Position numbers and translations under genes: made by a program. A DNA stretch of 61,098 nt from Verrucomicrobiota bacterium (lineage in GTDB: Bacteria > Verrucomicrobiota > Verrucomicrobiia > Limisphaerales > UBA1096), in NCBI GenBank assembly GCA_014382705.1, contig JACNJE010000110.1, positions 1-61,098 on the forward strand. The letters run 5' to 3'. Under the pieces are notes generated by a model. It ran no database searches. It saw only the letters and a program-made list of their open reading frames with translations, and was not told the origin of the DNA. Positions 1 through 61,098 of the stretch are shown here, in pieces. Numbering within the stretch: position 1 is the stretch's first letter; each line of letters opens with the position of its first letter.

Positions 1-222
1 ACTCTCCTCTCAACCCTTTCCAACCCTTCGGTGTCCTTTTTTATGAGTCAACACGATGATGTTCATTAGTCATTAAAATGTTGATTAACCGGTTTCGGTT
101 TGGGATACTGTCCGGCCTTTTGTTTGGCCGTTCACGCAGAAAATGGCGTAAACGGCGTTTACTTGGGGAAAGGAGACGGGATGATCTCGTTCGATTTTCC
201 CCGTTTTTTGGATTTGAACCGT

Positions 223-4794
<4,572 letters not shown>

Positions 4795-4812
4795 GCAGCC
4801 GGGGATTTTTCA

Positions 4813-6402
4813 ATGGGAAAGCCAACAGGATTCATGGAGTTCGAGCGCGAGGCGGTGGCGTACCGCGATCCGCTGCAGCGCATAGGGGATTTCGGGGAGA
4901 TTTACACCGACCCGCCCGAGGAACAGTTGCAGACGCAGGGCGCGCGCTGCATGGATTGCGGCGTGCCGTTCTGCCAGTCCGGCACCGGCTGCCCCATCGA
5001 CAACCTCATACCGGAGTGGAACGACCTTGTCTACAAAGGTTGCTGGGAGGAGGCGCTTGAGCGGCTGCACAAGACGAACAACTTTCCGGAATTCACCGGC
5101 CGCACCTGCCCCGCGCCGTGCGAGGGGGCATGTGTGCTGGGCATCACCAATCCGGCGGTGACCATCAAGAACATCGAGAACGCCATCGTCGACCGCGGTT
5201 TTGCTGAGGGCTGGATCACGCCCAAGCCGCCGGCCGTGCGCACCGGCAGGAAGGTGGCCATCGTCGGCTCCGGGCCGGCCGGCCTGACGGCGGCGGCGCA
5301 GCTCAACAAGGTCGGGCACACCGTCACGGTTTACGAGCGCGCCGACCGGATCGGCGGACTGCTGATGTACGGCATCCCGAACATGAAACTCGAAAAGGAC
5401 GTCGTCGAGCGCCGCGTCAATATCCTGCGGGAGGAGGGGGTGCTATTCGTCACGTGTGCCCATGTCGGCCGGGCGGAGGATTTTTCCTCCGGCCACATGA
5501 CGCAGATCATGGAGGAGCGCGGCTGCGGGGTGCAGTACATCGACCCGAACGAGTTGCTGAAGGAAAACGACGCGCTGCTGATGGCCACCGGCGCCACGAA
5601 GCCGTTCGATCCCACAGCGCGATGCCCGGGGCGCGAGTTGGCGGGCGTGCAGTTCGCGATGGATTTCCTCACGCGCAACACCAAGAGCCTGCTCGATTCC
5701 AAGCTCGACGACGGTGCCTACACTTCAGCCAAGGGCAAGCACGTCATCGTGATCGGCGGCGGCGACACCGGCGCGGACTGCATCGGCACATCGCTGCGAC
5801 ACGGCTGCGCCAGCGTCGTCAATTTTGAACTGCTTGACCAACCGCCCGCCAAGCGCGCCGCGAACAACCCCTGGCCGCAGTGGCCGCGCGTGTATCGCCT
5901 CGACTATTCGCACGAGGAGAACAAGGCCAAGCACGGCAACGACCCGCGCGCGTACCACGTGCTGGCCAAGGAGTTCATCGGCGACGACAACGGCCGCGTG
6001 AAGGCCGTGAAAACGGTCGAGGTCGACTGGAGCAAGCCGGTCGAGGGCGGCGCGCCATTCAGCGAGGTGGCCGGCAGTGAAAAGGAATGGCCGGCGGATC
6101 TCGTGCTGTTGGCCACCGGTTTCGTCGGCCCCGAACTGGAAGTCGGCGAAATGCTCGGCCTCGAAACCCAAAACCCGCGCGGCAACTGGCAAACCTTCAT
6201 CGGCGAGCACGGCGAATTCACCACCAACGTCGAGGGCGTCTTCACCGCCGGCGATTGTCGGCGCGGCCAATCCCTTGTCGTCTGGGCCATTAACGAGGGC
6301 CGCGGTGCCGCCCGCGCGATCGACCAATTCCTTGCCGGCACCAGCCTGCTCCCCGCGCCCGGCGTCACGCAGGGCAGCGCCTTGGCTGGTGCGTCAGTTT
6401 AA
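4813..6402 (+). CDS. gltD: glutamate synthase small subunit
   Basis: [31 protein letters not shown], cysteine clusters [19 protein letters not shown] and [13 protein letters not shown], dinucleotide-binding [17 protein letters not shown] and [15 protein letters not shown]. Directly downstream of gltB. Confidence 0.97.
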
Positions 6403-6529
6403 GGGTTGAATGGCCTCGGGCGTTTGTTAGCGTCCCGGTTCATTCAGTGGGGCAACCAACCGGTCACCATGCCAGCAGGGCTTGGCTTGGCAGCATCGGG
6501 TGATGCCCTTGGTTCTTTCTATTGAGATC

Positions 6530-8052
6530 GTGTTAATAGGAATACCAAAAGAAATCGCGGCCAGGGAGTGTCGCGTCGCCGCTGCGCCGGAGAACGTGGC
6601 CAAGTTCATCAAGCTTGGCTTCGAGGTGGCGGTCGAGACCGGCGCAGGCCAGGCGGCCAAGTTCCCCGATGCGCTCTATGAGGAAGCCGGGGCGACCGTG
6701 TTGTCCGCTGCGGAGATCTGGGCCAAGGCCGACATCCTGCTCAAGATTCGCCCGCCGCAGGAGGGTGAAGTCGAACTCGCCCGCGAGGGCGCGACGCTGA
6801 TCAGCCTCATCCAGCCGGCGCAGAACGGCGACCTGCTCGAGCGCTTGGCCAAGCGCAGGGTCAACGCCATCGCGATGGACGCCGTGCCGCGCATTTCCCG
6901 GGCGCAGTCGATGGACGCGCTCAGCTCGATGGCCAACATCGCCGGCTACCGTGCGATGGTTGAGGCCGCCGGCGAGTTCGGACGCTTTTTCACCGGCCAA
7001 ATCACCGCCGCCGGCCGCGTGCCGCCGGCCCGGGTATTGGTCATCGGCGCTGGCGTTGCCGGGCTGTCGGCCATTGGCACGGCGGTCAAGTTGGGTGCCA
7101 TCGTGCGCGCCTTCGACACCCGCCCCACGGTCAGGGACGAGGTCAGGAGCATGGGCGCGGAGTTTCTCGAGTTGGAGTTCGAGGAGGACGGCACCGGCGA
7201 GGGCGGCTACGCCAAGGTGATGAGCCAGGAGTTCATCGAGGCGGAGATGAAGCTGTTCGCCGAGCAGGCGGCCGAGGTGGACATCATCGTCACCACGGCG
7301 ATGATCCCCGGAAAAAAATCCCCCGTCCTCATCACCGGGGAGATGGTTCGCAGCATGAAGGACGGCTCGGTGATCGTGGATCTCGCAGCCGAGGGCGGCG
7401 GCAATTGTGAATTGACCCGGCCCAACGAGAGGGTGGTTGAGCATGGCGTGACCCTCCTTGGCTACACCGATCTGCCAAGCCGGCTGCCGACCCAGTCCAG
7501 CACCCTGTACGGCAACAATCTGGTCAAGCTGCTCGGCCTGCTGGGCGGTGCCGGGGAGTTTAAGCTGGATTTCGAGGATGAAATTGTCCGGGGCGCGACC
7601 GTGGTTCGCGACGGCGAAATCACCTGGCCACCCCCGCAAACGGCCGCCCCCTCGCCGCCGCCCAAGCCGAAGCCGCCCGCCCTCCAGCCACGGGAAGCCG
7701 GGGAGGCCAAGGGTAGCTCGGCACTCTCCGGGATATTGCTGGGCATTGCCTGCCTACTGCTGCTCGCGTTGGGTTGGGGGAGCGGCACCGAATTCCTCGA
7801 CCAGTTGACCGTGTTCACCCTGTCGTGCTTCGTCGGGTACATGGTCGTCTGGAACGTCACCCCGGCACTGCACACGCCGCTCATGAGTGTCACCAACGCC
7901 ATCAGCGGCATCATCGTCATCGGTGGCATGCTGTTCATCTCGAGCAGCAATCAGGCGGTGCAGATCCTGTCCGGCGTGGCGGTGCTGATCGCCACCATCA
8001 ACGTCGCGGGCGGATTCCGGGTCACCCAGCGCATGCTCAAAATGTTCCGCAA

Positions 8053-8056
<4 letters not shown>
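6530..8056 (+). CDS. pntA: NAD(P) transhydrogenase subunit alpha
   Basis: [65 protein letters not shown]-terminal membrane segment. The start is uncertain (GTG 6530 or ATG 6503); the ORF opens at 6482. Confidence 0.95.
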
Positions 8057-9471
<1,415 letters not shown>

Positions 9472-9475
9472 TCAG

Positions 9476-9499
9476 CCCCCCACTTGGCCAAGCGGGGGG
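9476..9499. repeat. 24-bp near-perfect palindrome CCCCCCACTTGGCCAAGCGGGGGG just after the pntB stop
   Basis: One mismatched pair; starts 4 nt after the TGA at 9469-9471; centred on TTGGCCAA. Lacks an obvious U-tract. Confidence 0.85.
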
Positions 9500-9621
9500 A
9501 GAGTCGCGTCAGCACTCGTGGAGTGCGGTTCTCCGCACCGCTTTTTTGAACGCAGAGAACGCAGAGCCGCAGAGGAGATAAACAATCGTCCTCGTCCTTC
9601 GTACCTCGTCATCGAAAAAAC

Positions 9622-9910
9622 AAACATGGATGGACAGGATGCACAGGAATAATTTTTCCGATCCTGTTCATCCTGCCCATCCATGTTCAATTGAACCGGA
9701 AAACCACCACGAAAAGCACGAAGATCACGAACTGAAAAAAGAAAAACCACGAAGGTCACGAAGAGCACGAAGGAAAGGGAAGGGGAGTGCGCTTGGCCAA
9801 GGGGGAGCCCCGACGGGGCGGCAGGTAATAGCCCGGTGCGTCAGCTCCGGGTAGCCACGCAAAAAAACTAACGAGCCCCAACGGGGCGGCACAATAACGG
9901 GCATGACATA
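9622..9910. repeat. 289-bp tandem repeat unit, copy 1
   Basis: Sequence starting AAACATGGATGGACAGGATGCACAGG recurs 289 bp downstream; identical 74-aa spurious ORFs at 9630 and 9919. Contains a long hairpin (ACATGGATGGACAGGATG...CATCCTGCCCATCCATGT) and GCCCCGACGGGGC. Confidence 0.95.
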
Positions 9911-10199
9911 AAACATGGATGGACAGGATGCACAGGAATAATTTTTCCGATCCTGTTCATCCTGCCCATCCATGTTCAATTGAACCGGAAAACCACCACG
10001 AAAAGCACGAAGATCACGAACTGAAAAAAGAAAAACCACGAAGGTCACGAAGAGCACGAAGGAAAGGGAAGGGGAGTGCGCTTGGCCAAGGGGGAGCCCC
10101 GACGGGGCGGCAGGTAATAGCCCGGTGCGTCAGCTCCGGGTAGCCACGCAAAAAAACTAACGAGCCCCAACGGGGCGGCACAATAACGGGCATGACAAA
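9911..10199. repeat. 289-bp tandem repeat unit, copy 2
   Basis: Essentially identical to 9622-9910; followed by a diverged third start (AAAACATGGATCGACAGGATGAACAGGAT). Confidence 0.95.
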
Positions 10200-10352
10200 A
10201 AACATGGATCGACAGGATGAACAGGATATTTTTTCCGTGGATCAGGGAAGAAGTACGAGGACGATTATCGAAATCCCTCTCTGCGATATTCTGCGCCCTC
10301 TGCGCTTAACCCTGTTATTGGCGTCGATTCGCGTCGATTCGCGGTTTCTGAA

Positions 10353-11822
10353 TCAGTTTTTCAGCAGCCCAAGGAACGGCTCCGGCCAGAGGCCAAGCGC
10401 CATGACGGCCAAGGCCAGCGAGCATAGTGTGATTCCGGTCGCCCAGCCGATTTTTGAAGGCGCGATCGCCGCCCCGTTATCGGCGGGGACGACGAGGAAG
10501 GCTTTCAGCACGCGCAGATAGTAGTAGAGGGAAACGACACTCATGATGAGGGCGAAGGCGACGAGCCAGTAAAAGCCGTCAACCCAAGTGGCGGCTTCCG
10601 GTACCGCCTCGATCGCAGCGAAGAAGAGATAAAATTTACCGAGGAAACCGGCCAGTGGCGGGATGCCGGCCATCGACAGCAGGAACACCAAAAACGCCAC
10701 GGCCAAGCCGGGCGATGTGTTCCAGCAGCCGTTGAAGTCGCTGATCTCCGCCTCGCGGCCCAGTTTGTCGGTCAGCACCGCGACCACCCCGAAAGCACCC
10801 AGGCTGGCGAGCGAATAAACCACGATGTAAAAAATCACGGAGGCATTTCCCGCTGCGGAGAAGGCCACCACGCCGACGAGCAGATAACCGGCGTTGGCGA
10901 TCGCGCTGTAGGCGAGGAGCCGCTTCAAGTTGGTCTGGCGCAGCGCGCCGAGGTTGCCGACCACCATGCTGAGCACCGCGAGCGCGGCGAGTGCGGGGAT
11001 GAGGGCGGCCTTCAGTTTCGGCGCGTCAAACACCGGCTGCAACAGCGCGAGCAGCAGCGCGGCGGCGGCGATTTTGGAGCCACTGCCGATCCAGCCCGCC
11101 ACCGGTGTCGGTGCGTTTTGATAAACATCCGGCGCCCAAAGGTGGAACGGCGCCAGGGCCAGCTTGAATCCCAGCCCGACGAAAATCAGCAGGTAGGCCA
11201 GCACCAGCATTGGAGAATGTTGCAGGCCGGTCATTTGGGTGAGGTCGAGTTTCCCAGTGGCACCGTAAAGGTAGCTCAGGCCGAACAGCAGAAAGCCGGA
11301 TGACACCGCGCCGAACGTCAGGTATTTCAACGCCGCCTCAGCCGAGGCGCGCTTGGCCTGATTGAGCACCGTCATTGCGTAAAGGCTCAGGCTGACCAAC
11401 TCCAGCGCGACGAATGCGCCGAGCAAATTGCGGCTCGTCACCACGAACCCCATGCCCAGTGTGGCCAACAGCAGGAGCGCAAAATATTCGCTGACCTGTG
11501 GCGTGATTGGGTCGCGCTTGGCCAAGGGCAACACGCCCAGCCCCATGGCATACAGCAGCGCCTTCAACGTCAACGTGCCTGTGTTCAGCACCAGTTGGCC
11601 GTCGGCGGTGGACTTCATCAACGGCATCGTCCCGGCGATCTGCAACAGGAGCACCGCCAGTCCGGCGATCAGCCCGGCGGCGGAGATTTGGCAGGCCACT
11701 TGGTAGCGCTTGGCCAAGGCGCTGCCACGCAGACGCGAGTAATCGACCCCCAACGCGATGAACAAAGCTATCACGACCAGCAGGTCGGGGAGCAGGGCCA
11801 AAAGTAGCTGTTGATAATCCAT
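10353..11822 (-). CDS. nuoN: NADH-quinone oxidoreductase subunit N (cluster 1)
   Basis: 489-aa polytopic protein; LYAMTVLNQAKRASAEAALKYLTFGAVSSGFLLFGLSYLYG, WAPDVYQNAPTPVAGWIG, GIPPLAGFLGKFYLF. Confidence 0.95.
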   Translation of the reverse strand: MDYQQLLLALLPDLLVVIALFIALGVDYSRLRGSALAKRYQVACQISAAGLIAGLAVLLLQIAGTMPLMKSTADGQLVLNTGTLTLKALLYAMGLGVLPLAKRDPITPQVSEYFALLLLATLGMGFVVTSRNLLGAFVALELVSLSLYAMTVLNQAKRASAEAALKYLTFGAVSSGFLLFGLSYLYGATGKLDLTQMTGLQHSPMLVLAYLLIFVGLGFKLALAPFHLWAPDVYQNAPTPVAGWIGSGSKIAAAALLLALLQPVFDAPKLKAALIPALAALAVLSMVVGNLGALRQTNLKRLLAYSAIANAGYLLVGVVAFSAAGNASVIFYIVVYSLASLGAFGVVAVLTDKLGREAEISDFNGCWNTSPGLAVAFLVFLLSMAGIPPLAGFLGKFYLFFAAIEAVPEAATWVDGFYWLVAFALIMSVVSLYYYLRVLKAFLVVPADNGAAIAPSKIGWATGITLCSLALAVMALGLWPEPFLGLLKN

Positions 11823-11831
11823 GTCGCCTTG

Positions 11832-13319
11832 TCAGTTGGCCAAGCGCTCGAGCATCAGTTTCAGGCTGGGCGAAATCTTGTCCGTCAACAACCAAGGGCA
11901 CAGGCCGATGAGCAGCGCCGCGCCCAGAAGCAGCGCCACGCCGGTTTTCTCCGGCAGCGTCATCGGCGGATAAGCGGTCTTCGCTTGGCTGGCGTCCGGC
12001 CTCTTTCGTTCGCGGAAAAATGCCTCGTGAATCTTCACCAGCGTGTAGCCGAATGTGAGAAGGATGCCCAACCCAGCGCCGCCAACGATCCAGCCTGAAA
12101 GCGACCCCCAAGCGCCGAGCAGCACGAACAGTTCGGAGACAAACCCACTAAATCCCGGCAACCCCATTGACGCCAGACCGGCCGCCACGAACACCCAGGC
12201 GATGCCCGGCATGTGGTCGATCAGCCGGTGCAACTCGTCGAGCATACGCGTTTTCGTGCGTGAATAAATCACCGTGCCGACCAGCGCGAAGAGCAGTGCG
12301 CCGATCACGCCGTGGGAGAACATCTGCAGCACCGCGCCGGTTAGGCCGGTGAGGTTCAGCGTGGCGATGCCGAGCAGCACAAAGCCCATGTGGCTGACGC
12401 TCGAGTAGCCGATGACGTATTTGAAGTCGTCCTGCTTGAGAGCCACAAGCGCGCCGTATACGATGTTGATGACCGCCACCACGGCCACCCATGATGCCCA
12501 AGCCTGCGCTCCCGCCGGCAGCAGTCCGACCGCCACGCGGAGGCAGCCGTACGCGCCGAGTTTCATCACCACGCCGGCCAGCAGCATGCTGGCCGCCGTC
12601 GGCGCGGCGACGTGGCCGGTTGGTGCCCAAGTGTGGAACGGCCACATGCCGCCCATGATGGCGAAGCCGACAAAAATCAGCGGGAAAAGCCATTGCTGGG
12701 CCGCCGCCGGTATCTGCGCCTGTTGCAATGCCAAAAGGTTGAACGTCTTCAGCGCCTCGCCGTTTGCGTCCTGCGCCAGAAAGAAAACCGCGAGCATCCC
12801 CAGCAGTACCAGCGCGCTGCCGCCGAAGGAGTAGAGCACCAGTTTCATCGCCGCGAACTGCCGTCGTGCGCCGCCCCAAATGGCGATCAGGAAATATTTT
12901 GGCACCACCGCAATTTCGTAAAACACAAACAGCAAAAACAGGTCGAGCGACAGGAACACGCCGTACACGCCCCCGATGAGCGCGAAGTAAAAGGCGTAAA
13001 ACTGGTTGGCCCGAGACTCGAGAGTCCAACTGAACAACACGCCGCAAACTGCCACCAAGCCGGTCACCAACAGCAGCGGCAGGCTGATGCCGTCGTACCC
13101 GGTGGCGAAGCCGATGCCGAGCGAAGGAATCCAGTCGGCTTCGACCAAGTCCGCGAACTCGCCGCCGGAATAATTTGCATAACAGACCGCCGACACGCCC
13201 AGTCCGGCGGTCGCGAAGGCCAACGCCACCCAGCGGATTTGCCGGTGCGCTCCCGCCGGCATCAGCCCGCACACCAGTGCGCCGATAAAACTGAGAATGA
13301 GGGTGAGCAGCGCGGTCAT
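11832..13319 (-). CDS. nuoM: NADH-quinone oxidoreductase subunit M (cluster 1, copy a)
   Basis: DGISLPLLLVTGL, YEIAVVPKYFLIAIWGG, MGGMWPFHTWAPTGHVAAPTAASMLLAGVVMKLGAYGCLR, LPGFSGFVSELFVLLGAW. Confidence 0.94.
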   Translation of the reverse strand: MTALLTLILSFIGALVCGLMPAGAHRQIRWVALAFATAGLGVSAVCYANYSGGEFADLVEADWIPSLGIGFATGYDGISLPLLLVTGLVAVCGVLFSWTLESRANQFYAFYFALIGGVYGVFLSLDLFLLFVFYEIAVVPKYFLIAIWGGARRQFAAMKLVLYSFGGSALVLLGMLAVFFLAQDANGEALKTFNLLALQQAQIPAAAQQWLFPLIFVGFAIMGGMWPFHTWAPTGHVAAPTAASMLLAGVVMKLGAYGCLRVAVGLLPAGAQAWASWVAVVAVINIVYGALVALKQDDFKYVIGYSSVSHMGFVLLGIATLNLTGLTGAVLQMFSHGVIGALLFALVGTVIYSRTKTRMLDELHRLIDHMPGIAWVFVAAGLASMGLPGFSGFVSELFVLLGAWGSLSGWIVGGAGLGILLTFGYTLVKIHEAFFRERKRPDASQAKTAYPPMTLPEKTGVALLLGAALLIGLCPWLLTDKISPSLKLMLERLAN

Positions 13320-13320
13320 G

Positions 13321-14772
13321 TCAGGGAATCAACTGGGTCAACTTTTGGCTGAACTCCAGCCAAGTTGCGGGGTAGATGCCGGCCCAGAAAACAAGGATGA
13401 TGATCGGGGTTAAAATAAGGATTTCGTTCCGGGTCAGATCCGGCATGGACTTGTTTTGTTCGTTGACCGGTCCGGTGAAAACACGTTGCAACATGGTTAG
13501 CAAAAAGACCGCCGTGGCCAGCAGGCCCAGCGTGGCCGCCACGGTCACGCCCGGTGCGACGGCGAACGTGCCGCTAAAAATTAAAAACTCCGCCGCGAAC
13601 CCGGCCATAAACGGCAGGCCAAGCGAGCAGAATGTGAGAATGAAAAACACCGCTGCGAACCGGGGAGTGACAGCGCTGAGTCCGCCGAAGTCATTCCGCC
13701 CGCGCAAGCCGGTGCGTTCCTCGAGCAGGCCCACGAGATAAAACAAGCCGGCCGCCGCCAAGCCGTGCGCGAACAATTGCAGGATGACGCCCTGTCTGGC
13801 CAAGGCGTGCGCGTCCACTTTCAGTCCGTCCGCCGTGATGCCCAGCGCGCCGACGCCGAGAACGCAATAGGCCACATGGTTGAGCGACGAGAAGGCAAGC
13901 AGCCGCTTGAGATCGGTTTGCCGCAGCGCGACGAATGCGCCCCACAGGATCGTCAGCAGCGCGAAAGCCATCAGCGTGCCAGCGTGCTGCTTCAGTTGCT
14001 CAGGGAAGATGGGGACTATGATTCGCAGGAAACCGTACACGCCCATCTTCGACATGACGCCGGTGAGCAGCATGGCCACCGGTGTCGGCGCGGCGGCGTA
14101 CGCGGGTGCCTGCCAAATGTGCAGCGGCGCGAGCGGCACCTTCACCCACAGCCCGGCGAGGATCGCGCAGAAAATCAGAGGGCTGACCGGGACGCCTTTT
14201 TCGGCGAGTTTGATGAAATCAAACGTGCCGGTTTGCTGGTGCAAAAACAGGAAGCCGATCAACATCGCCACGCTGCCCAGCACGGTGAACAGGACAAAGT
14301 TCAGCGCTGCGCTGTGCCGCTCCCCGCCTTTTCCGAAGAGCTTGATCAGGAAAAAAGACGGCACCAGCACCAGTTCCCAATACAGGAACCAGTGGAAAAA
14401 ATTCAGCGCGGTGAAGGTGCCAAACAGCCCGGTGAACAGCAGGCTGAGCAGCGCGAAATAAGTGCGCGGCCGGTCGGTGTGCTGCCACGAAGCCGCCACC
14501 GCGAGGGGAGCGAGCAGCGCCGAGAGCAGCAGCACCAGTGCGTTCGTGCCGTCGAGGCCGACGAAATAATCGACGCCCAGCGCGGGAATCCACGCCACTT
14601 TTTCGCTGAACTGCAAACCGGCGGCGGTAATGTCGAACTGCACCAGCATCCACACCGCCAACGCCAGCGACACCAGCGCCCCGACGAGCGCCACGGCGCG
14701 TGCGCGGGCTTCCGGCAGAGCCAGCATCAGCACGGCCGCCACCACCGGGGCCAATGTGAGTGCGGTGATCAT
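13321..14772 (-). CDS. nuoM: NADH-quinone oxidoreductase subunit M-like (cluster 1, copy b)
   Basis: Start MITALTLAPVV at 14772 overlaps the nuoL stop; YWELVLVPSFFLIKLFGKGGERHSAALNFVLFT, VPLAPLHIWQAPAYAAAPTPVAMLLTGVMSKMGVYGFLRI. Confidence 0.92.
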   Translation of the reverse strand: MITALTLAPVVAAVLMLALPEARARAVALVGALVSLALAVWMLVQFDITAAGLQFSEKVAWIPALGVDYFVGLDGTNALVLLLSALLAPLAVAASWQHTDRPRTYFALLSLLFTGLFGTFTALNFFHWFLYWELVLVPSFFLIKLFGKGGERHSAALNFVLFTVLGSVAMLIGFLFLHQQTGTFDFIKLAEKGVPVSPLIFCAILAGLWVKVPLAPLHIWQAPAYAAAPTPVAMLLTGVMSKMGVYGFLRIIVPIFPEQLKQHAGTLMAFALLTILWGAFVALRQTDLKRLLAFSSLNHVAYCVLGVGALGITADGLKVDAHALARQGVILQLFAHGLAAAGLFYLVGLLEERTGLRGRNDFGGLSAVTPRFAAVFFILTFCSLGLPFMAGFAAEFLIFSGTFAVAPGVTVAATLGLLATAVFLLTMLQRVFTGPVNEQNKSMPDLTRNEILILTPIIILVFWAGIYPATWLEFSQKLTQLIP

Positions 14773-16691
14773 TATAACCAAAACACGAGTATGCCGAGCG
14801 CGACGGCACCGAGCGCGATGAGGCGGAGGTAGCCGGGGAGAAAGCCGTTTTGAGGGCGGGTCACGGCGTGGCCAGCCGAGCGCAGCCGGTTGCACATGCC
14901 GTCGAAGGCCAGCGTGTCGATCAATTTGCGGTCGCCGCCGACGGCGAAGGCGTTGCCAATTCTGTCCGCCAGCAGTACCGCCAAGTCGCGTATGAAGAGC
15001 AGCAGCTCATTGAGTTGTTCCGCGATGACGATGGCCAACGCCCACAGTCGGCCCACCGTGGCGGCGTACAGTTCGTCGAACCACAGCTTGCGCACGAGCG
15101 GCGTGACGGCGAGCGGATCAGCCGCTTGGCCAAGCGCGCGGCCTCGGTAAATCAGCCAGCCAAGCGCGATGCCACCGAGTGCGACGGCGATGCTGACGGC
15201 GAGGACGATGGTTGTGTGCTCGTAATCAAGGTGCGGGAGTTTGTCCAAAATTGTGCCTTTGGCCAAGCCGCCGAGGCCAAGCGCGAAGAGGGCGAGGATG
15301 ACGAGCGGCACCGTCATGATGCGCGGGCTTTCGTGCGGCGTGTGCTCGCCGCGATGTACGCCGGGGAATACATAAAGGCATTGACGCGTCATGTAGAGCG
15401 CCGTCAGCAGCGAGGCGGCGGCGGCGATCCAAAAGACCGGTTGATTCGTGGCCCAAGCGCCGGCGAGGATTTCGTCCTTGCTGAAAAAACCGCTCGTGAA
15501 TGGGAACGCCACCAGCGCGAGCGTGCCGCAAAGGTAGGCGATCGTGGTCACCGGCATCGGCTTGGCCAAGCCGCCCATTTTGCGGATGTCCTGTTCTTCG
15601 TGGCAGCCGTGGATGATCGAGCCCGCGCCGAGGAAAAGCAGCGCCTTGAAAAAGGCGTGGGTCAACAAATGAAACATTCCCACCGACACGCCGCCGACGC
15701 CGAGGCCGACCATCATCAGGCCAAGCTGGCTGACCGTCGAGTAGGCGAGGATGCGCTTGAGGTCGTATTGGCCAAGCGCGATGAACGCGGCAACGAGCGC
15801 GGTGATCGCCCCGACCCAAGCCACCACCGGCAGCGTGCCGCCGACTTCAAACAGCGGAAACGTTCGCGCCACGAGAAACACGCCGGCCGCGACCATTGTC
15901 GCGGCGTGGATGAGCGCGCTGACCGGCGTCGGGCCTTCCATCGCGTCCGGCAGCCACACGTGCAACGGCAACTGGCCGGATTTGCCCACTGCGCCCATGA
16001 ACAGCAGCAGACTGATCACCGCTGCGACGCTGATGCCGAATACGGTGCCAGTGAGATCCTGCTGCAACATACCGCTTCCTGCTTCATTGTAGAGCGTCAG
16101 CGTGCCGGTGGTCTTGAACGCCAGCAGAATGCCGATGAGAAAACCGATGTCGCCGATGCGCGTGACGATGAATGCTTTTTTGCCGGCGGCGGCGGCTTCC
16201 GGTTTGTGATTCCAAAAACTGATGAGCAGATACGACGCGACGCCGACAATTTCCCAGCACATGAACAGCAGCAACAGGCTGTTGGCCAACACGAGGCCAA
16301 GCATCCCGGCGGCAAACAGCGACAGGTAACAGAAAAACCGCGCCATGCGCTGGTCGTCTTTCATGTAGCCGGCGGAGTAGATGAAAATGAGCAGGCCGAT
16401 GAAAGTGACCATCGCCGCCATGACGCCGGTGAGGGGATCGAGCACGAAATCAAACGAAATGGACGTTTCACCGACAGTGAGCCAAGGGATGTCGTTCGTA
16501 TATCGCTGCGCCTCAGACATGCCCCAAGATTCGATCAGGGCTGCGATCGCCAAGCCGCACGAGCCAAGCATCGCGACGATGGCCACGGCAGCGGCGCGGC
16601 GGCCGTTCTGCAGCCCGCACGTCAGGGTGGCGGCCAACAGCGGCAGCAGCGGAATGAGGGTTAGAATGAGGGTCAAGGTCGTGGTGCTCAT
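14772..16691 (-). CDS. nuoL: NADH-quinone oxidoreductase subunit L (cluster 1)
   Basis: 639 aa; GKSGQLPLHVWLPDAMEGPTPVSALIHAATMVAAGVFLVAR, FFKALLFLGAGSIIHGCHEEQDIRKMGGL. Confidence 0.96.
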   Translation of the reverse strand: MSTTTLTLILTLIPLLPLLAATLTCGLQNGRRAAAVAIVAMLGSCGLAIAALIESWGMSEAQRYTNDIPWLTVGETSISFDFVLDPLTGVMAAMVTFIGLLIFIYSAGYMKDDQRMARFFCYLSLFAAGMLGLVLANSLLLLFMCWEIVGVASYLLISFWNHKPEAAAAGKKAFIVTRIGDIGFLIGILLAFKTTGTLTLYNEAGSGMLQQDLTGTVFGISVAAVISLLLFMGAVGKSGQLPLHVWLPDAMEGPTPVSALIHAATMVAAGVFLVARTFPLFEVGGTLPVVAWVGAITALVAAFIALGQYDLKRILAYSTVSQLGLMMVGLGVGGVSVGMFHLLTHAFFKALLFLGAGSIIHGCHEEQDIRKMGGLAKPMPVTTIAYLCGTLALVAFPFTSGFFSKDEILAGAWATNQPVFWIAAAASLLTALYMTRQCLYVFPGVHRGEHTPHESPRIMTVPLVILALFALGLGGLAKGTILDKLPHLDYEHTTIVLAVSIAVALGGIALGWLIYRGRALGQAADPLAVTPLVRKLWFDELYAATVGRLWALAIVIAEQLNELLLFIRDLAVLLADRIGNAFAVGGDRKLIDTLAFDGMCNRLRSAGHAVTRPQNGFLPGYLRLIALGAVALGILVFWL

Positions 16692-16999
16692 TCTTCCCTT
16701 AACGTGTCCATGGACTCCAAGTCCACGGTTTTGAAATGCCGGTAAACCGCAATCACCAACGCCAGGCCGACGGCCACCTCAGCAGCAGCCACGGCGATCG
16801 CGAACAGCGTGAACAACGGCCCGTGCAGCAGCGCGGGGTTTTCGCTGTAGCGCCAAAAGGCGATGAAGTTGAGGTTGGCGGCGTTGAGCATAATCTCGAC
16901 GGAAAACAGCACGACGATGGCGTTGCGGCGCGTAAACACACCTATCAACCCAACGCAAAAAAGCACCGCCGCCAAAATGAGGTAATGGTGCAGGGTCAT
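16688..16999 (-). CDS. nuoK: NADH-quinone oxidoreductase subunit K (cluster 1)
   Basis: MTLHHYLILAAVLFCVGLIGVFTRRNAIVVLFSVEIMLNAANLNFIAF; 4-bp overlap with nuoJ. Confidence 0.95.
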   Translation of the reverse strand: MTLHHYLILAAVLFCVGLIGVFTRRNAIVVLFSVEIMLNAANLNFIAFWRYSENPALLHGPLFTLFAIAVAAAEVAVGLALVIAVYRHFKTVDLESMDTLREE

Positions 17000-17517
17000 T
17001 CCGGTGAATCCTCCTCTTTTGGCATGCGAACGCCCTGTGCTGCGGTGACTGCACCGATGAGCGCCGCGGTGAGCAGCAACGCCAGCACCTCCAGTGTCAC
17101 CACGTAAGGGTGCATCAATTTCTCCCCCAGTTCTTTCACCGAAGGCTCGATCGCTCGCGCGTGCTCCGGCGACGGGAATTGCTGAATGGGTGGCAGCAAT
17201 AAAACAACAAAAACGGCAACGGCGGCGACGAGCCCCCAAAACCATCCGCGCGAAGTCATCCGCCGGCCGTCGTCGCCGGCCACCCGCTCGGTGAGCATGA
17301 TCGCGAACAGCAGCAGAATCCCCACCGCGCCGATATACACGAGGATTTGCGCTGCCGCGATGAACTCTGCCAGCAGCAGCAGGAACAAGCCCGCCAGCCC
17401 CGCGAAAAAAACCATCAGCGCGAACACGCCATGAATGAGGTTGCGTTTACGCACCGCGACCAGCGCGCCAAGCACGGCGATGGCGGACAACATCCAAAAT
17501 GCGATTTCCTCGTTCAT
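16996..17517 (-). CDS. nuoJ: NADH-quinone oxidoreductase subunit J (cluster 1)
   Basis: MNEEIAFWMLSAIAVLGALVAVRKRNLIHGVFALMVFFAGLAGLFLLLLAEFIAAAQILVYIGAVGILLLFAIML. Confidence 0.95.
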   Translation of the reverse strand: MNEEIAFWMLSAIAVLGALVAVRKRNLIHGVFALMVFFAGLAGLFLLLLAEFIAAAQILVYIGAVGILLLFAIMLTERVAGDDGRRMTSRGWFWGLVAAVAVFVVLLLPPIQQFPSPEHARAIEPSVKELGEKLMHPYVVTLEVLALLLTAALIGAVTAAQGVRMPKEEDSPE

Positions 17518-18674
17518 TCAGCGTACTTGTAGTCGCGCGGGCGTACATTCGGGCGGTTCAGTTGATTCAGCCCCTTAGCGGCCATGTACAAAATCCCGAG
17601 ACTCACCACCCACACGGCAACCTTGGAGACAATGTTTTCTTGTGGGATGAAATGTGCAAAGCCCGCGACGAGGATATTCAAAATGGAAAGCGGCAGCAGG
17701 AATTTCCACGCAAAGCCCATGAGTTGATCGACACGGAGGCGGGGCAGGGTACCGCGCAGCCAGATCATAACGGCGATGAGGGCAAAAATTTTCGCGATGA
17801 ACCACATGGCCGACAGCCACGGCAGGGTGGCTATGCCGGGGCCTGCGCCACCGCCGAGGAAGAGGGTGACCGCCAGGCCGCTGATGGCGAACATGGCGAT
17901 GTATTCGCCGAGGAAAAAGAGTGCGAACTTGAAGCCGCTGTACTCGGTGAAGTAGCCGGCGATGATTTCGCTCTCGGCCTCAGGGAGGTCGAACGGCGAG
18001 CGGTTGGTTTCCGCGAGGGAGGCGATAAAAAAAATGACAAATGCCGCGAGACCCCACGGGGTGAACACAAACCAATTCCAGCCGGCTTGTGCATTGGCGA
18101 TTTCGGCTGCGTTAAGGCTGCCGACCATCATCACCACGACGACGGCGGACAAGACCAGCGGGATTTCGTAGCTGACCATCTGCGCGATGGCGCGCATGCC
18201 GCCGAGCAGCGAGTATTTGTTGCGCGACGCCCAGCCGGCCATGAAGATGGCGAGCGTGTTGAGGCCGGTGATGGCGAAAAAGAAAATGACCGCGCCATCG
18301 AGCAGAAACGCCTGAACGGGCAGAAGGGACTCTGTCCATGGGAACTCGATCGGCAGAAAGCACAGCACGAGCATCGCGGGGATGAGCGCGAGGATTGGGG
18401 CGAGCAGGTGGAACAGGCGGTCGGCATCGCGCGGGACGATGTTTTCCTTGAAGAGCATCTTGATGCCATCCGCCAGCGGCTGGCCCAGGCCAAAGAGGCT
18501 AAAGCGGCCGCCGTAGCGCGTGAGGGGAACGCCCACCTTGTTTGGGCCGATCCGGTTCTGGATGCGTGCGAGAGCCTTGCGCTCCAGCCAGGTGGTGAAG
18601 GCAAAGAGCGTTGGAAAAATTACCATCAACGGCACGGTGGCGATGAGGATATCGCGGACAAGGTCGGGGCTCAT
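17514..18674 (-). CDS. nuoH: NADH-quinone oxidoreductase subunit H (cluster 1)
   Basis: ERKALARIQNRIGPNKVGVPLTRYGGRFSLFGLGQPLADGIKMLFKE, SLAETNRSPFDLPEAESEIIAGYFTEYSGFKFALFFLGEY. Confidence 0.96.
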   Translation of the reverse strand: MSPDLVRDILIATVPLMVIFPTLFAFTTWLERKALARIQNRIGPNKVGVPLTRYGGRFSLFGLGQPLADGIKMLFKENIVPRDADRLFHLLAPILALIPAMLVLCFLPIEFPWTESLLPVQAFLLDGAVIFFFAITGLNTLAIFMAGWASRNKYSLLGGMRAIAQMVSYEIPLVLSAVVVVMMVGSLNAAEIANAQAGWNWFVFTPWGLAAFVIFFIASLAETNRSPFDLPEAESEIIAGYFTEYSGFKFALFFLGEYIAMFAISGLAVTLFLGGGAGPGIATLPWLSAMWFIAKIFALIAVMIWLRGTLPRLRVDQLMGFAWKFLLPLSILNILVAGFAHFIPQENIVSKVAVWVVSLGILYMAAKGLNQLNRPNVRPRDYKYAE

Positions 18675-19372
18675 TGGGTATCCTCCTGTTTTTTGTCATC
18701 GGCCTCGGCCTCGGCTTTTGCTTTTTCCTCGGCCTTTTTCCTGGCGGCCTCGGCGGCGGCTTTTTTCTTGGCCTCCTTGGCGGCTTTCTCCTCGGCCATG
18801 CGCCGATCCCGCGCGGCCGCCTCCTCGGGATGGATCTTGTGATAGTAGCCGTTGCTCTTCAGCAAATCGTCACGGCGCAGCAACAGGCCGCCGAAGCGGT
18901 TGGACGTGCTCAGCTCGAACTGGCTGTTCATCACGATGGCGTCGAACGGGCACACCTCCACGCAGATTTGGCAGCTCATGCAGACCGACACGTCGATGTC
19001 AAATTTGGCTGGGTAAAACTGGGCCTTGTTCCCGCCGCGTTCCATTTTCTCCGTGCTCTTCTCGATGTAAATACACTGGGGCGGACATTCGCGCTCGCAG
19101 ATCTGGCAGGCGACACACCGGATGGTGTCCATCGCTTCACCCTCGTCATGCAGCAGCATCGGAAAGTTGCGGCTGTACTGGCTCACCGTGGTGGTGTCTC
19201 GAAGCTGTTCGCCTTCCTCCTTCGGGTATTCCCCCGCGTGTTGGGGGAGGGAGTCGCCGGCGCGCCATGCATAATCATTCGTGGTGAGACGGTCCCGGTC
19301 AAAATAGGAACCCACGAAATTCCGCAGCGTCACCGCCATGCCCTTCAAAATGCCACCGCCGAGCAGGCTCAT
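18671..19372 (-). CDS. nuoI: NADH-quinone oxidoreductase subunit I (cluster 1), with a long K/E/A-rich C-terminal tail
   Basis: Two 4Fe-4S motifs [16 protein letters not shown] and [16 protein letters not shown]; tail [40 protein letters not shown]. Confidence 0.94.
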
Positions 19373-20526
19373 CGGTCCACCTCCCCCAGCACGATGTCGA
19401 TGCTCCCGAGAATGATGACGGCATCGGCCACCTTTTGGCCGAGGCACATGTCGCGCAGCACAGTCAGATTAATGAGTGACGGCGGACGCACCCGATACCG
19501 GTACGGTTTCGGCGTGCCATCGGCGATCAGATAAAATCCAAGCTCCCCCTTCGGCGCCTCGACACGCCCGTAAACCTCCGCTGGTTTCGGCTTGAAGACC
19601 TTGGGGGCGTTTCCCAGCACGGGGCCGTGTTCAATCCCGTCCAAGGCCTGCTTGAGTATGCCGATGCTTTCCCGCATCTCCAGCATCCGCACTATGAACC
19701 GATCGTAACAGTCGCCCACATCGCCGTCCGAGTACGGCACGCGAAACTGGAACCGATCATAGATGCCGTACCGATCCACCTTCCGAAGGTCGTAGCGCTC
19801 GCCGCTGGCGCGGAGCATCGGGCCGGTGATGCCGGCGCTGATGGCCAAGTCGCGGGAGAGATTGCCCACGCCCTGTGTGCGGCTGAGGATGATTTCGTTT
19901 TCGCAAAGCAACTTCTCGTACTCGTCGAGAAAAACCGGGAAGCGGTCGACCACCTCCCGGGCACGGTCGAGCCACCCTTCGGGTACATCGTTGCGGAGGC
20001 CGCCGAAGCGGAAATAATTGCACATCATCCGCGCGCCGCTGGCTTGCTCGAACAGGTCCAGAATTTTTTCACGCTCGCGAAAGGCATACAGCAGCGGGGT
20101 GCCCAGCGCGCCGAGGTCGTTCACAAAAAAACCGACGAGCGAGAGGTGGTTCACCAGTCGCGTCAACTCCGCCATGATCACGCGCAAATACTCGGCGCGC
20201 TCCGGGACTTCAATTTCCACCAACTTTTCCGCGGCGAGCGCGTAGGCCCAGTTGTTGGTCATGCTGTTGAAGTAGTCGAGCCGGTCGGTGAACGGCATGC
20301 TGCCGAGGTAGCTCATGTTCTCGGCGAGCTTTTCGTGGTTGCGGTGCAGGTAGCCAAACACCGGCGAAAGATCCACAACCGTTTCGCCGTCGAGTTTCAC
20401 ATCCATCCGGAACACGCCGTGTGTGCTGGGATGATGCGGCCCCATCGAGACTTCCAGCAGGCCGGTGTCCAGTCCGTCCTGCTGGATCAATTCGTAGTTG
20501 GGTGCTGTCGCTGTGGCGCTGCTCAA
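19369..20526 (-). CDS. nuoD: NADH-quinone oxidoreductase subunit D (cluster 1)
   Basis: [47 protein letters not shown]-terminal [17 protein letters not shown] start at 20526 overlapping the nuoC stop is inferred. Confidence 0.94.
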
Positions 20527-21086
20527 ACGATCACTTTCCCCCTCTGGTGCTTGTCCAGGATTTCGTCGTGCGGCGTCGGTTCCCACTCGTAGTCGAACGG
20601 CTCGGTGTAATCCTTCCGCATCGGGTGCCCCTCGAACTCGTCCCACATCAAGATGCGGCGCTGATCCGGATGCCCGGTGAAATCGACGCCAAACAGGTCG
20701 TACACCTCCCGTTCCTGCAGTTCGCAACTCCGCCACACCGGCGTGAGCGACTGTACCTGTGGGTGTTCACGACCGGTGCGTTGTTTCAGCACCAGCGGGC
20801 CGGTTTGTTTCCGCATGGAATAAAGGTGATACACGACGTCCATCCGGCCCGGTTCGGTTCGGGTCACGGTTTCCACCTTGCCATCCTCCCCGGTGACCTT
20901 CTCTTTCACCTCGCGCTCGAGGTAATCCACGCCGGTCACGTTGCTGCAATAATCGACCCCTTGGCCAAGCAGCCACTCGGCAAGCGCGCGCGCTTGGCCA
21001 AGCGGTGCAATGATCGCGCCGGCGGCCTCGTCCCATTCCGCTTCGGGGAACTGCTGCAACACGGGTTCGTGAGAACGTTCGCTCAC
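20523..21086 (-). CDS. nuoC: NADH-quinone oxidoreductase subunit C (cluster 1)
   Basis: [63 protein letters not shown] start overlapping the nuoB stop inferred. Confidence 0.93.
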
Positions 21087-21745
21087 GCCGTGGCTTCCTC
21101 CAGCGGTTGGGCGTTGGGATTGGCCGGGGGCTGCCATACCTCCGGGTTGTAGGGCGGCTCAAGGTCGGTTCCCGTGAATTCCGGCACCGGGTATTGTCGT
21201 CGCCCTGCCGTGAAGGCCGGATCCGACTGGATGTCCTGCGTGCGGATTTTCTCCTGCAAATAGTTCAGCGACTGCAGCACCGCCTCCGGCCGGGGGGGGC
21301 AGCCCGGCAGGTAAACGTCCACCGGGATGTAGCGGTCGATGCCCTTGAGCACGTTGTAGCCCTGCTTGAACGGCCCGCCGGAGATCGCGCAGGCGCCCAT
21401 CGCGATCACCCATTTCGGCTCCGGCATCTGGTTGTAAATCCGGACTACTTGCGGCGCCATTTTCTTGGTGACCGTGCCGGAGACGATCATCAGGTCGGCC
21501 TGGCGCGGGGTGGGGCGGAACACTTCCGACCCGAAGCGCGAGATGTCAAAACGGGATGTGGCCGACGCAATCATCTCGATTGCGCAACAGGCCAGACCGA
21601 AGGTCAGCGGCCAGACCGAGCCGCCGCGCGCCCAGTTGTAGAGGGTGTCGACCTTCGACACGATCACCCCGGCGCGCTCCAGTTCCGCGCGGGTCGTGTC
21701 GTCGAGATCGATGCCGGGGGATGTGTTTGGGGTTGTCATTTCCAC
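21083..21745 (-). CDS. nuoB: NADH-quinone oxidoreductase subunit B (cluster 1)
   Basis: [82 protein letters not shown]. Confidence 0.96.
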
Positions 21746-22155
21746 GTCAGCACGCCCTTGATCCAGAGATAAATCAAACTTTCAGCCAAGAGCAGAATGA
21801 ACACCCCCATGGCCAGGAACGCCCCGAACGACAGATCCGTGAAGGCCACCGCCCACGGGTAGAGGAACACCACCTCGATGTCGAAGATCACGAACGCCAG
21901 CGCGTACAGGTAGTACTGCACCTTGAACTGCACCCACGGGTCGCCCTTCGACTCCAGCCCGCACTCGAAGGCCGACTCCTTGATTTCCCCCGGTTTTTTC
22001 GGCGCAAGAATGGCCGAGAGCACCAACGGCGCACAGGCGAATCCCACCGCCAGCACCACCAGCAGCGCCACCAGCAGGGAGCCGGCACACGGTCCAGCGG
22101 CCGCACCGACCCGCCGCAAGACGTCGTTCACGCTCGAAAGCAACTCAGGCTGCAT
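21736..22155 (-). CDS. nuoA: NADH-quinone oxidoreductase subunit A (cluster 1)
   Basis: [46 protein letters not shown]. Confidence 0.95.
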
Positions 22156-22280
22156 GATGCTCCTCGTCGATCCAGTCTCCCCCCTCCCGGCTTGGCTAAG
22201 ATCGTTCGCCTCTTGTTGGGCGCAGATAATTCGGTTTCAATGGCGGAAGTCAAGACTCTCTTTGGCGAGGTGGGAGGATT

Positions 22281-22304
22281 CGCTTGGCCAGGCGCTTGGC
22301 CAGG
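22281..22304. repeat. exact 12-bp tandem doublet (CGCTTGGCCAGG)x2, variant of the iterated palindrome
   Basis: cgcttggccagg cgcttggccagg, intergenic between nuoA and the SUMF1-like gene. Confidence 0.9.
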
Positions 22305-22322
22305 CGGCGTCCACCCGGGCGG

Positions 22323-23357
22323 TCACTCCGGCGCTTGGCCAAGCGCCGGCGCAAGAACCACGCGAAAGCCGGCCAGCACCCAGCGGTAGCCCGGTGCCTG
22401 CGGTTCGGCCCGGCATGCGGAGCGCAGGATGTAGTTCGGGCAGTAATACGCGCCACCGCGCAGTACCTTGAGAGTTGTATTCGAGGTTAGCTCCCGTCCT
22501 CCCGGGTAAGGTTTATACGTGTCGAGACACCACTCGAACAGGTTGCCGTGAATGTCGTACAGTCCCCACGGGTTGGGGGTCAGTTGACCGACTGGATCCG
22601 GGAAGCCGCCGCTGTTACCGGCCCACCAGCCATGCTGACTGAGATCCCCGATGTAATCGCCGTAACTATATGCCGTCTCGGTTCCGGCGCGGCAGGCGTA
22701 TTCCCACTCTGCCTCGGTTGGCAGGCGGTACACAAAGCCAAGCGGCAACGTGCCACTCTGTTGTTCAGCTTCTGTCAGTCGATCACAATAGTCGTTGGCC
22801 TCTTGCCAGGTGATCCGGTTCACCGGCAGGTTGGCTGTGTGAGAAGTGCTGCTCGGGTTGGATTGCATTAGTTTTTCGAACTGCTCCTGTGTCACCTCGT
22901 GTCGATCCATCCAGAACCCGTGCGGGATGGTCACCTCGTGCACCGGGCCTTCGTCCGGGTAACGCCCCGGCTCGTCCTCCGGGCTGCCCATATTGAATAC
23001 CCCCGGCGGAATCCAGATCATGTTCGGCGGCACGTCGATGTCCTGCCACGACAGACGGTAGAATGCCGAGCCGGTGATTCCGGACTGGATGGGGAGGGCG
23101 GCTTTCGCCTGTTTTTGGACGGGGAACGCGTGCACCGCCGCCCAATCGCCGCCCTTGGCCAGTCCCCCGGCCGCCTTCCAGATCACGGACACGCCGCGCT
23201 TGGGCAGGTTTGCGGCGGAAAGTTTGAAGGCGTCGCCCGCCGTCGCAGGGTGCAACTCAACCGTGGGCTGCCCGGGCAATCCCGGTGCAGTCCAAGCCAA
23301 GCCAAGCCACAGGCACAGCCGTGCGCCTGCACGGTAAAGCATCGGGGAAAACCTCAC
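22323..23357 (-). CDS. formylglycine-generating enzyme (SUMF1/FGE-sulfatase) family protein
   Basis: MIWIPPGVFNMGSPEDEPGRYPDEGPVHEVTIPHGFWMDRHEVTQEQFEKLM, YRLPTEAEWEYACRAGT, NLFEWCLDTY, VLRGGAYYCP, GYRWVLAGFRVV. Confidence 0.9.
   Translation of the reverse strand: MRFSPMLYRAGARLCLWLGLAWTAPGLPGQPTVELHPATAGDAFKLSAANLPKRGVSVIWKAAGGLAKGGDWAAVHAFPVQKQAKAALPIQSGITGSAFYRLSWQDIDVPPNMIWIPPGVFNMGSPEDEPGRYPDEGPVHEVTIPHGFWMDRHEVTQEQFEKLMQSNPSSTSHTANLPVNRITWQEANDYCDRLTEAEQQSGTLPLGFVYRLPTEAEWEYACRAGTETAYSYGDYIGDLSQHGWWAGNSGGFPDPVGQLTPNPWGLYDIHGNLFEWCLDTYKPYPGGRELTSNTTLKVLRGGAYYCPNYILRSACRAEPQAPGYRWVLAGFRVVLAPALGQAPE
22328..22349. repeat. 22-bp perfect palindrome CCGGCGCTTGGCCAAGCGCCGG
   Basis: Read directly; lies in the last codons of the SUMF1-like CDS (C-terminus ...LAPALGQAPE). 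Confidence 0.95.
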
Positions 23358-23637
23358 GTTCGCCCCAATATACGTGAACCTTGGCAGATGGTTTCAATTT
23401 TTTTGCCTGAAAAAAATGTCGCTTCGAAAACGAAACCGGAGGGGCCAGGTTGAAGAAACCTGCAACCCCTCCGGGGATAGTTCAGAGAATATAATGTTAG
23501 ATAAGTGTAGATACCCACGACAGCGCTTACATTCACACGCCGTGTGAGACGGGCGGGAGCATACAGCACTTTCCCCGCCCTGCAAGGACTTTTTTCACTG
23601 TGACCATTTTGTGACAAACAACCGGTTATGGCCCGGG

Positions 23638-24336
23638 TCAGAAATAGAGGTTGCCCATCATTTTCGGTCTATCGCGGAAGGTCGCGCCATGGATCCATTC
23701 CACGTGGCCATCGACAAATCCTTGGTTGGCCCCGTCCGGCTCGTCGCCCCGGTCGTTGTAATGGTTGACACCCCGCATCAGCAGGTTGGGATCGCCCGGC
23801 CGCCCCCACGAGCCTTGATGCCTCCGGTTCAGGTCGGCCCAGATGACCCTGTAATGTGGGTCATCCGTGGTCTTGAGCGCGAACACCGGTGTGCGTACCT
23901 GCTCCTGAAACAGTGACTTGTTATTGGAGTAGCGCTTCTCACCGGCAAAATAGAAGTAGCCCATCACCGAGTCGCGTCCGCCCGGCCAAGCCCAGAAATC
24001 GTCGCGGTTCCAGCTCCGGTTGGACGGGCAGTAGAACATCGGCCGCCGGATATGGTATTGGTTCGTCATCGTGTCGCGAAACCAGACTGAGTTCCAGTAC
24101 GGGTTGCCCGAGCCGCCGGGCGGGAACGTCCCGTCGTGGTCGCCGGCGTACATCGTCAGCGAGAGCAGCCATTGGTGGGTGTTGTTTTTGCAGGTGGTGC
24201 GGTGTGCCTGCTCCTTGGCCCGCGCCAGCGCCGGCAGCAGCAGGCTGGCGAGAATGGCGATGATGGCGATCACCACCAGCAACTCGATCAGGGTGAAGCC
24301 AACCCGGCGGCGGTTCTTTGGGTGAAACACGTTCAT
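23638..24336 (-). CDS. prepilin-type N-terminal cleavage/methylation domain protein
   Basis: [37 protein letters not shown]-terminal [14 protein letters not shown] typical of the PVC pseudopilin-like family. Confidence 0.88.
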
Positions 24337-24507
24337 TGGAACGGGACGCGCAGTCTGAAAACGGAACGATTTGATGGCAAGCCGTCAATCGAGCGACGGA
24401 ACGATGCTTCATCTGACCAACCGATGCGTGAACGGGAGGGACGAGTTCCACCTCGTCCCAAATTCATTTTGAAATGGGGCAAGGTGGAACTTGCCCCTCC
24501 CGCGTGG

Positions 24508-26385
24508 TCACTCCCGCAGTCGCATGGGGCGATTGTTGCGGGATTGGATGAGTTGCTGCACTGGGTTGGTTTGTCGTTTGCCGTCGGGGCTCAGCAACAC
24601 GCCGGCGGGATTTGTCGGGGGTGATTTCCACTTGGCCAAGGCGGCCTCGCGCTTGGCCAAGCGGTTGGGCTCGTCGGCGACGAAGTCGTACTCGAACGCC
24701 CCAAAACCGGGCTGCTTCATCAGGGCTTTGTGCGCCATGTAGCGGACGGCGGAGTACGGGTCGTTGAGCAACTCGGCGAGCAGCGGCGACTGCCAGCCGC
24801 TGCCGCTGGCCTCGAGCGCCGGTGGCCAGCCCATGTGCCACGCCGCGAGCGCGCGCTGCCCGGCGTCGCCTTTGAGCAGCCACAGCACCGAGGCGGCGGT
24901 CGTGCGGTGTTCGGCGGGCACGGCCGGCTTGGCCCGGCCGTTGCGCTTGGCCAGCTGCTCGGCCGTCCAGTCGAGCGTCTTGTCGAGGTGGCACAGGTTG
25001 CAGGCGTTCGGCCGGCCGGTCGCGAGCGTGGCGGCGACATCGGGCGTCTCGATGGTGTGGCCGCGGATGGCCTTGAGCAGGCCGTACGACGTGTGCGGCA
25101 TGTGGCAATTGTAACAGTTGCTGCCGGCCGAGCCGGCGGCGTGGCGGGTGTGCGCGGTGAGGTTGGCGGCCATCTCGTCGTGGCACTGGAGGCAGGCCCG
25201 GTTGCCGCGCATCCCGCGGGCGAGCTGGTCGTTGGGATCGCTGTCGTGCATCGAGTGGCAACTGACGCACGACATTTTGCCGCGCTGATGGCAGGGCGAC
25301 TCGAGCAGGCCGTTGTACTCGCGGCCGGTCACGCGGATGTGGCCGTCCGGCCAGAAAAAGTCGCCGAGGATGTCCGGGTTTTTCTCGAGCACCGGTTTCA
25401 GCCACGGTTGCTCGTCCAACTTGGATGGTTGGATGATGGGGGTGGTTGCCGCCAGGTCATCGCCGGGACGGTAGCGGAAGCCGTGCGTGGTCCACTCCTC
25501 GCTTTGGTCGAACCACTTCATGCCGTGGCACGAGCCGCAAACCTGCGAGCTGCGGACCGGGTCGAGGTCGGCCGGCTGCACGATGGCCAACGGCTCGGCG
25601 TCGAGCGCCGCCTGGCGTTCGGTCTCGGGCAGCTTGGCCAAGCGTTGCTGCCGCTCGACGTGCCGCGTGCCCGGGCCGTGGCACGCCTCGCACGAGATGC
25701 CGAGGTCGGCCACGCGCGACGCGTAGCGCCGCTCCGCCTGGTTGGGCCGGGGCTGCGGGCCGGTGGTGTGGCAGCGGATGCAGGTCAGGTTCCAGTTCTC
25801 CTTGCTGAGAACCGTGTGCGGGTCGCGGATGAACAGGCTGTTGCGCGGCGCCCAGCGTTGGTCGTCGATGAGCCACGCGAACGGGAAGCCGATCTGCAGG
25901 TTGCCCATCATGCCGGGCAGCCAAAAGACCTGCATGTGGTGCGAACCGGTGACCATGCCGAGCCGCAGGTGCAACGCCTCGGGATCGCGGCCGTCGGACG
26001 CGGCGTTGGCCGCGTCAACGCTCTCGATGGTCGTCCAATATTCGTCGCCGCGACGGTGCATCGTGAAGCGCTCGCCCTGAAACTCGTGCGCTTGGCCGTC
26101 GAACGCCGCCCGGACCGTGTCGGGCGACATGAGCTGGGTCATGCTCCGGTGATACGAGGCGTGCCAGCTTTGGTGTTCATCGGCGTGGCAGTCGCGGCAG
26201 GCGGCCGAGCCGGCGTATTCGTTGTCGTCGCGGCTGAACGGCAGGGTGGCGGCGAAGGGGGGTTGCGCTTGGCCAAGCGCTTGGCCGCTCTGCCCGGGCG
26301 GTTCAGTGAGGTTGATGGCCAGCAGGACAACGGCGACAATCGACAACGCAACCAGCCATCGGAGGGTGGAGGGGTGTGGTTTCAT
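24508..26385 (-). CDS. multiheme c-type cytochrome (eight CXXCH motifs)
   Basis: CRDCH, CIRCH, CEACH, CGSCH, CVSCH, CLQCH, CYNCH and CNLCH; N-terminal TM segment LRWLVALSIVAVVLLAINL; start MKPHPSTL at 26385. Confidence 0.9.
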   Translation of the reverse strand: MKPHPSTLRWLVALSIVAVVLLAINLTEPPGQSGQALGQAQPPFAATLPFSRDDNEYAGSAACRDCHADEHQSWHASYHRSMTQLMSPDTVRAAFDGQAHEFQGERFTMHRRGDEYWTTIESVDAANAASDGRDPEALHLRLGMVTGSHHMQVFWLPGMMGNLQIGFPFAWLIDDQRWAPRNSLFIRDPHTVLSKENWNLTCIRCHTTGPQPRPNQAERRYASRVADLGISCEACHGPGTRHVERQQRLAKLPETERQAALDAEPLAIVQPADLDPVRSSQVCGSCHGMKWFDQSEEWTTHGFRYRPGDDLAATTPIIQPSKLDEQPWLKPVLEKNPDILGDFFWPDGHIRVTGREYNGLLESPCHQRGKMSCVSCHSMHDSDPNDQLARGMRGNRACLQCHDEMAANLTAHTRHAAGSAGSNCYNCHMPHTSYGLLKAIRGHTIETPDVAATLATGRPNACNLCHLDKTLDWTAEQLAKRNGRAKPAVPAEHRTTAASVLWLLKGDAGQRALAAWHMGWPPALEASGSGWQSPLLAELLNDPYSAVRYMAHKALMKQPGFGAFEYDFVADEPNRLAKREAALAKWKSPPTNPAGVLLSPDGKRQTNPVQQLIQSRNNRPMRLRE

Positions 26386-26427
26386 GCCGACGCTTGTTTC
26401 GTGTGATCCATGGCGTCGTGGATTCTG

Positions 26428-26535
26428 TTGCGCTCTCCCTCTCCCCGGCCCTCTCCCGCTGGGAGTGGGAGCTTGGCCAAGCGCGTTGCGCTGCATTCCT
26501 TCTCCCAAGGAGAAGGAGGGTGGATGAGGGTGTGA
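26428..26535. repeat. dispersed composite intergenic repeat, copy A
   Basis: CTCTCCCTCTCCCCGGCCCTCTCCCGCTGGGAG..GGGAGCTTGGCCAAGCGC..CCTTCTCCCAAGGAGAAGG..GGATGAGGGTG; matches the reverse complement of 43280-43395. Confidence 0.88.
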
Positions 26536-26590
26536 AGCCCCGGATTATTTTTATGCGATCTTCGCGGAGCGATTATCGAAAGGCCCCGAC

Positions 26591-27517
26591 TCAGCGGCTG
26601 GAGCTGCCCCACCAGATGTCGTTCGGGGCGGTTGGGCGGCCCCCCGTTTGGGCCATCGCATAAAACTTCTTGTAAGTCAGGTTGACCGATGCCCCGGAGA
26701 CGATGCCCACCGTGGACGCCCCGCCGATATCATCCCGGTTATTGCGGGCGGTGGAGCTGCTGACATGGCGCTGGGAAATCCCCTCATGCGGCTGGTTGCC
26801 GGCGTCGTTGAACCAAAATGGGTTACTGTCATCCGTTTCCCACTGGACGATGTCGCCGGGGTCGGTGGCCGAAATCTTTCGCACCTTGCTCGCATCATAT
26901 CCGCCCGTTTGTGGGCTGGGCTTGGCGTGAAAGAAAATGATGTTGCCGTTCCACGTGTAGCTGGTCAGCTTGATGGGGCGCTGGAGAAACAGCTTTTTGT
27001 TGGGGCCGGTCGAGGTGGCCTTGTCCTTGGGGCACATCAACACTTGGGGAGTTACCAGATAGTTCCCCAATTGGCCATGCTTGAACGATTCGTACTGGCC
27101 GGCCAGTTGTTTTTCCAAGCCGTTTACGGTGGTTGGGCTGGCATACGACGGCATGCCGGTTGTGCCTTTCCAGTTGTGGGACGCGACCGTGCACCGGGAG
27201 CCTGCCTTGAATCCTGTGTTATTTTCCCCCGAACTGCCGGCATAGGCCCAGCCGGTGGGGCCGCTACCGTTACCGCCCCAGGTGGGGTGGGGCAGGTACT
27301 CTTCGTGGTCGCCGGTGAACATGTTCAAGGCCAGCATGATCTGCTTGTTGTTGTTCCAGTCGATGGAGTTGTGGGCCTTGTCCTTGGCCCGGGCCAGGGC
27401 CGGCAACAATAGCGCCGCCAGGATGGCAATGATGGCGATCACCACCAGCAACTCGATGAGCGTGAAGCCAAGCAGAACCTTGGTGCCCAGTGTCTTGCGA
27501 ACGGTTGTCTTTTTCAT
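26591..27517 (-). CDS. prepilin-type N-terminal cleavage/methylation domain protein
   Basis: [38 protein letters not shown]. Confidence 0.85.
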
Positions 27518-27706
27518 GATTTTGAAAGTTCAATATGAAGCCGGTCAGCCGCGTGTGGACTGAAAGACTTGCTGCGGACGGAAACTAGCCCTCCCCGGCT
27601 CGGGAGTCAAACGCAAATCGGGCGAGATTCGAGTGGGCGTTGTGCGTGGCCAAGCACCTCGGCATGACACCGGGTGCGTCTCGGAGTGGGGACAGTCGCT
27701 GCCGCT

Positions 27707-27741
27707 AAAAAAAAAGACCCTCCCGAAAAGGGAGGGTCTTT
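27707..27741 (-). terminator. Rho-independent terminator downstream of the 27761-28537 prepilin-like gene
   Basis: Perfect stem AAAGACCCTCCC / GGGAGGGTCTTT with GAAAA loop at 27713-27741; an A-run on the plus strand (U-tract on the minus transcript) follows. Confidence 0.92.
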
Positions 27742-27760
27742 GAAAAAGGGTTCGATCAGG

Positions 27761-28537
27761 TTATTTCCCGTCCGGGAAAATCAAAACAGTTGTGCTAGAG
27801 GATGAAGGCCCTGTTTCGCTTATGTATTGGTTGAGCTTCTGGGTGGTGGCCTGCTGAACCGATGAGTCAGACAGAAGAATATCACCCTGTTCCTCGTGGA
27901 GGCTCTCGGTCCACATCGCTTTCTTTTTAACGTTATTGCCGCTCAAATCCGTTTTCTTGAACGAGATGTAATCGGCTTGCTTCTCGTCGTTGTTGTAGTT
28001 GCCATAAGCAATGTTACGGTCACCGGCGAGGATATATTGCGGCTTTGATTCGTCGGCTTCCTGGCCCAAGAAGTAGCTCATGCTCTTGTTGCCGTTCTTG
28101 TGTTTCTTTTCAGTCCCTTCGCAGAACGGAACAATGCTCTTGTTTCGGCGATCCACATCGGCTGCGTTATCAAAGGTGGTGGATTCCGTGCGGGTGTCTC
28201 GCGGGCATCGAACCACTTTCGGGTTGCTCAGCTCGTTCCCAAGCGCCTGCCAATGCCGGCAAACTTCCGTTTTGAATTTCTTGTCAAGGAACTCCGATGA
28301 ACCCCCCTCCAGCGCTCTCACCTGCCACGGGAACCGATCCTGGTTGTCCGTCGCGTAGATGCGGGTGGCGATACCTACCTGCTTGAGGTTGTTCACGCAG
28401 GAGATGCGCTGAGCCTTTGCCTTTGCCTTTGCCAACGCGGGCAGGAGCATGCCGGCCAGGATGGCAATGATTGCGATAACGACCAGCAGCTCGATGAGCG
28501 TGAAGGCCCCGACTTTGTTTTTATGAAAACGCTTCAT
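27761..28537 (-). CDS. prepilin-type N-terminal cleavage/methylation domain protein
   Basis: [71 protein letters not shown]. Confidence 0.87.
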
Positions 28538-28970
28538 GATGCAATTCTCGTTTTATTAGTTAACAGTTAACACTTTCAAAACACCTTACCGTACGGGTGA
28601 AAGGAAGGCGCAGCCTCGTGTCCGATTGAACCGTTGTCAACGCCAAACTTAAAAAAAAATAGCACACGAAATGCCATCATTTCAGGGTCGAATTACGATT
28701 CGATTCGGAGTGCCAAACAGGGTTGAAGAGTGTGAGTTTCACTCGATTTGCGTGATCCTCACACAAACGGGGGCTTTTTGGCTTGATCTGTGGTGGGTGG
28801 TTTGCTGGCTTTAATTGAGGGCTGTCCACGTGCCGATGCGGTTTGTCGGCGGATTTCGGAAGGTTAGCGTTGTGGGGGCTTCTGCCGCGCGATACAAGCG
28901 TGGCGGTGGCAATGAAATTGCTGGAGGCGCGCCGGAGGGTTGGGCGGCCCGGGAGCCGTGTCATCACTTA

Positions 28971-31196
28971 ATGAATCTTGAAAATCGACTTCTGCGCCTG
29001 TTGGGGCGCAAACAGTACGTCCCAGCCGGGGCGGATGACCTCACCAAAAAACTCGGGCTTGGCCAAGCGCAGGCCAGGGAGGTGCGGCGCGAACTGCGCG
29101 GCCTGGTCCAATCGGGCCGGGTGGTGCCCCTGCCGGACAAGCGATTTGCGCTCCCGGTGGATGAGGACCTGGTCGCCGGGCGCATCCTCATGAACCGCCG
29201 CGGCGGCGGCCGGGTGGTCACCACCGATGCGTCGCAGCCGGCCATCGACATCTCTCCCAACGCCGCCGGCACGGCGATGCACAACGACCGCGTGCTGGTG
29301 CGGGTGGACTCGGCCCCGCCGCCCGCGCGCCGCCGGGGCCATCGCCCGCCGCCGGGGCCAAGCGGCAAGGTGGTCGAGGTGCTCGAGCGCGCCCGCACGC
29401 AGGTGGTCGGCACGCTCGAGAAATCGCGGCAGCTTTGGTACGTCGTGCCGGGCGACCCGCGGATCACGCACGACATTTACCTGCCCAAGCTTGGCCAAGC
29501 GGCCAAGCCGAAGGCCAAGCGCGGCGACCGGGTGGTGGTGGAGATCACCGAGTGGCCGTCGCGCCACAACGCGCCGGAGGGCAGGTTGCTCGAGGTGATC
29601 GGCAGCCCAAGCGCGCCGGGTGTCGATGTCGAGTCGGTCATCCGGCAGTATGAGCTGCCAACGCGCTTCCCGGACAAGGTGCAGGCCGAGGCGCGGCGCC
29701 TGGGCGCGAAGGTGACGACGGCCGACGGCAAGGGCCGCCGGGATTGCCGCAAACATTGTGTCGTGACGATCGACCCGGCCGACGCGCGGGACTTCGACGA
29801 CGCCATTTCGCTGGAGCGCCTCGAGGGGCGGCGGTGGCGCTTGTGGGTGCACATCGCCGACGTGTCGCACTACGTCACGCCCGGGAGCGCGCTCGACAGG
29901 GAGGCGCGGCGGCGCGGCAACTCGACCTATCTCATCGACCGCGTCATCCCGATGCTGCCGGAGGCGCTGAGCAACGAGCTGTGCTCGCTCAAGCCGGGCG
30001 TCGATCGGCTGGCACGCAGCGTGGAGTTTGTGCTGAGCGACAAAGGGCGGGTCGAGCAGGCAAAGTTTCACTCGACCGTCATCTGCTCGAAACGCCGCTT
30101 TTCGTACGAGGAAGCGATGACGATCCTCGAGCGGCCGCCATCGGGCGACATCGAGCGGATGCTGCACGACGCCCATCGCCTCGCGCAAAAGCTGCGGCAG
30201 GCCCGCTTCCGGGCAGGCGCGCTGGATCTCGACGTGCCGGAGCACAAGGTGCTGCTCGATGCCAAGGGCCGGCTGAGCGAGGTGCGCCGAGTGGAGAACG
30301 ACGTGTCGCACCAGTTGATCGAGGAATTCATGCTGCTGGCCAACGAGGCGGTTGCAAAGGAGATCAAGCGCCGCCGCGTCAAGGCGATCCACCGCGTCCA
30401 CGACGAGCCGGACACCGAGAAGCTGGACAACCTCCGGGCGCAGGCGGCGTTGATGGGGCTGCGCGCCGGCAATCTGTCCGACCAGAAACAGGCCGGCAAA
30501 TTTCTCGCCGGTCTCAAGGGACATCCGCTTGCGGACGTCTTCCGGATCGGCTACCTGCGCTGCATGAAGCGGGCCTGCTACTCGACCGAGCCGATCGGCC
30601 ACTACGGCCTGGCCAAGGACGACTACGTTCACTTCACCTCGCCGATCCGCCGGTACGCCGACCTGATCGTCCACCGCGTCGTGTACCAGCGGGCCAAGCT
30701 CGACGCCGCGGCGCTGGCGACGGCGGCCGACCATATTTCGCTGACCGAGCGCAACTCCGCCGACGCCGAGCTGGACAGCAAACTCATCAAGCTGCTGAGC
30801 CATTTGCGCCGGCAGCTCGACCGGAAAAAACCGGAGACCTACACAGCGATGGTCACCGAGGTGCGCAACATCGGCGCGATGGTGGACATCACTGAGCTGG
30901 GCCTGAAGGGACTGGTCAAGCGCCTGAGCCTGAGCGGCGACCATTACCGGTTCGTGCCGGAGCGGGGCCGCCTCGTCGGCCGGCTGCGCGGCAACGAGAT
31001 CGCACCGGGCGATCAACTGAAAGTGCAGATCGAGAATGTCGACCTGCATAAGAAACAGGCCGACTTTCGCGTCGTCAACCCCCAGCCGGCCAAGGGCAAA
31101 AAAAAGTCGAAGCCAGCCCGGAACGCGCCCCCCCAAACAGCTCCCCAGCGCAAAGGAAAACCAAGGCAACCCAACGCCAGGCGCAGACGAAGATGA
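28971..31196 (+). CDS. rnr: ribonuclease R (RNB-family 3'-5' exoribonuclease)
   Basis: VTIDPADARDFDDAISLERLEGRRWRLWVHIADVSHYVTPGSALDREARRRGNSTYLIDRVIPMLPEALSNELCSLKPGVDRLA; C-terminal S1-like domain; start MNLENRLLRLLG. Confidence 0.95.
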   Translation: MNLENRLLRLLGRKQYVPAGADDLTKKLGLGQAQAREVRRELRGLVQSGRVVPLPDKRFALPVDEDLVAGRILMNRRGGGRVVTTDASQPAIDISPNAAGTAMHNDRVLVRVDSAPPPARRRGHRPPPGPSGKVVEVLERARTQVVGTLEKSRQLWYVVPGDPRITHDIYLPKLGQAAKPKAKRGDRVVVEITEWPSRHNAPEGRLLEVIGSPSAPGVDVESVIRQYELPTRFPDKVQAEARRLGAKVTTADGKGRRDCRKHCVVTIDPADARDFDDAISLERLEGRRWRLWVHIADVSHYVTPGSALDREARRRGNSTYLIDRVIPMLPEALSNELCSLKPGVDRLARSVEFVLSDKGRVEQAKFHSTVICSKRRFSYEEAMTILERPPSGDIERMLHDAHRLAQKLRQARFRAGALDLDVPEHKVLLDAKGRLSEVRRVENDVSHQLIEEFMLLANEAVAKEIKRRRVKAIHRVHDEPDTEKLDNLRAQAALMGLRAGNLSDQKQAGKFLAGLKGHPLADVFRIGYLRCMKRACYSTEPIGHYGLAKDDYVHFTSPIRRYADLIVHRVVYQRAKLDAAALATAADHISLTERNSADAELDSKLIKLLSHLRRQLDRKKPETYTAMVTEVRNIGAMVDITELGLKGLVKRLSLSGDHYRFVPERGRLVGRLRGNEIAPGDQLKVQIENVDLHKKQADFRVVNPQPAKGKKKSKPARNAPPQTAPQRKGKPRQPNARRRRR

Positions 31197-34100
31197 GATG
31201 CAGATTGAAGCAAGGGGTGGCGCTATTTGCGGTCGCGTTGGCAGGGGCCGCCTTTGTAAGCCGCGACCATTGGCAGGCAACCGTTGCCGTCACTTCGCAG
31301 ATTCAAACACCTGACCAACCGCCGGTGGAATCTGCCAAGCGCTTGGCCAAGCGGGCATCGCGCCCGGCGGCATCTTCCCAACAGGAGCCGCCGCCGTTGG
31401 CCAAGGCGATCGACCGCGGCCAGCCGCTGCGGCTGCAACTGCCGGGGCGCGAGCCGCTCGACTTTTCCTTCCGTGATTTTGCGCTGCTCGCCGACGGCTA
31501 CCGCACGACGCTTGGCCAAACGGGCCGGCTCGACGCCGAACTGCGAGTTTTCGACGGCCGCGCCATCGGCGACGATGGCCAAGTGCACACGGCGACGCTG
31601 GCACTGGCCAACCGCTCCGCCGCCGGGGGGGTGCGCTTGGCCGATGGCGGCCAGGTGCAGTTTCGGAGCGATGGCGCCGGATCGTTCAAGGCCTTGGCCG
31701 GCCGGCAGCCGACGCTGGCGTGCGCACGCGACCCGCGCACCGGCGCGTATCGGACAATGTCGCTCGACGGCTTGGCCAAGCCGGACTGGAGCGAAGCCAA
31801 GCCGGCCACGCTCGAGCCGTCGCCGGAGTACCCAATGATGGCCAGCTCCGGGCTGGATCCGGTGACCGGCGCGCCGACCCTGGTGCTCGGCAGCCCGGCC
31901 AACCCGCCGCGCTACGAGGCGTCACTCAAGGTGGCCACGGTGATAGTCGCGCTCGACAAGTTGGCCACCGGCTTGAACTCGAAAAACCACCTCACGGAAG
32001 TCACCAGCCAAACCCTCGCGCTGATGGCCAACGTGGCGGCGATCTACGAAAACCAGTTGGGCATCCGGGTGTTGATGCAGGAGTTGATCCTCACGCCGGA
32101 CTCGGATGACTACGACGACATTCCGTTCGATGACAACGGCGGCACGCTGGACGAGTTCGCGGACTGGACGCAGCGGTGGCGCCCCGAGTCCACCTACGGG
32201 CAGACGGTGGCGATTCGTTTCGGGGACGGCCTGAGCGGAGGCATCCTGGGCATCGCCTACCAGAACGCGCTGCACACGCGCAACGGGGTCGGCGTGTTGC
32301 GGCCCGGTTTCGGCTGGGCGCTGACCAGCCACGAGATGGGGCACGTGTTCGGCTCGTCCCATTCGCTGGGCGGCATCATGAACGGGCAATACACGACCGA
32401 GGAGCGTTCTTTTTTCAAGGACATCGAGGGGCAGGAGTTCACGGCGGCGTCGCAGATTTACAACCGGGCCGGCGGACGGCTCACCGGGCCGGCGACCATG
32501 CGCAACCCGGACGAGATGCCGTTCGCCGTGGACGACGTCGCCTGGGCCGCGCCGGGCGAGCAGATCCGCTACGACGTGTTGGCCAACGACCTGAAACAGG
32601 TTTATCGCGGTCAGGAAAACCGCCTGACGCTGGCGGAGGTCGGCCGCGTCACGCCGCGTTACGCCGGGTCCGTGGCTATCGCGGACGGGCAGGCGGTGTT
32701 CACGCCGTCAACCGGGTTCGCGGGCACCGTCTGGTTCAGCTACTCGGTGCGCGGCGATGTCGGCCGCGGCTGGCTGCACAAGGGCGACGTCGCCGTGGTG
32801 GTCGGCGATCCCGAGGGCAACGCCCACGAGCTGAACCTGGCTGCGGGCCAGGCGCGCACCCTGAAGCTGCCCGGCGACGGCAACATCACCCAGTTGCGCC
32901 CGCCGGAACAGGCGGCAATGCACGAGATGATCAGCGATTCGGCAGTGTACATCCTGCGCGCCGACGCGGATGCCAGCGGCAGCGAAACCATCTGGTACCG
33001 CGCCGGGGGGAAGCGGCAAACCCTGACACTCAACTACATCAACGAGCCGCCGGTCGCCGAGCCGGACGTGCTGTACCTCAGCCCCGGCGAAACGGTCAGC
33101 TTCAACCCGCTGGCCAACGACCACGCGGCCGGGCTGCGGGGCGCGTTCAAGACCGAGCCGGTCATCGCCGTCGGCACCACCGGTGAGGGGCGGGACGGGC
33201 AGGACTATTTCCCCAGCGGCTTTCGTCTTTTCAGCGCGCGCTCGAGGGCCAGCCAACTGGGCAGCCTGACCGTCCATCGCTCACCAGTGATGCGCGACGG
33301 CCGCCGCCGCAACGACCCGAACGGCCTGCTGACCTTCAAGGCGAAAAGCTCGGCCAGCGGCATCGGGGTGATCGAGTACACGATCGAGGACGCGCTTGGC
33401 CAGCGCGCCAGCGGCACGGTGCAGGTCATCGTGGACGGTGCCAGCGACACGCTCCTGAGCGCCAGTGATGACGCACGCGGCTGGGTGCCGACCCACGGCC
33501 GCCACGATGACACATGGACGGCAGCCGATTTCAACGACGCCACCTGGGAACGCGGCCGCAACGGGGCCGGCTACGAGCGCAGCAGCGGCTACCAGTCGCT
33601 CATCAGTTCCGCGCTCAATTTCCGCACGCAAATGTACAACAAGGCCGAGTCGCTTTACCTGCGGTACGCCTTCGATATCGACGATCCGGCGGCGATCGGG
33701 CAACTCAGGCTGCGGATGAAATATGACGACGGTTTCGTCGCCTACCTCAACGGCAAACGGGTGGCCTCCGCCAACGCGCCGCCAAATCCGCAGTGGAACT
33801 CCGGCGCAACAACCACGCACGACGACTCCCTGGCGGTGCGGTACGAATCGTTCGACATCAGCGGGCATGGGAACCGGTTGCGCTCCGGCAAAAACATCCT
33901 CGCCATTCACGGCCTGAACAGCGGCCTGACCAGCTCCGACATGCTGATCGTCGCCGAGCTCGTTGCGACCGACACCGGCAAATCGCGCCTGCCGGAGGTT
34001 GTTTGCGAGCCGCCGGCCGAGCAGACACCGGAGTCGGTCACACTCGCGGGACGCCTGCCCGGGGTCGCGGCCAACACGAGGGCATTTTTCGTCTGGGGCC

Positions 34101-35308
34101 AAACCGACAGCGGCCCGGACGCCACCAAGTGGGATCACTCCAGCGAAGTATTGCCGGATGAGGAGGGGCGGCTCCGCCATCGGGTCAACAGCTTGGCCGC
34201 CGGTTCCGTCCTGTACTACCGGCTGTACGCGAAAAACAAACTCGGCACCGCCTGGTCGGTGGACACCCAAAAGACATCAACCCTGGCCAAGGGCGTTGTG
34301 GTGGCCCGGGCGGATGCGTTTCGCGTCGCGCCGGGGGGCACGTTGCGCTTGGCCAAGCGCGAGGAGGGTGTGCTGGCCAACGACGCCGGTGCGTCGCTGA
34401 CAACCCACGCGCAACTCTTGGCCAGCCCGCAACATGGCCGCCTGACGTTCCGGCCCGACGGCACGTTCGACTACACCCCGGACGACGGGTTCTCCGGAGA
34501 CGATCGTTTCCTGTATCGCTTGGCCAAGGCCGATGCGTCACTGGAACGGATGGTGGTATCAGTCGGCGGCCGGTGGAGCTTTTACGACGAAGTGACCGCG
34601 CCCAACCGCAACTGGGCCAAGCCGGACTTTGACGACAGCGCCTGGCCGGTTGGGCCGGGCTTGCTCGGTTACGGCAACGGCAACGAGGCCACGGAAATCA
34701 GCTACGGCACCAACCCGGATAACAAGCGCGCCACGGCCTATTTCCGGCAGACGTTCGAGGTGGACGCGGTCGAGTTGATCGACCGGCTGACCTTCAAGTT
34801 GCTTCGTGACGATGCGGCGGCGGTTTACCTGAACGGCAAGGAAGTGTACCGCGACAGCAACCTTTCGCGCACCGCACGGCATACCACCTTCGCCAGCAGC
34901 ACGATCGTGGACGAGAATGCTTACGCCACGTTCGAGCTATCCGGCGCCCGCTTGACCAATGGGAAAAACGTGATCGCGGCGGAAGTGCACCAAGCCAGTC
35001 GCAACAGCTCAGACTTGAGTTTCGCACTGTTTGGGAAGTCACATCAATATCCCGGCGCTTGGGTAACGTTAAAAACAGAAAAAGAGCATTCAGGCGATGA
35101 TTACATAAGCTTTAACGATAATGAAACTACGTTCACGATCTTTTTTACCTCAAATAGAGGGATACGCTATGTCATTGAGTCATCTGCCGATTTAACGGAG
35201 TGGGAACAAGTCCAAGTCATTGATGGAACGGGGGATACCATAGAATACATCTCCTTAATGCGACCTGATGATAAAGCCAAATTCTTTCGTCTTCGACTGA
35301 ATCAGTGA
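31193..35308 (+). CDS. large secreted metzincin-like metalloprotease with Ig/cadherin-like repeats
   Basis: HEMGHVFGSSHSLGGIMN matches HExxHxxGxxH plus a Met-turn; PDGTFDYTPDDGFSGDDRFLYRLA and ADAFRVAPGGTL..GVLANDAG tandem-domain motifs; two YLRYAFDIDD / AYFRQTFEVD-type beta domains. Confidence 0.82.
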   Translation: MRCRLKQGVALFAVALAGAAFVSRDHWQATVAVTSQIQTPDQPPVESAKRLAKRASRPAASSQQEPPPLAKAIDRGQPLRLQLPGREPLDFSFRDFALLADGYRTTLGQTGRLDAELRVFDGRAIGDDGQVHTATLALANRSAAGGVRLADGGQVQFRSDGAGSFKALAGRQPTLACARDPRTGAYRTMSLDGLAKPDWSEAKPATLEPSPEYPMMASSGLDPVTGAPTLVLGSPANPPRYEASLKVATVIVALDKLATGLNSKNHLTEVTSQTLALMANVAAIYENQLGIRVLMQELILTPDSDDYDDIPFDDNGGTLDEFADWTQRWRPESTYGQTVAIRFGDGLSGGILGIAYQNALHTRNGVGVLRPGFGWALTSHEMGHVFGSSHSLGGIMNGQYTTEERSFFKDIEGQEFTAASQIYNRAGGRLTGPATMRNPDEMPFAVDDVAWAAPGEQIRYDVLANDLKQVYRGQENRLTLAEVGRVTPRYAGSVAIADGQAVFTPSTGFAGTVWFSYSVRGDVGRGWLHKGDVAVVVGDPEGNAHELNLAAGQARTLKLPGDGNITQLRPPEQAAMHEMISDSAVYILRADADASGSETIWYRAGGKRQTLTLNYINEPPVAEPDVLYLSPGETVSFNPLANDHAAGLRGAFKTEPVIAVGTTGEGRDGQDYFPSGFRLFSARSRASQLGSLTVHRSPVMRDGRRRNDPNGLLTFKAKSSASGIGVIEYTIEDALGQRASGTVQVIVDGASDTLLSASDDARGWVPTHGRHDDTWTAADFNDATWERGRNGAGYERSSGYQSLISSALNFRTQMYNKAESLYLRYAFDIDDPAAIGQLRLRMKYDDGFVAYLNGKRVASANAPPNPQWNSGATTTHDDSLAVRYESFDISGHGNRLRSGKNILAIHGLNSGLTSSDMLIVAELVATDTGKSRLPEVVCEPPAEQTPESVTLAGRLPGVAANTRAFFVWGQTDSGPDATKWDHSSEVLPDEEGRLRHRVNSLAAGSVLYYRLYAKNKLGTAWSVDTQKTSTLAKGVVVARADAFRVAPGGTLRLAKREEGVLANDAGASLTTHAQLLASPQHGRLTFRPDGTFDYTPDDGFSGDDRFLYRLAKADASLERMVVSVGGRWSFYDEVTAPNRNWAKPDFDDSAWPVGPGLLGYGNGNEATEISYGTNPDNKRATAYFRQTFEVDAVELIDRLTFKLLRDDAAAVYLNGKEVYRDSNLSRTARHTTFASSTIVDENAYATFELSGARLTNGKNVIAAEVHQASRNSSDLSFALFGKSHQYPGAWVTLKTEKEHSGDDYISFNDNETTFTIFFTSNRGIRYVIESSADLTEWEQVQVIDGTGDTIEYISLMRPDDKAKFFRLRLNQ

Positions 35309-35324
35309 ACGCTTGGCCAAGCGT
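35309..35324. repeat. 16-bp perfect palindrome ACGCTTGGCCAAGCGT abutting the stop codon
   Basis: TGA at 35306-35308 is followed immediately by the palindrome. Confidence 0.93.
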
Positions 35325-35355
35325 AATCCATGCGGAAGGACGGCATAGGGCCGAC

Positions 35356-35375
35356 TTTGTGAATTTTTTCACAAA
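35356..35375. promoter_or_regulatory. CRP/FNR-type operator-like palindrome upstream of nuo cluster 2
   Basis: TTTGTGAATTTTTTCACAAA, containing TGTGA-N6-TCACA, centred about 70 bp upstream of nuoB. Confidence 0.6.
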
Positions 35376-35434
35376 TTGATTTTGACCTTACCAAGGGATG
35401 GCGATAGCTTTGCGTCAGGCGTCGTAAAGCCATC

Positions 35435-35962
35435 ATGGGCAGCACCGAAATAGGCTATAATTCCAAGGTCGAGGGGGATGTTGTGCACACCACTCTGGAG
35501 GCTGCCGTGAATTGGTTTCGCAAGAATTCACTCTGGCCGATGCCGATGGGCTTGGCCTGCTGCGGGATCGAGTTGATGGCAACGGCGGCGAGCCGGTTTG
35601 ATATTTCTCGATTTGGCGCGGAGGTGATGAGGTTTTCGCCACGCCAATCCGACCTGATGATCGTGGCCGGCACGGTCACCTACAAAATGGCGCTCGCAGT
35701 GCGCCGGATTTACGACCAGATGCCGGAGCCGAAATGGGTGATCGCGATGGGAGCCTGCGCCTCGACCGGCGGCATGTACCGCAGCTACGCGGTGTTGCAG
35801 GGCGTGGACCGGATTCTGCCTGTGGATGTTTATGTGAGTGGCTGTCCGCCGCGCCCGGAGGCATTGCTGGAGGGGTTGATGACTCTTCAGAACAAACTTT
35901 CACACGAGCCTCACGTCAAGGATGCCAAGCCGGCCCGCGCCAGAAAGGCGGCAGTTGCCTGA
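35435..35962 (+). CDS. nuoB: NADH-quinone oxidoreductase subunit B (cluster 2)
   Basis: [81 protein letters not shown]. Confidence 0.96.
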
Positions 35963-35969
35963 GACCCGG

Positions 35970-36548
35970 ATGAGCGCGAAGCAACTGGCCCGAACACTCA
36001 AGCAGCAGTTCATGGCGGTCGTCTCCGGGCCGGTGGAGTTTCGGGGCGAACTGACGCTGGAGGTGTCGGAGGCGTCGCGGGTCGCCGAGGTTTGTGATTT
36101 TGCGAAATCAGAACTTGGTTTTGACTATCTCGTTGATCTCACCACGATTGATAACGATGCGGACGCCCCGCGCTGGACGGCGGTGTATCACCTTTACGGT
36201 TACGGACACGGTTGCCATCTGCGCCTGAAGACCGGCGTGAGCGAGGAGTTGTCGGAACTGCCGACGGTGTCCGGTGTCTGGCGCACGGCCAATTGGCATG
36301 AGCGCGAGGCGTACGACATGATGGGCATCCGGTTTGCCGGGCATCCGGATCTGCGCCGCATCCTGATGTGGGAGGGCTACCCGTATTTTCCGTTGCGAAA
36401 GGATTTCCCTCTGGCCGGCAAGCCAAGCGAGATGCCGGACGTGGCGTTCTCCGATCCGGCGCCGCTCGAGGGCGGGCCGTTTGTCACCGTGGCCGGTGGC
36501 GGGGACTCGACTGTGCGCGAACCGCGCATGCGCAACCCGGAAGGCTGA
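35970..36548 (+). CDS. nuoC: NADH-quinone oxidoreductase subunit C (cluster 2)
   Basis: WTAVYHLYGYGHGCHLRLKTGVSE, WHEREAYDMMGIRFAGHPDLRRILMWEGYPYFPLRKDFPL. Confidence 0.94.
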   Translation: MSAKQLARTLKQQFMAVVSGPVEFRGELTLEVSEASRVAEVCDFAKSELGFDYLVDLTTIDNDADAPRWTAVYHLYGYGHGCHLRLKTGVSEELSELPTVSGVWRTANWHEREAYDMMGIRFAGHPDLRRILMWEGYPYFPLRKDFPLAGKPSEMPDVAFSDPAPLEGGPFVTVAGGGDSTVREPRMRNPEG

Positions 36549-36551
36549 TCG

Positions 36552-37802
36552 ATGGAGGCAACCCGGGAAATCGAGGTCGGGGATTCGGCGGCACGCTCGG
36601 CGCAGGCTCTGGACGAGTTGCAGGATGTGCGGGGCGAAACGATGACCCTGAACATGGGGCCGTCGCATCCCGCGACGCACGGGGTGCTGCGGTTGGTTCT
36701 GGAACTCGACGGCGAGATCATCACGAAGGCCGACCCGGAGATCGGCTACCTGCATCGTGGCGATGAGAAGATCGCCGAGAACATGACGTACACCCAGTTC
36801 ATTCCGTATACGGACCGGCTGGATTACCTCGCGCCGCTGGCCAACAATGTCGCCTACGCGTTGGCGGTGGAGAAGCTGCTCGGCATTCACGACAGGTTGC
36901 CGGAGCGCTGCCAGTACATCCGCGTGATCTGCTGCGAATTGGCCCGCATCTCGGCGCATCTGCTCGGCATCGGGGCGTTTGCCATGGATGTCGGCGCGAT
37001 GACGGTGTTCCTGCACACGTTCACCGAGCGCGAGAAAATCTACAACCTGATCGAGGCGCTGACCGGCGCGCGCTTCACGACGACGTACACGCGCATTGGC
37101 GGGTTGGCGCGGGATCTTCCGGAGGGCTGGACGGAGGAATTGGCCAAGTTCACCAAGGAAGTCAGCGTGGCCATTGGCGAGACGGACAAGTTGCTGACGC
37201 GGAACAAGATTTTCGTCGATCGGACGAAGGACGTCGGCGTGATCAGCCGGGAAGACGCGATCGATTTTGGCCTGACCGGCCCGAATCTGCGCGGGAGCAA
37301 CGTCGAGCATGACCTTCGCAAGGCGCACCCGTATCTCGTGTACGACCAGCTCGACTTTGACGTGCCGTACGGCGAGACGGGCGACTGTTACGACCGCTAT
37401 CTCGTGCGGATGGAGGAGATGCGCCAGAGCGTCCGCCTGCTCGATCAATGCTTGGCCAAGCTGCCGGGCGGCCCGGTCAACGTGGACGATGGAAAGATCG
37501 TTTTGCCGGACAAACAGAAGGTGCTCTCGAGCATGGAGGAGTTGATCCACCAGTTCATGCTGGTGACGCAGGGGCAGGACGCGCCAGCCGGCGAGGTTTA
37601 CTTCGGCGCCGAGAACCCGAAGGGGGAGCTTGGCTTTTACATCATGAGCAAGGGCGGCGGTGTGCCGTACCGGCTGAAGATCCGCGCGCCGTCGTTCGTT
37701 AACTTGGGCATCCTGCCTGACCTGCTGCCGGGGCACATGATCAGTGACGTGGTGGCGATTCTGGGGTCGCTCGACTTCGTGATGGGGGAATGCGATCGAT
37801 GA
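36552..37802 (+). CDS. nuoD: NADH-quinone oxidoreductase subunit D (cluster 2)
   Basis: NMGPSHPATHGVLRLVLELDGE, YLHRGDEKIAENMTYTQFIPYTDRLDY, LGSLDFVMGECDR. Confidence 0.96.
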   Translation: MEATREIEVGDSAARSAQALDELQDVRGETMTLNMGPSHPATHGVLRLVLELDGEIITKADPEIGYLHRGDEKIAENMTYTQFIPYTDRLDYLAPLANNVAYALAVEKLLGIHDRLPERCQYIRVICCELARISAHLLGIGAFAMDVGAMTVFLHTFTEREKIYNLIEALTGARFTTTYTRIGGLARDLPEGWTEELAKFTKEVSVAIGETDKLLTRNKIFVDRTKDVGVISREDAIDFGLTGPNLRGSNVEHDLRKAHPYLVYDQLDFDVPYGETGDCYDRYLVRMEEMRQSVRLLDQCLAKLPGGPVNVDDGKIVLPDKQKVLSSMEELIHQFMLVTQGQDAPAGEVYFGAENPKGELGFYIMSKGGGVPYRLKIRAPSFVNLGILPDLLPGHMISDVVAILGSLDFVMGECDR

Positions 37803-38287
37803 GTTTTGTGGTTCCCAAAAAACTGGAGAGGGAAATCAACCGGCTGGTGAAGAACTACCCGGAAAAGCGCAGTGCGTCGCTGATGGTGCTGCACGCGTTG
37901 CAGGATGAGTTCGGTTTCATCTCCGTCGAGGCGGAAAAATGGACGGCGGCCAAGCTCGGCTTGAAGCCGATCAACATCCACGAGCTGGTGACGTTTTACC
38001 CGATGCTGCGCGAGCACGACCCCGGGAAAACCGTGGTGCGGGTTTGCCGCACGTTGAGCTGCGCCCTGGCCGGGAGCGCGGAGTTGCACGGGCATCTCTG
38101 CAGACGGCTTGGGCTGGATGCCGATGCGCCGGGGCTGCAGCGGACGAAGGACGGCCGGTTTGGCGTCGAGTACGCCGAGTGCCTTGCCAGTTGCGGCACC
38201 GGACCGGTGATGATGTGCAACGATGATTTTTACGAGAGCGTCTCGAACGACGGTGCGGATGAAATCCTGGAGAAATACGACGAATGA
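37799..38287 (+). CDS. nuoE: NADH-quinone oxidoreductase subunit E
   Basis: VRVCRTLSCALAGS ... VEYAECLASCGTGPVMMCNDDFYESV (2Fe-2S thioredoxin-like). Confidence 0.95.
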   Translation: MSFVVPKKLEREINRLVKNYPEKRSASLMVLHALQDEFGFISVEAEKWTAAKLGLKPINIHELVTFYPMLREHDPGKTVVRVCRTLSCALAGSAELHGHLCRRLGLDADAPGLQRTKDGRFGVEYAECLASCGTGPVMMCNDDFYESVSNDGADEILEKYDE

Positions 38288-38293
38288 AGTTGG

Positions 38294-38365
38294 TTGCCGA
38301 ACTAGGATTCGAACCTAGACAAAGTGAGTCAGAGTCACTCGTGCTACCGTTACACTATTCGGCAA
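38294..38365 (-). tRNA. tRNA-Gln (anticodon CTG)
   Basis: Reverse strand TTGCCGAATAGTGTAACGGTAGCACGAGTGACTCTGACTCACTTTGTCTAGGTTCGAATCCTAGTTCGGCAA: acceptor TTGCCGA/TCGGCAA, anticodon stem AGTGA/TCACT with loop CTCTGAC, T-loop GGTTCGAATCC. CCA not encoded. Confidence 0.93.
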
Positions 38366-38424
38366 CGCCGTGCGGGCAATACATAATTAAACCGGGCCAG
38401 ATGAGTCAAGGCCCGAATCGCTGA

Positions 38425-39828
38425 ATGCCGAAAGAAACTAAACTGGTTTTGAAGCACGTCGATGAGGCGGGTTACACGAATGACATAAAGTGTTACCTGA
38501 AACACGGCGGTTACAGGACGTTGAAAAAGGTCTTCCGGCTCAAGCCGAGGAAGGCCGGGGGTGTCGTCGTGACGCCGCAGGAAACCGTTCGCAAGGAGGT
38601 GCTTGCGTCCGGTTTGCGCGGGCGGGGCGGTGCCGGGTTTTCCTGCGGCGTGAAGTGGAACTTTGTCAACCGCAAGTCCGGCAAGCCGGTGTATTTGATC
38701 TGCAACGCTGACGAATCCGAGCCGGGCACGTTCAAGGATCGGCAGATCCTTCACAAGGATCCGCACCAGCTCATTGAGGGCATGATCCTGTCGTGTTACG
38801 CCAACGAGGTGAAGCTGGCGTATATTTACATTCGCGGTGAATTTCCCGAGGGCGCGAGAATCCTCAATCGCGCCATCGACGAGGCCAAAGCCAACGGCTT
38901 CCTCGGCAAAGGCATCTGCGGCACGAAATACGACCTCGAGATCCACGTGCACCGCGGCGCGGGCGCGTATATTTGCGGCGAGGAAACCGGCCTCATCGAG
39001 TCGCTTGAGGGCAAGCGGCCGTACCCGCGCATCAAGCCGCCGTACTTCCCTGCGGCGCTTGGCCTCTACATGTGCCCGACCATCGTCAATAACGTCGAGA
39101 CGCTCTGCAACGTGCGGCATGTCATGGAGATGGGCGGCGACGCCTACGCCTCGCTGGGCACGGCGGGCAACACTGGCACGCGCATTGTCAGCCTGAGCGG
39201 GAACGTCCAGCGGCCCGGCTATTACGAGATCGAGGTCGGGAAGGCCACCCTCGGTGAATTGATCTTTCACAAAAACTTTGGCCAAGGGCTGCGCGACGGC
39301 CGAAAGCTTCGGGCTATCATCCCCGGCGGTTCGTCGTCAAAGGTGTTTCGCGCCGGCGAGAAGTTCACCATCCAAAGCAAAGACAAGTGGGGCGAGGTCA
39401 CCGAGCAGAAACTCGACCTGCTCGACATCCCGTACGACTTCGACACGCTGATGAAATGCGGCTCGATGTCCGGCTCGAGCGCCATCATCGTGCTGGACGA
39501 CTCGGTGGACATGGTCGAGGCGCTGGGCAATTTGTCCGACTTTTACGCGCACGAAAGCTGCGGTCAATGCACCCCCTGCCGCGAAGGTTCGCTCTGGATG
39601 GCCAAGGCGCTCAAGCGGATGCGCACCGGCGAGGCGCGGAAGGGCGACGCCGATTATTTGCGGCACATCGCGCAGAACATCCAGGGCCGGACCATCTGTG
39701 CCTTTGGCGAGGCGTGCGCCTGGCCGGTGATGAGTTTCGTGGACAAGTTCCGCGATGATTTTGAGCAGCGCGGCGCGGAGGACGAGGCCCGCTTGGCCAA
39801 GCGCGACGGGGAGGCCGCAACGAAATAG
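38425..39828 (+). CDS. nuoF: NADH-quinone oxidoreductase subunit F
   Basis: GLRGRGGAGFSCGVKW, CNADESEPGTFKDR, RGAGAYICGEETGLIESLEGKR, ESCGQCTPCREGSLWM. Confidence 0.97.
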   Translation: MPKETKLVLKHVDEAGYTNDIKCYLKHGGYRTLKKVFRLKPRKAGGVVVTPQETVRKEVLASGLRGRGGAGFSCGVKWNFVNRKSGKPVYLICNADESEPGTFKDRQILHKDPHQLIEGMILSCYANEVKLAYIYIRGEFPEGARILNRAIDEAKANGFLGKGICGTKYDLEIHVHRGAGAYICGEETGLIESLEGKRPYPRIKPPYFPAALGLYMCPTIVNNVETLCNVRHVMEMGGDAYASLGTAGNTGTRIVSLSGNVQRPGYYEIEVGKATLGELIFHKNFGQGLRDGRKLRAIIPGGSSSKVFRAGEKFTIQSKDKWGEVTEQKLDLLDIPYDFDTLMKCGSMSGSSAIIVLDDSVDMVEALGNLSDFYAHESCGQCTPCREGSLWMAKALKRMRTGEARKGDADYLRHIAQNIQGRTICAFGEACAWPVMSFVDKFRDDFEQRGAEDEARLAKRDGEAATK

Positions 39829-39830
39829 CG

Positions 39831-41531
39831 ATGGCAGTCAAGCGGACAGACCCGGCAGTCGACACCGTCACGGTGAAAGTGGACGGCTGCGCCGTTGAGG
39901 TGCCGCGCACCACGCCGAACTGGCAGGGCCACCCGGAGCCGACCACGGTGCTGCAGGCCTGCAAACACGCCGGCATCGAGATCCCGCACTACTGTTACCA
40001 CCCCAAGCTGCCGGTGGCCGGCAACTGCCGGATGTGCCTCGTCCACGTCGCCATGCCGGGGCGGCCAGGCCCGGACGGTAAACCACCGACGAACGAGGAC
40101 GGTTCTCCCAAAGTGTTCCCGATGCAGCTCCCGTACGAGCCGGGCACGCCGCGCGGTGTCATCGGCTGCGCGACCGGCATCATTCCCGGAATGGAGATTT
40201 ACGCCAGCAGCCCGGAAACCCGGGAGATGCGGGAGGCGGTGCTTGAGTCGCTGCTCATCAACCATCCGCTCGACTGTCCAATCTGCGATCAGGCTGGCGA
40301 ATGCAAGCTGCAGGAATACTCGGTCGAACACGGCCAAGCCGAGAGCCAGTTTGCCGAGGTGAAGGTGCACAAGCCGAAGGCGGTGAACCTTGGCCCGCGC
40401 ATCACGCTCGACGCCGAGCGATGCGTGTTGTGCACCCGCTGCATCCGCTTTACCGCTGATGTGGCCGGCGACGACGCGCTGGGCATCGTGAACCGCGGCA
40501 GCTATAACGCGATATCGACCTATCCCGGCCAGCCGTTCGACAACAATTACACGCTCAACACGGTGGATCTCTGTCCGGTTGGCGCGTTGACGTCCGACGA
40601 TTTTCGTTTCCAGATGCGCGTTTGGTTTCTCAAGGAAACCAAAAGCCTCTGCACCGGCTGCGGCACCGGTTGCAACACCGTCATCGGTTCGCGCGAAAAC
40701 AAAATGTTCCGCTACGAGCCGCGGCAAAACGACGCGGTCAACAGCGATTGGATGTGCGATGCCGGCCGGCTCGATTACAAATGGATCGGCCGCGACGATC
40801 GCTTGGCCAAGTTGCGCGGGCCAAAGGGTGACACCACTTGGCCAAGCGCGCTTGAGGAGATTTCCGATCACTTGGCCAAGGCCGGGGAAGGCTCGGTGGC
40901 GATCGTCGCCTCGGCGCGCCAAACCAACGAGGAGCTTTTCCTGCTGAGCAAATTGGCCAAGCGCTTCAAGGCGTTGACGGACTCGGTGCGGCGCAACGGC
41001 GAGGCGGATCATCTGCTCGTCGCCGCCGACCGCAACCCGAACACCACCGGCGCGCGGTTGACCGGCATCACGACCAAGCGCGTCGGCTTGAAGCTGGGCG
41101 CCATCGCCAGGGGCATCGCGTCCGGCAAGGTCACGACGCTGATCGTGTGCGGCGAGGACGTCACGCAGCACGGCATCGATGCCAAGCTGCTCGGTAAACT
41201 TAAAACATTGATTGTCAGTGACATCCTGCCAAGCGCCACGACGAAAATGGCCGATTATCTGCTGCCGGGCTGCGCGCATGCCGAGAAACGCGGGACGTTC
41301 ACCAACGTGAAAGGGCGTGTGCAGAAATTGAACAAAGCCCTCGAGCCGCCGGGCGACGCACTGCCGGAGTGGGAGGTGTTGCACGAGCTCGTCCACACCG
41401 TCACTGGCCTCGACGGCTTCAACAGCATCGAAGGATTGTTTAATCAAATGGCAGACGAGGTGAAGGCGTTCAAGGCCGCCGGCCTGACCTGGGCCGGCTT
41501 GGGCGATACGGGCGCGGACGTGAAACTGTGA
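39831..41531 (+). CDS. nuoG: NADH-quinone oxidoreductase subunit G (short form)
   Basis: HYCYHPKLPVAGNCRMCLVHV, HPLDCPICDQAGECKLQEYS, RCVLCTRCIRFT, SLCTGCGTGCNT; C-terminal molybdopterin-like region. Confidence 0.94.
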   Translation: MAVKRTDPAVDTVTVKVDGCAVEVPRTTPNWQGHPEPTTVLQACKHAGIEIPHYCYHPKLPVAGNCRMCLVHVAMPGRPGPDGKPPTNEDGSPKVFPMQLPYEPGTPRGVIGCATGIIPGMEIYASSPETREMREAVLESLLINHPLDCPICDQAGECKLQEYSVEHGQAESQFAEVKVHKPKAVNLGPRITLDAERCVLCTRCIRFTADVAGDDALGIVNRGSYNAISTYPGQPFDNNYTLNTVDLCPVGALTSDDFRFQMRVWFLKETKSLCTGCGTGCNTVIGSRENKMFRYEPRQNDAVNSDWMCDAGRLDYKWIGRDDRLAKLRGPKGDTTWPSALEEISDHLAKAGEGSVAIVASARQTNEELFLLSKLAKRFKALTDSVRRNGEADHLLVAADRNPNTTGARLTGITTKRVGLKLGAIARGIASGKVTTLIVCGEDVTQHGIDAKLLGKLKTLIVSDILPSATTKMADYLLPGCAHAEKRGTFTNVKGRVQKLNKALEPPGDALPEWEVLHELVHTVTGLDGFNSIEGLFNQMADEVKAFKAAGLTWAGLGDTGADVKL

Positions 41532-42595
41532 TGCTTGTCTCGATCACAGGACTGTTCGCCGAGCCGTGGGTGCTGACGCTGCTCAAGGTGGTGTGCCTGT
41601 TTGCCGTGGTGATGCCGATGGTCGCCTACGCGGTCGTGGCCGAGCGGCGCATCTCGGCGTGGATTCAGGATCGCGTCGGGCCGAACCGCGTCGGCATCCC
41701 GTTCACGAACATAAAACTGTTTGGCCTTGGCCAACCGCTGGCTGATGGGTTGAAGGCGCTGGTCAAGGAGGACCTGACGCCGGCTCACGTGCGCCGGGTG
41801 TTTTACTGGCTGGCCCCGGCGGTGGCGATGGTGCCGTCGTTCGTGGTGCTTGCCGTCGTGCCGTTTGGCTCGATGCTCGGCTCGCAAAGAATGGTGATCG
41901 CCAACCTCGATGTCGGCATCCTGTTCACCTTCGGCATTGTGTCGCTGGGCGTGTACGGCGTCGTGCTGGCCGGCTACGCCTCGAATTCTAAATACCCGTT
42001 CCTCGGCGGCATCCGGTCGACGGCGCAAATGATCTCGTACGAGATCGCGATGGGGCTGGCGGTCGTGCCGGTGTTCATGCTGGTGGGCGACCTCAATCTC
42101 GGCTCGGTGATCGACTATCAGCGCGGCGGTGCTTGGCTCCTGTTCAAGCAGCCGTTGGCATTCGCGATTTTCCTGATCGCCATTTTCGCGGAGACAAACC
42201 GCCTGCCGTTCGACCTGCCGGAGTCGGAAACCGAGCTGGTTGCCGGTTACAACACCGAATACAGCTCGATGCGCTTCGCGTTGTTTTTCATGGGGGAATA
42301 CGCCGCGATGATCGCCGGCTCGGCGCTGATGGTGGTGCTGTTCTGCGGCGGCTGGATGCTGCCGCTGGGCGATTATTTCAACACGCCGGCCCAGTCGCTT
42401 GGCCAAGGGCTGGTGCACATCGCGGTGTTCATCGCCAAGACGGCGATGTTCCTTGGCCTGATGATCTGGGTGCGTTGGATGCTGCCGCGATTCCGCTACG
42501 ACCAATTGATGAACATCGGCTGGAAACGATTCCTGCCGCTGAGCCTGGCCAACATCATTCTGACGGCCATCGTGCTGTGGGTGATGCACAGTTGA
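41528..42595 (+). CDS. nuoH: NADH-quinone oxidoreductase subunit H (cluster 2)
   Basis: AERRISAWIQDRVGPNRVGIPFTNIKLFGLGQPLADGLKALVKED, AETNRLPFDLPESETELVAGYNTEYSSMRFALFFMGEYAAM. Confidence 0.96.
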   Translation: MMLVSITGLFAEPWVLTLLKVVCLFAVVMPMVAYAVVAERRISAWIQDRVGPNRVGIPFTNIKLFGLGQPLADGLKALVKEDLTPAHVRRVFYWLAPAVAMVPSFVVLAVVPFGSMLGSQRMVIANLDVGILFTFGIVSLGVYGVVLAGYASNSKYPFLGGIRSTAQMISYEIAMGLAVVPVFMLVGDLNLGSVIDYQRGGAWLLFKQPLAFAIFLIAIFAETNRLPFDLPESETELVAGYNTEYSSMRFALFFMGEYAAMIAGSALMVVLFCGGWMLPLGDYFNTPAQSLGQGLVHIAVFIAKTAMFLGLMIWVRWMLPRFRYDQLMNIGWKRFLPLSLANIILTAIVLWVMHS

Positions 42596-42605
42596 GGGTG
42601 AAACG

Positions 42606-43220
42606 ATGAAAGTAAATCGCACAGAATTGACCTGGTGGGAGCGGCTTTATTTACCGACGCTGCTCAACGGCTTCAGGGTCACGCTGCGTCATTTTTTCTC
42701 GCGAAAACGCTCCGGGGTGTACGGCGATAAACAAAAAAAATTCGCTGCCAAAACCACGATGCAGTACCCGGAGGAGAAATGGGATGTCCCGACCGGGTAC
42801 CGGGGCGCGCCGTATTTGGTGAAGGATGTGGACGAAAAAACCAAGTGCGTGTCGTGCCAGTTGTGCGAGTTTGTCTGTCCGCCCCGGGCCATACGCATCA
42901 CCCCGCCGGGCGACACCGGCGTGGTCGATCGCGACGGTGCGGAGAAGATGCCGAAGGAGTTCGAGATCGACATGCTTCGTTGCATCTATTGTGGCTACTG
43001 CCAGGAGGTCTGCCCGGAGGAGGCGATCTTTTTGCTGAAGGACTACGCCATTACCGGCGAGAGCCGCGAGGAGCTGATTTACGACATGGAGAAACTGCTC
43101 GAGCTGGGTGGCGCGGACAAGCGCGCCTACGATCACCACGTGCAGGACGGGGTGGGCGAGGGGATCAAGAAGTGGGAAACCAAAACACGGGAAGCCGGTG
43201 AGCAACCTGAATTCCACTGA
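42606..43220 (+). CDS. nuoI: NADH-quinone oxidoreductase subunit I (cluster 2)
   Basis: CVSCQLCEFVCPPRAIRI and CIYCGYCQEVCPEEAIFL 4Fe-4S motifs. Confidence 0.95.
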   Translation: MKVNRTELTWWERLYLPTLLNGFRVTLRHFFSRKRSGVYGDKQKKFAAKTTMQYPEEKWDVPTGYRGAPYLVKDVDEKTKCVSCQLCEFVCPPRAIRITPPGDTGVVDRDGAEKMPKEFEIDMLRCIYCGYCQEVCPEEAIFLLKDYAITGESREELIYDMEKLLELGGADKRAYDHHVQDGVGEGIKKWETKTREAGEQPEFH

Positions 43221-43279
43221 CGAGTTGAGTTGTTAATCCGGAAATCAAACAGTGGCATTTACAATAAAACATACGAGCA

Positions 43280-43395
43280 TTCACCCTCATCCGGCCTCCG
43301 GCCACCTTCTCCCTGAGGGAGAAGGAATCCAGGCGGGCTGCGCTTGGCCAAGCTCCCTCTCCCAGCGGGAGAGGGCCGGGGAGAGGGAGAACGCG
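43280..43395. repeat. dispersed composite intergenic repeat, copy B (inverted relative to copy A)
   Basis: TCACCCTCATCCGGCC..CCTTCTCCCTGAGGGAGAAGG..TGCGCTTGGCCAAGCTCCCTCTCCCAGCGGGAGAGGGCCGGGGAGAGGGAG, between nuoI and nuoJ. Confidence 0.88.
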
Positions 43396-43446
43396 ATTTG
43401 TTAACGATGACTTTTCAGAATACGATTAAATCATCAGCTTAACAAG

Positions 43447-43998
43447 ATGGAAGGAACGTTGTTCAACATTTTCGCCGGGCTGGCGGTGCTGAGTGCGCTG
43501 TTGGTGGTGGCGAACCCGTTCAGCCGCAACCCGGTGACGAGCGCGTTGTTCCTCGTGACGACGATGATCTCAATCTCCGGGCTGTTCGTCCTGCTCAACG
43601 CCTACTTCCTCGCGGCGGTGCAGATCCTCGTCTACGCCGGGGCGGTAATGGTGTTGTTCCTATTCGTGATTATGCTGCTGGATCTGCGGGAGGGCGCACG
43701 ACGCAAGCTGAATCTCGTTAGCTTGGCCATGGGACTCATGGCTGTCGGCGCGTTGTTCCTCGTCTATAAAAGCTCGATCGACACAACGTACGGGGAGGTC
43801 GCGCAGCGTCACGAGGGGGCGGCGGACACCGGCCAAGCGGAGGCTGCGCAGGCCAAGGTGGTGGGAAGCACACGCGCGCTTGGCCAAGCGCTGTTCAGCG
43901 TCGAAAAGGGATTCATCCTGCCGTTTGAGATCGTCTCCATCCTGCTGTTGGTGGCGATGGTTGGTGTGATTTTGTTGAGCCGAAAGGAGCCACGCTGA
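43447..43998 (+). CDS. nuoJ: NADH-quinone oxidoreductase subunit J (cluster 2)
   Basis: [55 protein letters not shown]. Confidence 0.94.
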
Positions 43999-44303
43999 TG
44001 GAGCCGACTCTGAGCCAATACCTGCTGGTGAGCGGCGCGCTGTTTGCGATCGGCCTGCTGGGCGTGATCGTGCGGCGCAACCTGCTGATTATCTACATGT
44101 CGCTCGAGCTGATGCTCAACGCCGCCAATGTGGCACTCGTGGCCATGTCGCGCTTCAACGGAAATCTGGACGGGCAGGTGATGGTGTTCTTCATCATCAC
44201 CGTCGCGGCGGCGGAAGTGGCCGTTGGCTTGGCCCTGATTGTCGCGCTGTATCGCAAACGCCAGACCGCCGAGGTGGCGGACTTGGCCACGATGAAACTG
44301 TAA
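43998..44303 (+). CDS. nuoK: NADH-quinone oxidoreductase subunit K (cluster 2)
   Basis: [45 protein letters not shown]. Confidence 0.96.
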
Positions 44304-44306
44304 ACG

Positions 44307-46073
44307 ATGAACACCGCTGCATGGCTCATTATGTTGCTCCCGCTATTCTCGGCGGCGGCCATCGGCCTGGGTGTGTTCCGTTCGCGCAAGGCCAGCGCGG
44401 CGATTTCCGTCGGGGCGGTTGTCGGTTCATTTTTGCTCACGTTGCTGCTGGTTGCTGCGGGTGACGACTTGCATCCGAGCGTCACTTGGCTTGCGATTGG
44501 GGGACTGCAGATCGACATCGGTTTGCAGATCAACGGGCTTAGCAAGCTGATGCTCTGCGTCGTCACCGGTGTCGGAAGCTTGATCCATATTTTCTCGCTG
44601 GGTTACATGAAGGAGGATCGCGATATCTCACGCTACTTTGCCTTCCTCAGCCTATTCGTTTTCTCGATGCTCGGTATCGTGTTGGCCGACAATTTCGTGA
44701 TGATGTTTATTTTTTGGGAGTTGGTTGGTGTCTCAAGTTATCTGTTGATCGGCTTTTGGTTCGAGAAACCCAGTGCGGCCGATGCCGCCAAGAAGGCATT
44801 CCTCACGAATCGCGTCGGCGATTTTGGTTTTTTGATTGGCATCCTGGTGGTGTGGGCCGCGCTTGGCTCGGTTGAGTTTGGCGACTTGGCCAAGGCGGTC
44901 TCCGGCGAGACAGCAATGATCACCGGCTTGGCCGGGTTCTTGATTTTCTGCGGGGCGATGGGCAAGTCCGCCCAGGTGCCGCTGCACGTCTGGCTGCCGG
45001 ACGCGATGGAAGGCCCGACGCCGGTCAGTGCGCTCATCCACGCGGCGACGATGGTGGCCGCCGGCGTCTACATGCTGTGCCGCGTGTTTTTCCTGATCGA
45101 CGGCACGTGGGCGATGGAGGCGGTCGCCTGGATCGGCGGCCTGACCTCTTTGCTAGCCGCGCTGATGGCGGTGCAGCAGGACGATATCAAGCGCATCTTG
45201 GCCTACTCCACACTTTCACAACTCGGCTACATGGTGATGGCGGTGGGGCTGGGTTCTCCCGACGCGGCGATGTTTCACCTGACGACGCACGCGTCGTTCA
45301 AAGCGCTGCTCTTCCTTGGGGCCGGTTCGGTGATCGTGGCGCTGCACCACGAGCAGGACATCTGGAAAATGGGCGGTCTGCGCGAGCGGATGCCCAAGAC
45401 GTACTGGACGTTTTTGATCGGCACGATGGCGCTCTGTGGAGTGCCACTCTTCAGCGGTTTTTTCAGCAAGGAGGCCATCCTCGACGTCGCGCTGGAGAAC
45501 AATCTTTTGCTGTTTCTCGTCGCCGTGTTCGTCGCACTGTTGACGACGTTTTACATGACGCGACTGTTCATTGTGGCGTTCATGGGCAAGCCGCGCTCGA
45601 GCCATGCCGAGCAAGCGAAGGAGAGTCCCGCTGTGATGACCGTGCCGCTGCTCGTGCTTGCGGTGCCGTCGGTCATCGCCGGTTACTTCAACGCGCACGC
45701 ACCGAATCCGCTGGTGTTGGCCGCGTCGCTGGGGGTGCTGGTGTTTGGCATGCTGCTGGCCAATAGCGCCTACAGCGGAGCCAAGGCCGACCCGCTACCG
45801 GCCCGGTTTGGCCGCTTGGCCAAGGCGCTGCGCGACCGGTTTTGGTTTGACGAAATTTACCAATGGCTCATCGACCACGTGCAGGAGAACTTGGCCAAGC
45901 TGGCGGATGCCTTCGACCGATGGGTGATCGCCGGGTTGTTGGTGCGCGGCGCACACGGCACGACTGAGTTGGCCGGGCGGGTGTTGCGCCTGGCCCAGAC
46001 CGGCAACCTGCAAACATACGCCTTTTGGTTCGCCGCCGGCATGGCCGTACTTTTGGTTTTTACGTTGAGTTGA
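44307..46073 (+). CDS. nuoL: NADH-quinone oxidoreductase subunit L (cluster 2)
   Basis: GKSAQVPLHVWLPDAMEGPTPVSALIHAATMVAAGVYMLCR. Confidence 0.96.
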   Translation: MNTAAWLIMLLPLFSAAAIGLGVFRSRKASAAISVGAVVGSFLLTLLLVAAGDDLHPSVTWLAIGGLQIDIGLQINGLSKLMLCVVTGVGSLIHIFSLGYMKEDRDISRYFAFLSLFVFSMLGIVLADNFVMMFIFWELVGVSSYLLIGFWFEKPSAADAAKKAFLTNRVGDFGFLIGILVVWAALGSVEFGDLAKAVSGETAMITGLAGFLIFCGAMGKSAQVPLHVWLPDAMEGPTPVSALIHAATMVAAGVYMLCRVFFLIDGTWAMEAVAWIGGLTSLLAALMAVQQDDIKRILAYSTLSQLGYMVMAVGLGSPDAAMFHLTTHASFKALLFLGAGSVIVALHHEQDIWKMGGLRERMPKTYWTFLIGTMALCGVPLFSGFFSKEAILDVALENNLLLFLVAVFVALLTTFYMTRLFIVAFMGKPRSSHAEQAKESPAVMTVPLLVLAVPSVIAGYFNAHAPNPLVLAASLGVLVFGMLLANSAYSGAKADPLPARFGRLAKALRDRFWFDEIYQWLIDHVQENLAKLADAFDRWVIAGLLVRGAHGTTELAGRVLRLAQTGNLQTYAFWFAAGMAVLLVFTLS

Positions 46074-46080
46074 CCGTGAG

Positions 46081-47565
46081 ATGGATTGGCTGTTGATCAT
46101 TGTTTTGTTGCCGCTGCTTGCTGCTGCGGCTGTCGGGGTTGTGCCCGGCAGCCAACGGCGGGCGATCCGCAGCATCACGATCGGCGCGTCCGGCTTGGCG
46201 TTGCTGTGCGCGTTGATTGCGTTTTGCTCGTTCGAGGTCGGCGGCGGGTTGCAGTTTGAAACCAAAGTCGTGTGGGTCGAGAGTCTCGGGCTGCATCTTC
46301 ATTTGGCCGCCGACGGCATCAACATCGGCATCATCTTAATGGGGGCGATCGTGGCGTTCGCGGCGGCCTGCTGCGCGGATGACATCACGCATCGGGTGAA
46401 GGAGTTTCACATTCTACTCAACCTGATGATCGGCGGTATCCTCGGCGCGTTCGCCTCGATGGATCTGTTTTTCTTTTACTTTTTTCACGAACTCGCGCTG
46501 GTGCCGACGTTCATCATGATCGGTGTGTGGGGCAGGGGGGCGAGGCGCAATTACGCCACGTACAAAATCACGCTCTACCTCAGCCTCGGCGCGTTGCTGG
46601 CGCTGATCGGCCTCATCGGCGTTTACGTGCAGACCGGCGCGGAGTCGTTCAGCATCCCGGACTTGATCGCCAAGGTGCAGGAATCGCCAATCGACGAGGC
46701 GGCGCAACAGTGGATTTTTCCGCTGCTGATGTTTGGTTTCGGCATTCTGGTTTCGCTGTGGCCGTTTCACACGTGGGCGCCGCTTGGCTACGGCGCGGCA
46801 CCGACCGCCACCGCGATGCTGCACGCCGGCGTGCTGAAAAAGTTCGGCCTGTACGGCCTTATCCGCGTGGCCATCCCGATGGCACCGGTTGGCGCGCAAA
46901 GTTGGCTCGGCGTGTTGGCGTGGCTGGCCTTGGCCAATCTGCTGTACTGCGGCTTGGTGGCTGTTCGCCAAAAAGACCTCAACCAACTCATCGGCAACTC
47001 CAGTGTCGCGCACATGGGTTTCATATTTCTCGGCATCGCCAGCCTGAACGTGATCGGGCTGACCGGCGCGGTGCTGGTAATGATCGCGCACGGTCTGCTC
47101 GCCGCCTTGGCCTTTGGCTTGAGCGGACATCTGTATCGGCAAACCGGCTCGCTCGACATGAGCCGCATGGGTGGGTTGCTGCGCCAAATGCCGCTCGCCG
47201 GCTCGGCGTTGCTGATGGCGCTGTTCGCTGGTTGTGGGTTGCCCGGCTTTGCCAATTTCGCCGGTGAGATCACGATCTTTTTTGCCGCTTGGTCGGCCGG
47301 GCTGAAGACGGTTACGGTCATCGCCGCGTGGAGCGCGCTGGTGATCGGCGGCCTGTACATGATGCGCGCCATTCGGTGCATCCTGCACGGGCCGCTTGGC
47401 GGCGACTGGGCCAAGGCGGGCGACGTCAGCCCGCTGATCGCGACGGCGCTTGGCCTGTTGCTCGGCGCGCTGCTGGTGTTCGGCTTCGTGCCGGGGTTGC
47501 TGACCAAGGGCATCGAGGGCGAAGCGGCGAAAATCGTGCGCTTGGCCAAGCCGGCCGAACGGTAA
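46081..47565 (+). CDS. nuoM: NADH-quinone oxidoreductase subunit M (cluster 2)
   Basis: FHELALVPTFIMIGVWGRGARRNYATYKITLYLSLGALLALIGLIG, SLWPFHTWAPLGYGAAPTATAMLHAGVLKKFGLYGLIR. Confidence 0.95.
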   Translation: MDWLLIIVLLPLLAAAAVGVVPGSQRRAIRSITIGASGLALLCALIAFCSFEVGGGLQFETKVVWVESLGLHLHLAADGINIGIILMGAIVAFAAACCADDITHRVKEFHILLNLMIGGILGAFASMDLFFFYFFHELALVPTFIMIGVWGRGARRNYATYKITLYLSLGALLALIGLIGVYVQTGAESFSIPDLIAKVQESPIDEAAQQWIFPLLMFGFGILVSLWPFHTWAPLGYGAAPTATAMLHAGVLKKFGLYGLIRVAIPMAPVGAQSWLGVLAWLALANLLYCGLVAVRQKDLNQLIGNSSVAHMGFIFLGIASLNVIGLTGAVLVMIAHGLLAALAFGLSGHLYRQTGSLDMSRMGGLLRQMPLAGSALLMALFAGCGLPGFANFAGEITIFFAAWSAGLKTVTVIAAWSALVIGGLYMMRAIRCILHGPLGGDWAKAGDVSPLIATALGLLLGALLVFGFVPGLLTKGIEGEAAKIVRLAKPAER

Positions 47566-47571
47566 ATCGAC

Positions 47572-49035
47572 ATGGACGGTCAATTGCAATTTGTTCAACT
47601 CGAGATGATGGTCGCGGCGCTTGGCCTGTTGATTCTGCTCGCCGACCTGTTCCTGCCGTCGACGGCTCGCCGCTCGCTGGGCTGGGTTGCCGCCGGGGCG
47701 CTTGGCCTTGTGTTTCTGCTGAGCTTTCGCGGCGGATACGCCGCCTTGGCCGACGCCGAGGCGTTCGGCGGGATTTACCGACTCGACGCCTTGGCGCTTT
47801 TTTTCAAACGCTTCTTTTTGCTTTCGGCGATCTTTGTGCTCGTGTTCGCGGTGGACTTCGCCGCGCGATTGAGGGGCGGCGTGTCGGAGTATCTCGCGTT
47901 CATCCTGTTCGCGTTGACGGGAATGATGTTCGCCTCGTCGGCCAACGACTTTAGCCTGTTGTTCGTCTCGATTGAGTTGATCACGGTGACGTTTTACATT
48001 CTCGTCAGCTTTCAGCGGCATCGGCTGCACTCTCTCGAGGCGGGGGTGAAATATCTTATCCTCGGTGCCGTGTCGTCGGCGTTTTTGGTGTACGGCATTG
48101 CGCTCGTGTTCGGCGAGGCCGGGAGTCTCAAGTTCGACGCGATCCGCGCCGCGCACGCCGGGTTGCTGGGGAGCAACGTGTTCTTGTTTGGGATGTTGTT
48201 CGTGTTCGCTGGGCTGGCGTTTAAGATTTCCGCGTTCCCGTTTCAGGTGTGGGCACCGGATGTTTATCAGGGCGCGCCGACGCCCACGACGACGTTTCTC
48301 GCGGTCGGCTCGAAGGCGGCCGGCTTCGTGCTCCTGATCCGCCTGTTCGGCAGCGTCGTTCCGGAACTCACCGCCCAGTGGACGGGCATGCTGATGGTGG
48401 TTGCTGCGCTGACAATTTTGTACGGCAACCTCTGCGCCGTGCCGCAGCGCAATCTCAAACGGCTGTTGGCCTATTCCGGCATCGCCAACGCCGGCTACCT
48501 GCTGATGGGCATCGTGGCCCAGTCGGACGACGGCAAGGCGGCGATTTTGTATTACCTCGCCGGATACCTGTTCACGCTTGTGGCGACGTTCATGATCATC
48601 CATCTCATCACCAGCGAAGGGGAAGGGGAGGACATCGCCTGTCTCGCCGGGCTGAACAAACGCTCGCCGTTCCTGGCATTCGTGCTGGCGTTGTGCTCCG
48701 TGTCGCTCGCCGGCATCCCACCGTTGGCCGGGTTCTTCGGCAAATTTCTGCTGGTGAAATCGGTTGCCGCCAAGGCGTTCGGCGACGCCGGTTACTTCGC
48801 GCTGCTGGCCGTGGCAGTGTTCGGAGTCGTCGTGTCGATCTACTACTACTTCGGCATCATTCGCGCCATTTATTGGCCGAAAGACACCTCCGACGACTCG
48901 CCGGTACCGATCGCTTGGCCAACACGAATCGCGCTTGGCCTCTGCGTCGCGGCGATCCTTTATCTCGGTCTGCTGCCCGATAAACCGATTAACTGGGCCA
49001 ACGCCGCCGCCAAGATCGAGTCTGCTCCCGACTAA
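47572..49035 (+). CDS. nuoN: NADH-quinone oxidoreductase subunit N (cluster 2)
   Basis: HSLEAGVKYLILGAVSSAFLVYGIALVFG, VWAPDVYQGAPTPTTTFLAVGSKAAGF, GIPPLAGFFGKFLL. Confidence 0.95.
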   Translation: MDGQLQFVQLEMMVAALGLLILLADLFLPSTARRSLGWVAAGALGLVFLLSFRGGYAALADAEAFGGIYRLDALALFFKRFFLLSAIFVLVFAVDFAARLRGGVSEYLAFILFALTGMMFASSANDFSLLFVSIELITVTFYILVSFQRHRLHSLEAGVKYLILGAVSSAFLVYGIALVFGEAGSLKFDAIRAAHAGLLGSNVFLFGMLFVFAGLAFKISAFPFQVWAPDVYQGAPTPTTTFLAVGSKAAGFVLLIRLFGSVVPELTAQWTGMLMVVAALTILYGNLCAVPQRNLKRLLAYSGIANAGYLLMGIVAQSDDGKAAILYYLAGYLFTLVATFMIIHLITSEGEGEDIACLAGLNKRSPFLAFVLALCSVSLAGIPPLAGFFGKFLLVKSVAAKAFGDAGYFALLAVAVFGVVVSIYYYFGIIRAIYWPKDTSDDSPVPIAWPTRIALGLCVAAILYLGLLPDKPINWANAAAKIESAPD

Positions 49036-49078
49036 ACGCAGTGGGCGCGGAGTACCCAAATTCGTCCTCGACCAGAAA

Positions 49079-49345
49079 CTCACGCGAAGCCGCGAAGCCG
49101 CGAAGAAGCATCAATATCAACCGCGAATGGACGCCAATGAACGCGAAAAGAGAGAAATGAACATCGATGGCCAGGATGGACAGGAAGGAATCCGCAGATG
49201 ACGCAGATGATCGCAGATTAAAACAGGAAACAAATCTGCGCTCATCTGCGGATAAACAATCCTTCGCGTCCATTCGAGTCCATTTGCGGTTCCCCCCTCT
49301 CTTTCTTTTCTTCGCGGCTTCGCGCCTTCGCGTGAAAAACCCTTT
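49079..49345. repeat. nested mirror-ordered inverted repeat block between convergent nuoN and dprA
   Basis: CACGCGAAGCCGCGAAGCCGCGAAGAAG ... CGCGAATGGACGCCAATGAACGCGAA ... CCGCAGATGACGCAGATGATCGCAGATT ... AAATCTGCGCTCATCTGCGG ... TTCGCGTCCATTCGAGTCCATTTGCGG ... CTTCGCGGCTTCGCGCCTTCGCGTG. Confidence 0.85.
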
Positions 49346-49376
49346 CAGCAGCCCTCTGCGTTTTTAATCCGCGGAA

Positions 49377-50477
49377 TCAGCGGCGGGTGAAAAGTTTACC
49401 GGGGAGTTGCTTGGCCAAGCGCTTCATCTCCAGCCCGAGTAGCGCCACCGAAACTGTCGGCGTGGGCAGTCCGCTTTGGGCGATAATCGTGTCGATTGGT
49501 TGTTCGGTGGCGTCGAGAACGTCGAACACCGCCTGCTCCTGCTCCGTAAGATTGGCCAACGGCACCGGCTCCGCTTCATCCGCTTGGCCAGGCGCTTGGC
49601 CAAGCGCAAGATGCTCAAACTCGGTGAGGATGTCGTCGGCGTTCTCGCACAGCGCGGCCCCGTTGCGGATGAGGTTGTGGCAGCCGCGGCTTTGCGGTGA
49701 GTCGATCCGGCCCGGCACGGCGAACACCTGCCGGTTGTTGTCGGCGGCCATGTTGGCGGTGATCAGCGAGCCGCTTTTCAAGTCGGCCTCGACGACCACC
49801 GTGCCGAGCGTCATCCCGGCGACGATGCGGTTGCGGATCGGGAAGCTCTGCTTGTCGCCCTTCCGGTTGAACGGGAACTGGGTGATCACTGCGCCGTTGT
49901 CGGCGATGCGCCCGTACAACTCCGCGTTCTCCGCCGGGTAAACGATGTTGATGCCGTTGCCGAGCACGGCGACCGTGCGCCCCTTGCCCGAGAGCGCGCC
50001 TTGGTGCGAGGCGGAGTCGATGCCGCGCGCGCCGCCGCTGACCACCGTGACACCGTGCCCGGCGAGTTGGTAGGCCAACTTGCGGGCGGCGTCCTGCCCG
50101 TAATGCGTCGTGCGCCGAGCGCCGACCATGGCGATGCTGTTTTTGTCTCCCGGCAGCAGGCGGCCCTTCACGTAAAGGAGGATTGGAGGATCGTAAATCT
50201 CGCGAAGCAACTCCGGGTATTCATCATCGGCCTGAAACACAAGCCGCGCACCGAACTCCTCCACGCGCTTCAATTCCCCGGCCAAGTCGGTGGTGGATTG
50301 CCACTGGACGATCGTGCCGGCCAGGTCGTCGCCGATACCCTTGACGCGCACCAGCGCCGAGCGGTTCGCCTGCAGCACCTTTGCTGCATCGCCGAAAAAC
50401 TCGAGCAACTGCCGCACCCGAACCGGCCCGATCCCCTCGAGCAGATTCAACACCACCAAAGCCTCGCGCGCGTCCAC
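49377..50477 (-). CDS. dprA: DNA-processing protein DprA
   Basis: IAMVGARRTTHYGQDAARKLAYQLAGHGVTVVSGGARGIDSASHQGALSGKGRTVAVLGNGINIVYPAEN, VVVEADLKSGSLITANMAADNNRQVFAVPGRIDSPQSRGCHNLIRNGA. Confidence 0.95.
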   Translation of the reverse strand: MDAREALVVLNLLEGIGPVRVRQLLEFFGDAAKVLQANRSALVRVKGIGDDLAGTIVQWQSTTDLAGELKRVEEFGARLVFQADDEYPELLREIYDPPILLYVKGRLLPGDKNSIAMVGARRTTHYGQDAARKLAYQLAGHGVTVVSGGARGIDSASHQGALSGKGRTVAVLGNGINIVYPAENAELYGRIADNGAVITQFPFNRKGDKQSFPIRNRIVAGMTLGTVVVEADLKSGSLITANMAADNNRQVFAVPGRIDSPQSRGCHNLIRNGAALCENADDILTEFEHLALGQAPGQADEAEPVPLANLTEQEQAVFDVLDATEQPIDTIIAQSGLPTPTVSVALLGLEMKRLAKQLPGKLFTRR

Positions 50478-50574
50478 GGGCGGACGTTAGCGGGGGAGGT
50501 GAACCGAGGCCAGCGGGAAAGGAAACGGCGGCCGATGGGCCGACGTTGGGGAACAGAAAAGTCTTGTGGTTGAC

Positions 50575-51558
50575 TCAGGCTTCCGACGTGCAGGCGTCGT
50601 AGAAGTCGAGGAACTTGTTTTTCTCCTCGGTGTCGCGGACGCGCATGGCGGCACGCGGGTGCTGGTTTAGGATGCCGGTGACCACGTACGGGATGAGGGC
50701 ACCCCATTCCTTGGTGCGGCGCAGCGGCATGAGTTGATCCTGCAGCAGCTTGAAGATGGGGCGAAGGTCGAACTTCGGGTTTTTCAAGAAGCCGAGCAGC
50801 AGTTCCATCGGGCAGTTGCCGGCACCGCGACCTAGGCCGAGCATGGTGGCGTCGATGCGGTTGGCGCCCTGGATGATCGCCTCGATCGTGTTGGCGAAGG
50901 CGAGTTGCATGTTGTTGTGCGTGTGGATGCCGACCTCCTTGCCGGTGGCCTTGGCCATGGTGACATACTTTTTCACCAGTTCACGAATCTGCTCATGGTA
51001 CAACGCGCCGTAGCTGTCGACGACGACGACGGTCTCCACCGGCGTCCCGGCCAGTGTGTCCAGCGCTTGGTCGATCTCGGAGTCGGCGACGGTGCTGATG
51101 GCCATGATATTGCAGCAGGTTTCGTAGCCTTTGTCGTGGGCGTCCTGAATCATGTCCACCGCCGTGGGGATCTGGTGGGCATACGTGGCGACGCGGATGC
51201 AGTCGAGCACGCTTTGCTCGGCCGGCAGGATGTCGGTCTTGTAGTCGGTCTTGCCGGCGTCGGCCATCGCGGTGAGCTTGAGCGGGCTGTCGTTGTCGCC
51301 GACGATCCGGCGCAGGTCGTCCTCGTCGCAATATTTCCAGTCGCCGTGGTCCGCGCGGGCAAATTGCGTCTTGGAGGCCTTGTAGCCCAGTTCCATGTAG
51401 TCGATGCCGGCGGCGATGGCGGCGTCGTAGACGGCCTTGACGAAGTCGTCCTCAAACTGATGATTGTTGATGAGGCCCCCGTCGCGGACGGTGCAGTCAA
51501 GAACCTTGATCTCGGGGCGGAAGGTCACCCACGGTGCATTATCTTTCGAAGCGGTCAT
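50575..51558 (-). CDS. aldolase / DRE-TIM metallolyase (HMG-CoA lyase-like) family protein
   Basis: KVLDCTVRDGGLINNHQFEDDFVKAVYDAAIAAGIDYMELGYKAS, GKEVGIHTHNNMQLAFANTIEAIIQGANRIDATMLGLGRGAGNCPMELLLGFL. Confidence 0.88.
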   Translation of the reverse strand: MTASKDNAPWVTFRPEIKVLDCTVRDGGLINNHQFEDDFVKAVYDAAIAAGIDYMELGYKASKTQFARADHGDWKYCDEDDLRRIVGDNDSPLKLTAMADAGKTDYKTDILPAEQSVLDCIRVATYAHQIPTAVDMIQDAHDKGYETCCNIMAISTVADSEIDQALDTLAGTPVETVVVVDSYGALYHEQIRELVKKYVTMAKATGKEVGIHTHNNMQLAFANTIEAIIQGANRIDATMLGLGRGAGNCPMELLLGFLKNPKFDLRPIFKLLQDQLMPLRRTKEWGALIPYVVTGILNQHPRAAMRVRDTEEKNKFLDFYDACTSEA

Positions 51559-51695
51559 AGATTTTCTGTTGCTGGGAAGTCGAAAAGCCTTGAGACCCAA
51601 TAAGTTGGGTCTTCAGCCTGTCGTTTTCCCGGCGAAAAAGGGCGGCAAATGTCTTAAAATCCGCGCCAAAAGTGAAGCGTTAAAAACGGCTTTGC

Positions 51696-53321
51696 TCACT
51701 TTTTCTCCGCTTGGCCGGGTTTTCTGGCGTAGATGGCGCTGATGGGGTGGATGTCCAGGATGTTCGGGTGGATGCCGCCGATGCGCTCCGGGTGATAAAT
51801 ATTGATGCCGACATAGAAGAACAGAGGAACAATCGGCAGTTCATCCGCGATGAGGAGCCTTTCCGCCTCGCGGAACAGCGCGTTGCGCTTGGCCAAGTCG
51901 GAAGTGGCGTTGGCTCGGCGGATGAGTTGGTCGTAGTCGGCATTCACCCAGCCGGTGCGGTTGTTGCCGTTCTGCGCCATGAACATGTCGAGGAACGTGT
52001 TGGGGTCGTTGTAGTCGCCGATCCAGCTGCTGCGGGAGACGTGGTAGTCGAGCGCGCTTTGGGCGGCGAGGTACACCTTGTTTTCCGCCTGGCGCAGCTT
52101 GATCTGGATGCCCAGCGTGTCGCGCCACATGCGTTGCAACTCAACCGCGATGTTCCTGTTCAGGTCGCTCGAGTTGAACAGGTACTCGAAGTCAGCAGGG
52201 AAACCGTCGCCGCCGGGGTAGCCGGCCTCGGCGAGCAGTCGCTTGGCCAAGCCGGGATCGTGCGCCGGGCCGCTTGGCGGGGTGTAGTCGCCGGTGCCGG
52301 GCGGGACAAAGTGGGCGGCCAAGCGCTCGCCGCCCTTGGTGAATTTCGTGACCAGTCGGGCCTTGTCGATCGCCATCGCCATCGCCTTGCGGACGCGCGG
52401 ATCGTCGAGCGGTTTTTTCGTGATATTGAATCGCACGAAATAGGTGCCGAGGTAGTCGAACCGGTGAAAGTCGGGCCGCGGGCTGAGGGCGTCAAGCAGC
52501 TCGGTCGGCACGAGGCTCTTGTCCCAGATGACATCGGCCTGGCCGGCTTCGTAAAGGTTGATCGCGGTGGCCGGCACCTCAACCGGCAGCAGGTCGACGA
52601 CCCCGTTGCGCGTGTTGGCCGCGTCCCAGTAGTGTTCATTTTTGCGGAGGCGAATCCGGTCGCGCACCCGCCAGAAGTCGAGCGTGTGCGAGCCGCTCAC
52701 CGGCAGCGGCCGGCTGAGGCACCATTGGTCGCCGTGTTGCTCGATACTCTCTTGGGGCACGACGGCCAGTGTCCAAAAGGCGCACAGCTCGAGAAAAAAC
52801 GGGGTGGGGGCGGCCAACTCGACTCGCACGGTTTGGTCGTTGATGGCCCGCACGCCAAGCCGGGCGAGGTCGGTGATCTTTCCGCCGTTGATGGCCTCGG
52901 CGTTTTTTACATAAAAAAGCATCCCGGCGTAATCGCTGGCGGTGGCGGGATCGACGGCGCGGCGCCACGAGTAAACGACGTCGTGCGCAGTGATCGGCTC
53001 GCCGGTGGACCAACGAATGCCGTCCCGCAGGTGAAATGTGTAAACGATGCCGTCGCCGGAAATGTCCCAGCGCTTGGCCAAGGCCGGCTCGGCCTGGGCG
53101 GTGACGGCGTTGAAGCGGGTGAGCCCCTCGAACATCGCCGAGACAATACGGCCGTCCGCCTGGCTGGTGATGATGGCCGGGTCGAGCGACTCGGGGTCGG
53201 GGCCGTTGATGATGACGAAGTCGGCCGGTTCGTGCTGCTGAAAACAGCCGGCTTGGCCAAGCAGGCAGAGGCACAAAAAAAGCGTCCCCAGCCGATGCAC
53301 AGGAACGCCGTTGAAAGTCAT
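51696..53321 (-). CDS. peptide ABC transporter substrate-binding lipoprotein (SBP_bac_5 / OppA-like)
   Basis: LGTLFLCLCLLGQAGCFQQ signal; GPDPESLDPAIITSQADGRIVSAMFEGLTRF, ITAHDVVYSWRRAVDPATASDYAGMLFYVKNAEAINGG, RKAMAMAIDKARLV. Confidence 0.92.
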   Translation of the reverse strand: MTFNGVPVHRLGTLFLCLCLLGQAGCFQQHEPADFVIINGPDPESLDPAIITSQADGRIVSAMFEGLTRFNAVTAQAEPALAKRWDISGDGIVYTFHLRDGIRWSTGEPITAHDVVYSWRRAVDPATASDYAGMLFYVKNAEAINGGKITDLARLGVRAINDQTVRVELAAPTPFFLELCAFWTLAVVPQESIEQHGDQWCLSRPLPVSGSHTLDFWRVRDRIRLRKNEHYWDAANTRNGVVDLLPVEVPATAINLYEAGQADVIWDKSLVPTELLDALSPRPDFHRFDYLGTYFVRFNITKKPLDDPRVRKAMAMAIDKARLVTKFTKGGERLAAHFVPPGTGDYTPPSGPAHDPGLAKRLLAEAGYPGGDGFPADFEYLFNSSDLNRNIAVELQRMWRDTLGIQIKLRQAENKVYLAAQSALDYHVSRSSWIGDYNDPNTFLDMFMAQNGNNRTGWVNADYDQLIRRANATSDLAKRNALFREAERLLIADELPIVPLFFYVGINIYHPERIGGIHPNILDIHPISAIYARKPGQAEKK

Positions 53322-53334
53322 GGGAGACTCCCGG

Positions 53335-53832
53335 TTATTTTTTCTCCGCGCCATCCGGCGGTGTGGCCGGTGATTCAGCCGGTTTCTCCGGGGCAGCCGG
53401 AGGGGTGGGCACTTCGGGAGCCTTCGGTGCAGGGGAGTCCGCAGCACCGGCCAGGGCGTCATCCATCTTGCCGGTCACTTCCGCTTCAACCGACGTGGCC
53501 GCCGGTGTCGTGGCCGGCACCGTGGTGGGTGTTGTGGCCGGAGTCGTGGCGGGGGCCGCTTGGGCGCCGATGCGTGTGCTGAGGTCGTCCTTGCCGGGGT
53601 TGCCGATGATGGCCAGCACGAGGCAAAGCAACAGGAAAAGCGATGCGGAGACCTTGGTGAGCTTGGTCAGCATGTTTCCCGCGCCGGCACCGAGTGCCAT
53701 GTCCAGCGTGCCGCCGCCGAAGGCCAAGCCGGAGCCGGACTCCTTTTTCGGCAGCTGAATCAGGATCAGCAGCACGAGGAAAAAGCAGTTCAGGACAAGT
53801 ACGGTTGTCAATATTCCAATCAGGACAGTCAT
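53335..53832 (-). CDS. secG: preprotein translocase subunit SecG with P/A/T-rich C-terminal extension
   Basis: NCFFLVLLILIQLPKKESGSGLAFGGGTLDMALGAGAGNMLTKLTKVSASLFLLLCLVLAI. Confidence 0.87.
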   Translation of the reverse strand: MTVLIGILTTVLVLNCFFLVLLILIQLPKKESGSGLAFGGGTLDMALGAGAGNMLTKLTKVSASLFLLLCLVLAIIGNPGKDDLSTRIGAQAAPATTPATTPTTVPATTPAATSVEAEVTGKMDDALAGAADSPAPKAPEVPTPPAAPEKPAESPATPPDGAEKK

Positions 53833-53847
53833 GGTTCTATTTTTCTA

Positions 53848-54612
53848 TCAGATCGAGTTCAGGATAATCTCGGAAAAGTTTCTCACATCCAGCGAGGCAC
53901 CGCCGACCAGCGCACCGTCCACGTCCGGCTGGCTCATCAACTCCCGGGCGTTGTCCGGCTTCACGCTGCCGCCGTACTGGATGCGCACCCGCTTGGCCGT
54001 GTCCTCATCAAATAGGTCGCCCAGCAGGTTGCGAATGAACGCATGCACTTCCTGCGCTTGGGCGGAGGTGGCGGTTTTGCCGGTGCCGATGGCCCAAACC
54101 GGCTCGTAGGCGACGACCGTGCCCTCCATTTGCCCGGCGGTCAAGCCCGCCAAGCTGCCGCGGATCTGCGATCCGACGATCTCCTCCGTACGGCCGCTCT
54201 CTCGATCCTCAAGCTGTTCGCCAACGCAGACAATCGGCTTCAGGCCGGTCTCGTGCGCGGCCTTGGCCTTGGCGGCGACCAGTTCGTCCGACTCGCGCTG
54301 GTATTGGCGCCGCTCGGAGTGGCCAAGGATGACGTATCTCGCGGAGAACTCCTTGAGCATTCCGGCGGCGGTTTCGCCGGTGTGGGCGCCGTAGCCGTGC
54401 TCGCTCATGTTTTGCGCGCCGAGCCGGATGTTGGAGTCGAGGACTGCCTCCGACACCGCGGCCAGCGCGGTGAATGGCGGGCAGACGGCGATGTCCACCT
54501 CCGTCACATCCTTGAGTTCGCGAACCAACCCATCGGCCAAGTCGAGCGACTCGGCGACGGTCTTGTTCATCTTCCAGTTTCCAGCAATAAAGAGTTTCCG
54601 TTCTTTTTCCAT
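53848..54612 (-). CDS. tpiA: triose-phosphate isomerase
   Basis: LFIAGNWKMNKT, YVILGHSERRQYQRESDELV, VAYEPVWAIGTGKTATSAQAQEVHAFIR, IQYGGSVKPDNARELMSQPDVDGALVGGASL. Confidence 0.97.
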   Translation of the reverse strand: MEKERKLFIAGNWKMNKTVAESLDLADGLVRELKDVTEVDIAVCPPFTALAAVSEAVLDSNIRLGAQNMSEHGYGAHTGETAAGMLKEFSARYVILGHSERRQYQRESDELVAAKAKAAHETGLKPIVCVGEQLEDRESGRTEEIVGSQIRGSLAGLTAGQMEGTVVAYEPVWAIGTGKTATSAQAQEVHAFIRNLLGDLFDEDTAKRVRIQYGGSVKPDNARELMSQPDVDGALVGGASLDVRNFSEIILNSI

Positions 54613-54619
54613 TTGCAAA

Positions 54620-55852
54620 TTACTTGTCGGTCAAGGCCGCGACGCCGGGCAGCGCCTTGCCCTCGAGAAACTCGAGGCTCGCTCCGCCGCCGGTGCTCAT
54701 GAAGGTGACTTGGTCGCCGAGGCCGGCGTTGTTCAGCGCCTTCACGCTGTCGCCGCCGCCGATGATGCTCTTGGCCCCGTTGGCGGTCGCCTCGCACACG
54801 GACTTGGCCACGGCAAACGTGCCCCCGGCAAAGCGCTCATCCTCGAAGATGCCCATCGGGCCGTTCCACAAAATCGTCCTCGCCCCGGCGACCACTCCCC
54901 GAAACACCTCCGCCGACTTGGGGCCGATGTCGACGCCCTCGAAATCGACCGGGATGTTTTCGCTGTCGTTCACGCGGTGATCGCCAAACGCGAACTTGCC
55001 GTCGATCTCCGTCGGCTCGGCGATGATGTTGTCGGTCGGGATCAAAAACTGCACGCCGCGCTCGGCAGCCTTGTCGAGAGCGGCCCGGGCGACGTCGACC
55101 TTGTCGGGTTCCACCAACGACTTGCCGACGGTGAGCCCCTTGGCCAGCTTGAAGGTGTATGCCATCGCGCCGCCGATGAGAATCGTGTCGGCCTTCTCAA
55201 GCAGACGGTCGATCACCTTGATTTTATCGGACACCTTCGCCCCGCCGAGAATCACAACGAACGGGCGCTCTGGCGACTCGAGTTCGTCGCCTAGAAATTG
55301 CAACTCGCGCTCCATCAGCAGGCCGGCCACGCATTGGCCGCCTCGAGCGGCAATGAGGTTGGCCACCCCGACGGTGGAGGCGTGTGCGCGGTGGGCGGCG
55401 CCAAAGGCGTCATTCACAAAAATGTCCGTGCCCTTAGCGAGCTGCCCGGCGAAGGCCGGGTCGTTGGCCTCCTCCTCGGCGTGGTAGCGGACGTTTTCCA
55501 ATAGCAGCAGCCCGCCGTCCTCCAGCTTGGCTGCGGCATCCTCGGCCGCTTGGCCAACGCATCGATCGCAAAAGGCAACCGGCTGGCCGATTAAGCCGGC
55601 GAGTTTGTCGGCGACGGGACGCAGGCTCATCGACGGCACACGCTCGCCCTTCGGCCGGCCAAGGTGCGCGGCAAGAGTGATTCTCGCGCCGCGCTCGATC
55701 ATCAACCTGAGCGTCGGCAGCGTGGCGCGGATGCGGGTGTCGTCGTTGATCACCATCATGCCGTCCTGCTCGGCCATCGGTACGTTGTAGTCGACGCGTG
55801 CCAGCACGCGTTTACCCCGCAGGTCGATGTCGTTGATGGTCAGCTTAGCCAT
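54620..55852 (-). CDS. pgk: phosphoglycerate kinase
   Basis: DLRGKRVLARVDYNVPM, AHLGRPKGERVPSMSLRPVAD, LLENVRYHAEEEANDP, VVILGGAKVSDKIKVID, IIGGGDSVKALNNAGLGDQVTFMSTGGGASLEFLEGKALPGV. Confidence 0.97.
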   Translation of the reverse strand: MAKLTINDIDLRGKRVLARVDYNVPMAEQDGMMVINDDTRIRATLPTLRLMIERGARITLAAHLGRPKGERVPSMSLRPVADKLAGLIGQPVAFCDRCVGQAAEDAAAKLEDGGLLLLENVRYHAEEEANDPAFAGQLAKGTDIFVNDAFGAAHRAHASTVGVANLIAARGGQCVAGLLMERELQFLGDELESPERPFVVILGGAKVSDKIKVIDRLLEKADTILIGGAMAYTFKLAKGLTVGKSLVEPDKVDVARAALDKAAERGVQFLIPTDNIIAEPTEIDGKFAFGDHRVNDSENIPVDFEGVDIGPKSAEVFRGVVAGARTILWNGPMGIFEDERFAGGTFAVAKSVCEATANGAKSIIGGGDSVKALNNAGLGDQVTFMSTGGGASLEFLEGKALPGVAALTDK

Positions 55853-55966
55853 TTACCCCCGAAAAAAGGGCGCGAAATCATACCCGCGAACCCTTGGCTG
55901 TCAACGGTTATGTGAAGCTGTTTCAGCCGAAAAACGGCCGTTCTTACTGCAAGCGGGAGCAGGGCG

Positions 55967-55990
55967 GCTTGGCCAAGCGCTTGGCCAAGT
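55967..55990. repeat. tandem double palindrome GCTTGGCCAAGCGCTTGGCCAAGT in the pgk/carA divergent intergenic region
   Basis: Two TTGGCCAA cores at 55969-55976 and 55981-55988, 12-bp period. Confidence 0.93.
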
Positions 55991-56051
55991 TGTTGTTCAT
56001 CACGACGCATAAGGCAAATTCGCGGTGGGAACATCTTGCCGATTGGATGCC

Positions 56052-57251
56052 ATGTCCATACTCTCCCCGGCGATGTCTGGCTTGGGGCCCAAGGCCATCC
56101 TCGCACTGGAGGACGGCACTATTTTCGAGGGGCAGGCGTTTGGCGCTGCGGCGTCGGTCGCCGGGGAGGTTTGTTTCAACACCTCCATGACGGGGTATCA
56201 GGAAATCCTGACCGACCCGTCGTACAAGGGGCAGATTATCACGATGACCTATCCGCTCATTGGCAACTACGGCGTCAACGAGCAGGACGTGGAGTCGTAC
56301 CAGACGCACGCCAGCGGGTTTGTCGTGCGCGAGTTGTCGCCGGTCGTGAGCAACTACCGTGCAGACAGCTCGCTCGGTGACTACATGGAGCGCAATGGCA
56401 TCCCCGGCATCGAGGGAATCGACACGCGGGCGCTGACCAAAAAGCTCCGCGTCCGCGGCGCAATGAACGGCTACCTCACGACGGAGGAGGGAGCCACCGC
56501 CGAGAGCGCCTTGGCCAAGGCGAAAGCGTGGCCGGGCCTGATCGGTGTCGATTTCGTGAAGGAAGTCACCCACGAGTCAGCATTTGCATGGGACGAGGAG
56601 GATGCATTGAGCCCGGCATTCCGGCTGCCTAAGGGGCCACGCGAGATCGACGGCCGGATCCAGCGCGATCCGATGCCGGCGGCGGACATCCCGATTGTTG
56701 CGTACGATTTCGGCATCAAGTACAACATCCTGCGCAAGCTGAGACAGACCGGCTTTGCGGTGACGCTGGTTCCGGCGAACACACCGGCGGAGGAGGCGTT
56801 GAAGCACAAGCCGGCCGGTATTTTTCTCTCAAACGGCCCCGGCGACCCGGCGGCGGTGACGTATGCGGCGGAGGCGGTTAAATCGTTACTGGAGAATGGG
56901 TTGCCGATTTTCGGTATCTGCCTTGGCCACCAAATCCTCGGCTTGGCCATGGGCGGGAGGACGAGCAAATTGAAGTTCGGCCATCGCGGCGCCAACCAGC
57001 CGGTGAAGGATCTCGAGAGCGGCCGGGTGGAGATCACGTCGCAGAATCACGGCTTCACGGTGGACGCCGACTCGCTGCCAAGCGACGTGGCGGTGAACCG
57101 GGTCAACCTCAACGACCAGACGGTCGAGGGACTGCGCCACAAGGCCAAGCCGGTGTTCTGCGTGCAGTACCACCCGGAGGCGTCGCCGGGGCCGCACGAT
57201 TCAAGCGGCCTGTTTGGCGAATTCCGCCAGTTGGTCGAGAAGCACGGCTGA
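56052..57251 (+). CDS. carA: carbamoyl-phosphate synthase small subunit
   Basis: [96 protein letters not shown]. Confidence 0.97.
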
Positions 57252-57278
57252 CCTTGGCCAAGCGCTTGAACGGCGGGA

Positions 57279-57791
57279 CTATTTTTCAACCCTTCGGAAC
57301 GTCCCCGGGTTGATGAACAGATTCTTGTGTCCCTTGTGCTTCTTGAAGGAGCGTGTCAGGGCGGCGGAGGTCTTGAGTTCGTCATCCACCAGTTCGGCGT
57401 TCAACAGCTTGATTTCGAGATTCGCGCCGTTCAGTTGATACGAGGCGACGTGGTAAAGGTTTTTCTCCTCCTTGTCCGGGGAGCCTTTGTGGGTGCCGAT
57501 GGCCTGAAGCTGGACGCACTGCACCCCGCCGATCTTGACGGGGTAGGCCCGGAAATACATGGCGTCTTCCCCGATGGGATAATGAATCATGTATTCGGTG
57601 CCCGAGTATTTCAGAACCATCATCCGCTCCTTTTTTTCTTTTTCTTCCCCGGCATCCGGGATGAGTTCCCAGAGGCCGAGCACGGATGAATCCACTGCAA
57701 CGGAGGGTTCTTTCGTCAAGGGCACCTCATACTCGCACCCACAAAAAAGCAAGACAGCCCCCATCAACAGCGCTGTCTTGCTCTTCGTCAC
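57279..57791 (-). CDS. hypothetical lipoprotein
   Basis: MTKSKTALLMGAVLLFCGCEYEVPL signal/lipobox; no recognised domain. Confidence 0.7.
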   Translation of the reverse strand: MTKSKTALLMGAVLLFCGCEYEVPLTKEPSVAVDSSVLGLWELIPDAGEEKEKKERMMVLKYSGTEYMIHYPIGEDAMYFRAYPVKIGGVQCVQLQAIGTHKGSPDKEEKNLYHVASYQLNGANLEIKLLNAELVDDELKTSAALTRSFKKHKGHKNLFINPGTFRRVEK

Positions 57792-57806
57792 GATGTCGTT
57801 CCCCGG

Positions 57807-58316
57807 TTAACTTGTCGGAGCCTCCTCCGCGGTGGCCTCGGTTTCCTCTTGGGGGAGCGGGTTGCTGCTCTCCACGCGCACTTTAAGTGTGGTGGCGACC
57901 TCTGGATGCAGTCGCAACTCGACGTCGTGGTCGCCCACCATGCGGATCGGCTCGTTGAGGTGAACTTTGCGGCGGTCGATCTTGATCTCGAACTGCTCGT
58001 AGAGCTGCTCGATGATGTTTGCCGGGGTGACCGAGCCGTACATTTTGCCGGTGTCGCCGGTCTTGGCCTTGAGGTGGAGAATCAAGTGCTTGAAGCTGGC
58101 GGCCAGTTCCTTCGCGTCCTTGGCCTCGCGGATCTCGCGATCCCGACGAACCTTGCGAAGGGCTTTCAGGCGGCGCTCGTTGCCCTCGGTCATCGGTATG
58201 GCCAGTCCCTGGGGCAGGAGATAGTTGCGGGCGTAGCCTGTGGCCACGTTGACTTGGTCGGATTCCCCGCCCAGTCCGTCCACATTCTTGATTAGAATAA
58301 CGTCAGTTTTTGCCAT
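57807..58316 (-). CDS. rplI: 50S ribosomal protein L9
   Basis: MAKTDVILIKNVDGLGGESDQVNVATGYARNYLLPQGLAIPMTEGN. Confidence 0.96.
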   Translation of the reverse strand: MAKTDVILIKNVDGLGGESDQVNVATGYARNYLLPQGLAIPMTEGNERRLKALRKVRRDREIREAKDAKELAASFKHLILHLKAKTGDTGKMYGSVTPANIIEQLYEQFEIKIDRRKVHLNEPIRMVGDHDVELRLHPEVATTLKVRVESSNPLPQEETEATAEEAPTS

Positions 58317-58347
58317 GAGTCGCTTTTGCTGCTTGTAAATTTTTCGC

Positions 58348-58794
58348 TCAGAACGGGACGTCGTCGTCCCCGGGGCCGTCAATAGGCGGCCCGTCTGCGG
58401 GTTGGGAGGGAGGGGGAGCGGATTGCCGTGGGGCAGAACCATCGCTTTCGACTTGTCCACTTCCGCCGCCAACGAAGCTGAACCGTTCGAGTACCACGCC
58501 GAGCCTGCTCCGGTTTTGCCCGGTGTTCTTGTCCTCCCACTGGTCGAGCTTAAGGCGGCCCTCGACCAGGATTGGGCGGCCTTTCTGCATATATTGGCCA
58601 AGTGTCTCAGCCTGTTTTCCAAAGGCATCGATGTCCACGAAAGTGGTTTCCTCCTTCTGCTGGCCCTCGGCGTCCCGCCAGACGCGGTTGACGGCGAGGC
58701 CCAGCTTGGCGATTGCGGTTCCGCTGGGGGTGTAGCGCAACTCGGGGTCGCGCGTCAGGTTGCCCATCAGGATGACTTTGTTGAAGCTCGCCAT
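58348..58794 (-). CDS. ssb: single-stranded DNA-binding protein
   Basis: MASFNKVILMGNLTRDPELRYTPSGTAIAKLGLAVNR ... C-terminal DDDVPF. Confidence 0.97.
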   Translation of the reverse strand: MASFNKVILMGNLTRDPELRYTPSGTAIAKLGLAVNRVWRDAEGQQKEETTFVDIDAFGKQAETLGQYMQKGRPILVEGRLKLDQWEDKNTGQNRSRLGVVLERFSFVGGGSGQVESDGSAPRQSAPPPSQPADGPPIDGPGDDDVPF

Positions 58795-58837
58795 GAAAGG
58801 AGTTTAATCGGGTTGCAATCCGGAATCAACCCGCGAT

Positions 58838-59125
58838 TCACCCCGGCTTGGTGAAGAATACGCGGAAGACGTCTTTGAGCTTGAGCAGGCGCTTTTTCAG
58901 GTCGCCAGTCGCTGCCGGGTCGCCCTCGAACGTGACCTCGAGGTAGTAGCCGTCCGGGTTTTTGCGGTTGGCCACCCGGACAAAGTTCCTCTGGCCCACG
59001 GCGTTGAATTCGCCGACCTTCCCACCGGCCGTGTCGATCTCGGCCGAGATGAGGGTCTGCAGTTCCTCGACGGTGCTCTCACGCCCCGTCTCCTTCAGGA
59101 TGATCGTCCCTTCGTATTTCGTCAT
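58838..59125 (-). CDS. rpsF: 30S ribosomal protein S6
   Basis: MTKYEGTIILK ... GYYLEVTFEGDPAATGDLKKRLLKLKDVFRVFFTK; position next to ssb. Confidence 0.9.
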   Translation of the reverse strand: MTKYEGTIILKETGRESTVEELQTLISAEIDTAGGKVGEFNAVGQRNFVRVANRKNPDGYYLEVTFEGDPAATGDLKKRLLKLKDVFRVFFTKPG

Positions 59126-59723
59126 CTGTCTTGTTTCCTGTCGGGGAACAGTCCCCGTTGTAATTGTTCATGGCCGGCCCGATGCCTTGCCGCACCCAGC
59201 AGGCGAGTTGGTCCGCCGCCGTTTCCAGCACCTTTCCCAGCAGTTCGGCTTCCGCCTCGGCAAATCTGCCGAGCACGAAGCCGGACACTTCCCGGTTTGG
59301 TTCCGGGCGGCCGACCCCCAGCCGGAGCCGGGCAAAAGCGTCATTTCCCAGCAACCCCTGGATGGAATCCAGACCCCGATGGCCGCCTGTGCCGCCGCCG
59401 GGGCGCATCCGTACGGCACCAAGCGGCAGGTCGATGTCATCGACCACCACCATGATCCGCCCGACGGGAATCTGGTAAAACTTGGCCAACGGCACCACGG
59501 ATTGGCCACTCAAGTTCATGTAGCCCTGTGGCTTGCACAGGAGGACGGGGCTGCCGTCCTGCCTGCCCTTGGCCAAGTGGGTGGCGAACTTTTTGTTCAC
59601 TTCCCACTCCGCGCCCAAGCGCTTGGCCAAGCGGTCGAGCACCATGAACCCGGCGTTGTGCCGCGTGTCGGCGTACCCTTTCCCGGGATTGCCCAAGCCC
59701 GCGATCAGGTATGTCTCTTCCAT
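59079..59723 (-). CDS. pth: peptidyl-tRNA hydrolase
   Basis: YLIAGLGNPGKGYADTRHNAGFMVLDRLAKRL, LLCKPQGYMNLSGQSV, VVVDDIDLPLGAVRMRPGGGTGGHRGLDSI. Confidence 0.96.
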   Translation of the reverse strand: MEETYLIAGLGNPGKGYADTRHNAGFMVLDRLAKRLGAEWEVNKKFATHLAKGRQDGSPVLLCKPQGYMNLSGQSVVPLAKFYQIPVGRIMVVVDDIDLPLGAVRMRPGGGTGGHRGLDSIQGLLGNDAFARLRLGVGRPEPNREVSGFVLGRFAEAEAELLGKVLETAADQLACWVRQGIGPAMNNYNGDCSPTGNKTDDEIRRDDHPEGDGA

Positions 59724-59785
59724 ACGCGGGCCTTCTCAAAGATCACGGCGAACCGGCCGATCCGGCAGGTCGCCACTTAAAATTA

Positions 59786-60475
59786 TCAACCTTCCTTCTT
59801 GTCCCCGCCCTCGGCACCGTCTTCTTTCTTGGCACCTTCTTGTGCCGGGGCTTCGCCCTCGGCAGTGGCTTCTTCCGCCCCCTCTGCCGCCGCCGCTGCC
59901 TCTTCGGCCTCGGCCATCATCTGCATGCGGGAGGTTGCAATGGCGATCACTAAAGCCTTCGGCGAACCGATCGCGACGACCCCTTTTGGCAGGTCAAGAT
60001 CCACCAAGTGCAGGGATTGGCCGACATCAAGGTTTGTGACATCGGGCTCGAGGCTTTCGGGGATGTCCGCCGGCCGGCCTTTCAGCGTGACGGTGTGCAT
60101 CGAGGTCTGCATGACGCCGCCCAGCTTCACGCCCTCGGCGGTGCCAACCGGGCGCAGCGGCACCTGTGCCGTGACAACACTGTCCTTGGTCAGGCGCTTG
60201 AAATCGACATGGATGAATCCGTTGGTCAGGGGGTTCCTCTGGACATCCTGCACCAGTGCGATGCTCTTTTCGCCTTCAATTACCAGTTCGACGAGGAAGT
60301 TCTTCGCCTCGGTGGACTTTGCCGCCTTGCCAAACTGTTTGGCCTCAAGCTCGATGCTCTGCGGGTCGCCGTTGCCGTAAACAACGCCGGGCAGGCCTCC
60401 GCCCTGACGAACTTTTTTGCTGCCTGTGGTCTTGGTCAACGTCCGCGGACTTGCGGCCAATGAGATTGCTTTCAT
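59786..60475 (-). CDS. rplY: 50S ribosomal protein L25/general stress protein Ctc
   Basis: GGLPGVVYGNGDPQSIELEAKQF, NPLTNGFIHVDFKRL, GVMQTSMHTVTLKGRPADIPESLEPDVTNLDVGQSLHLVDLDLPKGV; acidic C-terminus. Confidence 0.93.
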   Translation of the reverse strand: MKAISLAASPRTLTKTTGSKKVRQGGGLPGVVYGNGDPQSIELEAKQFGKAAKSTEAKNFLVELVIEGEKSIALVQDVQRNPLTNGFIHVDFKRLTKDSVVTAQVPLRPVGTAEGVKLGGVMQTSMHTVTLKGRPADIPESLEPDVTNLDVGQSLHLVDLDLPKGVVAIGSPKALVIAIATSRMQMMAEAEEAAAAAEGAEEATAEGEAPAQEGAKKEDGAEGGDKKEG

Positions 60476-60509
60476 GTAATTTGTCCCAAAAATGCCTCCC
60501 CGGCGGCGC

Positions 60510-60999
60510 TCAGGTGGTGCGCGCTCCCTTGAAGCGGAACAGCGAGTTCACCGAGGAATTGTTGTGGATTCGCTGGATGGCTTCCCCCAGCAACCCCGCA
60601 ACGGAGAGGGTGTTAATGTTCAACCCCTCGATTTCGGGGCGGGGGACTGTATCAGTCGTGATCAATTCGTCAATACAAGAGTTTTTCAGCCGGTCAATGC
60701 CCAAATCGTTGAGAATCGTGTGGGAAACGCAGGCCCGGACACTTGCCGCCCCGTGTTCCTTTAGGATGGCCGCCGCATTGACCAGCGTGCCGGCGGTCTC
60801 GGTGAGGTCATCGACTAAAAGTGCGTTTTTGCCTTCAATATCGCCGATAATGCCCACCGACTCCGTGTTGGTGGCGCTCGTGCGGCGTTTGGCGACGATT
60901 GCCAGATCGGCTCCGAGCATTTCCGAGTAGGCGTGGGCCATTTTCAGCCCCCCTACATCCGGGCTGACCACCACTTGGTTATCCTTGTTGGAGGAGTGA
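60510..60999 (-). CDS. prs: ribose-phosphate pyrophosphokinase, C-terminal part only
   Basis: NQVVVSPDVGGLKMAHAYSEMLGADLAIVAKRR ... ALLVDDLTETAGTLVNAAAILKEHGAASVRACVSH; the N-terminal part is replaced by a low-complexity tract at the window end. Confidence 0.9.
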
Positions 61000-61098
61000 G
61001 TAGTACTAGTACTAGTACTAGTACTAGTACTAGTACTAGTACGAGTACTAGTAGTACTAGTAGTACTACTAGTACTAGTAGTACTAGTAGTACTAGTA
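60999..61098. repeat. low-complexity AGT/ACT triplet tract (AGTACT)n with irregular AGT/ACT units
   Basis: agtactagtactagt... for about 100 bp to the window edge, directly abutting the truncated prs ORF. Confidence 0.95.

Follow-up and report, generated by a model that had tools for sequence, protein, structure and literature searches.

An inverted-repeat block between nuoN and dprA is probably a nest of inserted elements related to GxxExxY nuclease genes

The block that separates the convergent nuoN and dprA genes of a Verrucomicrobiota bacterium is interpreted here, with a probability of a little over 70%, as a set of nested inverted-repeat elements (C inside B inside A, together with a fragment of D) that were inserted at this junction and are related to GxxExxY genes. 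The three nested parts are most likely ORF-less relatives of GxxExxY elements. The window, to which all bare coordinates refer, is the whole stretch of DNA analysed (61,098 nucleotides).

Results

Architecture of the block

The first-pass annotation had described a mirror-ordered A-B-C-C'-B'-A' block between convergent genes. The neighbours were confirmed as nuoN (+) on the left and dprA (-) on the right, and all three arm pairs were recovered at that place in strictly nested order:

47572..49035, + strand: nuoN-like gene (NADH:quinone oxidoreductase/Mrp antiporter subunit), left neighbour; PF00361 Proton_antipo_M, E 6.8e-67
49034-49046, + strand: outermost weak arm AAACGCAGTGGGC; partner 49351-49363, 92%
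49036..49374, unstranded: entire insert of 338-339 bp, by comparison with the empty sites of G016, G014, G010, G003 and G015; ends +/- few bases
49080-49107, + strand: phrase A left arm TCACGCGAAGCCGCGAAGCCGCGAAGAA; partner 49308-49335, 28 nt, 96% complementary
49119-49147, + strand: phrase B left arm AACCGCGAATGGACGCCAATGAACGCGAA; partner 49263-49291, 29 nt, 86%
49159-49187, + strand: phrase D half-arm AACATCGATGGCCAGGATGGACAGGAAGG, between B and C, without an intact right partner
49190-49219, + strand: phrase C left arm ATCCGCAGATGACGCAGATGATCGCAGATT, innermost hairpin
49220-49232, unstranded: loop of the C hairpin AAAACAGGAAACA, without ORF
49233-49253, - strand: phrase C right arm, two paired segments
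49263-49291, - strand: phrase B right arm TTCGCGTCCATTCGAGTCCATTTGCGGTT, pairing with 49119-49147
49308-49335, - strand: phrase A right arm, pairing with 49080-49107
49377..50477, - strand: dprA, right neighbour; PF02481, E 9.6e-77

Phrase C pairs along 49202-49219/49233-49250 (18 nt, 94%) and additionally along 49190-49201/49242-49253 (12 nt, 100%). Beyond the three mirrored pairs, a left half-arm of phrase D, read AACATCGATGGCCAGGATGGACAGGA, sits between B and C. The phrases form one class, in which 2-4 tandem units of about 8-10 nt, mostly CRCRRAK and usually headed by AACC or ATCC, face an inverted copy. The block itself contains no ORF and hence no GxxExxY gene.

The predicted hairpin or cruciform potential was borne out in silico, as the single-strand fold of 49060-49365 reached -133.6 kcal/mol compared to -83.5 +/- 5.1 for shuffled sequences (z = -9.9). 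The real gap nests to a depth of 3, and none of 2000 dinucleotide-preserving shuffles nested deeper than 1, which rules out a chance origin. A CRISPR reading was rejected because regular spacers are absent. The block matched no Rfam family, and its comparison with plasmids returned no match.

The block is missing from the same junction in five of nine relatives

Nine genomes of the same genus carry nuoN and dprA as convergent neighbours; the gap of one (G013) consists of N. Five of the nine, those listed above as empty sites, have only tens of nucleotides between the two genes, free of repeats, which marks the block as an insertion specific to this lineage. In the empty sites TAA is followed directly by ATCAGCGGCGGGCGAAGAG, and the resident genome reads TAA, the insert and then ATCAGCGGCGGGTGAAAAG. 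No target-site duplication is readable at the insertion junctions, where the relatives are diverged. Since a decayed C/c pair with a b remnant persists in G012, and other decayed repeat remnants in G018 and perhaps G011, the insertion may predate the species or the gap may have been hit repeatedly.

The same nested layout had been claimed for the other expanded convergent gap of the window:

9472..10352, unstranded: second expanded convergent gap (pntB/nuoM-like), 881 bp compared to about 40-60 bp in G016, G012 and G018
9550..9576, + strand: phrase F left arm ACGCAGAGAACGCAGAGCCGCAGAGG; partner around 10276-10308
9623..9687, unstranded: phrase D hairpin; second copy at 9912-9976, within a 289-bp duplication

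Related phrases do occur in this 9.5-10.3 kb gap, but the layout is less clean, with F/f and D/d outer hairpins and 289 bp duplicated perfectly in tandem (9622-9910 and 9911-10199, 100% identity), either recently or as an artefact of assembly. Directly after pntB (9476-9499) lies a short inverted repeat rich in GC, CCCCCCACTTGGCCAAGCGGGGGG, which has a counterpart in G016. Two matches to the Rfam family Acido-Lenti-1 (RF01687, called an sRNA) fall inside the duplication, at 9806-9851 and 10095-10140 on the - strand. The arm of this motif, AGCCCCAACGGGGCGGCA, forms a perfect inverted pair elsewhere (L018 16023-16270), which raises the possibility that Acido-Lenti-1 is a mobile repeat and not an sRNA.

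Repeat-bearing gaps other than nuoN/dprA, namely this one and those on contigs C169 and C8, are much shorter and phrase-free in most of the relatives compared. The shortness of all these gaps in relatives identifies the repeat blocks as insertions. Relatives thus differ by presence or absence at the same site in the nuoN/dprA gap, in the 9.5-10.3 kb gap and at an element on contig C107. The latter, a GxxExxY gene between two hairpins, measures 533 bp where 16-22 nt separate the same genes in eight relatives; this shows that it was gained as a unit, many losses being the less simple alternative.

Distribution of the phrases in the resident genome

We sampled 1.2 Mb of the 4.0-Mb genome, in which a home-made codon-usage caller defined 946 genes separated by 91 convergent, 546 tandem and 92 divergent gaps. 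Phrase families A-G gave 65 intergenic matches and none in genes, which rules out a coding repeat; a pattern match in Oscillospiraceae (L165) resembles a coding repeat and is unrelated. Phrases were found in 14 tandem, 8 convergent and 1 divergent gaps, an enrichment in convergent gaps (8/91 versus 15/638, p = 0.004). Among gaps of at least 60 bp, long inverted repeats were present in 16 of 43 convergent gaps compared to 27 of 252 tandem and 4 of 84 divergent ones (p = 5e-5 and 5e-6). The phrases favour convergent gaps and avoid divergent ones, and mirror order is not the rule: several tandem gaps are ordered E-B-C-c, and the mirrored b and e are absent. The scan of the 43 convergent gaps for nested mirrors, proposed to reveal a general layout, found three-deep nesting in this block only, once in 1.2 Mb. 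The first-pass annotation had also named a finding that would count against its idea of a 3'-end structure, namely phrases equally common, without mirrored order, in tandem or divergent gaps. This is largely what we observed, yet the convergent enrichment persists.

Eight gaps hold at least two phrase families where 2.0 are expected; with contig C171 left out, the figures are 3 and 0.8 (p = 0.03). On C171 (L059, L060), about nine C hairpins lie in gaps along the contig, several of them preceded by E and B arms, and these hairpins are adjoined by the common tracts AAACTGAGAACTGAGAACTG and GGATGAAGGATGAAGG. A fixed E-B-C order was dropped as a rule, because it comes mainly from C171, where the gaps seem duplicated, and because C is usually alone elsewhere. 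Copies of phrases C and D form hairpins at many sites, and A and B occur solely as distant pairs. As no short-loop hairpin of B arms exists in the sample, B may be what is left of a complete element and not a miniature.

Other repeats are present as well. The 14-bp palindrome CGCTTGGCCAAGCG is strongly over-represented, with copies in 113 of 729 gaps, counting margins of 20 nt, and 236 intragenic copies in the 1.2 Mb; in the window it occurs, for example, at 9483, 9792 and 10081. It resembles HIP1 of cyanobacteria, likewise a highly iterated palindrome. Further dispersed inverted repeats unlike the phrases, such as GGGGCGAGTTCCACCTCGCCCC and CCCTCTCCCGCTGGGAGAGGG, occupy many gaps (e.g. L335 760-1280, L052 8180-8460).

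Phrase C is shared by distant phyla

Phrase C is dispersed, occurring at 16 places with at most 3 mismatches, compared to none for the reversed control. Its occurrence in the order is patchy (10 of 196 genomes). At least 120 stretches in the species-level collection of genomes contain an exact copy, where about 0.04 would be expected by chance according to our own estimate. The hosts comprise Verrucomicrobia, Planctomycetes, Acidobacteria, Chloroflexi, Nitrospirae, Gammaproteobacteria, Bacteroidota, Latescibacterota, Hydrogenedentota and others, and many of the dispersed copies are complete hairpins in tight gaps. The exact phrase was absent from viral contigs, and the phrase strings had no relevant match in the open-access literature searched.

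Most GxxExxY genes lie between inverted phrase arrays

On contigs C24 and C121, the expanded gaps contain an ORF between inverted C phrases and inverted B phrases, respectively. Both ORFs encode GxxExxY proteins (NCBIfam TIGR04256, E 1.8e-40 and 1.1e-35; Pfam PF13366 PDDEXK_3), a family of the PD-(D/E)XK superfamily. The resident genome has four genes matching TIGR04256 far above the cut-off, and all four are bordered on both sides by inverted phrase arrays of a different type each.

This arrangement was then scored across the order, where 167 of 245 genomes have GxxExxY genes, as the best complementarity between 220-nt flanks, with windows shifted within the same loci as control. A score of at least 16 was reached by 27 of 28 genes, with a median of 23 compared to 11 in the shifted controls (p = 1e-14, 28 genes), and the paired stretches clearly belong to the class described above (AACCACGAAGGACACGAAG, ACCGCGGAGACGCGGAGG, AACCACAGAGGCACAGAG, ATCCGCAGATTACGCAGAT). 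A cross-phylum set was assembled from 27 genomes found via phrase-C contigs of other phyla, 23 of which have GxxExxY genes (33 loci). Here the medians were 21 and 12 (p = 2e-9, 33 loci); about two thirds of the genes are flanked and about one third are without clear flank repeats. A gammaproteobacterial gene carries TTAACATGGATGTACAGGATAAACAGGAT, which is phrase D, at both sides, and the flanks of a copy on a Bernardetia plasmid look alike by eye (CACAGAG units). These results demonstrate that GxxExxY genes are flanked by repeats of this class. Viral contigs yielded only two GxxExxY loci; together with the absence of the exact C phrase there, this indicates that phages are not the main carriers.

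At four loci (L348 1449-1530, L350, L125, L181), the flanking phrases read through into the GxxExxY frame, giving tails such as NNPQMTQRSAD and NNREWTPMDAN. Annotated GxxExxY termini may therefore be repeat DNA.

Repeat type and protein vary together

Phrases of the block match the flanks of individual GxxExxY genes. Phrase B scored 19 against the flanks of the C121 gene (L350; shuffled maximum 13), phrase C scored 25 against those of the C24 gene (L348; shuffled maximum 12), and phrase D scored 17 and 16 against the flanks of the C107 gene (L347) and of a gammaproteobacterial GxxExxY gene (L385), respectively (shuffled maximum 14), demonstrating that these repeats have cognate genes. For phrase A, no cognate gene was found among the resident flanks, and the outermost pair scored 11, the shuffle level. 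The variant TTCGAGTCCATTTGCG is common to the B right arm of the block and the right arm next to the C121 gene, so that the left and right ends of B differ consistently, as for a defined element end.

Repeat similarity rises with GxxExxY identity. In the order, the Mantel correlation was r = 0.62 (0 of 5000 permutations), and r = 0.31 (p = 0.005) when the set was thinned to one protein per 60% identity; the cross-phylum values were 0.43 (0 of 5000) and, after thinning, 0.26 (p = 0.012). Repeat and protein thus co-vary; part of this signal may stem from elements being inherited as wholes and not from recognition.

The GxxExxY protein

An alignment of nine GxxExxY sequences shows invariant G..E..Y, D, the K of (E/D)xK, and Q...Y, which we take to be the layout of RecB/Cas4-type PD-(D/E)XK nucleases. 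A sequence search of the PDB returned nothing significant. An AlphaFold model built from 6 sequences (mean pLDDT 80) gave as its best PDB matches a lambda-type alkaline exonuclease (E 1.6e-3) and the Cas4-like SSO0001 (E 3.3e-3), with a TM of about 0.5; these marginal matches of a predicted structure hint at a Cas4/lambda-exonuclease-like fold. No function is stated for the family in the open-access literature or library family names searched, and the papers in that literature that name it make no link to repeats or mobility.

Discussion

A possible route to the mirror order

We infer that the GxxExxY nuclease is the mover of these repeats. It would recognise its own hairpin repeats and then cut or process them, and repair at the cut, or at a hairpin at the replication fork, would place copies of the element elsewhere between genes. 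Where such a copy landed in the loop of an older element, the mirror order would arise; we assume this course rather than a larger element that lost its ORF and then received a further insertion. In its broadest form the proposal attributes to GxxExxY proteins, as PD-(D/E)XK nucleases, an unrecognised class of selfish DNA that crosses phyla: each protein would recognise its own tandem-unit hairpin and spread ORF-less copies through intergenic DNA, also into one another, without a transposase or recombinase. We hold this form tentatively, at slightly less than even odds.

Alternative explanations

The block could instead act as a bidirectional transcription terminator or stabilise mRNA 3' ends, under selection where genes converge, the general role suggested by the first-pass annotation. 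Its hairpin potential is very strong, and both long inverted repeats and phrases are enriched in convergent gaps; like bidirectional intrinsic terminators of convergent genes, it also has the expected position. However, it is far longer than such a terminator needs to be and is not conserved at the junction, being missing in five close relatives, and the second gap is reduced to about 40-60 bp in relatives. The three-deep nesting is unique in the sample, 14 tandem gaps hold phrases that are often unmirrored, and a scarcity in divergent gaps would result just as well from the loss of insertions into promoters. The generalisation to a common 3'-end structure does not survive these comparisons, and we consider selection for such a role improbable, although the block might have a secondary terminating effect. 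Far less probable still is a palindrome that grew in place from a seed hairpin by replication slippage and template switching, with no mobile elements. Short tandem units in inverted order are classic products of template switching, and the other gap does contain a tandem duplication, but the recurrence of the same phrases at many unrelated sites and in distant phyla contradicts it, and clean insertions at several gaps also argue against it. The number of units may nevertheless have grown in place.

A closer competitor retains mobility and assigns it to another system, for instance a RAYT or an IS200/IS605-type transposase, the GxxExxY genes being passengers in the hairpins. The architecture is indeed closely like that of REPIN/RAYT (PMC3116915), and our literature search found no assay of GxxExxY activity. 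Yet passengers would not be expected to carry a repeat type that co-varies with their clade, as seen in the order and across phyla, nor does the flanking of 27 of 28 genes favour this reading, and the arms seen here are without a terminal GTAG or CGTC tag. We regard the passenger explanation as unlikely, if less so than a terminator. Insertion of nested elements related to GxxExxY genes remains our preferred reading.

Significance

The proposed GxxExxY element, a gene between inverted arrays of tandem units, fits the resident genes, 27 of 28 genes order-wide and about two thirds elsewhere, which suggests that the repeats flanking these little-studied nuclease genes in many phyla are an overlooked class of selfish DNA. 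The link gives the protein family a testable substrate, accounts for a large class of environmental intergenic repeats, and would constitute a second independent REPIN/RAYT-like pairing, built on a different enzyme. Such hairpins, possibly including the Acido-Lenti-1 motif, can be mistaken for terminators or small RNAs.

Comparison with known systems

REPINs are REP doublets that form hairpins and occur with REP-associated tyrosine transposases, the RAYTs (PMC3116915). As in that system, we find dispersed intergenic inverted doublets that fold as hairpins, a separate gene of low copy number next to its cognate repeats or between them, and several repeat flavours per genome, each with its own gene and many solo copies per gene. 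The two differ in that the RAYT gene encodes a Y1 HUH transposase and the flanked gene here is GxxExxY/PDDEXK_3, and in that the arms here are tandem 8-10-nt units with identical phrase types in many phyla. REP palindromes are described in PMC3733652 as carrying a GTAG or CGTC tetranucleotide at one end. By inspection of the sequences read, this tag is absent and the arms begin with AACC, ATCC or similar. With an unrelated nuclease as the flanked gene and the terminal tag missing, the block does not belong to the REPIN/RAYT system.

MITEs are likewise short, ORF-less, multicopy and intergenic, with empty sites in relatives, and share their inverted repeats with a coding element, as B, C and D match resident GxxExxY flanks above shuffles. 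Unlike MITEs, the arms here are tandem micro-repeats rather than unique terminal repeats, and there is no DDE transposase; as for the target-site duplication of MITEs, none was seen here, the junctions being diverged in relatives. By analogy, the block may work like REPIN/RAYT, or like a MITE with its helper.
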